Positions 1-64,000 of a DNA stretch of 64,000 bases are shown piece after piece. The stretch comes from Hyperoplus lanceolatus (Eukaryota; Chordata; Actinopteri; Uranoscopiformes; Ammodytidae). Under the pieces are notes generated by a model. The model was not told where the DNA came from. It did no database searches and saw only the letters and a list, made by a program, of their open reading frames with translations. How positions within the stretch are numbered: the first letter of the stretch is position 1; each line of letters starts with the position of its first letter. The position numbers were made by a program, and so were the translations under genes. Where the stretch lies: contig CM049397.1 in assembly GCA_026929865.2 (NCBI GenBank), positions 27,293,198-27,357,197 on the forward strand, written 5' to 3'.

Positions 1-96
1 AATAATAATGAAATGTTTGGCCCTTTTGGTCCAGTGCAGCTGCAGTCATAATTTCTAGAAGTCAGTCAAACAAACAATCAAATAATATTATGAAAG

Positions 97-240
97 GGAA
101 TGGGGCTGGCCCATGGGCTAAGGTGCTGATCTTGAACCATGACATTTGCCGGTTCGCATCTGGCTTCAGACCTTTATTGCATGTTGTTCCCAGTCTCTCT
201 CTCTGGCAATTTCCATCTATCTAAGCTGCCGGTTTCAATA
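97..240 (+). repeat. tRNA-derived SINE copy, degenerate
   Basis: The stretch resembles a common percomorph SINE. It has a tRNA-like head with a degenerate B box (CCGGTTCGCATCTGG, near 151-165), a conserved middle (TTGCATGTTGTTCCC) and a CT-rich tail (TCTCTCTCTCTGG). Family assignment is from memory of the general motif order, not from a search. The copy is not transcribed as a known gene and the small ORF across it is not coding. Confidence 0.5.
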
Positions 241-1344
241 GAGGCAAACTTTCCCCCCATGAAGTTATATAAACACAGAAATTGGTGTTTGTGTTGTTTT
301 AAATCATATTTCTGTGATATTGTAGATGTCCAGTCAAAGAGACACAGAATTGAGTTGTTTTTGAAGTTCTAGTTTTTTTTCTCCCATAACTTGCCATACA
401 ATAGACTTTGCTTTTGGTGGCTCCAAATCTACATCTTAAGGCTACTCAGGGATTTCTATTTTTCCAGAATGAAAACCTTGCCTGTCTGTTCCAGGTGACT
501 GCTGGTCAGAATAATCACGGTATTGTTCGGTCCCCGGCATTAAAAACAGCTTGTGGATGTCATCATACACACACACTAAAAAAATGAAATAAAAACAAGC
601 TGCAGGTCGTGTTTTGTAGGTAGTGATCTCAGATGGCAATAAGGACTTTGACCAATGCACACCTATAAAAGGCACCCAGTGGTAAAGAGGTTTTATCGAG
701 GCCCTCCTCTTTTCGCTTGGTTCCCCAGTGGAACCTGACAAAACTGCCATTTGAGGGATTGTCAGGCCCATCATTTGAGCCCATAATACAGGCAAACCTA
801 GACATCCTAACATGAAGCCAGCGCTCATCTTGGCCGTCGTGATCACATCTAGTAAACTAACAGTGAAGTCCATCAAGGTCGGACTGTGTGCTTTTAGAAC
901 TGTAATTACATCCAGGTAACTTACCCCGACAGACCTCTATGAATCAGTACACAGCTTCCACACGGCACGTATCACACAAGCAGCTGTTCCAACACATGCT
1001 GCTCAGCCATCAGCCCTTATGTGTGGCTGTTTATATAGGCCTGGAGGCCTTTCATATCACTGCAGACAAACGCAGGCCCATATGGACCAACCAATAAAGA
1101 CCTAACCCCGACACAGACATATGACCTTAATCTCCCAAACATGGAATGTAGCAAGGAAGAATTTAACAATATAAAAACACAACAAAGCAAATGTACACTT
1201 AATCACTTGGACCACAACTGCTAAACATTCCTGATCTGCTGTTAATAAAAGGCTCAGCTTCATTATAGAGAGTGACTTGTGTCCATCCACACTCTAAACC
1301 GGCAAAAACTGCATACAGTATTAATGACAATTACTTTTAGCTTT

Positions 1345-1636
1345 ATTTTGTCAGTTTACAAGAAGATAATGTGATTGAGTAGTTTTAAAACAGGCCAACT
1401 AAATATTTCTTAAGCTATTTGAGACAACCCCAGTAAAACATCATGATTCATGTCCAACACCAACGTTCAGTGGCCTTGCAGGAAGTAATATGTCCTATAT
1501 CTAGTAAGGCAAAAAGCGATGGTGTGGAGGTTGGAGTGGTGGGTGGGCATCTGCCATGTTTGCTTTTTGGCTTGTTTGTCAGACAATTTACAAGAAGATA
1601 ATGCGATTGAGTAGTTTTACAACTGACAAACTAACG
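1345..1636. repeat. Pair of direct repeats about 230 bp apart
   Basis: A roughly 55-bp segment around TTACAAGAAGATAATG, GATTGAGTAGTTTTA and GCCAACTAAA/GACAAACTAA occurs at about 1350-1404 and again at about 1583-1636, with a few mismatches and both copies preceded by TTTGTCAG. It is a local duplication in the same orientation; no coding or mobile signature accompanies it. Confidence 0.6.
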
Positions 1637-1784
1637 TTATGTTATCTTGAGCCTTCTGTTGTGAAAGGTGGGTGGGCTTGTGACACGTCTGACTTCATGC
1701 AGCAAGCTAGAGTTTGGGTCCTGTGACTAAATATTTGTAAGATTTATGACAATTCTATTATCTTCAACTGTACTATCTTTGTGT

Positions 1785-1965
1785 GTACAGCTAATAAGCT
1801 AATGTTGGCATGCTAATGGAAAATTTAGATGTAGAGCATGATAAAAAAAAACAGCTGCTAAACATCAGGATGCAAGTGTTATCATTGTGGGCATGCTAGC
1901 ATGCTGATGCTAACTTTGAGAAAAAGCAACTATAACCACAATCTTTCCATTAACTTAAACCTGAT
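1785..1965. repeat. Dispersed GCTAA/CATGCTAGC-rich repeat fragment
   Basis: Clustered GCTAAT, GCATGCTAGCATGCTGATG and TGCTAAC words match the character of a dispersed teleost repeat also represented at 45140-45450. Boundaries and family are uncertain. Confidence 0.35.
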
Positions 1966-4900
1966 TTAACAGTTGGTTTGGTTAGCAGAAAAGTTTTGAT
2001 ATGCTCTCTATTACACTGGCATATTGTCACTTTTTAAGTTGAGGTGCCAAACTTAGCACAAACGTTGCCGATTTACACATTCAGCAGCTACAGAGCAACA
2101 TAAACCTTCACTTGGAGTCCAAGTTTCTGATTATGTAGTGATTGTAAGTCCATTATTCACTTTAGTTTAGCTCTGTGTTTGGTCTCTACCTAATTCAGCT
2201 GGATACTTCTCTGGCTCTTTAGCTAAGACATGTTCCACCAAGTCCACACGCCAGTTGCTAACTGTGTGTGTGCTTTTTGGTGCTGGGTAGGTAGTGCAGA
2301 GATGGTTTTCAGTGCTTTTTGACTGAAAACAGCTGCCTATGAAAATAGAGAGAGTAACCCAAAACAGTGAAGTTGTAGTTGTACAGTTAAACAATGAGTC
2401 AACATTCGCTACAAGGTTCAGTAAAGCCCCTTAAACAATGTAACATTATTAACCATTTATGTTTGATACATTGTTATTATATACATTTCAAGTGTTTTAG
2501 TTGCCTAACCCCATCCACAGCATGACTCTATCTGCCAATACCACAATACTTCCCTAACTTTAAACATACTATTGTTGCCCTGCTCTGATAGTGTAAAAAG
2601 TAGAAATTTAAAATGAAATTAAAATAAAACTTTGTAGCTGAACATAACCTTGTCATTAGGATTGCAGAAATGTACAATATGAATATCCTTGTCTGGCAAC
2701 AGGACTGCTTTATGATCGTTTTGAATTTCGCAATTCAGTTTACTACACTGAACAAGAAATAGACTCCACTGAACTGTTCTGGGTCGAGTCTCTCAGGACA
2801 CAGTTTTGAGGATATGAAAACAACAAAATGCAAAGCCGAATACCATCTCACCATCCTGCGTGGTTTTCAAACTTGTGTCCCAGTACCCCCTGCAGTTTTT
2901 TGGCAGGCCTCCAAACCTTGAGTACCAATTTAAGAGATTAGACCCAGAAAAAGCACACAAGACCAAGACAAATGGGCCCCACCAGATCTCCCCACGGCCA
3001 ACTTCTGGCATCACAGTCTGCTATATAGACGTCAAGTAGTGCGGGAGGGGAATGTGAAACCCTAGCATGTTCCCCCATTTGGCACGTTCCTTAGACTCCA
3101 ACACAGTTATGAGGCCACTTCATAGGAGTGTAAACTGTGTATTTAAAAAGCCGTCATTGTGGGACTAACATTGGCCCTGGTGTAGGTTGTTAGAATAACT
3201 GAATGACACAATGGTTTCTTTTCTAAATAAACAGATGTGGGTAGGCTGTTAAAACCTTCATTTTTTTCCTCTTCCTCCTAGTCTCCTCCTCCCCTCCCTT
3301 CATCCCATCTGTAAGTGGCCTCATGCACACGCACACACACAGTCTCTCTCGCTCTCTCTCCATTTCACTCACTCTCACTGCTTCACGCTCTCCCTCTTCC
3401 TCCGTAGCGTCCACATGTCTAAGAAAGGCAAAGGGCCGGTTTTCTCCCGCAGCTGTTCAGTACAGACGGGCCTCTATTCCAGCCTCCACAGTGAAGTGAT
3501 ATTGGTCGTCTGCAATGGCTGATTAATTGCGTGTCATTCTTAACTCCTCCAAGACCAGTACTGGCCCTCTGCAGCACCCTCCCCCCCCACACTCCTCCTC
3601 CCACGCTGCACATGGAGGATATGAACTCACCACACTCCTGCTGGCATTGGACTTCTATCAAAACCGAGTTCCTAATGAAAGATTACTGTGATATTTCATA
3701 AGGACTGAGGCCGGTCCAAATAATACTAATAATTCATAAGTTCTGTGGATAGCTAATGAGAGGCTGCTTAGCTCACAATCAAAGTGATTATATGCGATAA
3801 ATTTTTCAGTTCAGCGTTTTTTCACTTGAGCAAACTACAAATAAGAACCTATCCTTCAATAGGAAAACACAAACACTTTCTGGGTCCTTTTTGTTTTGGG
3901 ATTCTGAGTCAAAATTAGGCTGTAAAAGAACAAAAAACACCTATCGTGAGTCTGAGAACTAAAGTCCAAAAAATTCAATAACTACTTTCCAATGTCCCCA
4001 ACAAAGGAGTGCAGTAGTGCATTCCCAGCTGGTTCTGCTATGCTGATAAGGCAGCGTGGCTGCCTGGTGACCAAATAAAAAACACATGTCTGACATAGCA
4101 TCAGAGATGCATCAATCCTCCGTGAACTCTTGACTCCGAGGGGATTACTGTGGATAAGAATGATGTGACCCATCCACATGTTGCTTACTTTGAAGAATCA
4201 CAGGCTCCGTTTTAGAGTTTCAGCTTTCAGAAAACATTTCTTCAAAGACACACATAGGAAGGTCTTAGTGATTTAATGTTGATTGTATTGACCTTTGAAG
4301 ATAGAGTCCCTTTCTTAAGGGCAACTTCTCTATTCTTATACAGCACAGTCCTGTACAATAACTGAATTGATGCCTGTAGTGTGGCATTTTCAATATATTT
4401 GAACTGTATGCCAGATCCAGTAATTGTAAAACCATCTAAGTGCAATATACAAATCTACTATTTAAGTTCATAAAATCACAAATACAAGTTTTAGGATAAT
4501 AAAGCACTATCTGCCTCACTCCCATTGATTTGCTTGAAGTGTTTTTTAAAAAGGACGATCAATACACTTTTGGTTGCATAGTCCTTGCCGTTGGCATTGT
4601 CGCGTTGTGGCTATTTGAAGGAAGTTCACCAACAATATCAGAAAGCAGTGAAACATAGGTACCAAACCAAACTTGCAAAGACAAGACCTTCTGAGAAACC
4701 AACCTGCCTGAACACTTTTAACAGCAGATTCCCTTCCCTCACCATCAGCTGCTTTTGGCTTTATGGATGTCAATCACCTTGGCCTCAGGCTAGACGGCGT
4801 CCCAATGAAGACAGCACGTCAACATGACTGACAAGTGAGCTGGCAAGAGCTGAGGGAGGAAGAGAGAAGGATTAAGAAAACACTCACTGAACCAAAAGGC

Positions 4901-7900
4901 AAAAAGCTGATCCGAGCCACAATCTCCAATACAAGTTAGTGTTCACTTCAGGGTCATATTCTGAAATTTTTTGGCCTGAAGATACAGCTGATTTTGGTTT
5001 TGATCTTTGCAGACCAAAATATATGTATATTTATTATACACATTTCATTAGTACCCTTTCTCTAAGGAAAAGAAAGAATAATAGAACTACATCTCACTTT
5101 TAGAATTTGGAGGGCAGGCTATTCTGATATTTTTTCTCTTTTTAAGTAACAACATCATGTAAAATTCCTTCCAAAAAAATGTAATTTCCTTGGCAAACAG
5201 AGGTCTTAACATTGATGCATGTGGCTACTAATACTGTCCGTATGTCACGGTCTGGGATTTCAAATATGTGTTATTAGCTCATTAAATCATTGCACAGAGA
5301 CAAGTTAATCGTAATGGTTGTGCAATCAGGCTAAAAATCACCCAAGATAAGGTGTATTCAAAACCAGTATATCATGATGACTTTGACTTTTATAGAACAA
5401 TTGTTATGATCTAGGACTCACGCACAGTTTTATCTTCCTGTGTGAGAAGACAGGCTTCTAGCATTTTCCTACTGGGTAAAATTTCAAACTTGCTAAAGTT
5501 AAACAAAAGGCGTCTCGGTGCTGATGTTTTGCAACAACAAACCCCGTCAGTGTCTGCTTTCAGCTGATAACAGCCAGGCAACATTAACTCTGCTGGGGCC
5601 CCAGATGGCTTTGGACAGATTCATCACAACTAACATGTTGGGTCAGCCGCAGGTAATCCATCAGGGCGCTGAGATAATTCAGCAGTGTCAGATGGGACCA
5701 CAATAAGTCTGTGCAACTTTTTTTCCCCACGCTCAGTTTACGTGGAGGTTATGACTCCATCAACTCAATTCATGGCTTACTCATAAAGCTCTGAGTGCAT
5801 CGTTAAACCTGGACTGTACACACAGGTCACGTTCTGATATAACGTGGATTAACTAATGCTCTCACCTTGAAGGGTTATGTGTAGGAGTGCACACGGCTGT
5901 GTTGACAACACATAAATCACACAGCCTGTAGAATTACTTGAAATAATTAAGCCTCAGACATTGATCGTACCTCATCACACTGATGTCAAATTAAAACTCA
6001 AACAAACCGTATCAAAACTACCAAAGGGAAACATTTTCTTCAGACAGTCCATGTACAAAGTCCTCAGAAATGACTCTGTAATGCTGCCTGACAAGGGTAT
6101 TGGTAACGTAAACATAACATGTGTCTCATTATGCATTTTCTACAAAACATCTGTGGGCCAAGAAAATGACTACTGACTTCATATCCCATATTGGATCGGT
6201 TTGAGAGACTCATTGGCATGGTTGCAACAATGGTTTATGTTTGTTTGGTTTATGCAGTATAAACATGTCGTAATAAGTCAATATGAATCCACAGAGAATT
6301 TATCAATGACCTGCAGATAGAGGAAGCTCTGGATAGTGATGCTTAGCCATCACAAATATCTATTGGCCAAGTCCAAATCATAATTATTAAGCTTCCATCA
6401 TAATTTCTCAAGCCTCCAAAAATGTCTGATTGCAGTCATTTCTGTGCACTTTATTGCCTACTGTATAACGAGAAAGCTATGTTTATAATAACATACAGTA
6501 ACTCATTACAACCCAGTTATAATGACAGGCACAGATCAATTCTCCGCAATCAAACAAATTCTGTCAGCAACATGAAGTTTAAATCGCGATAACTCTAGTG
6601 AACTTAATTTAGCAAATTTCACCCTACAGTGTATTCCCAGATATCGACTAATGGGGCTTTTGGGGAATGCAGTACTCATGTTATGTATTCCACAAAAGTC
6701 TTGGGCACCATTGGCCAGAAAGCACAATTGTCTAACACTATGTTTATCTGGATGCATTTGAGTGATTTCTAATCATTTCAAGTGCCCATTAAAAGCAGGG
6801 CTTGTTTGGAATCAATACCTTTTATTCCCAAAAAAGTAAACTGCTGCCCATGTCTACAGAGTAAAACTCACTAGGACTCTTAAAATGACCATTAGGACTA
6901 TTAAAAGTAAATCAAACCACCACATAAAAGCCAAATAAAAGTAATATGGTCCAGCGGAATGTGTTTAGTCTTCCTCTAAAAGTTGAAAACAGTGAAAGAG
7001 AAATGTCCTTGCTTGTTAACTGAAGCAGGAGAAGAGAGGGAAAAGAGCCAGGGAATCAATAGGCAACACATTTTAAAAAATGAAGTTAGTTAAAATATAT
7101 TTCACTACACTACAACAAGAAGGTAATATTTTCAAATTGAACAATACAGATTAAATATGTGATTGTTCCATTAACTTAATGACAGTGTGGGGAGCATTTT
7201 GATCTGTTCCATCATACTCTGACATTGCATCCTTTGGATGCCTGTTTTTGTTGCTGCACTTTCCACTCCAGGTGTGAACCCATGCCTCCCTCCCCATGTC
7301 TCTTTTGTGTTTAAAGGGCAGGTGTGTCCCTTGTGTGGTGGCCAAACGTTTACGACCTTGTGTGCTGCCATTTTCTGTTGCCTCACCCTGGTTAGCCTCT
7401 GGTTGTCCTGTGAGCTGGTAGGAATGTGAATGTGGATGTGCAGTGGCTTGCTCGAGACGCGACTTTTATGACCCTTGGATGCCTGCTAACTCACTCACTT
7501 CTCCAACCCCACCTGGTAATGTTTTGTCATTTTTACAAACTAAAATGCCAGAGCATATATTCATGCTGGTCAAGAATGCAAATCCAGACAGATAGCCAAG
7601 ACATTTGTGTGTAATTGCAGAGATTTTACAATAGAGACTCATGGGACAGGCGAAGGCTGGTGCTTGAGAGCAGACTCTATGGAGTCACATCTCCACTCTA
7701 TTACATACCATATCAATCACCACGAGGGATGCAGAGGCAAAGGGGACATTTGGTCATTTCCTGGACCCAGCCGTGCATCCCAGCTGGCTGTATGTATGGG
7801 GTCTGGCAGTCTGGGCTCATATAGACACTGCAAACACACAGCAAACACACTCATCTATCCAGCACACAGCAGACCTCTGATCCATCTGCGACAGCAGCCG

Positions 7901-10703
7901 AACAATCTGCTCCTTCTTCTGGCCTTCCCTGTCCAGACATACTTTCTGTCACAATCTGTTCACCCCGAATGAAGATAAAGGAGAAAACCAGAGCCAGATT
8001 TATCAGTCAACATTGAACTATCTGAAAGTCCCTTGCACCGATGGCTGGATAATGTCAACTTGAAGACCTTACTCTCTCCCCCTGTCGATTGCTTTTATCT
8101 ACCTCCTCCAGACGTATTCATGAGAATACTCAAGAGCACTAACGATAAGACTGCAGTTTCAAAGTTAGAACTCAAGGACATAAAAAGGGTCTCTTGTTAT
8201 CGCAGCACAAAAGCTAACTATGCACATTTAGATTAAAGTAAAAGTTGTGATAATAACTGAAAATAACAAGGCAGTTTCCATTTATTAGATGCCTAAGATG
8301 ACCTTTAGGGTCATAAATATGAGGCACTCCAGAGCCAAGCTGGTAAAATTAGAGAAGGATAGAAACACAGCTGCTCTCTCAGCTAATAAAGTTAAACAAA
8401 CCTGGCATTTGTCCGTGTGTTTTTTCAAAGATATCCTGACAAGGGCGTTGACGCCAGTTATAGTCATGCATGCAATAAGTAGCACCTCTGTCAATTTGAG
8501 GTTGGTTCACCATTACAGAAGCTAGTAAAAGTAGCCTTACACACATATAATGTGTAGTTTATGAGTTTTGTATATAGCAGAACAAGCTGCTAATGTTCCT
8601 ACTTAAAGCTTTTCTACTTAATCAAAGAGAACAAATGTTATTTATTCAGACTTGTGTTCCTCGGCACCTTATGGAATAAAGCCCAATATTAACCAATATT
8701 AATGAATTTGTCTCTGTTTTTAGTCCAAGCAGTTACTGGATAACTTTGTATTTGTGCCGTTTGGTGGCAGGCAGTCAGTGAATGTTGTAGGCTGTCTCTC
8801 AAACTCAGTCAAGTCTCTATTTCTAATCTGAGATTATAATTTTGAACGGTTTTACATTATTTCATGATGTAAATCTAGTTTGATACCTTCCTGACAGATC
8901 AGCCCATTGACTTGTCTTTTACAACAAATGCATGCCTATAGACATGCAGAATGTTTTGGAGTCATTGGCGTAGCACTAGCAACACACTTGACAATGTAGA
9001 CACTTGTAATGGTGTCTAACAGCATCTAACTTGAAGGGTGAAATTACATCGCAAGACATAATATTCATCACTGTTAGCTTGTTCTCATTGTGTTTTCAGC
9101 TCATCCACTCTCCTGTTAAGTGCAATGCTCTTCTGATCACAAATATTATGCATAAATGATTTTCTTGTCTGTCAGCGCAGCTGAAATAACAAACACACAC
9201 AATAAAAAAACTGACATGATATTACCTGTAACTGGCAATGATGGAAGAGGTGTTGCTACTTTGGAAATCCTTTCAACCTCAAACTTGTTGAAAGGGTGTT
9301 GTTAGTTTTTTGTGTTTTTTTACACAGACATTTGATTTGATTTGATGAATGCCTGCCTAAAGGGCATGACACAAACGTTTTGTCCCACCAGCTTTCAAGG
9401 GGGCAACATTTCACCATCAAAGTTTTCACCCAGCATGTTTTACCTCTTGTTTTTCTAGCAAATATTGTTTTGAAGATTATTCTATCTTAAATATTCTACA
9501 AGCCAAAAACCTGGCTGCTGAAAAGCATAACGATTAAATGGACTTTCTTTACATCTGCTAAACAGAACAGATATTGTTTTCTCCTCACACAGCAAAGGTC
9601 AGCACATCTGGTTTTTGAGTCTTTGCTATCAAACTATCCAGCATTCTCACATCTTATCATTAAACCCTTTTCTATGGTTGAGTAAGAGAGGAAGAAAGAT
9701 ACCCAGGCTTTGCTTTGATTATGAGATAACATGGACTGAACATGGAGTGTGTGTGTGTGCGTGTACGCATTTGCATTTTCAGGTCAAAGTAAAATAAGGC
9801 ATTCGAAGCATTCAGCAGTTAGAATCTGCAGAAAACACTTTCCTAAATTTTTTTCTCATGTAGGAACCTTGGAAAAGAAACACCGTTTAGCAAAGTTGTT
9901 GAGCTACAGATGTTAAACATCAGCAAACTCACATGAATTAAAACCTCCAAAAGCATTTACCAATTTGCCCCATCGTGATCCAATTTCTCCTGATTGTAAT
10001 GCCTCATCTAGCCTCATATTCATTCCCGCTTCATGTTGTAGCCATACATGTTTAGGGCATTCAGAGGACAAACTCTCACGAATGAGGCCTTGAGAGTCCA
10101 AATGATCTCTTCTCAGTGGACTGATTTTCCCATCACAGTACTCTCAAGTCTCTGGTTGGTGTTTGGGGACAAGCAAGACCTGATTTACACATCCTCCAGT
10201 TCCCAACCCACCCCCAAACCCCAACCACCCCACCCCCTCTACCCGACAGGAGCAGCTGCACCTCATGACAGATAGGCCATGTCATCTCCAAAATTCTTGC
10301 CGTGCTGCCCTGCTCTCAGCATTTCTGTCAACACTCAATATGACGTTCTAATATTACCAAGGCTGGCACGTCCCTGCACCCTTACAGTGCACACCTATGT
10401 ATTTGATTAAATTGTATAGATACACCACATAATAGAAGATGATCTTTTGATTATGATGTTCTGCTTTAAATACATGGTATATAAAGGTCGAACTGATCTC
10501 TTTCTTAACCAGCTTACTCTTTTAAATGATTGTGTCAGTAACATAGGATTATATAGTAATAATAGTCAGATATAATGATTAAATATATAACTCTCACAGT
10601 GACCATTCATTTATGCATTAGTGTTGGTACTTTAAGCACATGTTGCTGAAAATACTTTCTAACAACACTAAACACTGAAACACTAAATAACACAAAATTG
10701 AAC

Positions 10704-11108
10704 TTAAAGGGATAGTTCAGCATTTTTAAAGTGGGGTTGTATGACGTACTTAGGCATAGTTATGGTGTTACCTTATGAAGATAGCAATCAGTGCAGTCAT
10801 TAAAAGGAGTATGGGAGAGACCTAGCTGTTTCGGCGGAAAACTAAAGCTGTGGAAAAAAATTCAAGTTCAGCATAAAATTGAACAGATATTTAGGTATAA
10901 GGTTAGCATTTATATATGTGGAGAAAAAAAAACGTTTTTCTTCTGGTCACCTCTGCAACAGTACAAGGCTGACTTCTGCTACAGCAAAGTCTCCCCCAAA
11001 CTCCTTATAGTGACTGCACTGTACACAATCTCCATAAGGTGACACACTAACTATGCCTAAGTACGTCATACAACCCCACTTTAAAAACATACTGAACAAT
11101 CCCTTTAA
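10704..11108. mobile_element. MITE with TTAA ends and long inverted repeats
   Basis: A 405-bp non-autonomous DNA element. The left end starts TTAAAGGGATAGTTCAG and the right end is its imperfect reverse complement, CTGAACAATCCCTTTAA. The inverted homology extends inward through GTGGGGTTGTATGACGTAC, TTAGGCATAGTTA and CACCTTATG, so each arm is well over 100 bp. The TTAA at both outer edges (10704-10707, 11105-11108) fits a TTAA target duplication, suggesting piggyBac-type mobilisation; this is inference because TTAA could also be part of the terminal repeat. The 83-aa ORF inside is not a transposase. Confidence 0.85.
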
Positions 11109-12224
11109 GTAAAGGATTTAAATGATATCAAAAGTAATGAATACTGGTATTTCTGTATTTGTGGATCAAGCACATTCTGACTGGAATATACAATTTGTTG
11201 ATAAATTGGTGTTGCAACATCCACGTAATAAATTCTCACCCTTGGTTGATATCAATCATAGACAACATCCAATGCACGCCCACACACAGACCCATGCAGA
11301 CACTCCAAGGTCTTGTTAAGGCCATGGAATGAGCTGCACAGCCCTCTGGGTAATGGACTGGGGATGTGCTGGAAGGAAACTCAAGCCTTCTTGCCATTCC
11401 AGGCAGAGCACAGCAGGCCATGCTGAGTATCAATGACAAAAACAGACAGGCAGCTAGCACTGATGCATAAAACATGAGCCTGAGAAAGTTAGCACAACTG
11501 AGTCAATTATCATTTTTGGAGGAACATGGGATACGTTCCTGCAGTGGAACGTCTAAGTTAGTATTTGGTAAACCATATAATTACCCCATATAGGAAAGTA
11601 TGTTGCCATGTTTTAAGAGTGCTGATATGAGCTTTAGCCATTTCTTTGCCTTAATGTGAATTAATTGTGCCGTCTGTACCTCTGATGGGAAACAAAGGTA
11701 AAACGTGAACACAAAGTGAAACTACTTGACTCCATACTGAGCAGAATATATCGCATGTAATGATATTTACTTAAAGATTAATTTGCTGAGGAGTGTTAAC
11801 TCTAAGACAAACACGTTTAAACAAGCATGTAGTCAAACTACTGTGTAGTCCACAAAGATACAGCAGTTTTTTATAAATTCAGACAAGGCCAGGGAGTAGT
11901 TGTTGGTAGAAACCATATGGGACTCATTTGCAAGGGAACTTCTGGCACCGATTCCAGGGCCTGGTTTTGATGTTCAGATAGGCACAGTACACATCTCGGT
12001 CAACATGAAACTTTTCCAAGATAAATGTGTCGCTGTCACTGTAATAGCGAGGAAAGTACCATGCACACATTTAAAATTACTTTTATTTCTTTTTCACACA
12101 GTCCAACAGAAATATAGGGAGTTAGCTTATTCCATATTTTCTAATAACTACATCCATAAAAGACAAATGGCAGTTTAATATTTCTTCTAGGAAGTCGGCA
12201 CAGCTTTTTATGGCAAAAAATTCC
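11109..12224. other. Non-coding stretch, nothing recognised
   Basis: Unique AT-rich sequence with no supported exon, RNA or repeat. The overlapping small ORFs are on both strands and have no domain signature. Confidence 0.5.
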
Positions 12225-12500
12225 AGTAATTGGATTTCATTTTAGAAAGTGTTAAAACAATTGTGTCTATAAAGTTACAGTGGACATTTCTCAGTTCGAC
12301 TTTAACAGGCAGATCTGCGTCTGCTTTTCTCTCCTGCTTGCATCAAATGTCCCTTATCCCTATATATGTGTTTGTCTGGTACTGTTTGTCTGTAACTGTG
12401 TGTTCATTGTGCTGCTGCCTGTCTTGGCCAGGTCACCTTTGAAAAAGAGATTTTTAATCTCAATGGGTTATCTCCTGGTTAAATAAAAATAAATAAAAAT
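12225..12500 (+). mobile_element. 3' end of an L2-like LINE
   Basis: The segment ends with the typical fish LINE tail: CTTGGCCAGGTCACC, TTGAAAAAGAGATTTTTAAT, CTCAATGGG, then CCTGGTTAAATAAA and an (AAATA)n-like tail at 12481-12500. No reverse-transcriptase coding remains upstream, so this is a 5'-truncated copy. The 68-70-aa ORFs here are frames of the LINE 3' UTR. Confidence 0.7.
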
Positions 12501-12848
12501 GTGTTGAGAGGCCTGTTAAGGGAGAACTTGGGCTACAGCAGGGACCAACACTAATTTGAACTCCAAAACTCTTCTCTTGCATCAATTTCACAAGCAGTTA
12601 CATCAAGTACTTGACGAAAAGGGCACATACAGATCTAGAAGCGCCCAAAAGCAAGGACCTTTGACCCAGACAGGGAGCCAAAATAAAATCTGTGTGAGCT
12701 CTACTGTTTATAGTTGTATTAAAAGGTAATGGTTCAGTGAGTGGATTTGAAGATATTAAGATTAAAATTCTTTAATGAACAATCTTAAATATATACTGTA
12801 TGTCATATTTGTCTTTTAGGTCTGAAGCATCTTTAACGTGTTACTTAC

Positions 12849-12877
12849 CTGCAAGATAGAGACTGTTTTTCTCCCAG
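12849..12877 (-). other. Candidate 29-nt micro-exon or splice decoy
   Basis: On the minus strand a T-rich tract runs into TTATTAG, followed by a 29-nt segment ending CTTGCAG, then a consensus donor GTAAGTAA. Strong acceptor and donor signals bracketing so short a segment are unusual in otherwise non-coding sequence. No neighbouring exon on the same strand could be linked to it, so a chance pair remains likely. Confidence 0.15.
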
Positions 12878-13254
12878 CTAATAAAAAAAATATTAACATA
12901 TGTAAAGGGATGTGATTTTTTATCCATGCTCACACGATGAAAACTAAAGCGCATTGTCTAGTAAGGGTCCCCAGAGTAGCCAATCCAACTCCCACAGATA
13001 AAAATAAGTAGAAAAACAAAATGTACTACCAAAAGAACATGAAATTGCTGCCCATTACGGAGTGGGTAATCATTCAAACTGTATAATGCTGTTCTTTAAC
13101 AACAGCTCAACATATTTGGATTCTTGTTATCTGGCACGTTGCCCTTGAAACATGAGTGTTTTGTAAGTATGTTAGCCATGCTGCGATTACAATCTGAGCA
13201 ACTATGGAAATGCCGCTTGCTATGGATGTGTAGTAAATTACAAGAAAAACAAAG

Positions 13255-13256
<2 letters not shown>

Positions 13257-13308
<52 letters not shown>
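13257..13308. repeat. (CA)n microsatellite
   Basis: GCGCG followed by an uninterrupted CA run. It creates several spurious VCVC/HTHT open frames on both strands. Confidence 0.95.
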
Positions 13309-16254
<2,946 letters not shown>

Positions 16255-16345
16255 ACTGATCCTCCATCCTAATAAGATTCAGGCTAGCTGTTATCCCCTC
16301 TTTCTAGTCTTTAGGCTAAACTATACTAAGCTAAGCTAAAAAGCC
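16255..16345. repeat. Dispersed GCTAAGCTAA-type repeat fragment
   Basis: GGCTAGCTGTTATCCCCTC, TTCTAGTCTTTAGGCTAAAC and CTAAGCTAAGCTAA occur in the same order as in the segment at 20840-20975 (ATAGCTGTTACCC, TTTCCAGTTTTGC, GCTAAGCTAA). The two are diverged copies of one dispersed fish repeat. Confidence 0.5.
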
Positions 16346-16599
16346 GCATTGGGAGCACAACTGGGTATTACACTGTTGAAGCTTTTATTCAACCGAAATA
16401 CAAATACTACTAGTTTTATATTCTCAGCAATACATTATATAAGGATATTTCCTAAAATGTCAAACTATTCATTTTTATGATATTATAATATCTTATCTCT
16501 TTTTGCAATATAAAAAATGGGCTTCCAACATTGATGAAAGAAATTAGCTAATTAAAGCGTGCTTTATCTTGTGCATAACACTTGTGCTCAACAGCATGT

Positions 16600-17000
16600 A
16601 AATCCAATGTTTCCCTAGTCCGGACATGAGTTACAGCCGCAGTAATGTGGTGGCTGTTTCAATTTTATCACTCCAATTATAGTTAAAAACATGACGCCTG
16701 CATAAGTGCCTGTTGAATTTTCGCTGGTCAAGGATAAAGAGGGGGGAGAGCGGAGGGCTGCAAACGCAAATATACACTCGACACTGTGAAGTGAGGGTTT
16801 ATGAAGAGCCTATGCCCCCCAGCGGGAGATGTTTTATTGCCGGTGTTTAAATGACCGGCTTGTTAAACATCAAGCGGCAGGCGGGTAGCCAGGCGACTGT
16901 GGCCTCAAGAGTCGCTGCACTGTAACGTCGCTGGCTATGTTCACCCTCTTCAGAGCTTTATTCGACATGCTTGTGTGTAGACAGCGCTGTTTAGAGACAC
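16600..17000. promoter_or_regulatory. Candidate conserved non-coding regulatory stretch
   Basis: This stretch differs from its surroundings: balanced base composition, several CpGs, no repeats, no open frame of note, and dense short motifs, including a homeobox-like CAATTATAG, TGTTTATTG-like words and a moderate CTCF-like match (CCGCTGGGGGGCA on the minus strand near 16816-16828). Regulatory function is inferred only from composition; no alignment was possible. Confidence 0.25.
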
Positions 17001-17788
17001 AATAATCACGTTTAACTTAAGTTGAAACACTAGATTCCCACCTGTGAGTGAGAGATGAGACTCGGGTGGTCCTGGGCTATTCACTGTCCCCACACAGTCA
17101 GAGAGAGATTAGAACAGGCCAGGAAAGAGAGAGGTTAGATAAATAAGAAGTCTTTCCCAAAGTCTTGATGATACTAATAATTTGATACCTGCAGAAGATC
17201 ACTGGGCCACTGTTTTTAGCCAAAACAAAAGACCTTGCTAATGTAAGATATAGTGTGATTCATTGGCTAGAAGTTCATGGGAGCAAATGCTAAATAAATG
17301 ATCCCTGGAGATGAGGGCTACAGTCATGGAAAAATATGGGACATTAACTGTTTTATGATGATGATGACATAGATGGAACATCAGGAAGTGGGGAAAGTGA
17401 AGCAATCCCTTTAGATGTCGATCCATTTCCGGCTACTTCTCAGTTATTGCTGATTATTTCCTTCCAATTTCCCTCCCCCCCGAAAAACGGTCATGTCTGC
17501 ACAGTTTGAGTCTTGAAGCCTGGAAAAAATATTAAAGGAAAGAATAGCCTCATGAACATTATTTATCAACGGCTCCAATCTAAATGACTCACAAGAATGT
17601 GGTAGTAAGTCATGTTGGGCAAATTAACCTTTTCTTAAAGACTAATGTTACCAATTTACTGACTACTAAGGACATAATTTTCATTTTTCCTTTATTTAAC
17701 CTCGAAAGATCAATTGAGGGGTGACCCTCTTTCACAATGACGTCGAGTTTGTACAGATACACAATATACAATGAGAATACATAACAAG

Positions 17789-17791
<3 letters not shown>

Positions 17792-17880
<89 letters not shown>
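17792..17880. repeat. (CA)44 microsatellite in LINE 3' UTR
   Basis: Uninterrupted CA run inside the 3' region of the LINE, between the ORF2 stop and the AATAAAG tail. Confidence 0.95.
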
Positions 17881-17884
<4 letters not shown>

Positions 17885-17931
17885 AAAACAATTTAAAACA
17901 TTCAGATCAATTGAATGAAAGAGACAATAGC

Positions 17932-18457
17932 CTAATTAAAACAGTTACAAGTGTAGAGGGGCTGATTCAAAATAATAATTTTAAATTGGTTAACAGTTAT
18001 GAGTGTATTTATTTTAATTGTATGTTGTAGGCTGTTCCAGGAGTCAGGGGCACTATGGCTAAAAGCGGTTTTACCAAGCTCAGACCGGGCATAGGGAACA
18101 TATAACATGAGCATGTCAGTTGAGCGGGTTTGATAAAGCCCATCTGAAATAAGCAGCATTTCTGTCAAATAGAGTGGTAGCTTTCCAGTCAGAGCTTTAT
18201 ATATAAAAATATGCCAATGTGCATCACGTCTCTCCTTAAGGGAGGACCACCCAACCTTTTCATATAAAACACAATGGTGTGTATCATAAGCATCTCCTGT
18301 AATGAATCTCAAAGCAGAGTGAAATACAGAGTCTAGGAGTTTAAGGCATGAACGAGATGCATGCCGATAAACCACATCACCGTAATCAAGGACAGACATA
18401 AAAACTGCCTCAATAATCCTTTTCCTACTGATCAACGGGAAGGTGGCTTTATTCCTA
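17932..18457 (-). pseudogene. LINE ORF2 C-terminal remnant
   Basis: Open minus-strand frame encoding the post-RT region of a fish LINE. Recognisable pieces are SVLDYGDVVYRHAS, ALRFITGDAYDTHHC, LYEKVGWSSLKERRDAHW and FIYKALTGKLP. The frame runs a few codons upstream of the first Met, to YRNKATFPL, where it is broken by the nested insertion. It continues the polypeptide that stops at LRLKIGYL near 18985. It is part of a dead element, not a host gene. Confidence 0.85.
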
Positions 18458-18464
18458 TAAAAAT

Positions 18465-18985
18465 ATTTATTTATTTATTTTTCTTTCGGACAATTCCACA
18501 CAATACACAATTATCTCTTTCACATCATAAATCTTAATTAGTGTTGTCCGAAGGGTGACGGAAGAAGCCTAAGGCTTATCGAGTCCCGCCCCCACTTTCA
18601 TCAGATTCAAAATCAGATACACATTTACTGATCACAGAAAAGAAAAGAAAAAAGAAAAAAAGAAAAAGTCAAAAATAAAAGAAAGAAAAAATAAAAATAA
18701 AAAGGAAGAAAACACACAATTTTGCAATTTTTTTTTCTTTTTTTTTGTCTGTTAAGCTGCAGTCCAATACCCAGTCAATTTTCATTCTCTTTATTCATTG
18801 ACCTTGCACAACTGACATGCTATCCAATTTTCCCGATGAGTTTTAATTAGTCATTGTTATCCTCTCCTTCCACTGTAGCCATTTTTTCGATGTCTCCTTT
18901 GAAATTAGCGATGTCTCCTTTCATGTCATCGATTCCAGCGACTTTTCCTTTGATAGCTGTGATGTCTCCTTTGATAGATGTGATA
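18465..18985 (-). mobile_element. Second retroelement inserted inside the LINE
   Basis: About 520 bp of foreign sequence splits the LINE ORF between LKIGYL and YRNKATF. It lies on the minus strand and ends in an A-rich (AAATA)n-like tail at about 18465-18485, preceded by the paired words TTGTCCGAA and CCTTCGGACAACACT. That architecture fits a 5'-truncated non-LTR element. Its 5' part (about 18860-18985) is an open frame ending in a stop, with a repeated KGDI peptide (IKGDI, MKGDI, FKGDI). A purine-rich A/G tract fills 18636-18718. ATAAATAT-like words at both edges may be the target duplication, obscured by the tail. Confidence 0.7.
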
Positions 18986-19817
18986 AATATCCAATCTTTA
19001 GTCGCAGACGACAGACAAGATTTTTTATGTGAAATGTAAAAGAGAGTTTTTCATCTATCCAGATGCCAAGATATTTATATTCAGTGACTCTTTCAATATG
19101 AGATCCATTATTTGTGTGAATAATAAGATCATTAAAATGTGTAATTCTTGCTCTGGAAAAACACATATTTTTTTTTCTGTATTAAGGACAAGCCTGAGAT
19201 CCACTAGACAGTTCTGCAGGGTGTTAAAAGAGCTCTGTAGGTTCTGAACAGATTGTTGCACTGAATCAGAAATGCAATACAGTACAGTGTCGTCCGCAAA
19301 CAAATGGGCATGACAGTTTTGTAGTGATGAAACAATATTATTGATGTAAATTGTGAATAGGACTGGACCTAAAATTGAGCCCTGCGGAACACCATTTGTA
19401 ACTGTTAAAAACTCAGTTTGGTAGCTTCCCAGTTTTACTGACTGCTGTCTATCAGAGAGATAGTCCCTAAACCAGCTACATGTAGAATAATCAAAACCAA
19501 TTTCATGCAGCCTCTCTAAAAGCAAATGATGATCTAAAGTATCAAAAGCTTTTGACAGATCAACAAAAAGTGCTGCACAGTGCATTTTTTTTATCGATAG
19601 CTGTAACAATGTTGTCTAAGACCAAAGTGACAGCAGATACGGTACTGTGGCTTGCCCTAAAACCAGATTGAAATGGACTCAAAATGGAAGCACTGGATAA
19701 AAAGGTTTTCAACTGAGTATTAATGACTGATTCTAGAATTTTGGCATGGGAGTTTGGAAATTGGCCTGTAATTATTGAGATCACTTTTGTCACCCCCTTT
19801 ATGTAATGGAATGACAT
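18985..19817 (-). pseudogene. LINE reverse-transcriptase remnant, frameshifted
   Basis: Encodes the RT palm with VDLSKAFDTLDHH, the GVPQGSILGP box and the catalytic HLFADDTVLY box, then EYKYLGIWIDEKLSF. At least two frameshifts are visible: one between AKILES and the upstream YRP-like block near 19750, and one in the A-run near 19590. A further frame change lies between the RT palm block and the CFSRARITHFNDL block near 19160. The frame then enters the foreign insert at about 18985. Confidence 0.85.
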
Positions 19818-19830
19818 AAAGGGGGAATGA

Positions 19831-20839
19831 ATACTAATCAGAACTAAGATCTTATCAGCAAAGGTGTAACTACTAAAATATCAAATACCAAATGTTTGAA
19901 TACTTGTGTCACAATAGGCTGTAGGAATCTGTGATGGACATTATAATAACTATGATTATTTTAAAATGAAAGTTTAAATTATTCTAAAAAAAATTAAAAA
20001 ATATACATTTACAGTTTATGGTTATTTTACAATTTTCTGCTGAGGTCACGACCCTTCCTGCTGGCTATGATGAATGACAAAACTACACATTCCCATACAA
20101 AACCTCTATAAATAGATTCAATTGACGCACAACATAACCACAACCCCAATGTACTCACAAATTCTCATATTTAGATATGCGTGACAACAAATGCATATTT
20201 CCTTTTATTTTCATACACAGCCTATTTAGCTGCAGAGACAGGAAGGCCTATCAGACAATGGAACAGTATGTAAGTTGATTATTCTGTCAGAAACTTGCCA
20301 GAAAAACTAAACTTATTGCTGTATCAGAGATTCCACAGCACATCACTTCCAATCCCAATGACTGTCAGTCAAAACAGTAGGATTCTGGATGCATACAAAG
20401 GTAGTGAAGAGAGAGCATTTTGTAAGAGTTTTCTGTCTCAACTCTAAGCCTTATTCTTTCTATGATTGAGTTGTTTTATCCCCTGTGCAGTCTGGATTTG
20501 TGTCAGTGCTGGAGGGGTAAATATGAGGATCCGAATATAAAATGGAATGAAAACCTAAACTAGAATTAAAGGGTTTTTTGCTTTGGATGTCAAATAAATT
20601 CAGTCAGTCGTGCTCTGAAGGATTAACCTTGATAAAAAAAACTAGAGGATGTATAAAGTCTGATGATTATTTAAAAGCAATTATCAAAGGACGTTAACAC
20701 ACTGATGATAAAACAAAACATGCTGTAAGAATCACCAAAGCTACTTTGTATCTACTTACTGTAAATATGTCATTGCGGTGATGGCTTAAAAGTAGTAAGT
20801 GTATTGGTTAGTGTATCAATTTTGTAAGGACAGTACAGT
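19831..20839. other. Non-coding stretch, nothing recognised
   Basis: AT-rich unique sequence without supported exons or clear repeats. Confidence 0.5.
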
Positions 20840-20975
20840 CAGGATAGCTGTTACCCTGTTTCCAGTTTTGCTGCTAAGCTAACAACCTAATTATCTCCAG
20901 CTTTATATTTAGTGGACATTTATCAATCTTGTTCTCGTCATCAAATTCTCAGAAAAAAATAGCCAATATGCATAT
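20840..20975. repeat. Second copy of the GCTAAGCTAA-type repeat
   Basis: GGATAGCTGTTACCCTGTTTC, GCTAAGCTAACAACC and CCAGCTTTATATTTAGTGGA follow the order known for a common dispersed teleost repeat and match the fragment at 16255-16345. Confidence 0.5.
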
Positions 20976-23900
20976 TCTCAAAATGTATAACTATATGCGT
21001 AAATCAAATGGTGTAACATCGGACTTTCTTTTTTTACAGTATAAAATGAAGGCTTTTATTTAATATTTTATGTAATATACCTGATGTTGCGGATGATTAC
21101 ATTTTCCTAGTCTTACTAAATATACAGTATCTATGTTTAAATGCCTTGGTTGAGTCTATATGGAGGCAACAACTGAATAAATGGGACTAAGTAAAGGATT
21201 TGTGAGTCTCCACAAAAGAAGGTTAAGAAAGCACCACTTATTCACTACTATATGTCTAGTGCTGTACGTTCTCCTACCACATTTACACTGGCAAACTAGC
21301 ATGCTATACTGTAGTATACAAGCAATAGACCAGAAGCAGACCACTCAAATTCAAGACAACTTATCTCTGTAGTAACTCAAACAACACACTAGATTTAGAA
21401 ACCTTATCATCAAATCCACCTGTAACAGTCTAAATAAAGCACTGTTGTTCTGTTGAACAGATTACTGGAGTGCCAAGCAACACTCATTTAAGTTTGCTGC
21501 TCAACTGTGGTCCGGGTTACACTGAATACTAAGAGGTGGTCTGGACTGTTAGTCAAAGCTGTTATAGATGTATTATCAAAGTTTTACACATCCCAGCCCC
21601 ACATCGAAGTGTTGTGTTCAAGGAAATGTATGACATGTCTGCATATTTTAAAATTATGGGTATTTGGCCAAAGATAAGTCAGTTGTTGAACTAACTAAAC
21701 TATAATAGTGCTATAGACATACTGGGAAAAAAAACATATCGATAGGTACTATTTGTCTGGTGCTTTCACACTTAAAAAGTTTGGTACGGTTCAATTGAAT
21801 TCTGATGCCCGCTAAGTATGGGTTGTTTGGGTTGTCTTAAACCTGTCACTCAGACCCTGATGAGGATTTATGACTGGACCATGACTACTTAAAAAGGAGC
21901 TCAGCTTTTAATAAGTCCATTAACAGTTGTGTAGCGATCCCACAGTTAGCTCATCTTATACTGTCCCATCTCATGCAAGCAAAATTGGCCCGAATCTGAT
22001 TCAATTTTATTCTTCAAATTTCTCATATCTTTTCTTACCTGTATTCGATATTTTTGATTCTGATTTGGGCCACTTCCATATGAAGTCGTAGATCAGATAC
22101 AGCCAGGTCTGATTATTTGTGCGATCTCAATCTGGACAGTTCACTTTAGCAATTCATGCAACAGTTACGTGACTCTAAAATAACACAATTCTTCGCTTTT
22201 GCACCACTGGAGTCACTCTCTGAATAGAAACGGACAAGACAGCTGTGACTAAGTAACAATCCGTGCTCCGACTCCGCATCCACACACACACACACCTCTG
22301 TACATAAGTAGCAGCCTTTGCTCCACACAAAGCAACAATTAATCATTTGGTTCTCAGCGTGTTGGGATTGATTCCTTTGCATACGGGGTCAGTTCAGGAG
22401 TGGCTCTGAGCAAAATATCCAAATTGAACATGAGGCTTGCAGTTTGAACATAGACAAAAAATACTAATGGAGCTCATAATCAGTGATTTATCTCTGAGGT
22501 CGTAGTGAAACCAGACAAATTAAATACACACATTAGAAACCTCCAAATGCTGCATGACATCCCGTCTGTCACCAGTATGTTCCCATGTGGCTCCTAATGA
22601 GTAGCTTGAGTTACCTGTTTACAGCTTGTGAAAAGCTATTGTGAACAAGATCAGAGGTTAAATGCAACATGGTAGCAGTTTTCCTTCCATCCAAACCAAT
22701 TCAATTAAACTACTGGATGAAAGCAACCATTAAATAGAAAGTACTTCCACATAAAACTAACACATAGCTAACAGCTGCTAACTGCTAGTCAGGACATTGG
22801 TTCTGAATAAGATGTTAGTGAATGTTGTTTTTCAATGCCGTGAGCCGTACAAAAAAAATTGTATTCAAATCTTAGATGGATATTTCGAAACCTGGACAAA
22901 TAAAACTTAGACAAACATGGCTGTACAACTAGGTGGAATTAATTGTTTTTCTAAGTAATTTTGATAAATTAACCATTTGACTTCAGCAATCTATCAAAGA
23001 TGCTTGAGTTATTCTAGTTCTGATCATTTAACGTATTCCTGATACAATGATATAACTTCATTTACAGGAGCATTAGCAGGTTTTATTATGATCTGAACCG
23101 TCAATCTGATAGATTTCATATTAATCCTGCAAGCACTTGCCGGCATTGGTTGTCCAGACTGCCTGTGATTTATCTGGTATCTGTAGATTACACAGTGTAC
23201 ACCCCTGGCAGCCTCAGAGACAAGCTGTGCTCTGAACAATTTCAAATGTAAATACAACCTGACTATGAAAATCTATCATCAAGCTCCATTGTGTTCTCAG
23301 AGCAAACCGGGTCAGGGAGCAGGAGTCAGTTGATTGACTGTACAGGGAGTATTCCTGCAGTTATTGAAAAACTTCAGAGTTTGAGAAAGCTGTCCAAGCC
23401 TGAAAATCTGAGCTAGAAACCAGGAAATTGTGCAAAACAGATAATTTGACACAAATAGACTATGATCAGATAATTCAAACAACATGAGTAAAGAGCAAAC
23501 ATGGAGTCTAAGCGGAACAAGCTGAACAAATTCTCCTTTAATGTGATTATATTCTATTAACCCCAGCCTGCGTTCTCTGTAAGAGACATAGGGTTGAAAG
23601 AAAATGCTGGCAGCACAGACACAGTGCTGTATTAATGATCCACTGGGGAGTGGTTTGAGTCCAGAACATATTTCATGAGCCAGAAGAAGGAGGGCTGAGG
23701 TTTCTGGTTTGGGGTCATCTGAAGAGTCAAGACCAAACATCCCTCATGAGGTCTCCACAGGAAGTCATCGCTAAGAGTGCAATTAGAGAAAGAGGAAGAG
23801 GAAGTCTCTGTCCAATGGATAGCATGGGCATCTCTATCATGGCTGGGGATGTCAAACGATATCTGCTTGATTCAGTGACATGAGCTATAAAACAGGTGTG

Positions 23901-25429
23901 AAGCTGCTCATACAATAGACATGTCTTTCAGGTGGAAAGCCATGCTGAAAATTGGCTTTACATGGTCTGTCAACATGAAAATACTAAACAAGAGTTTTAA
24001 GTTTTCAGAAGCTGAAAAAAATGTCTGGGTACCATTTACCCTTTTTTTTTTTTACAATTTTAAATAGTTTTTTTTAAAACTTAATAAGACACAAGAATAA
24101 GAAGTACGTTTTTACATGAATATGTGCTCTGGCAATACAATATGTGCTTGAAGCCAATAAAGCATGTTGCAAATTTGTTATAGTTATGTTAAGGCTAAAA
24201 CAGTGATTGCTATTAGCTTGTGCCATTTTATCCAGAGCAGTACATTACAAGAACACTATGTATATGTGGTACAATATGAATGTAAGACAGGCTTCAAAGT
24301 CTGACCATGCATTTGATGCCATCTTTTAGTACTTTATCATTTTGGATACTTGGCCCAGGCACATTTTGGTTGGTATCCAACCTTTATTTAAGTTTGAAAC
24401 CCAAATCTTACTTTCAAAGTGTCTGCATGTCATTGTCCCCAAATGTCATGACTCTTACGTGACTGCTTCTTCACAAAGCTGAAAGATGTGTGTTTATGCG
24501 CCAAGGAGTTTGGCGTTTGCAGCAGACGGGCTCCTGCTCCAGCTGGTTGTTTATGTTCATTCGTGAGACCGACCACCTTCGACCGACATCAATTCAGGCA
24601 AGAGAGACACAACCACCATGTGTGAGTGTTCTCTTATTGTAAATATTTCCTTAGCTGTCGGCTGCCCTCCCTGCCAGCACTCACGTTTTAAAAAGGTGTG
24701 GGCTCAGGCGGATTTAGACAGTGCAGGTTTACATGGTACAGAACTACATCAGGGGCTTTTAAACAGTTCAGCTGTCATTCTCTGCAAACAATTTGAGTTT
24801 TAACATGACAACTAAAGATAAGTTAGTCTGGTAAAGAAATGAATGCTGATATCAATTAAATAAGCTTTGCCCTTATCATTAGAACTAATAAGTCATTAGA
24901 TAGTGTTTATGATGCAAACCTGATCCAAGATCAGTATGCATGTACTCTTAAGATGTTAATAACAATCAACGCAATGCCTGAACAAAAACTACATTCCGCC
25001 TAGCTTTGGCAAGAATGTGCAGAAGAAAAAAAAAAGTAATAATAATAATAAAACTTTCCTCTACCTCACAATGATGTAGGACATTTGGGGATAAAGCAAT
25101 GTATTCATAAAAAAAAATATTAGCATGTGTTTTTTTTTGTTTTTTTTACTATTATAATAGTAAATTGGATGCATATGGGTCTTGGACAAAAGCAAATCCT
25201 TTCTTAACCTCATGTGTAGGCCTCTGGATTCTTTTAATTCTGATATTCTATAAAACAGAAGATCAATCAAAACAATAAATTGTAAATTGATCGAAAATGT
25301 TGATGATCATTAGCTGCAGCCCCAGAAACTGCTCTTCAGTGTCCCTTTTGTGTGCGTTCTAAATACTACATACAATTCAGGCCTTTCCCTCAACACCTCA
25401 TTTACATTAGTTTGGTTAACGTTACATAA
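20976..25429. other. Non-coding stretch, no gene seen
   Basis: About 4.5 kb without a defendable exon. The 142-aa minus frame at 23312-23740 has no recognised domain, repeat or splice pair and is treated as chance. A small (CA)5 tract lies near 22280. The segment at 25255-25325 (TTGATCGAAAATGTTGATGA, then ATTAGCTGCAGCCC) resembles one end of a dispersed fish repeat. Confidence 0.5.
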
Positions 25430-25905
<476 letters not shown>

Positions 25906-28257
25906 GTCAGTACATGTTTGTACAATGAAAAACTTTCAACAATATAAAAATCGCATTCGCAATTCGCATCAAATGTCATCTATGAAATACTACTCACTGG
26001 AGTGTACATGTTTTGTAGCAAGAATATTAAAATACATTACATGATAACATGGATTAGTAAAGGGATTATGATTATTGGCTCATGGTTTTCTTTTACATGT
26101 GATCATAGCCATTACTAAACTACAAAGTCATATAGCAGGTCTGGAGCGGGTTAACTGTAATTGATTAAATGAAGTGTACCACAATCAAATGTTTCTTTGG
26201 TGGCATTTTATTACACATAGGCAAACAAAAGCATGACTAATCAAGAGTCTTACTTTTCTCCCTCTCTCTTTCCACATATTTGGAGATGTGAGAGTGTGAA
26301 AGAAAACAATTTTTTTTTTACAATCCACAAATAATAAGTAACCGTAACATATTAGTTAGGTTTAGAAATGGATTTTATTTTTACAATAAATAATTCGTTT
26401 CTACGGCTATGCTGAAGGGAAAATATGATGTTGCTCCATCGGAATGTCTCCTCCGTGTCCTGCCAAATCTGAGCTGGAAACACTTGGTAGGGAACCTGTG
26501 TGTACTAGGAACCGCTAATAATTTGCTTAAGGGAACCCACATCTGGTTGGATGGCTGAGGCAGAGGTTAAGAGTGTCGAAACTGGGCCACTGCTCCTTGC
26601 CTGTTGCAGGCTGAGAATGGGGCCTAATGTTAAACAAAAATCTTAACTACAGGAAATAGGCCTGTTATCATAATACAACCATTTGCCTTGGCTGACAACC
26701 AGACTGAAATTGCTCCTTGTTTACTATTTTTGAGCAGGGCCAAAAGTTTATGGACAGATGAATCGCAAATCCTTTAGCAAAACAACTGCAGTCACCCAGC
26801 TGTTTATTTTCAGTATCATGGCCAAAAAGTAGAGCAAAAACACGGAACAAATGTGAAAAAAGGCAAGTTTGTTTACACAGCTATCAGCTTTGTTTGAGGG
26901 TTTAGATGATAATCCAAAGAGTTCCGCGCTCTGAGCTACTGAACACTGACGAGTGCTCAGACACTTCACGACTTCCTGCAGCAGCTGCCTTCAAAAGGCA
27001 GAAGCAAACACAGAAAAGTGTTTAAAAGTTACAACCGGAGTGGAACAAACCAGGATGGAGTCGTTTCTTCAGACTGCATGGATGTCTCTGTAATTTTTGG
27101 AGTTGTATGGTTAAGTATGTCCAAAAACTTGTCATTCTCATGTTTTCCTCCAACATAGATTCCAAATGCTAATTAAGAAGACGAGAGGGAAAGAACAGAT
27201 GATCAAACGAGAAGGAATTTGTGTGTGTGTGTCTTAGCACTCAGATGAATGAAAGTGAGGGTGAAGTTCTGGCCTTAAGGGTCTCACCCGTGCTCTCCAA
27301 ACACTGTTAAACTTTGCTGACGAAGCATTCCACAACTCACATAACCTTCACTTCTTTTAAATGAACTCAAAGCGACAGCCCTGCACAGTTTGACCTAAAG
27401 TGAAAAATACTTCTCAAATCCTCTCTGAAAGACACTTTTCAGTGGACAGCAGCAGGGCCTGAGCGGCTCACTGGTGACAAGGTACAACCCTCAGTGCAGT
27501 GTTTTGGCAGGGCGCCCTGCCCTGTGCTGATGGAATCAGTATTTTGGTTCCTGTGTCAGGGTGTAGTTTTCCCATCAGAAAAGGGGTGAACCACATCCAT
27601 ATGAATTGCCGCATATTTGAGGTTATTAAAGGAGGGGCTTAGTGGCCTATGCTGGCAAGCTGATCCTCTGTTCTGTGTATGATAAAGTTTTAGGACCCCG
27701 GGACAGCGCGGCACCCTTGTTACTGCAGCAGACCCGCTGAGAGAGGCCTAAAGTAAAATGAAAAGACCAGCTGGGAACACTTAAAACCAAAGCTAGCGTA
27801 TTAAGGTTTTCCAAATAACAAAGCAAAGGTCTTTTCACTCTTATAACTATTATATCAGCTTTTTTTGTTGTTGCTCTTTTTAAATGCGAGCAGTTGTTGT
27901 TTCGCCCAGCTTGTTATACGTGTTGCCTGCCAAAGAAAAGTTATTTTTATGAAGTTCTCCATTAGTTTTAAGGTAAGAAGGTTGGAGCCAGCCTCATAGA
28001 TTATAAGAAATACTGTCAAAACCTTTTATTTCAATAAAGAAATGCAGAGTCCCTTGCCCAGAAAACAGCCAAAATTGCTCCTAATTAAGATTTTTTTTTT
28101 AAAGCTGGTTTAGATTGTTTTTCATATAAGATCAAGCGAGACTATGTAGCCTTTTAAAAAATAACTAATACAATCTTCTGTGATAAGTTGGTCTGGTATG
28201 ACCGGTTGCTTATGGTGGCTAAAACTAGTTAATGTTAGCAAACTCTAAAAAGATATT
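25906..28257. other. Non-coding stretch, nothing recognised
   Basis: No supported exon or repeat. Minus frames at 26668-26969 overlap in two phases and look random. Confidence 0.5.
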
Positions 28258-28345
28258 GCCAGTGCTGGAAAAAATACTAGGATATTTTACTTAAGTAAAA
28301 GTATCACTCCCCCAGTTTAGACATACTTTGTTACAAGTTAAAGTG
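28258..28345 (+). mobile_element. Fragment of an hAT-type element
   Basis: CCAGTGCTGGAAAAAATAC followed by TTTTACTTAAGTAAAAGTATC resembles the start of the abundant fish CAGTGGTGGAAAGTA family. A second short start, CCAGTGGTGGAAAGTAACTA, is at 28746-28765. Neither has a matching right end nearby. Confidence 0.4.
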
Positions 28346-28419
28346 GTGTTTAAAAAAATGTCAGGCTTTCCAGCAGCGCATTATAGTTAATGCGACGGCC
28401 TAGATAACGCACCCCTGCC

Positions 28420-28686
28420 TTAAAGCTGGGATATATTTGATTTCTGATTGGTCAAAATTAACATGAGCTGTACACTTTGACCAATCAGAGTGAGGCTCCG
28501 ATTCTCTTTTCTTATTGGCTATTGGGACTGTCCATTCACTTTGGCACGACATTGTTGGTGTAGAGCGTGTCAGGGAGGGACCATAGGGGAGGGACCAAAG
28601 AGAACAAGTGGAGCGGTTGAGGTAATTTGATTCGAATCTCTAGCCCAACTGCCATTTTCTCCCCAAATCCTCCACCCCAGCTTTAA
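28420..28686. mobile_element. Short MITE with TTAAAGCTGGG inverted ends
   Basis: The left end TTAAAGCTGGG (28420-28430) is the exact reverse complement of CCCAGCTTTAA (28676-28686), giving a 267-bp element with TTAA at both edges. The interior has inverted CCAAT-like words (TGATTGGTCAAA at about 28446 and TTGACCAATCA at about 28478). The family is not recognised; a TTAA target preference is inferred. Confidence 0.7.
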
Positions 28687-31499
28687 CTACTGATGCTGCC
28701 CGTCAAACAAACAAACAAACAAGGCAGGTATAACAGCAATATCCAGTGGTGGAAAGTAACTATGTTATTTTGCTGACCTAAAAGTTGTTTTATGCTGCAG
28801 AAGGCAGCTGTTTTGAGAGAAAAGGTTCTCATAAACCCCGCTGCACACAACCTGGTAAAGATAGCGACTAGCTGGTGAACCAATGCTCCTCTTTCCCTGT
28901 CTTTTCTTAATGTGTAAAAAGGCAACTGTTCCTTACAATTTCCTCATATCAACCTAAATAGTGATGATAAGGTGATGTGATTGTAGCTTGTTTCTCCTGC
29001 TCTCAATTGGCTAACAAATGGTCATAATTTGAGAACTAGAACACAGAAATATAAATGTAACTTTACAAAATAGTATGACAAAGAAAAAACATCAAAGAGA
29101 AAAATAGGTATTGTGTGCAGCGTTTTGTCTTACTATTAATTACACCAACGCACCGTGTAGACAACTCCAGAGGGTTATAATTAATGTCGCAGACCAACAA
29201 AAAGCAGATGTAATTCTAATCATAAAGGGGCCAACACACAGTGTACCAATGCATTACTGCACAACTATTTGCTTCAGGCACTCCTACATGCTTATTTTCT
29301 TTTAACAAGGATTTCCAGGCTCATGAATCTCTCAAATTTAAGTGGTGAAACACAAAGAGGAGAATCCTACACCAGCAACCAAGAAAGGTGACATTTACTA
29401 TCATGCTGGGACACAAGAGGTATGATAGGAAAGTTGGACCTAGAAAAGACCTGATTCACAAAGTAATTTTGACTGCTTTTGTAGCTGGCACATTTCTTCG
29501 GAAAAACAAATGAACATGTGCTAAATCTGAAAGAGTGAGAGAGAGAGAGTGAGAGAGAGTCATTGTGAACACATATCTTTGACACATATGTAATAAGTGT
29601 ACAAGCAAGTGTTTCTTTTGAACAATAGTCAAAATGGCTCAACCAAGAAGTGACAAAACAATATGCACGAGTCTGCAGCTTTGGATTTTGTTGATAATGG
29701 TATTTTATCAAACCAAGTACAGTAACGTTACGTTGTTAGGATCTAATTAATACCAAATTGTCTATTAAAGCTAGAGTAAAAGTTGTATGGTGCAATGCTA
29801 TAATGGCGTTATGATGTCAAGTGGCAGTAAAAATACTGTACTTTGAAGCCAGAAACACACAACGCTGCTTCATCAAGTGTGTTTTGCATTTCCCAAATAG
29901 AAAAATGACCATCAACATCTGTGAGGGTGTAAGGCAGCTTTCCAGCTCTCTGTTTTTGATCACTCTGACTACACAATGACTCACTTTTTATTAGGAAAAT
30001 GCAAAGGTTTCTCTTTGAGGTTTACAGTTGTTCAACTGCTGGGAAGTCATAAGTTACTGATGCAAATTCTCCACTACCAACCCTTTTCTATGAGGTCATT
30101 ACATGAGAGGAGTTTTATGTGGGAAAAATCAAGGAGAAAGCATCAGTATGGATCACATGGGGGTTACTTTTACTCGATTCTATACAAAACAAAATTAAGG
30201 GCTCTGTCCAGAAGTCTACAGTTACCACATTTTGTTGTTTTTTCAACGCTATAAAAGCTACTCGTGCCAAAACTGGTTTCACTGTTATTACAACAAAATA
30301 TTATTTAGTTTCCAGGGTGGGACAGGTAAAAGTCTGTGAAACAAACCAGTAGGTTTTTGTCTGCAGGCATATCTTAACCATCTGAAGGAACCTAAAGCAG
30401 GGGGCTGTACCCAAGTCTACAGACTCTTGTCGGAGTTAATTTCCCCCAAACCTCCTCCTCTCAATGAATTCCAGATGTTTTGCAGACGAAAGTGAATTTT
30501 AAGGGGTGGAGGGGTGCCGGCAGTTGGGGGGGGGGGGCTGTTCTTTCTTTCTCCACAGTTTGTATAATGTATGTATGCTGCCTACCTAAAAAGCAGTATA
30601 GGCCCCTTACACATGGCAGCCCTCCAAGGTTGTGCTGAGACATTTTGTCCTTAATTTCTTAAGCCAGCAGTGAAACTCTCAATTCAGCTGAAAAACCTGC
30701 TTAATAATGTTATTTACAATAAACGCAAATGGAGAATACACAGCTTAATTAACAAGTCCACACATAATACTATAGCATTGCCAACTCAGTTCAAGTAACA
30801 ACCAGCAAATAAACCAATCCAAGTCCAGTGAAGTCCTGACTTGCAAATCTTTGGCAGAGAAAGTCCACAATTCTGTACACCCTCAAATTCAAATAGTAGG
30901 TCATGCAAACAGGCAGAGGAGGTGTTTCAGACCCAGGCACTGTGTGTGGTCCTGGAGTAATGAAGTCATGACTGGAAGAAATATACTCCCCTCTATTTTT
31001 TAATAAATATCAAATCCGTCTTGCCTGAGGGCCAGATGAAAAGAAGCCTCAACCTAAAGTTCCTCTTGGCTCGTAATAAAGAGGCAGCCCCCATGCAAGA
31101 TTCTCAGACAAGGGGAATCAAATGAAAAAATGTATGAAATGCAATTATTCTTCCTGCGGTTTCTACACAGTCTATAATGTATAAGAGATCTAAAAGTAAA
31201 GCACATTGATGAGAAGTTTCTACTCTTGCCATCGACTGTGCACACTTGAACAGAAGATACTTAAAATCTTCTGCATGTTGTTGCTTTTAGCTATATGTGG
31301 TGTGTTTGTCTTTCAAATATAAATAAGGCTGATGCGATAAAAGGTCTTTACCATGAACTTCCCTGACCCCTCATCAGATCCATTAGGGTTTCCCTCAAAC
31401 TGCTCTCAGCATTACCATCTTTGAACCAGTCAGACTTCTAGCTGCAAATCATGGTTTCATGCTCACCACTATTTTGCCTGACTCACTCCACTAAGACTG
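28687..31499. other. Non-coding stretch, nothing recognised
   Basis: Contains a (CAAA)4 tract at about 28706-28720, a GA-rich tract at 29531-29560 and a G-run of 11 at about 30527. No supported exon; ORFs here lack domains. Confidence 0.5.
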
Positions 31500-31930
31500 C
31501 AGACTCATTGTTTGCTTTCCTTCCTGGTAGCGGCACACGTCGGCTACCGCGCATGACATTGGCAGCAGATGTGGCGAGTCCCAGAAATAATAAACTGGCC
31601 GACGAAGATGCCGTCCGCAGAAGCTAAATATTGACTTAGCGACCTGTAATCAGATTCACACACATGACAGAATGGAAATAAACAGCAACATTTGCCTGTG
31701 TCGCCTCTACCGACCCTCCCACCACAACACAGGAACCCCAGCTCGCTGGGAAAGAAGCAGCCGCCTAGGGCTCTCAGCTTAGCCGATCTAGTAATGAGAA
31801 CTTGCCAAAGACGCCAATTGGGGTGGGAATAAGAAAATAGAAGACGTATTATGATGTATAATTACTTGTGTGACAGTCGTGCCTTCTACCAGCTCTAACA
31901 TCAAGCTTTGGAGCGAAAGTTTTGGAGTGG
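31500..31930. promoter_or_regulatory. Candidate conserved non-coding regulatory stretch
   Basis: Balanced-composition, CpG-containing unique sequence in AT-rich surroundings, without an open frame or repeats. Blocks such as GCGACCTGTAATCAGATTC and CGATCTAGTAATGAGAAC contain homeobox-like TAAT cores. Regulatory function is inferred only from composition. Confidence 0.25.
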
Positions 31931-34229
31931 ACTCCCCTGGGAATTTATTCACAAAATAGAATTCAACTTATAAAACTCAACTTGGGATTTCAGGCATAAA
32001 GTCAGCTTTTGAAGATGAAGTAGCCGAGTCGACGCTTGTGCACTCCAGCTATACAGCAATGGCATTTAATACATACACAAATAAGAGAAAAACAGTTTTC
32101 ATATTGGATTCAATGGAGTTTAGATCCTAGGTTTTCTGTATTTGTTTAAAACTGATGCAGCCTGTTTTAGAGATAACCTTACTCCACATCTGTTTATAAG
32201 ATCAATGTTAATCCTAGCATCTGTTTATCTGCCCAAGTCACAGTGCTGGCTCATCTTCTACAGAGAGAGAAAACATTAAGCCTGCATTCTCTGAGCTCTA
32301 TAAATTAAGGCTCCAAATATAAGGCCTTCATGTGGTTGGAATCTGGAGATTAAACAATGGTCGTAAATCAGGCACATCTGGGGTGCAATAAATCTGTCGC
32401 TCTATCTTTGGGTTCATCTCACTCTGGGTGCCGTTTACCAGGATTTGAAGAGCTCACAGTGCAGATAGAAAGATCGCTTATGAAGAGGATTATCTCACCC
32501 AGTTGTTGTATTGTTCATCCATGGAAATGTTTGCTATAGATCAGCATTCAAATGAACCATGAATTTATTTACTTTGATACTTACACTTGGTTCCAAAGAT
32601 TATTTTGGCTCAAAACAAGGGTTTTCCTTTCCACTATTCTGCAAAAGATTAATTCAGCAGTGACTCATACAGCTTCACAGTTTGAAGAGAAAACTTCAAC
32701 AAGTTCCACCTTACATGATATATCCCAAAATGTACTTGCTTCTGAATTATGAGAACACCTGCAGCTATACCTGCAGGAATTAGTTATCATACCCAATTGT
32801 TTTTTATTCAAGACACAAGTCATTTCTCTGGACACACACAGCCACTCCCTTTTCCATGTGCTGAACGATGGCAGTCATTCGTTCATTATATTATAAAGGA
32901 ATGTGCTTTTATGTCCTAGTCAGAAAGCTGTTAAATACATTATTGAATCATTATGTTGCTGAAGAAAAGCAATGCTTTGATCAAACTGTTGTCACGTCTA
33001 TATTTGAGTTTCACGCGTATTTATTATTTCTCTCCATGTCTCCCTAGCTTATATGCAGCAGATGTTTGGGAATTGATTATTATACAACAAACCATCTGCT
33101 ATTCATTGACTCTTTATTTGTTTTGTTTTCTATGAATTGGACACACTCAAAATGAATGTTGAGAATCTTTTATCACATGCCAGTGGACCAAATTAATGAG
33201 GGATATGAAAGCTTTCTGCAGAGTTGTATGTTTTAGAGCACTAAAGCCTTTAACCACATACTTTTGTATACAGTATATATATATAATTATATATATATAT
33301 ATAGTTTGTCGGTGTGCCTGTTTAGTGTACATGCGTGTGTATTGTGTGTGTGTCTAAAGTCATCATTCTAAAGTACTGTAAAATAATAAATTGATGTTGA
33401 AGTCAGCATGATGTTACTTTTTTCCCCCATAAAAGAGTTTGCTGCTTAAAAGGGTTAGCATGACCACACCAAACTGAAGTTTGTGTACTGTGGAGTTTTT
33501 CCAATCTACACAAGGTCAATATTTTCCCTTTACAAACCCTCTCACAAGCACTAAAATATATTAACAACATTTCTCCATATAGTCTCTTCTTGCAAATTCA
33601 AGCAACAACTACAATACATTGAAGAAAATTAAATTCTCAAGCAAATTTCAGGTCTCTGCAAGTGTCTTTGAGTTCTTGGCTGACATGATCTAAAACTATT
33701 GGCTACCCAGAGGGTGGAATAGGGAAAACATAATAAATCTAAGAATCTGTCCTACGCGCTTGGAAACATTGACAGGTTTTCTTTAGGATGCTCAAAATAA
33801 ATCAAACTGAAGTCGTGTTTCATACATTTCAGACATGACTAGTTCTGTATAACTCTGTAGCCAACGCATCCAAAATTGTTCTCAGGATATATGTAAAGAG
33901 GCTATGTGCAAGCGTAGGTTACTTAGTTACGCAAACAGAAAGTTGTGAGGATACAATGACTGTTGAATAATTCTCCCCATTTAATCAAAATATTTTTGTC
34001 ATGATTACTCTGCTCCACTATACATCTGGTGTATTAATATACATGGTGGATTTAAACAGAAATAGATTTTAAAGTACTGCAGATGTTACTTTTTCCATAC
34101 ACTGACACTGAATAGCAGGTTTTGAAACAGACCCAGGTAAGATGGCTTCCATATGGTTCCATTTGTGTGTGGGAATGTGTTTTGACATTTCCTCTGTATT
34201 GTTAAGATCTAAATGAACTATCCAAATGT
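31931..34229. other. Non-coding stretch, nothing recognised
   Basis: AT-rich sequence with an (AT)n tract near 33276-33302. No exon supported. Confidence 0.5.
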
Positions 34230-34720
34230 TGCCTTTTATTTCAGTAGGAGGCTGTAATTGTCGGATGCCTGGATAAACTGTCAGCTTAGACCAATTTCTT
34301 CCGCAGCCATCTGGACCATTCGAGATTTGGCCCATTAGTCCCCCCTTAATGCCTGCACATTTTTGGCCTCTCTACACAGGAGAGGAGATAGCAGCTTAGA
34401 TGACGCCAAAGGTAATCACAGGAACTCGAACGAGCCCCTGCCATTGGTGCACGCACCAGACTGATAAGTTGGACAAAAAAATGCACATTTGGGGTTGAGG
34501 AGGAGATTTTCTTCAGGCCGGGCTAATTGCTGCTGATTGTTGGACAGATTGGTGGATCGTTGGCTAATCAAGATGGCAGCAAATTGATTAAAACCCTGGC
34601 CAGTCCTTTGAATAAGGGCCTGCTCCCGGCCAAGTTAAACGACTCTATCATGAACAAACAGCAATCTGGGAAGAAACACGATTGTTTCATGAGAAATGTG
34701 TCCTGTTCGTATACATGCAT
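34230..34720. promoter_or_regulatory. Candidate conserved non-coding regulatory stretch
   Basis: Compositionally complex, repeat-free block with homeobox-type words (GGGCTAATTGCTGCTGATTG; GGCTAATCAAGATGG; AAATTGATTAAAACC) clustered at 34520-34600. Small open frames on both strands (34069-34335 minus, 34527-34739 plus) are not supported by splice sites. It looks like a developmental enhancer type of sequence, by appearance only. Confidence 0.3.
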
Positions 34721-35161
34721 CTTTTTGACAAATACTTAATAAAGACAAATAAACAAGAACTAACAAGACAAGAACATATTGAGGCTAATGGTTGAAAGGA
34801 GTTCAACCTCATTGCCATATCCAATACTGATCTTGAAGTGAATATTGTGTTGTATAAGTGTTACAAGCGAGTGTTCAGGCCAGGGACATTATTATCAGGA
34901 AATAAGACACAATGCTCCATTCTTCATTAGATCATAACTATGTAAATGTATTCCCTCATATATCTTACCTTTGTGTAAATGCTACATAGAATAATTAAAT
35001 CCCAACCTCTTTTCCAGTGTAAATAATGTCTCACCTCAATAAGAGAAGGTTTTGAGAAAAGTTTATTCTTCTAAACTTTTCTGTACTGAATGGGAGTCGA
35101 GGTTGGATAATGGTTTCCACCAAAGCTTAAAGAATTGGTGCCTCCGAGTATACAGTATGTA
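34721..35161. other. Non-coding flank of the Tc1 element
   Basis: AT-rich unique sequence ending at the TA target site (35160-35161) of the Tc1 insertion. Confidence 0.5.
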
Positions 35162-35441
35162 CACTCAACAAAAATATAAACGCAACACTTTTGTTTTTGC
35201 TCCCATTTTTCATGAGATGGACTTAAAGATCTAAAGTTCATTCCAGATACACAATATTACCATTTCTCTCAAACATTGTTCACAAATCTGTCTAAATGTG
35301 TGATAGTGAGCACTTCTGCTTTGCTGAGATAATCCATCCCACCTCACAGGTGTGCCACATCAAGATGCTGATCTGACATCATGATTAGTGCACAGGTGTG
35401 CCTTAGACTGTCCACAATAAAAGGCCACCCTGAAATGTGCA
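35162..35441 (+). repeat. Left 280-bp terminal inverted repeat of Tc1
   Basis: Begins CACTCAACAAAAATATAAAC and ends GAAATGTGCA. It pairs with 36507-36786 with about three mismatches (near 35236, 35336 and 35429). At 280 bp it is at the long end for Tc1 elements. The transposase ORF starts just inside it. Confidence 0.93.
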
Positions 35442-35444
35442 GTT

Positions 35445-36467
35445 TTGTCTCACAGCAAAATGCCACAGATGCCACAAGCATTGAGGGAGCGTGCAATTGG
35501 CATGCTGACAGCAGGAATGTCAACCAGATCTGTTACTCGTGCATTGAATGTTCATTTCTCCACCATAAGCCGTCTCCAAAGGCGTTTCAGAGAATATGGC
35601 AGTACATCCAACCGGCCTCACAACCGCAGACCACGTGTAACCACACCAGCCCAGGACCTCCACATCCAGCACCTCCAAGATTGTTTGAGACCAGCCACTG
35701 AGACAGCTGCTGAAACAATTGGTTTGCATAACCAAACAATTTCTGCACAAACTGTCAGAAACCGTCTCAGGGAAGCTCAACTGTATGCTCGGCGTCCTCA
35801 TCGGCGTCTTGACCTGACTCCAGCTCATCGCTGTAACAGACTTGAGTGGGAAAATGCTCACATTCGATGGCGTCTGGCACGTTGGAGAGGTGTTCTCTTC
35901 ACGGATGAATCTCGGTTTACATTGTTCAGGGCAGATGGCAGACAGCGTGTGTGGCATTGTGTGGGTGAGCGCTTTGCTGATGTCAATGTTGTGGATCGAG
36001 TGGCCCATGGTGGTGGTGGGGTTATGGTATGGGCAGGCATCTGTTATGGACGAAGAACACAGGTGCATTTTATTGATGGCATTTTGAATGCACAGAGATA
36101 CTGTGATGAGATCCTGAGGCCCATTGTTGTGCCATACATCCATGAACATCACCTCACGTTTCAGCAAGATAATGCACGGCCCCATGTTGCAAGGATCTGT
36201 ACACAATTCTTGGAAGCTGAAAATGTCCCAGTTCTTGCATGGCCAGCATACTCACCGGACATGTCACCCATTGAGCATGTTTGGGATGTGCTTGACCGGC
36301 GTATACGACAGCGTGCACCACTTCCCACTAATATCCAGCAACTTCGCACAGCCATTGAAGAGGAGTGGAACAACATTCCACAGGCCACAATTGACAATCT
36401 GATAAACTCTATGCAAAGAAGATGTGTTGCACTGCATGAGGCAAATGGTGGTCACACCAGATACTGA
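35445..36467 (+). CDS. Tc1-type DD34E transposase, intact
   Basis: A 340-residue transposase that would cut and reinsert its own element at TA sites in the nucleus. Residues 10-55 form the first DNA-binding helix-turn-helix (ALRERAIGML, STRSVTRAL, STISRLQRRF). A second paired-like helical domain covers about 60-125, ending in an RRPHRRLDLTPAHR basic stretch. The catalytic triad is complete: D154 in LFTDESRF, D242 in FQQDNARPH and E277 in SPIEHVWD, with exactly 34 residues between the last two. The GGGGVMVWAG glycine box (189-198) is present. Translation may start at Met6 (35460, MPQMPQ) rather than Met1. Length matches full Tc1 transposases and there is no stop or frameshift, so it may be functional. 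The 228-aa minus frame beneath it is a shadow. Confidence 0.97.
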   Translation: MSHSKMPQMPQALRERAIGMLTAGMSTRSVTRALNVHFSTISRLQRRFREYGSTSNRPHNRRPRVTTPAQDLHIQHLQDCLRPATETAAETIGLHNQTISAQTVRNRLREAQLYARRPHRRLDLTPAHRCNRLEWENAHIRWRLARWRGVLFTDESRFTLFRADGRQRVWHCVGERFADVNVVDRVAHGGGGVMVWAGICYGRRTQVHFIDGILNAQRYCDEILRPIVVPYIHEHHLTFQQDNARPHVARICTQFLEAENVPVLAWPAYSPDMSPIEHVWDVLDRRIRQRAPLPTNIQQLRTAIEEEWNNIPQATIDNLINSMQRRCVALHEANGGHTRY

Positions 36468-36506
36468 CTGGTTCTGAGTCCCCAGACCCCCAATAAAGCA
36501 AAAAAA

Positions 36507-36786
36507 TGCACATTTCAGAGTGGCCTTTTATTGTGGACAGTCTAAGGCACACCTGTGCACTAATCATGATGTCAGATCAGCATCTTGATGTGGCACACCT
36601 GTGAGGTGGGATAGATTATCTCAGCAAAGCAGAAGTGCTCACTATCACACATTTAGACAGATTTGTGAACAATGTTTGAGAGAAATGGTAATATTGTGTA
36701 TCTGGAATGAATTTTAGATCTTTAAGTCCATCTCATGAAAAATGGGAGCAAAAACAAAAGTGTTGCGTTTATATTTTTGTTGAGTG
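36507..36786 (-). repeat. Right 280-bp terminal inverted repeat of Tc1
   Basis: Reverse complement of the left arm. Its outermost base G precedes the TA duplication and is also the first base of the GTATGAAC duplication of the neighbouring hAT element. Confidence 0.93.
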
Positions 36787-37240
36787 TATGAACCAGCCGC
36801 GGCTGACCCATAGAGGGCGCTAGGGCGCCGCCCCCCCCCTCCTCCGCCCCAAAAAATAAAATAAAATAAAAAATATAAAAATCGTTTTTTTTTTGTTAAT
36901 TTGAGGCAACTAAACTATTTAATTCTATTTAAGAATGCACACTGAATTTATATTCTGGCACTGTATTTAAATTTCATGGCGAAATTCAAGCTCTAAACTG
37001 ACTAATTTGACTTCTGGGGCGCCAGTTCACGGCGCCCCAAACCCTCGTTCACTCAGAATGGCCCTATCAATTTCTATTGCCATTCAGTTTTAATGGGGGG
37101 TTTGGGGCGCTGGGCATTGGCGCCCGGTAACTGGTTACCTGGCAACAATAACAACAACGTTCGGATCTACTAACGGTTGCTGGCGGACTCGGAGTCGCGT
37201 GAGTTGTGTTGGCTAGGCTAGTTGTGTTGCAGCTGTCAAT

Positions 37241-40200
37241 ATGGACGAATTACCTCCTAATTCGGTTCAATCACTTTTAGAAACCCCTTTTGAGAGGAAA
37301 ACGTACGCGGAAAAAGTTAAAATAAAAGAACTTGGACCAGACCAGCCGGAGAACATCAACATTACACAGCTTGCCAAAGAGAAGCAGAAGTCTTACACCA
37401 GGAATTTCACACGGACTTGGTTTGGCAGAAAGGCTTGGCTAACTGGATGTGGATCTAAAAATGCGCTGTTTTGCTTTCCATGTCTACTATTCAAAACGTC
37501 TTCCTCTGATTCTGCCTGGACCGAAACTGGAGTAACAGACCTCAAGCATCTGTCTGAAAGGTTGAAGAAACATGAGCGATCCATGATTCACATGAACAAC
37601 TGTGTCAAACTAGCCGTGCTAGGCAAAATTAGCATCGCTACACAGCTGGACGAGGGTCATCGGATAGGGGTAAGACGACACAACGAAGAGGTTGACAAAA
37701 ATCGACACATTTTGTCAAAATTAATTGACTGCGTTAAATTTTGTGGTGCCTTTGAATTGGCTATGCGGGGGCACGATGTACGTGACGTATCGGTCAACCC
37801 CGGGATATTTCGGGGGTTAGTCGACCTGATGGCTTCCATTGACAGTGTGTTGGAGGAGCACTTGAAGAATGCCACAGTCTTCAAAGGTACGTCTAAAACA
37901 GTTCAAAACGAACTTTTAGACTGTATGCTGGCAGTGCTGCGAGAGCACATTTTGGAAGAAGTGAAGAACACCGAATATCTAGCCATCCAGGCCGACGAGA
38001 CAACAGACATCTCCACACACTGTCAGCTTGTGCTTGTGCTACGATATATTGACGGCCACAACAACATCCAGGAGCGCTTTTTTTAGTTCATCAAGCTAGA
38101 AGGTGCGCCCGCAGACACAATCGCCACAGCATTATTGCAAAGACTGCGCACTATCCTCCCTGAAGGGCAAGAAGGGAAGCTCATTGCCCAAGCTTATGAT
38201 GGCGCATCTGTGATGCGCGGAGCGACAGGTGGGGTACAGAGAAAAGTCCAAGACGTCTACCAGAATGCATACTACATACACTGTTATGCGCACCAACTCA
38301 ATCTCGTTATGCAGAAGGCGACATCCCACATCCCGAAGATCAGACACTTCGTCTCCGATCTCGGGGGCTTCTCTACATTTTTCTCTAATTCATACAAGAG
38401 AACAGCAGTGCTTGACGAGGTGGTTGCGCACCGTCTTCCCAGAGCTTCACCAACGCGGTGGAACTTTCATAGTCGCGCTGTCAACACCGTGTATGAGCAC
38501 AAGGATAACCTGGTAGCATGTTTCGAAACCATCCGGAACCGAGGAGGTGACTCCAATTCGGAGAGAGAGGCCGGGGGCTGTTTGAGAATTTTGGAAGAGC
38601 CAAGCTTTTGTTTTTTTCTGGCGCTTTTCCACAAGATCATGCTCCAAGTCCAGATGCTCTTCAACCAGCTGCAGAAACGAAACATAGACTCGGTGTACAT
38701 CGCAACACTCACCCAGCGGTTCACCACCAGCATACAGGCTGTCAGGTAGGCTATGTGATTTTGTACATTGGTTTAAACAGTTATGCTTATATAGGCCTAT
38801 CAATATCTCATAGTAGACTACACTTGTTTATATGTCAATTTAGCTAACCTCTGTATCTAATATACAACATAGTAACAGTAATTTCAACATTTAGTATGGA
38901 TGTCATATCTGGTTGTTAAAACAGTAATTGCGGGCGGTTGTAGTAATGCATTGTACTTTTGTCTTGGATTAGGGACATGGTCCCAGCTCTAGAAGAGGAT
39001 ACGGAGTACAGAGGACCTGTACATGAGCCAGCCCCAAAGAGAGGCAGACCACTGGGAGAAGACACACAACAGCAGTTGGCTATAAAGGTAGGCCTAGCTG
39101 TAACAGAGATTATACTGTATTTGTGTATATTGTGTTTGTCTTCAAAATGAGGTGAAATAAGGAAACACTGTAACAACTTTCCTGAATTAGCTCTTCAGAA
39201 TAGTGTTGTAGCAAAAAAACAATAATGTATTTTTAGATAAACATGGGAATAAACAAAAATATATTTTAATTATTTTTGGTAAAATATGTTTTGTTTATTC
39301 CCATGTTTATCTAAAAATACATTATTATTTATAATGGCATCCCATTATACCTGAAGAGGGCGGAGAAATCGATAACAGATAATCATAGAGTGCAAAGTCT
39401 GTTTTTGTATTTTGAAGCATTTTTGACTTATTTACTGCATTAAGCATTTCTAAACATTTTACTGCAACACATATTTATAACCATTACATCAGCAGCTTTT
39501 GTGTATTCAGAATTGTCATATTACTGTACTCTGTCTACAGGAGAATGCAGAAATTATCTGTATTTTGTCACGTTCATGATATTAATAAATAATTAGAGTA
39601 GGTCGTATCTGCTCATCAGACATTTAACTGGTAGGAATTTGCATTGTTTAATTTTGAAGATGTTAACTTGATTGTAATGTTGGTGTACTGACTTTTTTTT
39701 TTAATCTTTTTTTCATAGGTATGTGACACCATCATCAGCCATGCCAAGGAGAGGTTCTCCTACACGAAGCATCTCGTCAGTGCCACTCTGTTGCAAGGCG
39801 AGCTGTTCCAACAACACAGCAAGAAGTTTCCAGATGCAGCACTGGAAACAACAGTGGAAGCCTATCCCAACCTGGACAAGGCCAAACTGAGAACAGAGCT
39901 GAGCCTCATCTACGAGAATGAGGAGTTTAAGGGTTGCAGCGGTGCAGTGGCTCTCTTTCAGGTTCTGATGGAGAACAACCTTCAAGACACCTTCACTGAA
40001 ACTGTAAGTCTACTTAGGATCCTCATCACCACACCGATGACCACATCCGAATCCGAGAGATGCTTCTCAACCCTCAAGAGAATAAAAACCTTCCTGAGGA
40101 ACACAATAGGACAAGAGCGCCTCAATGCTCTGGCTATGCTCTCCATGGAGAAAAGGCTTGTACGGGACATTCCGAATTTTAACACCAGGGTCATTGAAAG

Positions 40201-40246
40201 ATTTGCTGCTCAGAAAGACAGGCGTGTTAAGTTCATGTACAAGTAA
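37241..40246 (+). pseudogene. hAT transposase (TTF/DUF4371 type), one in-frame stop
   Basis: Three exons can be read: 37241-38745, 38973-39087 and 39719-40246, joined by GT-AG introns (CTGTCAG/GTAGGC, TTGGATTAG/GGACATGG, ATAAAG/GTAGGC, TTTTTTCATAG/GTATG) with phases that fit. They give 715 codons in one frame, except codon 282, which is TAG at 38084-38086 (ERFF-stop-FIKLEG). The N-terminus (about 55-110) carries a TTF-type zinc finger (WFGRKAWLTGC, FCFPCLLF). A DUF4371-like segment follows (KFCGAFELAMRGHD, NPGIFRGLVDL). The first catalytic Asp is D252 in QADETTDIS. Downstream are AQAYDGASVMRG and HCYAHQLNLV. The C-terminus has the hAT dimerisation block (SESERCFSTLKRIKTFLRN, RLNALAMLSME). It resembles proteins often annotated as ZMYM1-like in fish. 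The copy is dead unless the stop is read through, and was inactivated recently. Confidence 0.92.
39221..39326. repeat. Perfect 35-bp inverted repeat in hAT intron 2
   Basis: The left arm 39221-39255 (starting AATAATGTATTTTTAG) and the right arm 39292-39326 are exact reverse complements, separated by a 36-nt AT-rich loop that is itself partly palindromic. It would form a strong hairpin in RNA or cruciform DNA. It may be a small MITE nested in the intron or part of the hAT; no clear target duplication was found. Confidence 0.9.
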
Positions 40247-40271
40247 GAACTCTCCATCCCCAGCCATTCAC

Positions 40272-40504
40272 TGTATATAGTTCTCTGCAAACATATGTTG
40301 GCATCATGCCTTATTGTATATAGTTATATGCAAACCTATGTTTGCATCATGCCTTTAGTGTGCATATTGTATATAGTTCTATGCAAACCTATGTTTGCAT
40401 CATGCCTTTAGTGTGCATATTGTATATAGTTCTATGCAAACCTAGGTTTGCATCATGCCTTTAGTGTGCATATTGTATATAGTTCTATGCAAACCTATGT
40501 TTTT
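40272..40504 (+). repeat. 53-bp minisatellite in hAT 3' region
   Basis: A 53-bp unit beginning TGTATATAGTTCTATGCAAA and ending TTTAGTGTGCATAT occurs as a 43-bp first partial copy (40272-40314), three full copies (40315-40367, 40368-40420, 40421-40473) and a partial copy (40474-40504). The full copies differ at only a few positions. The array lies between the transposase stop and the AATAAA, so it would be in the 3' UTR. Confidence 0.92.
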
Positions 40505-40821
40505 GTATAATTCCCAATTGTTATTGATGTATTTGCACTTTTAATATTGCTGAATTCTACAAGGCAAATAAATTAAGTTAAAACCTAGTTCACCTGCCCC
40601 ATTTGTCTTTGTAAGGAAATGTTCTATTTTGTCTTTATTATTTTGTCAGAATGCACCAGAATGCTTCGTTTGTATGTGAAAATCACAAAAAAAATCTTCT
40701 GGGGGTTGATCCCCCCAGACCCCCCTACAGGGGTTTGGTTTATAAACTTTCAGCCCCACCTAAAAGAAAATTCACCAGCCGCCACTGGTATGAACTATGC
40801 TGCTTAATCAGACCTAAAAAG

Positions 40822-41305
40822 TTAAAGGTGCTGTAAGCGGAATGGTTCTTTTAGCTAACTTCCTGTCAGTTACTGCAGTTAGCAGTCCCCTCGCTCGTCC
40901 CTACGTCACCGCATTAATGCACTGCGGTCTTCAAGCAGCGAGTTATCTAGAATCATCTCAGATCCATAAGTGTGATAAAACATGATAAAAACCATCAAAA
41001 CAGACATTGGGAAGGATTTTACCTGCTCTGCCATTGTAGGCGCCTAAGCATTCACCCATCTGTTGCTCTGGCGTGCACCGGCAGTGAGACCATGAGTGAG
41101 ACGGGTCTCGGTTTGTAGCGTTCTCTCTTGTGATTGGATAAACATTTTGGGATCCTCGAACAACTTTATTTGCCGATTACATGGAGAGCAGCTGACTGAG
41201 AGGTCGGCTTTATGAAACGCGCACATTATGTAAGTGATCACTGTATGAATAAAGAGCGATTTAAAACTTATATTAACATAAATAAACCGCTTACTTCACC
41301 TTTAA
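40822..41305. mobile_element. MITE with TTAA ends, 484 bp
   Basis: Left end TTAAAGGTGCTGTAAGCGG and right end CCGCTTACTTCACCTTTAA are imperfect inverted repeats with TTAA at both outer edges. It starts 26 bp after the hAT target duplication. No transposase is inside; the 65-aa minus frame is not coding. A piggyBac-like TTAA target is inferred. Confidence 0.8.
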
Positions 41306-41399
41306 ACGATTTATCTCCACAGAGGTAGCCAAATATCATTATTACAACCATGTAGACTGTTATGTAAGGATATTTTCTCATCACAATGCACAATTCTAC

Positions 41400-42045
41400 A
41401 GCTGAAATTGTTTGACCTTATCAAACATCAGTTGATAATGCATTTTTTTTAAGGCATGTAACACACGGGTACGTGTATAAAAGAGGTGGAGCCACCGTAG
41501 TTTTACTGAACTAGGTGACTGCATTAAATCAGCATGTAAAACGTTTTTTTTTACATGCTGGATGTTTGCTTTTAGACTTTGCTTTTCTGGTCTATCTTGT
41601 TCCGCTAGAGCAACCTGACACAACATCACAAAAAACAGTAGATTTAGTTTTTTGCCCCATCCTGTCACACTGGTGTGTGGGCTTCTCCCCCCCTGGCTCC
41701 CCCCCCCCCCCCCGGAGGTTACCTTCCTTCCGGAACACTTTCAGTGGGGGGAAGGGGGGGGATGGAACTATGGGGGGGGGGGGAGGGGAAAAAGGGAAGG
41801 CAGATTACCATACATGGAAACATCCGCGTGGGGAGTCACAAGTTTATGCGACGTCACAAATTATGAAAGGGTAGCCGCTGAAGCGTTTCTCGCTGGCTAG
41901 AATAGTGTTTAGTGCTCGACACGACAGGGATATGTCGAAATGCATGTAAATTATTTGATAATTTAGTATGGTTAAGCATGACTATGAATCATCATAACAA
42001 CGTTTATAGGTCATAAAAGTCAAAAAGCATCATAGGTCCTCTTTA
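41400..42045 (-). mobile_element. Repeat with TTAAAGAGGACC terminus, left end missing
   Basis: The right edge reads, on the minus strand, TTAAAGAGGACCTATGATGC followed by TTTTTGACTTTTATGACC, a terminus widespread in fish repeats. No matching inverted end was found on the left, so the copy seems truncated or diverged. The interior has unusual homopolymer runs (C14 near 41700; G runs near 41745-41785), and ORFs through them (PPPPPP, GGGG) are artefacts. Confidence 0.55.
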
Positions 42046-43093
42046 AATCCAATGTATCTGAAGGCCCCCTTTAGAGATAGATATTTAGCACTTTTCCAAA
42101 TGCTCAAAGACTCTTCAAAATATCAGCTAAAACATACGAAACATAATAAATTAAAAAAACTGAATGGTAACTTCCCCTGCATAATAAAGTTTAGTTAACT
42201 TCATGCTTTCTAGATGCCTTGAAGTTGCCTACTTCTATAACTTCTAAAGATGTTGTGGTTTATGTGTTTCAGCTCTTTCTGGCTTTCCTGCTGGGGTGTC
42301 ACTACAACGGTGCGTAAAGGCAGCTGTGGGGAAGCAGAGGTGAGCTGCAGAAGTCATAAATCCTCCTGAACTCACTTGTTGTTTGCTCAGTGACACTTCT
42401 TCAAAGAGAACTCCTGTCTTCAAATGAACTTGTTGCTTTCACTAACGCTGGTTTGGCTTGTCCAGCTGTTTAAGTTAAAGTGTTACTTTTGCATTCTTCT
42501 GGGCTGTTAAAAATATGATACATGAGGTGGTGAAGAAGTGGAACGGACCTGATCACCAGAAAATCAGCTAGGGGAAAATTCATGTGCATCTTTTCTTCAT
42601 TTTCCATCTCATCTAATTGATTTTCCAAGGAGCTTGCTCAAATGAAACTCCTTACTTGCCTCTGGCAGAGGGAGTAATGTGGATTAGTGAATGTTTACTA
42701 GTGCATAATGCAACCATAACAGGAAATCAGCAGATCTTTCAAACACAATATTCGGTAGCAGTCACTGCATGTTCTCTGATTTTCAGCAACATCAATTGTG
42801 TTAGTTAATGATTGAATTAATCTGAATAAGTTTGAATTTAATGTGATGCCTGAAACCTGGCTTGAAAAAGGTCCACACTTATTGTGTGGGCATAAATGGA
42901 CAGCACAACTTCTTAACTTTTGCTTTAAAAAGCAAAAAAAGGGTCTATTATCCTTTTTACTAACCTGAATACCTTACTGTTGGGCAAAGAGGATTTATGT
43001 TACTAGGAGAAGACATATTGGGAAACGGAGACAGAGCCAGTGACCCTCTGAAAATTACATTTAGATTTCACATAAACAGATTTCAGCTTTAAC
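42046..43093. other. Non-coding stretch, nothing recognised
   Basis: Unique AT-rich sequence between transposons; no exon supported. Confidence 0.5.
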
Positions 43094-44419
43094 CAGTGTT
43101 GGGAACGTTACTTTAAAAAAGTAATTAGTTATAGTTACTCACTACTTGTTCCAAAAAGTAACTGAGTTAGTAACTGAATTACTTTATAATAGAAGTAATC
43201 AGTTACCAGGGAAAGTAACTATTTGCGTTAGCCTACTGTTAAAAAAAAAGTTGCTATATGTCAAAAAAAATTATTTTTCTGAGCAGTTTTCACAAGTCAG
43301 TTGAAATGAGTAGAACAAACAGGCAGGCCTCTTGTAGGCTACATAACCTTCAATGTTTATTGCACATCAATAGACAGCAAGAGGTTTATCCTGCACTTCA
43401 AGTATTTTGTTCTCAACAAAAGTAGTAGAGGAAACTGCTGAATGTACCGTGCTGATCTGCTATATCACTGGATTCACTTCAGGGGTGTCGGCTAAAACCA
43501 CTATAGTAGCCTAAATAATAAAACACTACTTAAGGCCAAAAACGTCAGACTATGAAGCATGAGACGATGAGAGGAGGAGTAAGGATTTATCCTATGTTTA
43601 TTTCCTTCTTTAACATGCACAGCAGCATACAGATCCCAGGAAAAGAACAGTAGCAATATTCGGCTTGTGATGACACGCTAAACAGCTGTTTCAACCGGCG
43701 AATCGCGGCCGTTTAATAACGTGCATAAATTATAACTTATAGAGATGGGAAAACTCCATGCACTTACTCACAAGGGCGATGCAAACAAACTCAGGGAGGG
43801 CACGTTTCGACCGTGGATTAGTCTGGCTTGACCACTTCCGCCAGCGTCTATTAAGCGCTGGCGTCGGCAAACAACGCTATGCCTCCATTGGCTGCTTCCC
43901 GGGGTTAGCCCCGCCGTAGATGATTGTGATTGGTTTAAAGAAATAAAAACAGGCCAGCCCAGTTTCCCCCCCGAATAGACGGCTCTAAACGGAGTGCTTC
44001 CAGACCATACTACTTGCTGTAGTTTGGTCTGGCTTTGCGAGACTAACCGTGGATTGATAGGTAATTACTGCGGCAAAGTGCAGGCTCACACAACAGAGAG
44101 AAAAAGAAAAAGAAACTTCACTAAACAGGCGCTCCGGCTGACTGACGTGACGACGCTAACTGACAGTTATAATGTCATCCACACTGAATAAAACACAACT
44201 TAAAACACACCGGTCTCCTCACTAGCAGTATGGAGCCAGGGGTGCGTTCGGATTACACAGTTTATTCAATCAATTCATAGTAACGCACCGCATTTAACGT
44301 TCAGTAACGATAACGGCGTTGTAACGACGGAAAAAGTAATTAGTTAGATTACCCCGTTACTGAAAAAAGAACGGCGTTACCTAACGCCGTTATTTTAAAC
44401 GGCGTTATTCCCAACACTG
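43094..44419. mobile_element. Non-autonomous hAT element, 8-bp target duplication
   Basis: A 1326-bp element with ends CAGTGTTGGGAACGTTAC and, inverted, CAGTGTTGGGAATAACGCC. Exact 8-bp duplications GCTTTAAC flank it at 43086-43093 and 44420-44427. Both subterminal zones are rich in GTAATTAGTTA and GTTACT-like words and, at the right end, AACGGCGTTA-like words, in opposite orientations. No transposase frame is present. It belongs by its ends to the abundant CAGTGTTGGG group of fish hAT derivatives. A smaller MITE is nested inside. Confidence 0.95.
43819..44045. mobile_element. Small MITE nested in the hAT element
   Basis: A 227-bp insert with ends TAGTCTGGCTTGACC and, inverted, TAGTCTCGCAAAGCCAGACC. 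The 9-bp ACCGTGGAT is duplicated on both sides (43810-43818, 44046-44054). These ends match the type of a common fish MITE starting TTAGTCT(C/G)GCAAAGCCAGACC. The duplication length (8 or 9) leaves the superfamily open. Confidence 0.8.
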
Positions 44420-44427
44420 GCTTTAAC

Positions 44428-45139
44428 CGCTCTGCTGTCCGTTATAGCAGCTAACTTTAGATAGTCAACCCTTGTGGTGATTTTTGTTGATTTTACCCAT
44501 CAATTGCTCAATGAAGCCAGTTGTTGACTGGCTAAAGGCAATAACGCATCAAGTGGAGATCTTCCGCAAATGAATTTAAATCCACCCTTTTCCCCATCTG
44601 TGAAGAGCTGTCACAGATGCAATCATGCCAAAGAAGGGGGACAGCAAAGAGTTGTGTATTCTTTAATTTTCTCCAAGGCACAAAGAAAATGCCAACAAGG
44701 TTTCCATTGTGGAAGAACAGACGTCCTTTGTGTGCCCTTCGACTGGGTTCTGTGTTTCCATAGCCCTGTGCTCTCCACCCTCTAAATCATATAATATTCC
44801 TGAATTACAATGGCATGTGCTGGATTGGGTTTCTCCTCTCTCAGACGTTTCTGTCAGAGCGTCTTAAAGTTTTGTCTTTGCCAGGAAATCTGAGCTTTGC
44901 TCCACAGGCAGCTCAGCACACTGACTCAGGACAATGGCTTTTAGTTATTTATTGGTTTGAAGAGATCTGGTGTAAAAGTCATAACAAAGTTACAATTTAA
45001 TGGATGGGGAAAAGTTGCTTTAGATTTTTTAATTTGGGCTATTTTGGGAACCACTGGAATAAAACATGGATCTAATCAGCTGACCAAATGAGACAAAAAC
45101 AAAGAGTCTGCAGCCATGCTAGCGACTCTGTCAGGCTAG
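44428..45139. other. Non-coding stretch, nothing recognised
   Basis: No exon supported. The small plus frames at 44570-45000 have no domain signature. Confidence 0.5.
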
Positions 45140-45450
45140 GTCAGTGTTGCTTTGAATTGAATGCTAAAATTCTAATGCTACATGCTCACAATAGCTACTA
45201 ATATGTTTAACATGTTTATTTTTTTAGTGTCAGCATGCTTAGTAGCACATAACAAAAAGTTTAGTTGAGGCAGATGAATATGTTCACTAGTTTTGCAGGC
45301 ATAAATAGTTACATTGCATCACCTCATAATGATGCTACATGGAAACTATGGATATTGTTCAAGTTGTTGCAGTGGATCCAGAGGAGTAATTCATTGTCCA
45401 GACCAGATCCAGATTTGCCAATGGGCAGACAATGCCATCCTTTGAGGTAA
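45140..45450 (+). repeat. Dispersed teleost repeat copy
   Basis: The word order GCTACATGCTCACAA, GTCAGCATGCTTAGTAGCAC, AGTTGAGGCAGATGAATATG and CACTAGTTTTGCAGGCAT follows a repeat common in percomorph genomes. The copy is diverged. A seeming exon near 45374-45449 (GTTGTTGCAG acceptor, GAG/GTAAGC donor) lies in or at the edge of this repeat and is discounted. Confidence 0.5.
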
Positions 45451-48223
45451 GCCACTATAATATGGTTATACATTAAGACGTGAATTAATGTCTACAATTC
45501 AGTTGCTCGGACACTATGTGGGGAAATGCATGTGCAAGCATTCCATTTTGGGGTTTTGAGTGTCTACAAGTATTGAACATCAATGCATTGTCTTGGCAGA
45601 TGACTGTACATCACAGAAATATCTTGTCAATTGCAATTTTCCAGCTTCCTTCTGTTACTTTCTCCCTCCTTCATTCTCCCTGCCACTCTCTCTTCGTTCC
45701 CTCCTCTCATTCTCTCTTATTGGCTGTCGGAGACATGTCTGTGGTTCTGTGGGATCCTCCCATGTAAACAGGAATGTTTCACCGCCAGCAAACTGCCAAA
45801 ACCCCTCAATTTGTCACTTCCTCAAGTCAGTTAGTGCTCTGCGGCTTGCAAGGTGCTAGCAAAGGTACTTCAACGAGAAACCTCAGGCAAAGTGTGGCCA
45901 GAGATGGAAGAGATGTGGTTGGTGGCTTGCGCTGTTTTGTAGGTGTGCTGAAAGTGCAAACCACCAGACTGCCTCAAACTGAAAACCAATACAAACTTCA
46001 TCTATTTAGACTTCAGACTAGGTGTTAGCTTGACAGATGTTACTTCTTAGCAAATTGGACCATCAGATCGTAATTTTACTCACAGTGCAGCTAAACTGTG
46101 TAACCAATGGTCACTGGCAGGCTTTGCACATCCAGAACTTGGCATCTTCCTGGTGTGAACCACAAGCCCACTAGCAGCACATGGCCGTGTAAGGTTCATA
46201 TGCAAAGTAAAGAAGTTGAACACGGTCTTATGCAACCTGTAACAGCATATGTTTCAACTGAAAAGTCATGTTGTCAAGAGGAAAAAAAATTATTTAAACT
46301 CCAAAATGTGAATATTAGCTATTTTTTCAGTGATATTAAACTCAATATATTTTGGTTTTTAGAGTAGAGAAGTTATGTGCATTATTGTTGCTGTTTATGA
46401 CATTTTACAGAACACACAATGAATTCACATCAAGAAAAAAAATGTCAATAATAAAAAAGATGTTTCATTGCAGCTCTCGCAAGGACATCTAACGAGTAAA
46501 CCTAATTTAGTGTCACGTCATTACACTGAGGATACAATTCACTCATTTTATGATGGTATAAGCTGTGTGTACTTGTAACAGCATGTCAGAAAATCTACCT
46601 CTATATCCTGTGAGGGTATGATGGTACTTGAGGTTTCATAAGTACAAGGGATGCCAAAATATTGGCGTCAAAGTTGAAAAAAATCTGTATTGCACATTTG
46701 CATTTCTTTTTATGACACATACATACATGATGATAACATTTAAAAAAACTATTCTTGGATAAGCACATAGTGTGTGTCTATACACTGCAAAACAAAATAT
46801 ATAGCTGACAGCAGTTAAACAGCTGTGAGAAATGATGGGGAATCCACAATTAACCAAAATGAATATGGAGAACAAAGAAAGGTAAGACTATCCTTCTTTT
46901 ACCAAAACTATATGTTGCCAAAAACAATGTGTGCATCACTTGGGATGCATGTGTTGAGTAGGGACTGAGTTCCATGGCATTTTATCAAATTCATATGCAG
47001 TATCCTATCCCATATTGAATCCAAATCTTTTCGAATGCTTGCCTCTGCATCAGTTAAGATTATTTGTTTTTCATTTATTTTGAGCAAAAGTGCCCCAAAA
47101 TAAATCACCATCATTTCATCTTTGCAAATATGTACATGTTATGTTCTGCAATGAAAATGAAATGAGAATTATAATATATGAAATGTGAAAAAAATGTCAG
47201 GAGAGCAAATGGTTTGATATTAGATTTGTTAGCATAGCGTCAGAGTGTAACAAATCCAGCTGTTTGATGACCGTGAACCAAATCAAAACTGGAACCAGCT
47301 ATTGGAAGTGAACCCATCCCTAATTGCACCTGCTTTACAAAACACACAACAAGTAATATAAGACAAACACGGTTTACACCCAAATGACTTATGAACCATG
47401 ATGAGTTATGAGGGCTGCTACGTGGAGTTATTTAGTCACCTGACAAACCAACCAGTTCAATAATTCCTGCACAGTTCTGTTTTAGAGACCCTGCCAGGAT
47501 CCTCTTGCTGTAAACCTAATCTGTAATTCTGACAACCAGCTTTCTTTGCCCACCTTCAAAATGCACAGTATGTTTTCTAATTTCATGATATATTGGTGCA
47601 TATTGAGAGATTTCAGCAGTCCCTACACTGTTGGACAGCTTAGCGACTTAAGTGTCAGTGGTTTTGTGGTTGTCGGTTCAGTGTCTGTACAGAACCAAAA
47701 AGCTCATATGAAAATACTTTCAGAGAGCATTTAGTTGACGGAGACAGGCTATTGCCTTTGTCATCTGTGCATATACGCACACATGCATATGTACAAAGCC
47801 TCCCCCACACAACACCCACACACTTCTCCCATTACGTGTCTGTTGTCTTTCCATGGCTTATGTTGGCCAGATGCACCAAGAAACAGATGAGAGAGTGTGA
47901 CAAAGACGGAAAGAGAGAGCCCGATTCTGAACCCCTGAGGAGCTTGACTGGAAAAGTTAAAGAAGGAGATAGGGTGGGAAGTGAGCAGGGCGGAGGAGTG
48001 CGGACAGAGATGATTCACGCCTGCAAAGTGAAGTGGTAGAGGGGTCAAGGGGACTGCAAGTAGGGGAGGAAAAAGGAGGGGAAGGAGGAGAGAGGAGGGG
48101 GGAGTGCACGTCTCCTATGGCCAAGCTGAAGAAAACACATGCTGGCCTCACGCTGATATCTGTGTTAGCCATGAGACCGGACTGGACAGGTCTCCTCACT
48201 TTCTCCCTCCTTCTTCTTCACTC
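45451..48223. other. Non-coding stretch, no gene seen
   Basis: Multiple overlapping frames at 45516-46028 share one C/T-rich patch and are not coding. A purine-rich G/A tract occupies about 48040-48110. No splice-supported exon. Confidence 0.5.
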
Positions 48224-48371
<148 letters not shown>

Positions 48372-50844
48372 ATCTGCTCTCTGCTCTATCGCCTTTCCTC
48401 CTCTTTTTTCCTTCAGTGCAAGTTCCAAACTGCTGCAACCACTCTGCCTTTTTACCTTCTCTGTATGTCTCACTCCCATGCTTTCATGGCTGAAACCTTT
48501 AATCTTGAGTTGTCCGATAACTCAATAAGAGCTGAAATAACTCATAAATTAATTAATTAGTATATAAACAGAAAATGATATTATTAACTGTTTGACAACC
48601 AACTCATTTGAGATTATTTGAGTACTTTAATAAATAATTATTATTATTTCCGTCCTTTGAATCACAAATGCCAAACAATTCTCAAATATTACGATATGAA
48701 GGCTTTCTTATTCTTTCTAGAGAGTATAATTGATTTCAACCATATCAACCCAGCCCTAACGTACAGTATATGTACCAAATGTTTACTTGACTCCTGTGTA
48801 TATCTACCTCATAACTGTACCTGTAAAATGTGAAGCGCTTTGCTTCCCTTACACACAGTCTTTCAAATAGGCATAAGGTCAAACCGGAACACAAAAAAAG
48901 CCTAGGAGCCCCCTGGAGATATCTGGAGAATGCCGAACATGGTCGACAAATGAAGACACAGCTGCGTTCGTCTGAGAGCTCCCAGTCTCTCAGGAACGCA
49001 GAGTTAAGAGGCCGCTCACACACGACTCTGTTTGCTTAGTCTCTGACACGGAAAGACAACCAACACAAGAGATGGGAAGAGAGAGAGAGAGAGAGAGAGA
49101 AAGGGGGAAAGGATAAGAGAGAAGGAGATGAGAGTGGGTGGGTGGGAGAAGGACTGATGGTAAACTACAGAGATCAAAGTAAGCAGAAAGACAGATCCCA
49201 TAAAGACAGAGAAATACCAGGAAGATATTGGAAGAACGTCAAACACCCTGGCTGCAGGCCCCCCAACACATGATCACCCCGGACTGCTTTCACAACAAGT
49301 GGAAGTCAGACTGTACACTTGGTGAAGAGAAACATTAATAAATACAAACACAAGCTGCTCGTACTAATTCTGATCTGTGGCAACAAGGATTTTTCTCTTT
49401 CTTTTTTTTTTTTAAATTGCAAACAGGTTCATGTGTTGGTTAAAAAGAATGCAGAACACATGTCAGTTCAAAAAAGTGAAGTACCTTACATTTTGAAAGG
49501 AAAAAATGGGTTTCCCAGATTCCTGTGTTTTAAAACAAAAGAGAAATGCCCGTTTCAAAAGGTGAACATTTATTTATCTTAAGATTCTCAAAATGATACT
49601 AAACATTTTACAAGAAAAACCTTTGTCTGTGGCTAATCACAGTCTCATGTGAGACATAAGACCTCATCATGACGCTGCCTTTTATGGATATTATTTTGTA
49701 CTTTTAAAATGCGGATACTACTGGTACACCCATTCCCATAAATTATTATTCTTTTTAAATGTTTAACTGTTCTGTTCTAGGATGATATTCTAAATGTTGT
49801 TGTTTTTTCTGTCTGAGAACTGTAAGATTGGTACAGAATTTGGCCTGTTTTACCAGATAGAGGAAATTATATACTTCAAATTGCTGGAGACCTTTTGCCA
49901 AAGCTGCTATTGTAGGTACCTTTTTGACATACGTTGTTAATAGTTATCATTACCAATCAACTAGGGCTGTCCACAGTCAAGGGTAACGTCCGATTGAAGA
50001 TACTCAGTTTCCCATCATATCACATTGAAGCAATACATTCACTGTTTGAGGAGCTGGAATAAGCAAATTGTTGGCATTGTTGCTTCAAAATGTACTAATC
50101 AAAACAGTTGTTGCTCAATTTTATGTCAGGTTACTTTCAAATTTTGGAAAATTACTGTATGGACAACGACGTATACACTTCTTTAAAATCAACATTTCAG
50201 AATTACACACACACACACACCTCAAAACTTTCTTCATAAGCTGTCAGTCAATGCTCCTAGTTGGAGGCCAATTGATGTCAATCTCAAGACTGAACCCCCA
50301 TACACATACAGACACACACATACACACACACACATACACTCACACAGTTGAAACAGCTGGCCAAGCTAAACCTGTATCAGTGAAGGCAACAAGTTCATTT
50401 GAAGACAGGGGTTCTCTTTGAAGTGGTGTCACTCAGTCAGTGAGCCAACACTATTGTGAGCTAAGGAAGATTTACGACCTCTCCAGCTCACCTATGCGTT
50501 CCCACAGCTGCTTTAACCCAATCTGCTGGAGACAGCACAGCCGGCAAACTGATAAAGGTTGATATAAATGCCAAGAGTACCACCTTTTTACTCATATGTG
50601 CACCTCCAAAAAATACAAATATGAACAATAAAAATAAATCCTACTCTGTTTGACTAGTATATGCATGTCCTGTGCATAGAAAAAACTGCTATAATTATCT
50701 TTTCTTTTTTTCTGTTGCAGGTGTGGTTTAAATAAAAAATCAGTATTTAATTTGTGTCTGGATTAAAATGCTGATCCTGTTGACAAACCTCTCATGGAGC
50801 TTTAGTTTCAGGGTTAGGAAGTCACAGCCTAGTCAACCAGTGAA
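48372..50844. other. Non-coding stretch, nothing recognised
   Basis: Contains a GA tract at 49080-49100 and short CA tracts at 50204-50221 and 50305-50345. A good acceptor-like tract (TTTCTTTTTTTCTGTTGCAG, 50701-50720) is not followed by a long frame. No exon supported. Confidence 0.5.
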
Positions 50845-50865
50845 CTGGCGCCCCCTGCTGGCCAG
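50845..50865 (-). promoter_or_regulatory. CTCF-like motif
   Basis: The minus strand reads GGCCAGCAGGGGGCGCC, which agrees with the strong vertebrate CTCF core CCASYAGRKGGC. Occupancy cannot be judged from sequence. Confidence 0.55.
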
Positions 50866-50944
50866 AGGCAAGTACTCATTATTGGAAGCTAAAAATGTGT
50901 TAAGAATAGAGATTTCGATACAAAACAACCTATAATATTTATAT

Positions 50945-51125
50945 CAAAATCAACCATGATAATAACCCGACACCCTTTGATAATTGATTAATTGTTTCAG
51001 TCTGTCTTCAAGCTAAAATGCCCCCAAACTGATTTAAATGTAAGGAATTTCTGCTTTCCATTTTCTCATGCGATATAAAGGAAATATCCTCTGGTTTTGG
51101 ACAGTAGTTTGGACAAAATTAGAAA
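50945..51125 (+). repeat. Dispersed repeat copy (TAATTGTTTCAGTCT type)
   Basis: TTGATTAATTGTTTCAGTCT, TCAAGCTAAAATGCC, TTTCTGCTTTCC and TTTTGGACAGTAGTTTGGAC occur in the order of a well-known fish repeat that usually reads AATCGATTAATTGTTTCAGT. A diverged copy. Confidence 0.55.
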
Positions 51126-51249
51126 CTTATATGGACAGATCCATATTGCTTATCTCAAACTTTGCCTCTATGACAGCATTTGTGTGTCTGTACATTTAAA
51201 TGTCTAATAGCTGAAACTGTTGCATAGTGAAAAAGCTGTCTGGTTAATT

Positions 51250-51560
51250 CTCCTTCCCCTCCCTCCTCTCCTCTCTGCAAGCCCACTCAGGTTTTAAGGC
51301 CCTTTATAGCTCTGCCATTATTTCTGCAAAAGAGTCATATTCTCACTGCATTCGTTAGAAATGATTACATCAATTGAGCCACACTTAGAGCCCAGACAGC
51401 AAAGTTGAAACTGGGGCATCTGTCTCCCGTGGCTAAGAGGGAATTTAGCTTAAAGAAGTAATGGCTCTAATGTGTCTCCCCTTTTTGGCTGCCAGACCGT
51501 GGAATAACTGGCATACCGTGATCAGAACAGCAGTCATGTCCCCCTTAAAAAGTCATATTT
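51250..51560. promoter_or_regulatory. Candidate conserved non-coding stretch
   Basis: Repeat-free block with an MEF2/TATA-like CCTTTATAGCTCTGCC, TGATTACATCAATTGAGCC and TTTAGCTTAAAGAAGTAATGG. It has no usable frame. Its character suggests a regulatory element, by appearance only. Confidence 0.22.
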
Positions 51561-51872
51561 TCCTCCCTTAAAAGTCATATTTCAAACTAGTCACCTTGAA
51601 ACAATCAGATCCATTCTCTGCTTTTCGCTAAAACACCCCTCTCACCTCATTTGGGGTGGACAATATAGATGATGATTGATCAATTATATCACTGCTTATG
51701 TAATTATATATCATGATATCAATAACAGTATACAGAATAAACAGTATATTGTGATATGCCCTAAAAACTCAAATCTGAAAGATAACAACTACAGGAGAGA
51801 GGTCATGACATTGACATTGATGAGCTACGTAGCTAATTATATCAAACACTGAACATGATGTGCTTCCAAAGA

Positions 51873-51913
51873 AGGATGGATGGATGGATGGATGGATGGA
51901 TGGATGGATGGAT
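51873..51913. repeat. (GGAT)n microsatellite
   Basis: About ten tandem GGAT units. Confidence 0.95.
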
Positions 51914-52379
51914 ATGTGTACCTAATAAGTTTTACTTTAACAAGGCGGCTTGTTAAAGTAAACATTTTTGCTGTGGCATAGTCTCTAATACAGCACTAGT
52001 TCAGAGTATAATGGAGCCAACAGTGTATTATCAGAAATGTCAGGCTGACAAGACCTCAAACCTGCTGCCAATTTCCACTGCACACCTGTCTCTCCAGATT
52101 CATGTGCTTTTCAGCCCCAAAATGTAACATGAAAAATCCCACATCCAGTGAAAATCAGAGCTCAGTTTATAAAAACATGCACAACTTCTTACACGAGAAC
52201 GCAAACAAACAAAGCCAAAGCAAAACTGGGGTCTCGAAATTGCTATGTTTGTAACCATGAAATTACAAGGTAACATTATAGTTTATACAGCTATAAAAAC
52301 ATAATTATGCACTGTGGCTTTATGAATACTGCGGTTTTCCAAATTAGGTCTCTTAGAAAAGCTAAATACCTTTCTGTTA
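51914..52379. other. Non-coding stretch, nothing recognised
   Basis: AT-rich unique sequence with no exon or repeat supported. Confidence 0.5.
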
Positions 52380-52690
52380 ATTTGTTCCCTTTTCCCAGGC
52401 CTTTGATTTGGCCACTGTGGTGAGATAAACGTTTATAAATCACGGGGTTAGCAACTCAGACACTCTCTGCGAGCACACAAGCGTGTCGGGCCAGAATGGA
52501 TATGGTTTTGATTTGCAGTGCACGCCAACGCTCCGGCCAATGCTAATCGCCATGGGAAAGCTTGTGAAAACCGTGATGGATTTCGCAGACAGGGTTTTTG
52601 AGCTCAGGGTTTCATCACAAATCCATTTAAGCTTTTATGTAATTTGGTTAAATATACAGAGTCCTTTTTATCTTTTTATGCGTCCACTCC
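52380..52690. promoter_or_regulatory. Candidate conserved non-coding stretch
   Basis: Complex sequence with CpGs and words such as CCTTTGATTTGGCC (TCF/LEF-like CTTTGAT), GATAAACGTTTATAAATCA and CCAATGCTAATCGCCATGG. The 71-aa plus frame here lacks splice support and domains. Confidence 0.25.
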
Positions 52691-52765
52691 AAGTATGATA
52701 TGCGTTGTAAAAGGGGAAAGTCCCCATTGAAATTGACCTTGTTTTATGAAACTCAAACTCTAGAG

Positions 52766-52905
52766 TGTGAGTGAGTGAGTGAGTGAGTGAGTGAGTGAGT
52801 GAGTGAGTGAGTGAGTGAGTGAGTGAGTGAGTGAGTGAGTGAGTGATAGAAAGAGAGAAAGAGAAAGAAAAAGAGAAAGAGAAAGAGAGACAGAGAGAGA
52901 GAGGA
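52766..52905. repeat. (GAGT)n array followed by a GA-rich tract
   Basis: About 20 GAGT units (52766-52846) followed by an AGAGAAAG-rich purine stretch to about 52905. The LTHS/SFSF minus frame through it is an artefact. Confidence 0.95.
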
Positions 52906-54097
52906 GAAAGAGGGACTGATGTTGTGAATGAGAGCAAATGAGTCAGGTTTTCTGACCAGAGTATTTGGAATCCTCAGATCTCTTTATGATTACATTCAGA
53001 CCACACACACACACACACACCTTTATAAGCAATCCCAATGTGCTCATATTTGAATATTTTGGATTTGGAACGTTGTATTCAGTTTTCCATTGGTTTATCT
53101 TGTTTCAATGACTCAGTTAAAGAATATGCCGGTGAGTTCTGACTAAACCGAATAATTTCCTCTGTGCTGCATAGGAATTATGACCATTGTCTCAGCTGCT
53201 GCCTTTAAGGCTGACAGACTAGAACATTTGATTCATTTTGAGAGAAAAAAACACCTTGGTTTGGAAGATCTGCCATGGACCTCCTGGTTGGACAATCAAT
53301 TGCTTTCTTTGTCAATTCTCTTATTTTGCATACTCATACGGATTTTAAGATAATACTAATTTGAATAATCACAACGTATTAATGGGTGTCATTATTATTA
53401 ACATACTGATCAACATGCACACTTAAAATTGCATGAGATCATGGCAATCCTCTGATTCAAGTCTCATAGCATGGTAAGCAGCTGAAGAGTGTTGCTGAAT
53501 GTAGCTTATACAGAGGACCAACTATACCAAGGGGAGCTGACACATTAACCAATTGCTTTTTGTTAAAAATGCTTGACTAAATGTGAAGTGTGTTGATTCA
53601 ACAAGAAATTGAATGTGTACATCCATTGATTATGTAAAAAAAATAAAAAAAAATTAAATAACATTCATAAAACTTTAAAAAGAAAATAGATGCTGAAAAG
53701 AATATAGAGACATGAGGAAACGTGCCACAAAACCAAACTCAAGCATCCATCCATCTCTTCTGCTCTTATCCAGAGTCCTTATAGGCTATTGCAACATGTG
53801 GATTAACCACCATGCGTACAATACATTTGCCGAACAACAAGCTAAGTAAAAACAATCTTGGGACCACCAAGAGGTGAATTCACCATAAATGATTGCACTA
53901 CCATGTAGAAAGTAGCACACTGGCAGTGGTATGAAGGCAGGCATCAGCAGAAAGCAGGAGGTGACAGGAAATTGAAGGCAAATCTTCAAGCAACACAGAC
54001 GACAAATACTGCCGTGTCAACCCCACAAAACCTCACTGAACACAGTCAAGAGTCAAGACTTGGTCTGCATATTGACACAAACGCAGCAAAGTCTTAC
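52906..54097. other. Non-coding stretch, nothing recognised
   Basis: A short (AC)10 tract at about 53001-53021 and an A-rich patch at 53636-53660. No exon supported. Confidence 0.5.
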
Positions 54098-54536
54098 CTG
54101 GGAGAAGTGAAGCAGCTCATCTTTTAGCATGTCAACAGCAAGGGAAGAGTGCGGTCCGAAGCTGTCGCAGGTGAGAAAGGATACTCCGCTTGCAGTGCAC
54201 CTGTGCGGTCTAACTAACAAACAAACAAACAAACAGAGCGAGACACAGGGTGCAAGTAAGTTATCCTCACAAATCCCTCCATAATAAGCAACATGACAAT
54301 AGGCTACTTTTGGTTTACCTGCTAATGAGGTGACACATGCAGCTAATGTTGATATTTTTTCTAGCTCAGTGAAGTAGGCTATAGGTGGAACAAATATAAC
54401 CCGCCATGTAAAGGTGAAAGGGTGCGTTGGATATGTGTCACGGTGAAACGGAGTCCCACCTGAGCACCTGATGATGGGTAACAGCATGGTGTCCTGAGTT
54501 TTTTTTTTCAGCCCGTGAAGAAGTGTATCGAGACAT
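54098..54536 (-). CDS. Candidate first two exons of an unidentified gene
   Basis: A weak model on the minus strand. A first exon would start at ATG 54536 and run to 54460 (MSRYTSSRAEKKNS, ending HHQVL plus AG, donor GTGGGA). The second exon would be 54161-54098, after a pyrimidine-containing acceptor (CTTTCTCACCTGCGACAG) and ending at CTTCTCCCAG/GTAAGA, a consensus donor. Phases fit and give 47 codons, with SFGPHSSLAVDMLKDELL from exon 2. I do not recognise the protein, and no third exon was found to the left. The exon-2 donor is convincing; the exon-1 donor is weak. A CTCF-like motif lies about 105 bp upstream of the ATG. It could equally be chance. Confidence 0.2.
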
Positions 54537-54640
54537 AACTGCAATCATTTGAGTTAAATACAAATGATAATGTTCAGGGTAAACGATGTGGTGTGTGTGT
54601 GTGTTGTTGTTGTTGTTGTAATGTGTCGGAATAAACTGTT

Positions 54641-54654
54641 GCGCCCCCTGGTGG
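54641..54654 (-). promoter_or_regulatory. CTCF-like motif
   Basis: The minus strand reads CCACCAGGGGGCGC, a full match to the common vertebrate CTCF core, in the same orientation as the motif at 50845-50865, about 3.8 kb away. Confidence 0.55.
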
Positions 54655-55082
54655 TGTTAAACATCAAAGTGTGGTCTGTGTTACAAGGTGGGCCTATTGG
54701 TGTTATGCTGAGTTCTGCCTGTTAACTCAGAACTGCACCTCGGGTGAAGGGGAAAATATTTTGAAAATTATTTGCAATCTATAACATTGTATAAATGTAG
54801 GGCCCTTTCTTTGATAAATCTCTGCATTTCGTTAAACACATTTTCAGTATTCTTTGTGTATGTGTTTTATAAGCATATGATTTCAGGTAATCATACGTAC
54901 CACATTAGGGTTTTTAAATGCAAAACATAAATGTGGGGTGTCAAATTCACTGTGTCAAAGTAGATCAAATAACATACAGTAGGCCTATGTGGTGATTAAA
55001 ACCATTTGGTGAATCAAAGAGTACTGATTACTGTTAAATTATAATTAGATTTTATTTCAGCTAAGGTCACAATGTATGAAAT
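54655..55082. other. Non-coding stretch, nothing recognised
   Basis: Unique AT-rich sequence up to the left target duplication of the next hAT element. Confidence 0.5.
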
Positions 55083-55955
55083 CAGAGCCGGCCCGAGGCA
55101 TAAGCGAACTAAGCGGCCGCTTAGGGCCCCCGACTGCCTGGGGGGGTCCCCTAAAAAAAAATATATATATATGTTTTTTTTTATTTTCAGTTTGTGTGTT
55201 TGATATTAACATCATACTATGCAAATGTGAGTTATCATACAAAAAAAGGAATACAATGTTTTGGTCTAGATAATTAATAGCCTAAAAATGTAATTAGTTC
55301 ATCTCAGAGGAAATCCAAAATTATCTGATCATGTCACGTTCACATCCATGCACAGTGTGTATTGAGTTTATTTAAAAACAATTGGAAATGGGGCTGCCCT
55401 CAGTTGCCCATGCACTGTGTATAGTCTATAGCCTATGTCAGCCTTGTCTGTGGAAAAAAAAGATACAGTAGCTGGATAACAGAGTTCTTCTGCTTCGTTC
55501 CTCACACTGCATTTAAATGCATGCACTATATTACAGAGAAATATGTCCCGTAAAAGAAAAAGAGCTCCAAGCCCAACCCATAATATTTTATTTTATATTA
55601 ATATTTTTATGGAAAATCCATGTGTCCTTCTTCAATAGCTTCTAATTCATCTGACCCAGTGTCTCCAAATTATTTGTTCACACAAGATTTCTCAGATTTA
55701 GCCTCTTAATTTTCCTCTCAAAGTGCACCAGATTCATGCATTTCACTTTAAAAAGGTTAAAAAAATCTCCCGGGGGGGCATACCCCCGGACCCCACTAAG
55801 AGGGTCTGAATCTCGGCTGTCTAATATTTTCGCACAGCCGCACAGTGGAGGCACTAGCGGAAAACACTGGGTGTGTGAATGATATTTAACAAAGATCTAT
55901 AGTTTCAGCAGCGCTAACATTGGAGAGGGGCCCCCTAAGGCTTGGGCTGGCTCTG
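55083..55955 (+). mobile_element. Non-autonomous hAT element with TATGAAAT duplication
   Basis: An 873-bp element with ends CAGAGCCGGCCCGAGGC and, inverted, CAGAGCCAGCCCAAGCC. Exact 8-bp TATGAAAT duplications flank it at 55075-55082 and 55956-55963. It has the GC-rich subterminal plus A-rich layout of the full hAT at 36794. Its 3' part shares the order GTGCACCAGA..., an A-rich run and CCCGGGGGGGCATACCCCCGG with that element's GTGCACCAGA-like 3' end. A short frame at about 55543 (MSRKRKRAPSPTHN) looks like the basic start of a transposase, cut off within a few codons. Probably a deletion derivative. Confidence 0.92.
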
Positions 55956-55963
55956 TATGAAAT

Positions 55964-58857
55964 TCACAGTCATTCATAGATCTCCAGTGGATGCATTATT
56001 CATTACATGTGTATTTATTAAGGGGCGTGCATTTCTCTCTAGGAAGGCAGAACACCTGTCAAAGGGTCTTTGTAAGCGGTCAAAAGGAGGCCTTTCATAA
56101 ACATCACTGGAAGATGAAAATTATCATTAAGGTAAATTGATATGGTAAATAAATGGTGTGTAGTTATTCACTATAAAAAACAAAAATGCATTCAACAGTA
56201 CTGTAGTTTTTCATTTAATTTTTCACTTGCCCCCCAAAGGCCTACTCACACCAACTACACCAATCACACAAATGTAAAAAGTAACACAAAACATCCAAAT
56301 ATTTACCAGTTTGAAAATGACACGGTGGCAAAGATTGGGGTTTGGGAGAAAGGAGGTCTGCAACCAGCTGTGCAAACACAATCTAGATGATTAATGAACC
56401 CACGTGTGGGCTGTATAGTCCACAATGACCCTGGAACCATGACCCACTGATTAAACCACAGACTGATACATGTATAGTACACAGATGTAGGTAGGTGGTC
56501 TGACAGACAGATAGACAGTTCCTGCAGTTTTCTTCTGTTTTAATAATCTATTGTGCATTTGTATCACTTTGTATACCACATGAAACTACAACTTTAAACA
56601 TGAATATACACTTCATTTGGTATCTGACAGCAACATTAAGCAGTGGATAAGCCTTTGATTGTATGTGTGTATATGACAGAGAAAAGTAGGAAAGATGAAG
56701 ATATAAAATGTTTAATCATGGAAAAAGAATAGTATTAAAGGGGTGGAGATATGTTGGAGCTGAACTTAAATTTCAGGTCTTCCCTGAAAAAAAGAAGAAA
56801 ACATTCCATATTTGGATAAGTGGTGAGACCACTCAGGTGGTAAGTTTCAACCACAAGGCAACACTTTGTGTCTGGATCTCCGCTCTAATGGCTGCCACCA
56901 GTCTCAACATCTGGGGGTTACTTCAAGAGCAGAAGGTGCAATGTGATAACTTGCCAATACATGCTTTAAAACCTCTGGTCTTTTTGAATTGAAGAACCAC
57001 TTACACTGTATAGGAGAATCAAAAAAAACAAATATGTGCAAATTGAAAGCATCCAATAGCTTTTAAAATTAACAAATGTGATGGTGCAACTACTTGAATG
57101 CCCACTAGAGAGCAGAATTGGGATATACTTGATTCAGTGCTGCTAGATCATAGATAGTAAATAATAGTGCTAGATGAGCAGTACAGGTGACAATTTAACA
57201 AGTCCATTTGCTTGAGGGCCTATGCCCGTATCATCATCTAAGTGATACACTTGCCCAACAAACACAGATTTTTTTTTTGCCACTACAAGAAATGAATTTA
57301 CATAAATATCAATGACATTACTCTACATGGGTCGCTGAATGCTGCATAGATATGTACTCACAATTTGCACATTAACACAAAACTAAAACACACAATATGA
57401 CCAACTCTAAAATATAAATGTGGTGTACAAATATGACCACATGATGGCAGGAAGGGACCATGAGTGATTCAAAGATGCTAGAGGTCTCATTGCCCTAGTC
57501 TGAAAACACAAGCACCAGGGCCTGTACATGTAATAAGTAAAAAAAATATATACCTAGAAAGTATACTATTTTCTAAACTCCTTTCCTACTTGACTGAGTA
57601 AATTGTTAAGTGGTGAGCCCTTTTTTGTGCTTGTTTGATTTGCATTAGAAATAATTGCAACATTTAAATAAACATTGTTTTTTTTAATAACATGAATTAC
57701 ATTTTTTGGGCTAGTCAGTGTGAAGATAAAAAGAATGTGATACAACAGGTTGAAAGTGCAAATACTGCAGAATCCTGAAGGTGATAAATCATCCTAAAAA
57801 GAGTTAGAATTATGTAAAGTAACAAAATTGTCTTACAGACATGTCTTATGTAGCTTTAAGTTAAGAATAACCTTACCAAAATAGAAAGAAAGCAGGTCTC
57901 ATCTAGAACAAGTGGTGAACAATTCAGGTCTGTCCAGCGATTGTCTAAAATAAACATAAACAGCAACCACACCAAGAGCAAATTAAAATGTATTAAAGAT
58001 TGATCAAGTAAAACTTTCACAATACATTCACTAAGTTTTCTTTTACAGAACTTGAGTGTATGTCAGAGGAGATAGGCTGCATATCCATAAGTCAAGGCAT
58101 TAAGGCATTAAGGCACAAGATAACAAAGAGGGAAAGATTAATTTCCTCATTTGCCTAGTTCATTTAACAATATGACTAATTAAAACAATGATACATTGGA
58201 TAAACACATGTTAATTACATAAAGAAATTATGTGTAATCAAACAACTGTCATGAGGCTTTGCAAGGCCCAAAACTGAAAAAGGAAAAAAAAAATTCTAGC
58301 AAAAAGGTTACAGCAGGATCACCTTTTTCCAGCTAGACTTATTTGTGAAAAAGGACAGTGCAAGACTACATTTACCTCAAGATTGTCGACACAATGATTT
58401 TCACCGTGATATACTGAACATATTTGGCACCTGATAAGCAATCAACTCAATCATTACATAAACCACTCTTCATGGACTTTTTAAGGCGGCACCCTTTCTC
58501 AGTCCATTTAAGTCCAAAGTGAGCTGGCAAATACGCTAAAATCCCTTTCTGCAGCAAACACAAGGCATTACAATTACAATCAGAACCATGATATAAAAAT
58601 TTAAATGAAAATTCAAACAAACGGGAACTCCACTTATTTCATGTAGCAAAGTCTGTTTACAGTGCTTGGACAGTGCACATGCGGAAAAAAAGTTGTAGAA
58701 AGCTGTATGGAATAAACATGACGCTATCTCTCCATCTGCACTGATTTTTAGAGTTTCCTTTTGTTACATGAAATGTTAAAATACCAGTAGCAATTCTACT
58801 TCCGTTCAATCATTTACTTTTCTCATAAGTATTGCGTATCAAATGCAGACGTGTTTT
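55964..58857. other. Non-coding stretch and likely 3' UTR of the zinc-finger gene
   Basis: No exon supported. The part next to the zinc-finger stop (just below 58858) must contain its 3' UTR, but no convincing AATAAA on the minus strand was found in the first few hundred bases. A small AAGGCATT tandem repeat lies at 58097-58113. Confidence 0.5.
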
Positions 58858-61800
58858 TTAAGACGAGGATCCCTGTTCATCACTTGAGTGGGAATTCTTA
58901 TGTTTGTGGAGTTTTAACCAGGTGGAGAACGCCTCTCCACACGTAGGGCATTTGTAAGGCTTCTCCCCAGTGTGTAACCTTGTGTGTTCTTTCAGGTCTG
59001 ATAAATGACCAAATGCCTTCTCGCAGGTAGTGCACTTATATGGCTTTTCACCTGTGTGTGTTCTGATGTGCCTTTTCAAAGTGGTACCCGTGGCGAAGCG
59101 TTTCTTGCAATGGGTGCACTTGAAGGGCTTTTCCCCCGTGTGCACCCGCAGGTGAATCTTGTACGCCGAAGAATCTGCAAACTCCTTCCCGCACTCTTTG
59201 CAGGTGTACGGCTTCTCGCCCGAGTGAACTCTCATGTGCTTCTTCCTGTTCATATCCGAGCTGAAGCTTTTATCACAGACGCTGCATTTGAACGGCTTCT
59301 CCCCGGTGTGAACCCTGGCGTGCAAGTCCAGGTTGTAACGCCGGTTGAATCCCTTCTTGCAAACCTTGCATTTGAAGGGCTTGACGGTGGAGTGAATTAT
59401 CATGTGTTTGTTCAAATCCCAACTCTCCCGGAACATTGTCCCGCAAGTGTCACATTTGAAAGTCTTTGCGACCGTGTGGGATTTCATATGGAATTTGTAG
59501 TTTTTGAAATTCGACATCACTTTACCGCACCGGTCACACTCGTAAGGGTTGGACTCGCCTTTGCTACTGCCACCTTTCCCATCTTTCTTATGCGCTGGTG
59601 GGGCAGTACCTTCAGTCGATGCTGTGCTCTCATCGTTACGGTTGTCACTTCGCCCACTACTTCTGGTAGAGTTTCTTTTGTCATCCTTATGTCTCTTTTT
59701 TGCTGTTGGGTCAGTTTCCTTTGAGGTGGAGCTCCCGTCCTTTTGTCTCTTTCGAGGTGGTGACTCTTTACCTCTTGCAGACGATGTGCCTCCGTCATTA
59801 TGATGCTTTTTGGGTGTTGACTCACTACTTGCAGCCAATGTTGTTTTCCCAGATTTAGATTTCTTATGTAGCTTCGGTTCACTTCTTTTAGCCGATCCTG
59901 TGTCGTCAGGGTTCCAATCACTATCCGATGTGGACTCAGGACTTCCAGGAGAAGTCGTTTTTCCGACACTGCGTTTCTTATTTGGTGCTGCTTTGGTGCT
60001 TGAAGATGAGGTCGCTTTCTCATCCCTGAGTTTTCTTCTACTTGCTGTTGGATCAGTACTTCTATATGACGTTTTCTTCTCGCTGTTGGATTTCTTTTTT
60101 GTCGTTGCCTCACTGTTTCCCGGAGACGTTGGGCTCTCATCATTAAATGCTTCATTTGGTTCTGGTTCAGGACTGTGAGCTGACGTTGTGTTGTCATCAT
60201 AATTTCTCTCATTGTCACTCAGCCCAGTACTTCTGGTCGATGCTTTATACCCATCGCTGTGTTTCTTACTTGTCATTGGCTCATGGCTTCCACTAGAAGT
60301 GGTTTTCCCAACACTGCGTTTCAAATTTGGTGCAGATTCACTACTTGAAGGTGAGGCTGCTGTTTCACCACTACTATTCTTATTTGGCATCGGATCAGTA
60401 CTTACAATTGAGGCTCTGGTCCCATTTTTACTTTTCTCACGTGCCGTTGTTTCAGTACTTGTAACTGATGCTGTCTTCTCATTGGTACTGCATTTCTTAT
60501 TCGGTGCTGCTTTAGAGCTTGAAGATGAGGTCTCCCTTTCATTACTGGGTGAATTTGCTGTTGCCTCACTGTTTCCTACCGATGTCGGGTTCTCGTATGG
60601 TTCTGGTTCAGGACTTTTAGTTGATGTTGTGTCTTCATCATTACGTTTCTCATTCTCCTTTAGCTCAGCACTACTAGTTGATCTCCCATCCTGGATTTCC
60701 TTATTTGGTATTTCCTGACTATTCCCTTTCGATGTTGGGTATTCATCAGTAAGCCCTGAGCCAGTAACTGATGTGGTGGCGTTACCTTGTGGAATTGGTT
60801 CAATTCTTACAGTAGCTGATGTTATGTTGTCATCATTGCTTTGCCTATTTGGTGTTGCTCCACTATTTGCTTTTGGTGTTGGCTTTGGTGTTAGCTTGAT
60901 GCCTTTCGCTGTGCTATCGTCACATTTATCATTCGGCGTCGGCTCAGCGCTTGTGTTCCCGTCGGTGCTTTTGTCATGTGATGTTTGCTCTGAGCTCTGA
61001 GCTGGTGCTGTGGTCTCGTCGTTGCTTTCCCGATTTGGCGTTGACTCAACATGTTTACTTCCTCGGGTACCGGTCAGGTGATCTTGGCTCTCGGCTTCAC
61101 AGGAGTTATCAGAGAGGAGCTGGGGGTCGGCGCTCTCTTTGTCAGATATATCTTGGTTGGAGAGGCTGGATTGTGGATCTTTATTTGCTTCACTCTGCGT
61201 TTGGTCAGTCTCCACAGGGCGAGACTGATCCCCGCGGGCACCTCCCTCACAACTTGCAGTCGTCGTCTTATCGGCGTCGGTGTTTTGTTGCTGTTCAGGC
61301 TGCTCCTGTTGTTTCTGACTGATGCACATTTCTTCATGTTCGTCCTTAATCTTTGAAGGATCTGGTAGGCCCGGACTGGAGCTCGTGTCGTCGTCACGGT
61401 GCTGCTGCTGCTGGAGGTTATATGCCTCTGTGAGCTCTAAAAGGAAGGACAAAGGAATGGGACAATGCGCTACATAAGCTGTATGATATTTAAAAGTTAA
61501 GAATGTCTATAATGAACAGTGCCAGTTGGAAAAACAGCAGTAACCTTGAACTGAAAACAAAGTGGATTGGTGCATCTCTAGGAGCAATAACCCAATGCCA
61601 AAATCCCACAAATATAGTAAATAAGTAAATAAGAAAAAATGTAAAAGTTCTGTAAGAATGTTGTATTCATTCTTTTTACCCGAAAGACTATCTCATTGGA
61701 TTTCCATAAAGGAGGTTTGTATTTGAGTACTAACAACACAAATATACCTTAAACATGGGGAATACTATTGTCTCAATCTAAACCGTTAACTAGTCTTATA

Positions 61801-62918
61801 ATAATGCAGTGTGTTGTATTTAGCTTTTGCAGGCTTTGAGTCGTAGCTATAGGAAGCTGTCAGGCTAAATTGGTAGAGTATAAAGTACTATATTGACACT
61901 GAATTGTAGAGGAACACAAGTATAACCTGCTTCAAATGAAAAGTGGTTAAAGAAGTACTGAGATATTTTACATCATACTATTACCACACTGTACAATACT
62001 CACACATTTTTTTAAGTATTCATATTTCAGAAAAATGTCCCTGTTGCATTAACATTTATTTATGTAGTATTTTACTGCTGTCCATATTCAATGTTGTATT
62101 ATTACTACTTATTAGTAGCCTGTCACAGAGCTTAAACTACAGAAATGCATCATATTCTATAATCAACCATTTGTTTCTAGCGTCCATGTCCTCTGAAAAC
62201 CACGAATATCTCAAAGTGCAAAAAAAAAACCATACCTGTTGCATTCTACAGCTGATCTAATGATTGTTTGTTTTTAGATATTTTCTATAGGGTTAAGTTA
62301 AGTAGAACTAGGCCACCTCAATAACTCTTCTCAAGTACACCAATGTAACCTATTACATTTTACCAAGAGTGTGAAGGTTTTCGGAACATACTGTCATACT
62401 GTCAATTGTGACTAAAGTACACGTGCGCCATGTGGCCATGGACATTATATAAGGGCGTGGCATCACATGCAGTTTTAGGTTTCAAACGATAACATTTAAA
62501 TATTTGAACAATTTGGACACGGCTTTAGCTACATTGTAACATATTGCAGCGTTACTCTCTCGAAACTGAATGATTAGTTACACCCGTCAAACCGGTTTTG
62601 TCTGTAGGGTAAGGGTTGAAGTAAAGAAAAATAATACTATCAATAATCAATAATAATAATAATAATAATATAAATTTGCCAATGGCTTGGAATATTAGAA
62701 ACAAAACTGGTTTTATCAAAAAAGGGAACTTGTTGAACTTTCTAACCTGTCCGTTGTAACTTTATCTCGGGTTCTAAGACTGACTCCAACAATCTGCGTT
62801 GACGAGCGATTTCCTTTTCATAATCTTCTATTTTCCTTTCAAAAGATCCTAATATTTCCTGGGCAGCCGCAGTGAGGCGATCACAGACGAACTGCCTCAT
62901 ACTTTGAACCGAAGACAT
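58858..62918 (-). CDS. C2H2 zinc-finger protein, 8 fingers, two exons
   Basis: Coding exons are 62918-62747 and 61436-58858, joined by a GT-AG intron (GGACAG/GTTAGA; CCTTCCTTTTAG/AGCTC). The spliced protein is 916 residues. Exon 1 gives 57 residues (MSSVQSMRQFVCDRLTAAAQ, YEKEIARQRRLLES, PEIKLQRT), the short helical N-terminus common in teleost C2H2 proteins. Residues 58-688 are Ser/Thr/Lys/Glu-rich with a polyQ-rich start, contain degenerate repeats and are probably disordered. Eight C-X2-C-X12-H-X3-H fingers fill 689-907, with TGEKP linkers between the later ones; a nuclear DNA-binding role follows. The linkers of fingers 1-2 (TVAKT, STVKP) deviate. The unspliced frame starting MSFLL at 61452 uses intron bases and is not the real start. 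Plus-strand frames at 59005-61356 are shadows. Target and symbol are unknown. Confidence 0.93.
61437..62746 (-). other. Intron of the zinc-finger gene
   Basis: A 1310-bp phase-1 intron, AT-rich, with an (AAT)n tract at about 62649-62672. No other exon or clear transposon was seen in it. The 105-aa plus frame at 61943-62260 has no domain and is discounted. Confidence 0.85.
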
Positions 62919-63317
62919 CGTTGAATTATAATCGAGATAGGCTACTTTTGTTGCTTGCTAAAACTTCCATCAAACTCTTGTGCGTGATCAGCTTTCTGTT
63001 GACTTCCGCATACTAAGTTTAGATGTATAAACAGACCTGTGTGCCATAACGCCACCTACTGTCCCGGAGTGTGAAGTATACAGAGTATCCGAGTATCCTG
63101 CATGTCAAGGTTAAAACCTGTTATATACTATCTATGGTTAAAACCTTTCTTTATAGGTCCAAACGTTTTTTACAAAGAAAAACGGAATCTTATAAAAACC
63201 ACAAGTCTCCCAATCTTTCACAGATGGACCGACTAACTATTTAATTGAGAAACTCAACATATTCACAACAAATAAAAAGCCTTCAGTTATTTCAATGCAA
63301 TTTCAGTGTTTTACCTT
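62919..63317. other. Upstream flank of the zinc-finger gene
   Basis: Should contain the 5' UTR and promoter of the minus-strand zinc-finger gene. No TATA box or CpG island is evident. Two GGTTAAAACCT-like words (63110-63145) form a short direct repeat. Confidence 0.4.
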
Positions 63318-63468
63318 ACAGTGCATACGGAAGTATTAACAGCGCTACACTTTTTCCACATTTCGTTATTTTACAGTCTGGAATAACAAGTGTATTAATT
63401 TTCCTCAAAATTCTACACATAATACCCCATAATGACAACTTAAAAAAAGTTTGTTTGAGATTTTTGCA

Positions 63469-63500
<32 letters not shown>

Positions 63501-63843
63501 TAACTTGTAGCCTACAGAAGTATTCACAGCCTCTGCTCAATGCTTTGTTGTGGCACCTTTACAGCCCGGAGTCTTTGGGAATATGAAGCCACAAGCAAGA
63601 CACACCTATCTTTGGCCAGTTTCGGACATTCTTCTTGATGGCGAGTGTCGGTGCAAAGCTATTTTCAGATCCCTCCAGAGATGTTCAATGGGATTCAAGT
63701 CTGGGCTCTGGCTGGGCCACACTAGGACATTTACGGAGTTGTTCTGAAGCCACAACTCCTTCGATATCTTGGCTTTGTGCTTAGGGTCATTGTCCTGTTG
63801 AAAGATGAACCGTCGCCCAAGTCTGAGGTTGTGCTCTGCTGAC
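63318..63843 (-). mobile_element. Tc1-like element, decayed 3' half
   Basis: The outer end ACAGTGCATACGGAAGTATT (starting about 63320), then TTTTTCCACATTTCGTTATT and AATACCCCATAATGACAA, are the terminal-repeat words of a widespread fish Tc1 family unrelated to the element at 35162. A 27-base A-run (63474-63500) sits where those elements carry an A/T-rich stretch. Confidence 0.85.
63555..63825 (-). pseudogene. Tc1-like transposase C-terminal remnant
   Basis: Read on the minus strand it gives FIFQQDNDPKHKAK, then VNVLVWPSQSPDLNPIEHLW, the second Asp and the Glu of a Tc1 DDE domain. The spacing is one residue longer than the usual 34 because of one extra codon in SKELWLQ. Downstream of RDLKIALHRHSP the frame decays. 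The first half of the gene is absent at the break near 63843. It is a dead fragment. Confidence 0.8.
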
Positions 63844-64000
63844 AGACTAAATGATTAATCTACTGAATGCTCCATTGGATTTCAATAGTAATTAAATCTA
63901 TTTTGCACAATGCACATAAAGCCTTTTAGTTAAAATATTTTAAGTTTCTCTAACTACTTATATGACACATTGGACAACTGATAGTTTGACCATTGTAGCG
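63844..64000. other. Right edge, nothing recognised
   Basis: AT-rich unique sequence after the abrupt end of the Tc1-like fragment. Confidence 0.5.

Follow-up and report, generated by a model that had tools for sequence, protein, structure and literature searches.

The window analysed here is a stretch of 64,000 nucleotides from Hyperoplus lanceolatus (assembly GCA_026929865.2, contig CM049397.1, positions 27,293,198 to 27,357,197 of the forward strand). It contains a Tc1/DD34E transposable element, which is real and fairly young, with a hAT-type element adjoining it on the right. The features of the two elements are as follows.

35160..35161, no strand: left TA target-site duplication
35162-36786: full-length Tc1 element, 1625 bp long and bordered by TA at each end, with a DD34E frame
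35162..35446, + strand: left arm, a terminal inverted repeat of 285 bp, starting CACT
35460..36467, + strand: DD34E transposase frame of 335 codons plus stop, with D149, D237 and E272
35665..35675, + strand: region of a 6-bp in-frame deletion (two codons absent), from comparison with sister copies
36502..36786, - strand: right arm, a terminal inverted repeat of 285 bp, ending AGTG
36787..36788, no strand: right TA target-site duplication
36794..40787, + strand: hAT-type element, with Pfam DUF4371 and Dimer_Tnp_hAT in its open pieces
40788-40795: 8-bp target duplication GTATGAAC of the hAT element, the left copy being split by Tc1 (35159-35161 and 36789-36793)

The arms differ at 4 of 285 positions (98.6% identity), namely arm positions 75, 174, 268 and 281. 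An earlier reading made without database searches (the sequence-only reading) had given arms about 99% identical with about three mismatches in 280 bp, which is correct, since three of the four lie inside the first 280; the clean TA duplications that it described are also there, at 35160-35161 and 36787-36788. Its 340-codon DD34E frame is indeed open and DD34E, but is 335 codons long when started at the first ATG (35460), and 340 only if counted from a TTG at 35445. The catalytic triad is D149, D237 and E272, with 34 residues separating the last two. Matches to HTH_23/HTH_28, HTH_Tnp_Tc3_2 (5.5e-10) and DDE_3 (1.4e-15) represent the two helix-turn-helix domains and the DDE domain of a Tc1-type transposase of about 340 residues; together with the TA duplication, the DD34E triad and the terminal inverted repeats, they place the element in the DD34E (Tc1) group of Tc1/mariner. 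The arms do not show the organization typical of Sleeping Beauty (SB), in which each long arm has an outer and an inner transposase-binding repeat: the outer 30-35 bp found no match in the rest of the arm on the same strand better than in shuffles (P 0.60-0.69), in a comparison that a degenerate inner copy could escape. Single-strand folding of one arm gave nothing notable (z -1.2).

The left copy of the hAT target duplication is split by Tc1 after its first G. It is likely that the hAT element inserted first, and that Tc1 then entered the TA of the hAT duplication. Since the Tc1 end is G, the final letters are the same in either order. A G at 35159 is required by the hAT-first order alone, and a G is there, so that this order is favoured by an estimated 4-5 to 1 from base frequency, a figure that depends on one base. 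The hAT element (36794-40787) is nearly complete, with intron-like gaps between the open pieces and an in-frame stop at 38084-38086, and in the 3′ part a 53-bp unit is repeated in tandem (40312-40502). Elsewhere in the window, a second Tc1-like transposase fragment lies on the minus strand at 63609-63854 (DDE_3, 2.1e-10), and is 42% identical to the window transposase over 38 residues. A single open stretch of 882 codons at 58861-61506 on the minus strand, with seven C2H2 zinc-finger matches, is probably a host gene exon, and a reverse-transcriptase fragment at 19058-19615 on the same strand (RVT_1, 7.8e-25) is probably part of a decayed LINE-type element. The inverted repeat of 107 bp at 10723-10829 and 10981-11087 (86% complementary, 151 bp apart) is possibly a small non-autonomous element.

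The family was searched for in the window's own genome (527 contigs, 806.7 Mb), in which the window lies on C3. Copies were counted using a 49-base pattern from the arm end, allowing up to 2 mismatches, on both strands, which gave 3610 forward and 3581 reverse matches, and none for a reversed control pattern. As there are two arm ends per full element, these counts mean some thousands of copies, fragments included. Two sets of copies were then compared. The near-sister set came from the best 40 matches, scored out of 1353 first-look candidates, and one of the 40 was the window copy itself; 39 were fetched, and 37 with both ends present were used (L025 and L033 were excluded because their left ends are unclear). 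Most rows of this search started at query base 65, suggesting a different left end in the sisters, but this is a search artefact, and the fetched DNA of the 37 copies has left ends. The systematic sample consisted of the 76 loci behind 100 listed places on contig C1, between 59 kb and 15.1 Mb, where the arm end is matched exactly, with the exception of two copies already used. It was picked by one perfect arm end, so is tilted somewhat to young copies, but was not picked by likeness to the window copy. It contains 16 full-length copies (1585-1645 bp), 20 short copies (853-868 bp) and 40 others that fall outside the two classes (1585-1645 and 850-880 bp), namely fragments, single ends and other lengths, some of them nearly full (L074, L056). 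The majority sequences of the 16 systematic and the 37 near copies are identical over the compared bases. TA duplications are present on both sides of 36 of the 37 near sisters and 14 of the 16 systematic full-length copies. Around the TA, position -3 is A in 78% and position +4 is T in 75% of the insertion sites of 36 copies, including that in the window.

Comparison with the sisters alters the picture of the transposase. The sequence-only reading had found no lesion in it; set against the majority of the 37 sisters, its open frame has lost two codons to a 6-bp in-frame deletion and carries 12 missense changes, of which seven are losses of arginine at CpG codons. The copy therefore lacks the complete transposase, as in other members, that would be expected of an active autonomous Tc1. 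The absent residues are at majority positions 71-72, in the DNA-binding half, where the second helix-turn-helix begins. In the window protein the HTH_Tnp_Tc3_2 match begins only at profile position 27, compared with 4-11 in all four sister proteins scanned, and scores 39.8 bits against 42.1-45.2; the corresponding DDE_3 scores are 57.8 and 56.2-60.5 bits. None of the 37 full-length sisters has the 6-bp deletion. In L037, 3 bp are deleted in frame within that region and the frame is open, and two further sisters have frame-shifting indels nearby. The site may thus tolerate change, given the L037 frame and window Pfam scores barely below those of the sisters. A genome search with 40 bases across the deletion junction, allowing up to 3 mismatches, found one match, the window itself, and no second copy.

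In its total of substitutions the window copy is within the range of its near sisters. It has 16 relative to the majority of the 37 (sisters 6-17, median 13), made up of seven CpG transitions (sisters 0-5) and nine non-CpG changes, which is close to the sisters' median of 10. Intact frames are common: 24 of the 37 near sisters have open frames of 336-337 codons and 13 do not, while in the systematic sample 3 of the 16 full-length copies have such a frame from an ATG, the remaining 13 being broken or of changed length. Among the 37 aligned sisters, the closest to the window copy differs from it by 1.23%. When L010, the copy nearest the majority, was used as query, no near-identical copy was found among the best 40 of 108 candidates, where the highest other match reached 99%; this search listed full-length copies missing from the window search, neither being exhaustive, so that a closer sister could have escaped. 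The sequence-only reading took this copy as a candidate for a recently active element; that it is exceptional, recently active or a good candidate for current activity is not supported, in view of the thousands of arm ends, the intact frames in 24 of 37 near copies, the ordinary non-CpG count, the unshared deletion junction and the distance of 1.2% to the nearest aligned sister. What it had named as evidence against itself, many equally identical copies with fixed stops elsewhere, was found in part, as many similar copies with broken or altered frames in 13/37 near and 13/16 systematic ones. The count of copies and divergence that it had proposed was made in this one genome, and gave the arm ends above together with mean pairwise divergences of 1.5% for the 37 top copies and 2.4% for the 16 systematic ones, whose closest pair differs by 1.7%.

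No purifying selection on the transposase was seen, either in the 37 sisters pooled or in the window copy. The pooled sisters have 244 replacements, 44 silent changes and 14 stops, where 229.4, 58.9 and 13.6 are expected without selection, so that replacements are if anything slightly over expectation. In the window copy there are 12 replacements and 2 silent changes (expected 11.1 and 2.1). As 0.7 stops are expected by chance at its age, the stop-free frame is no evidence of kept function: at this age, luck would leave a frame open in about half of cases.

Within its family the window copy is one of the younger and better preserved members, without standing clearly apart from the rest. It diverges from the majority by 0.98%, and the 16 systematic full-length copies by 0.99-1.72%. 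Its non-CpG rate of 9/1549 is just under that of all 16 (L092 has 9/1525; mean 1.0%), and the probability of nine or fewer non-CpG changes under the mean of the systematic sample is about 0.057. Over the part shared with a short form of the element, described below, the non-CpG divergence of L092 is lower than that of the window copy. If substitution rates of 3e-9 to 1e-8 per site and year apply, the non-CpG divergence of 0.58% would correspond to an age of some 0.6 to 2 million years. The 38 copies form an almost star-like tree, with one of the 35 inner branches starred and 28 open, and the end branch of the window copy is 0.0087 against a median of 0.0063. The starred pair, L012 and L046 (C17, 25.77 and 25.73 Mb), have the same flanks and lie 37 kb apart, and represent a segmental duplication rather than two insertions.

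The arms are a weak clock, because their near identity is partly a property of the family. The arms of the family majority already differ at positions 268 and 281, and hence only two of the four mismatches arose in the window copy. Four or fewer mismatches (gaps uncounted) are found in 12 of the 37 near copies and 3 of the 16 systematic ones, where the median is 6.5. The proposal in the sequence-only reading of a recent insertion stands in that the copy is rather young, at 0.98% from the family majority, but not in its use of the arms, whose likeness is partly inherited from a majority differing at 2/285.

The short form is an internally deleted derivative of 866 bp (for example L066, L078, L080, L109 and L110) that lacks 765 bp between breakpoints sharing TCCA. 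It is present in high copy, with 718 + 732 matches of its junction in the genome, and 13 of the 20 sampled short copies are exactly 866 bp. Among the copies L048-L123 and L009-L047, 15 of the 20 short ones have a two-base variant at arm positions 95-96 that is mirrored in both arms. In full-length copies the variant occurs in one arm only in 3/37 near and 3/16 systematic copies, and in both arms in 1/37. This distribution suggests exchange between arms or elements, and it is quite possible, if somewhat short of probable, that the 285-bp arms of the family are kept alike in this way. If this is true, arm identity would not serve to date the insertions of long-arm Tc1 elements.

Tipnon is a comparable non-autonomous element in the channel catfish, where the full-length partner is named Tip1. 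Tipnon has 32,000 copies and its partner family about 4000 (PMC4683633); likened by description alone, both cases are families of thousands with an abundant non-autonomous form. The 1450 junction matches of the short form in the window family do not amount to a demonstrated excess over the full-length one such as that of Tipnon.

Among solved structures, the closest by sequence is Sleeping Beauty SB100X (PDB 5cr4, E 1.7e-35). The element resembles Sleeping Beauty and SB-type salmonid Tc1 elements in its DD34E domain, paired helix-turn-helix half, TA target, long arms and length of about 1.6 kb, but differs from SB100X in that the protein is only 35% identical over the catalytic part, and from SB-type elements in showing no inner repeat of the outer arm sequence in the comparison above, which a degenerate one could escape. 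In Table 1 of PMC2198921, seven long-arm salmon families have CAGT ends and arms of 199-244 bp, while the CACT-ended DTSsa02 and DTSsa07 have short arms of about 40 and 20 bp; unlike the families in that table, the window element pairs CACT ends with arms of 285 bp. The same source describes salmon Tc1 families as short bursts from master copies, and the pattern of the window family matches this. Zebrafish ZB (Tc1-8B_DR) is likewise a native fish Tc1/DD34E element from a young burst, and is about 1.6 kb long, with 201-bp arms, 341 amino acids, copies >99% identical, 19/20 intact and activity shown (PMC7913693). By these figures ZB is younger, since window family copies differ by 1.5-2.4% on average and 13/16 systematic copies are broken or altered.

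Group 1 Tc1 elements (DTSsa1-like) of lampreys and teleosts are described in PMC3516227 as thousands of copies per genome, most a few percent from a common sequence. The window family is similar in having thousands of copies in one genome, mostly within a few percent of a common sequence. Judged by six published primers alone, the element does not appear to belong to Group 1, defined there by 92.5-100% identity: the best sites have 6-10 mismatches, no better than in shuffles. In all, 13 of the 14 Group 1 and Tas1/Tas2 primers published in PMC3516227 and PMC12441823 were compared with the element, and 12 matched no better than the best of 20 shuffles. The other, the Tas1 reverse primer (PMC12441823), has 12 mismatches in 30, with 13 for the best shuffle. 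No relatives were found in IMG/VR by protein, alignment or arm pattern, or in genome_contigs (a prokaryote collection) and phages, and plasmids gave no DNA match to the element. Plasmid proteins gave 133 matching records, each with <60% identity, which are too distant to be counted as relatives; of the 20 listed, 19 carry an IS630-family transposase annotation and the remaining one lacks any annotated feature. The arm sequence as text had a single match in the papers searched, unrelated by its title.

The sequence-only reading had considered a recent arrival, possibly by horizontal transfer, which for this copy is not supported. A star-like burst at about 1% divergence is the pattern expected of a recent arrival, and horizontal transfers have been published for other fish Tc1 families (PMC3516227). 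A recent transfer from another fish or a parasite that then seeded the burst is nevertheless rather doubtful, because reactivation within the lineage also yields a burst, and because 12 of the 13 Group 1 or Tas1/Tas2 primers match no better than shuffles and the thirteenth is one mismatch better. It is less probable still that the family is moving today, mainly as the 866-bp form driven in trans by intact full copies, with the window copy a later full-length insertion. Intact full-length frames do exist, the 1450 matches of one deletion junction are many, and the short copy L110 is 0.12% from its majority, but the closest short pair is 0.58% apart and the mean non-CpG divergence over the shared region is alike, at 0.94% for short copies (18/20 used, two being omitted as >10% diverged) and 1.07% for the 16 full-length ones.

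That the window copy is a recently, perhaps still, active autonomous element marked out by its intact frame and arms is highly improbable. Such an element would have the open DD34E frame, clean TA ends and four arm mismatches seen here, but intact frames are found in 24 of the 37 top-scoring sisters, and as few arm mismatches in 12 of the 37. The lowest non-CpG divergence rate when set against the 16 systematic copies (L092 having an equal count of nine) and Pfam scores near those of the sisters also fit activity. They have to be weighed against the loss of two codons, with a junction unmatched elsewhere in the genome, 12 missense changes in a neutral-like ratio, and 1.2% between this copy and the nearest of the aligned sisters.

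The window element is very probably one copy, on the young side and with a protein that is probably impaired, of a high-copy Tc1 burst that is finished or fading, and it looks like an ordinary copy rather than a specially active one. A near-star tree around one common sequence is what a burst from one source copy, or from a few, would leave once the copies had decayed independently. In this burst a transposase would have bound the arms, excised the element and inserted it into a TA, which was probably inside the target duplication of the older hAT element. After insertion the copy would have gathered its own substitutions and CpG decay and lost two codons where the second helix-turn-helix begins, changes that probably impair the protein. 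A loss of transposase activity is presumed, against which stand the open frame and the catalytic triad. The ends look complete, and transposase from another copy, if expressed, could move the window copy.

An open frame and near-identical arms alone therefore do not mark a Tc1 copy as active, and caution is needed, given that the deletion is visible only by comparison with sisters. For this genome, the burst, with its full-length and 866-bp copies about 1% diverged, can serve to mark one period of transposition.
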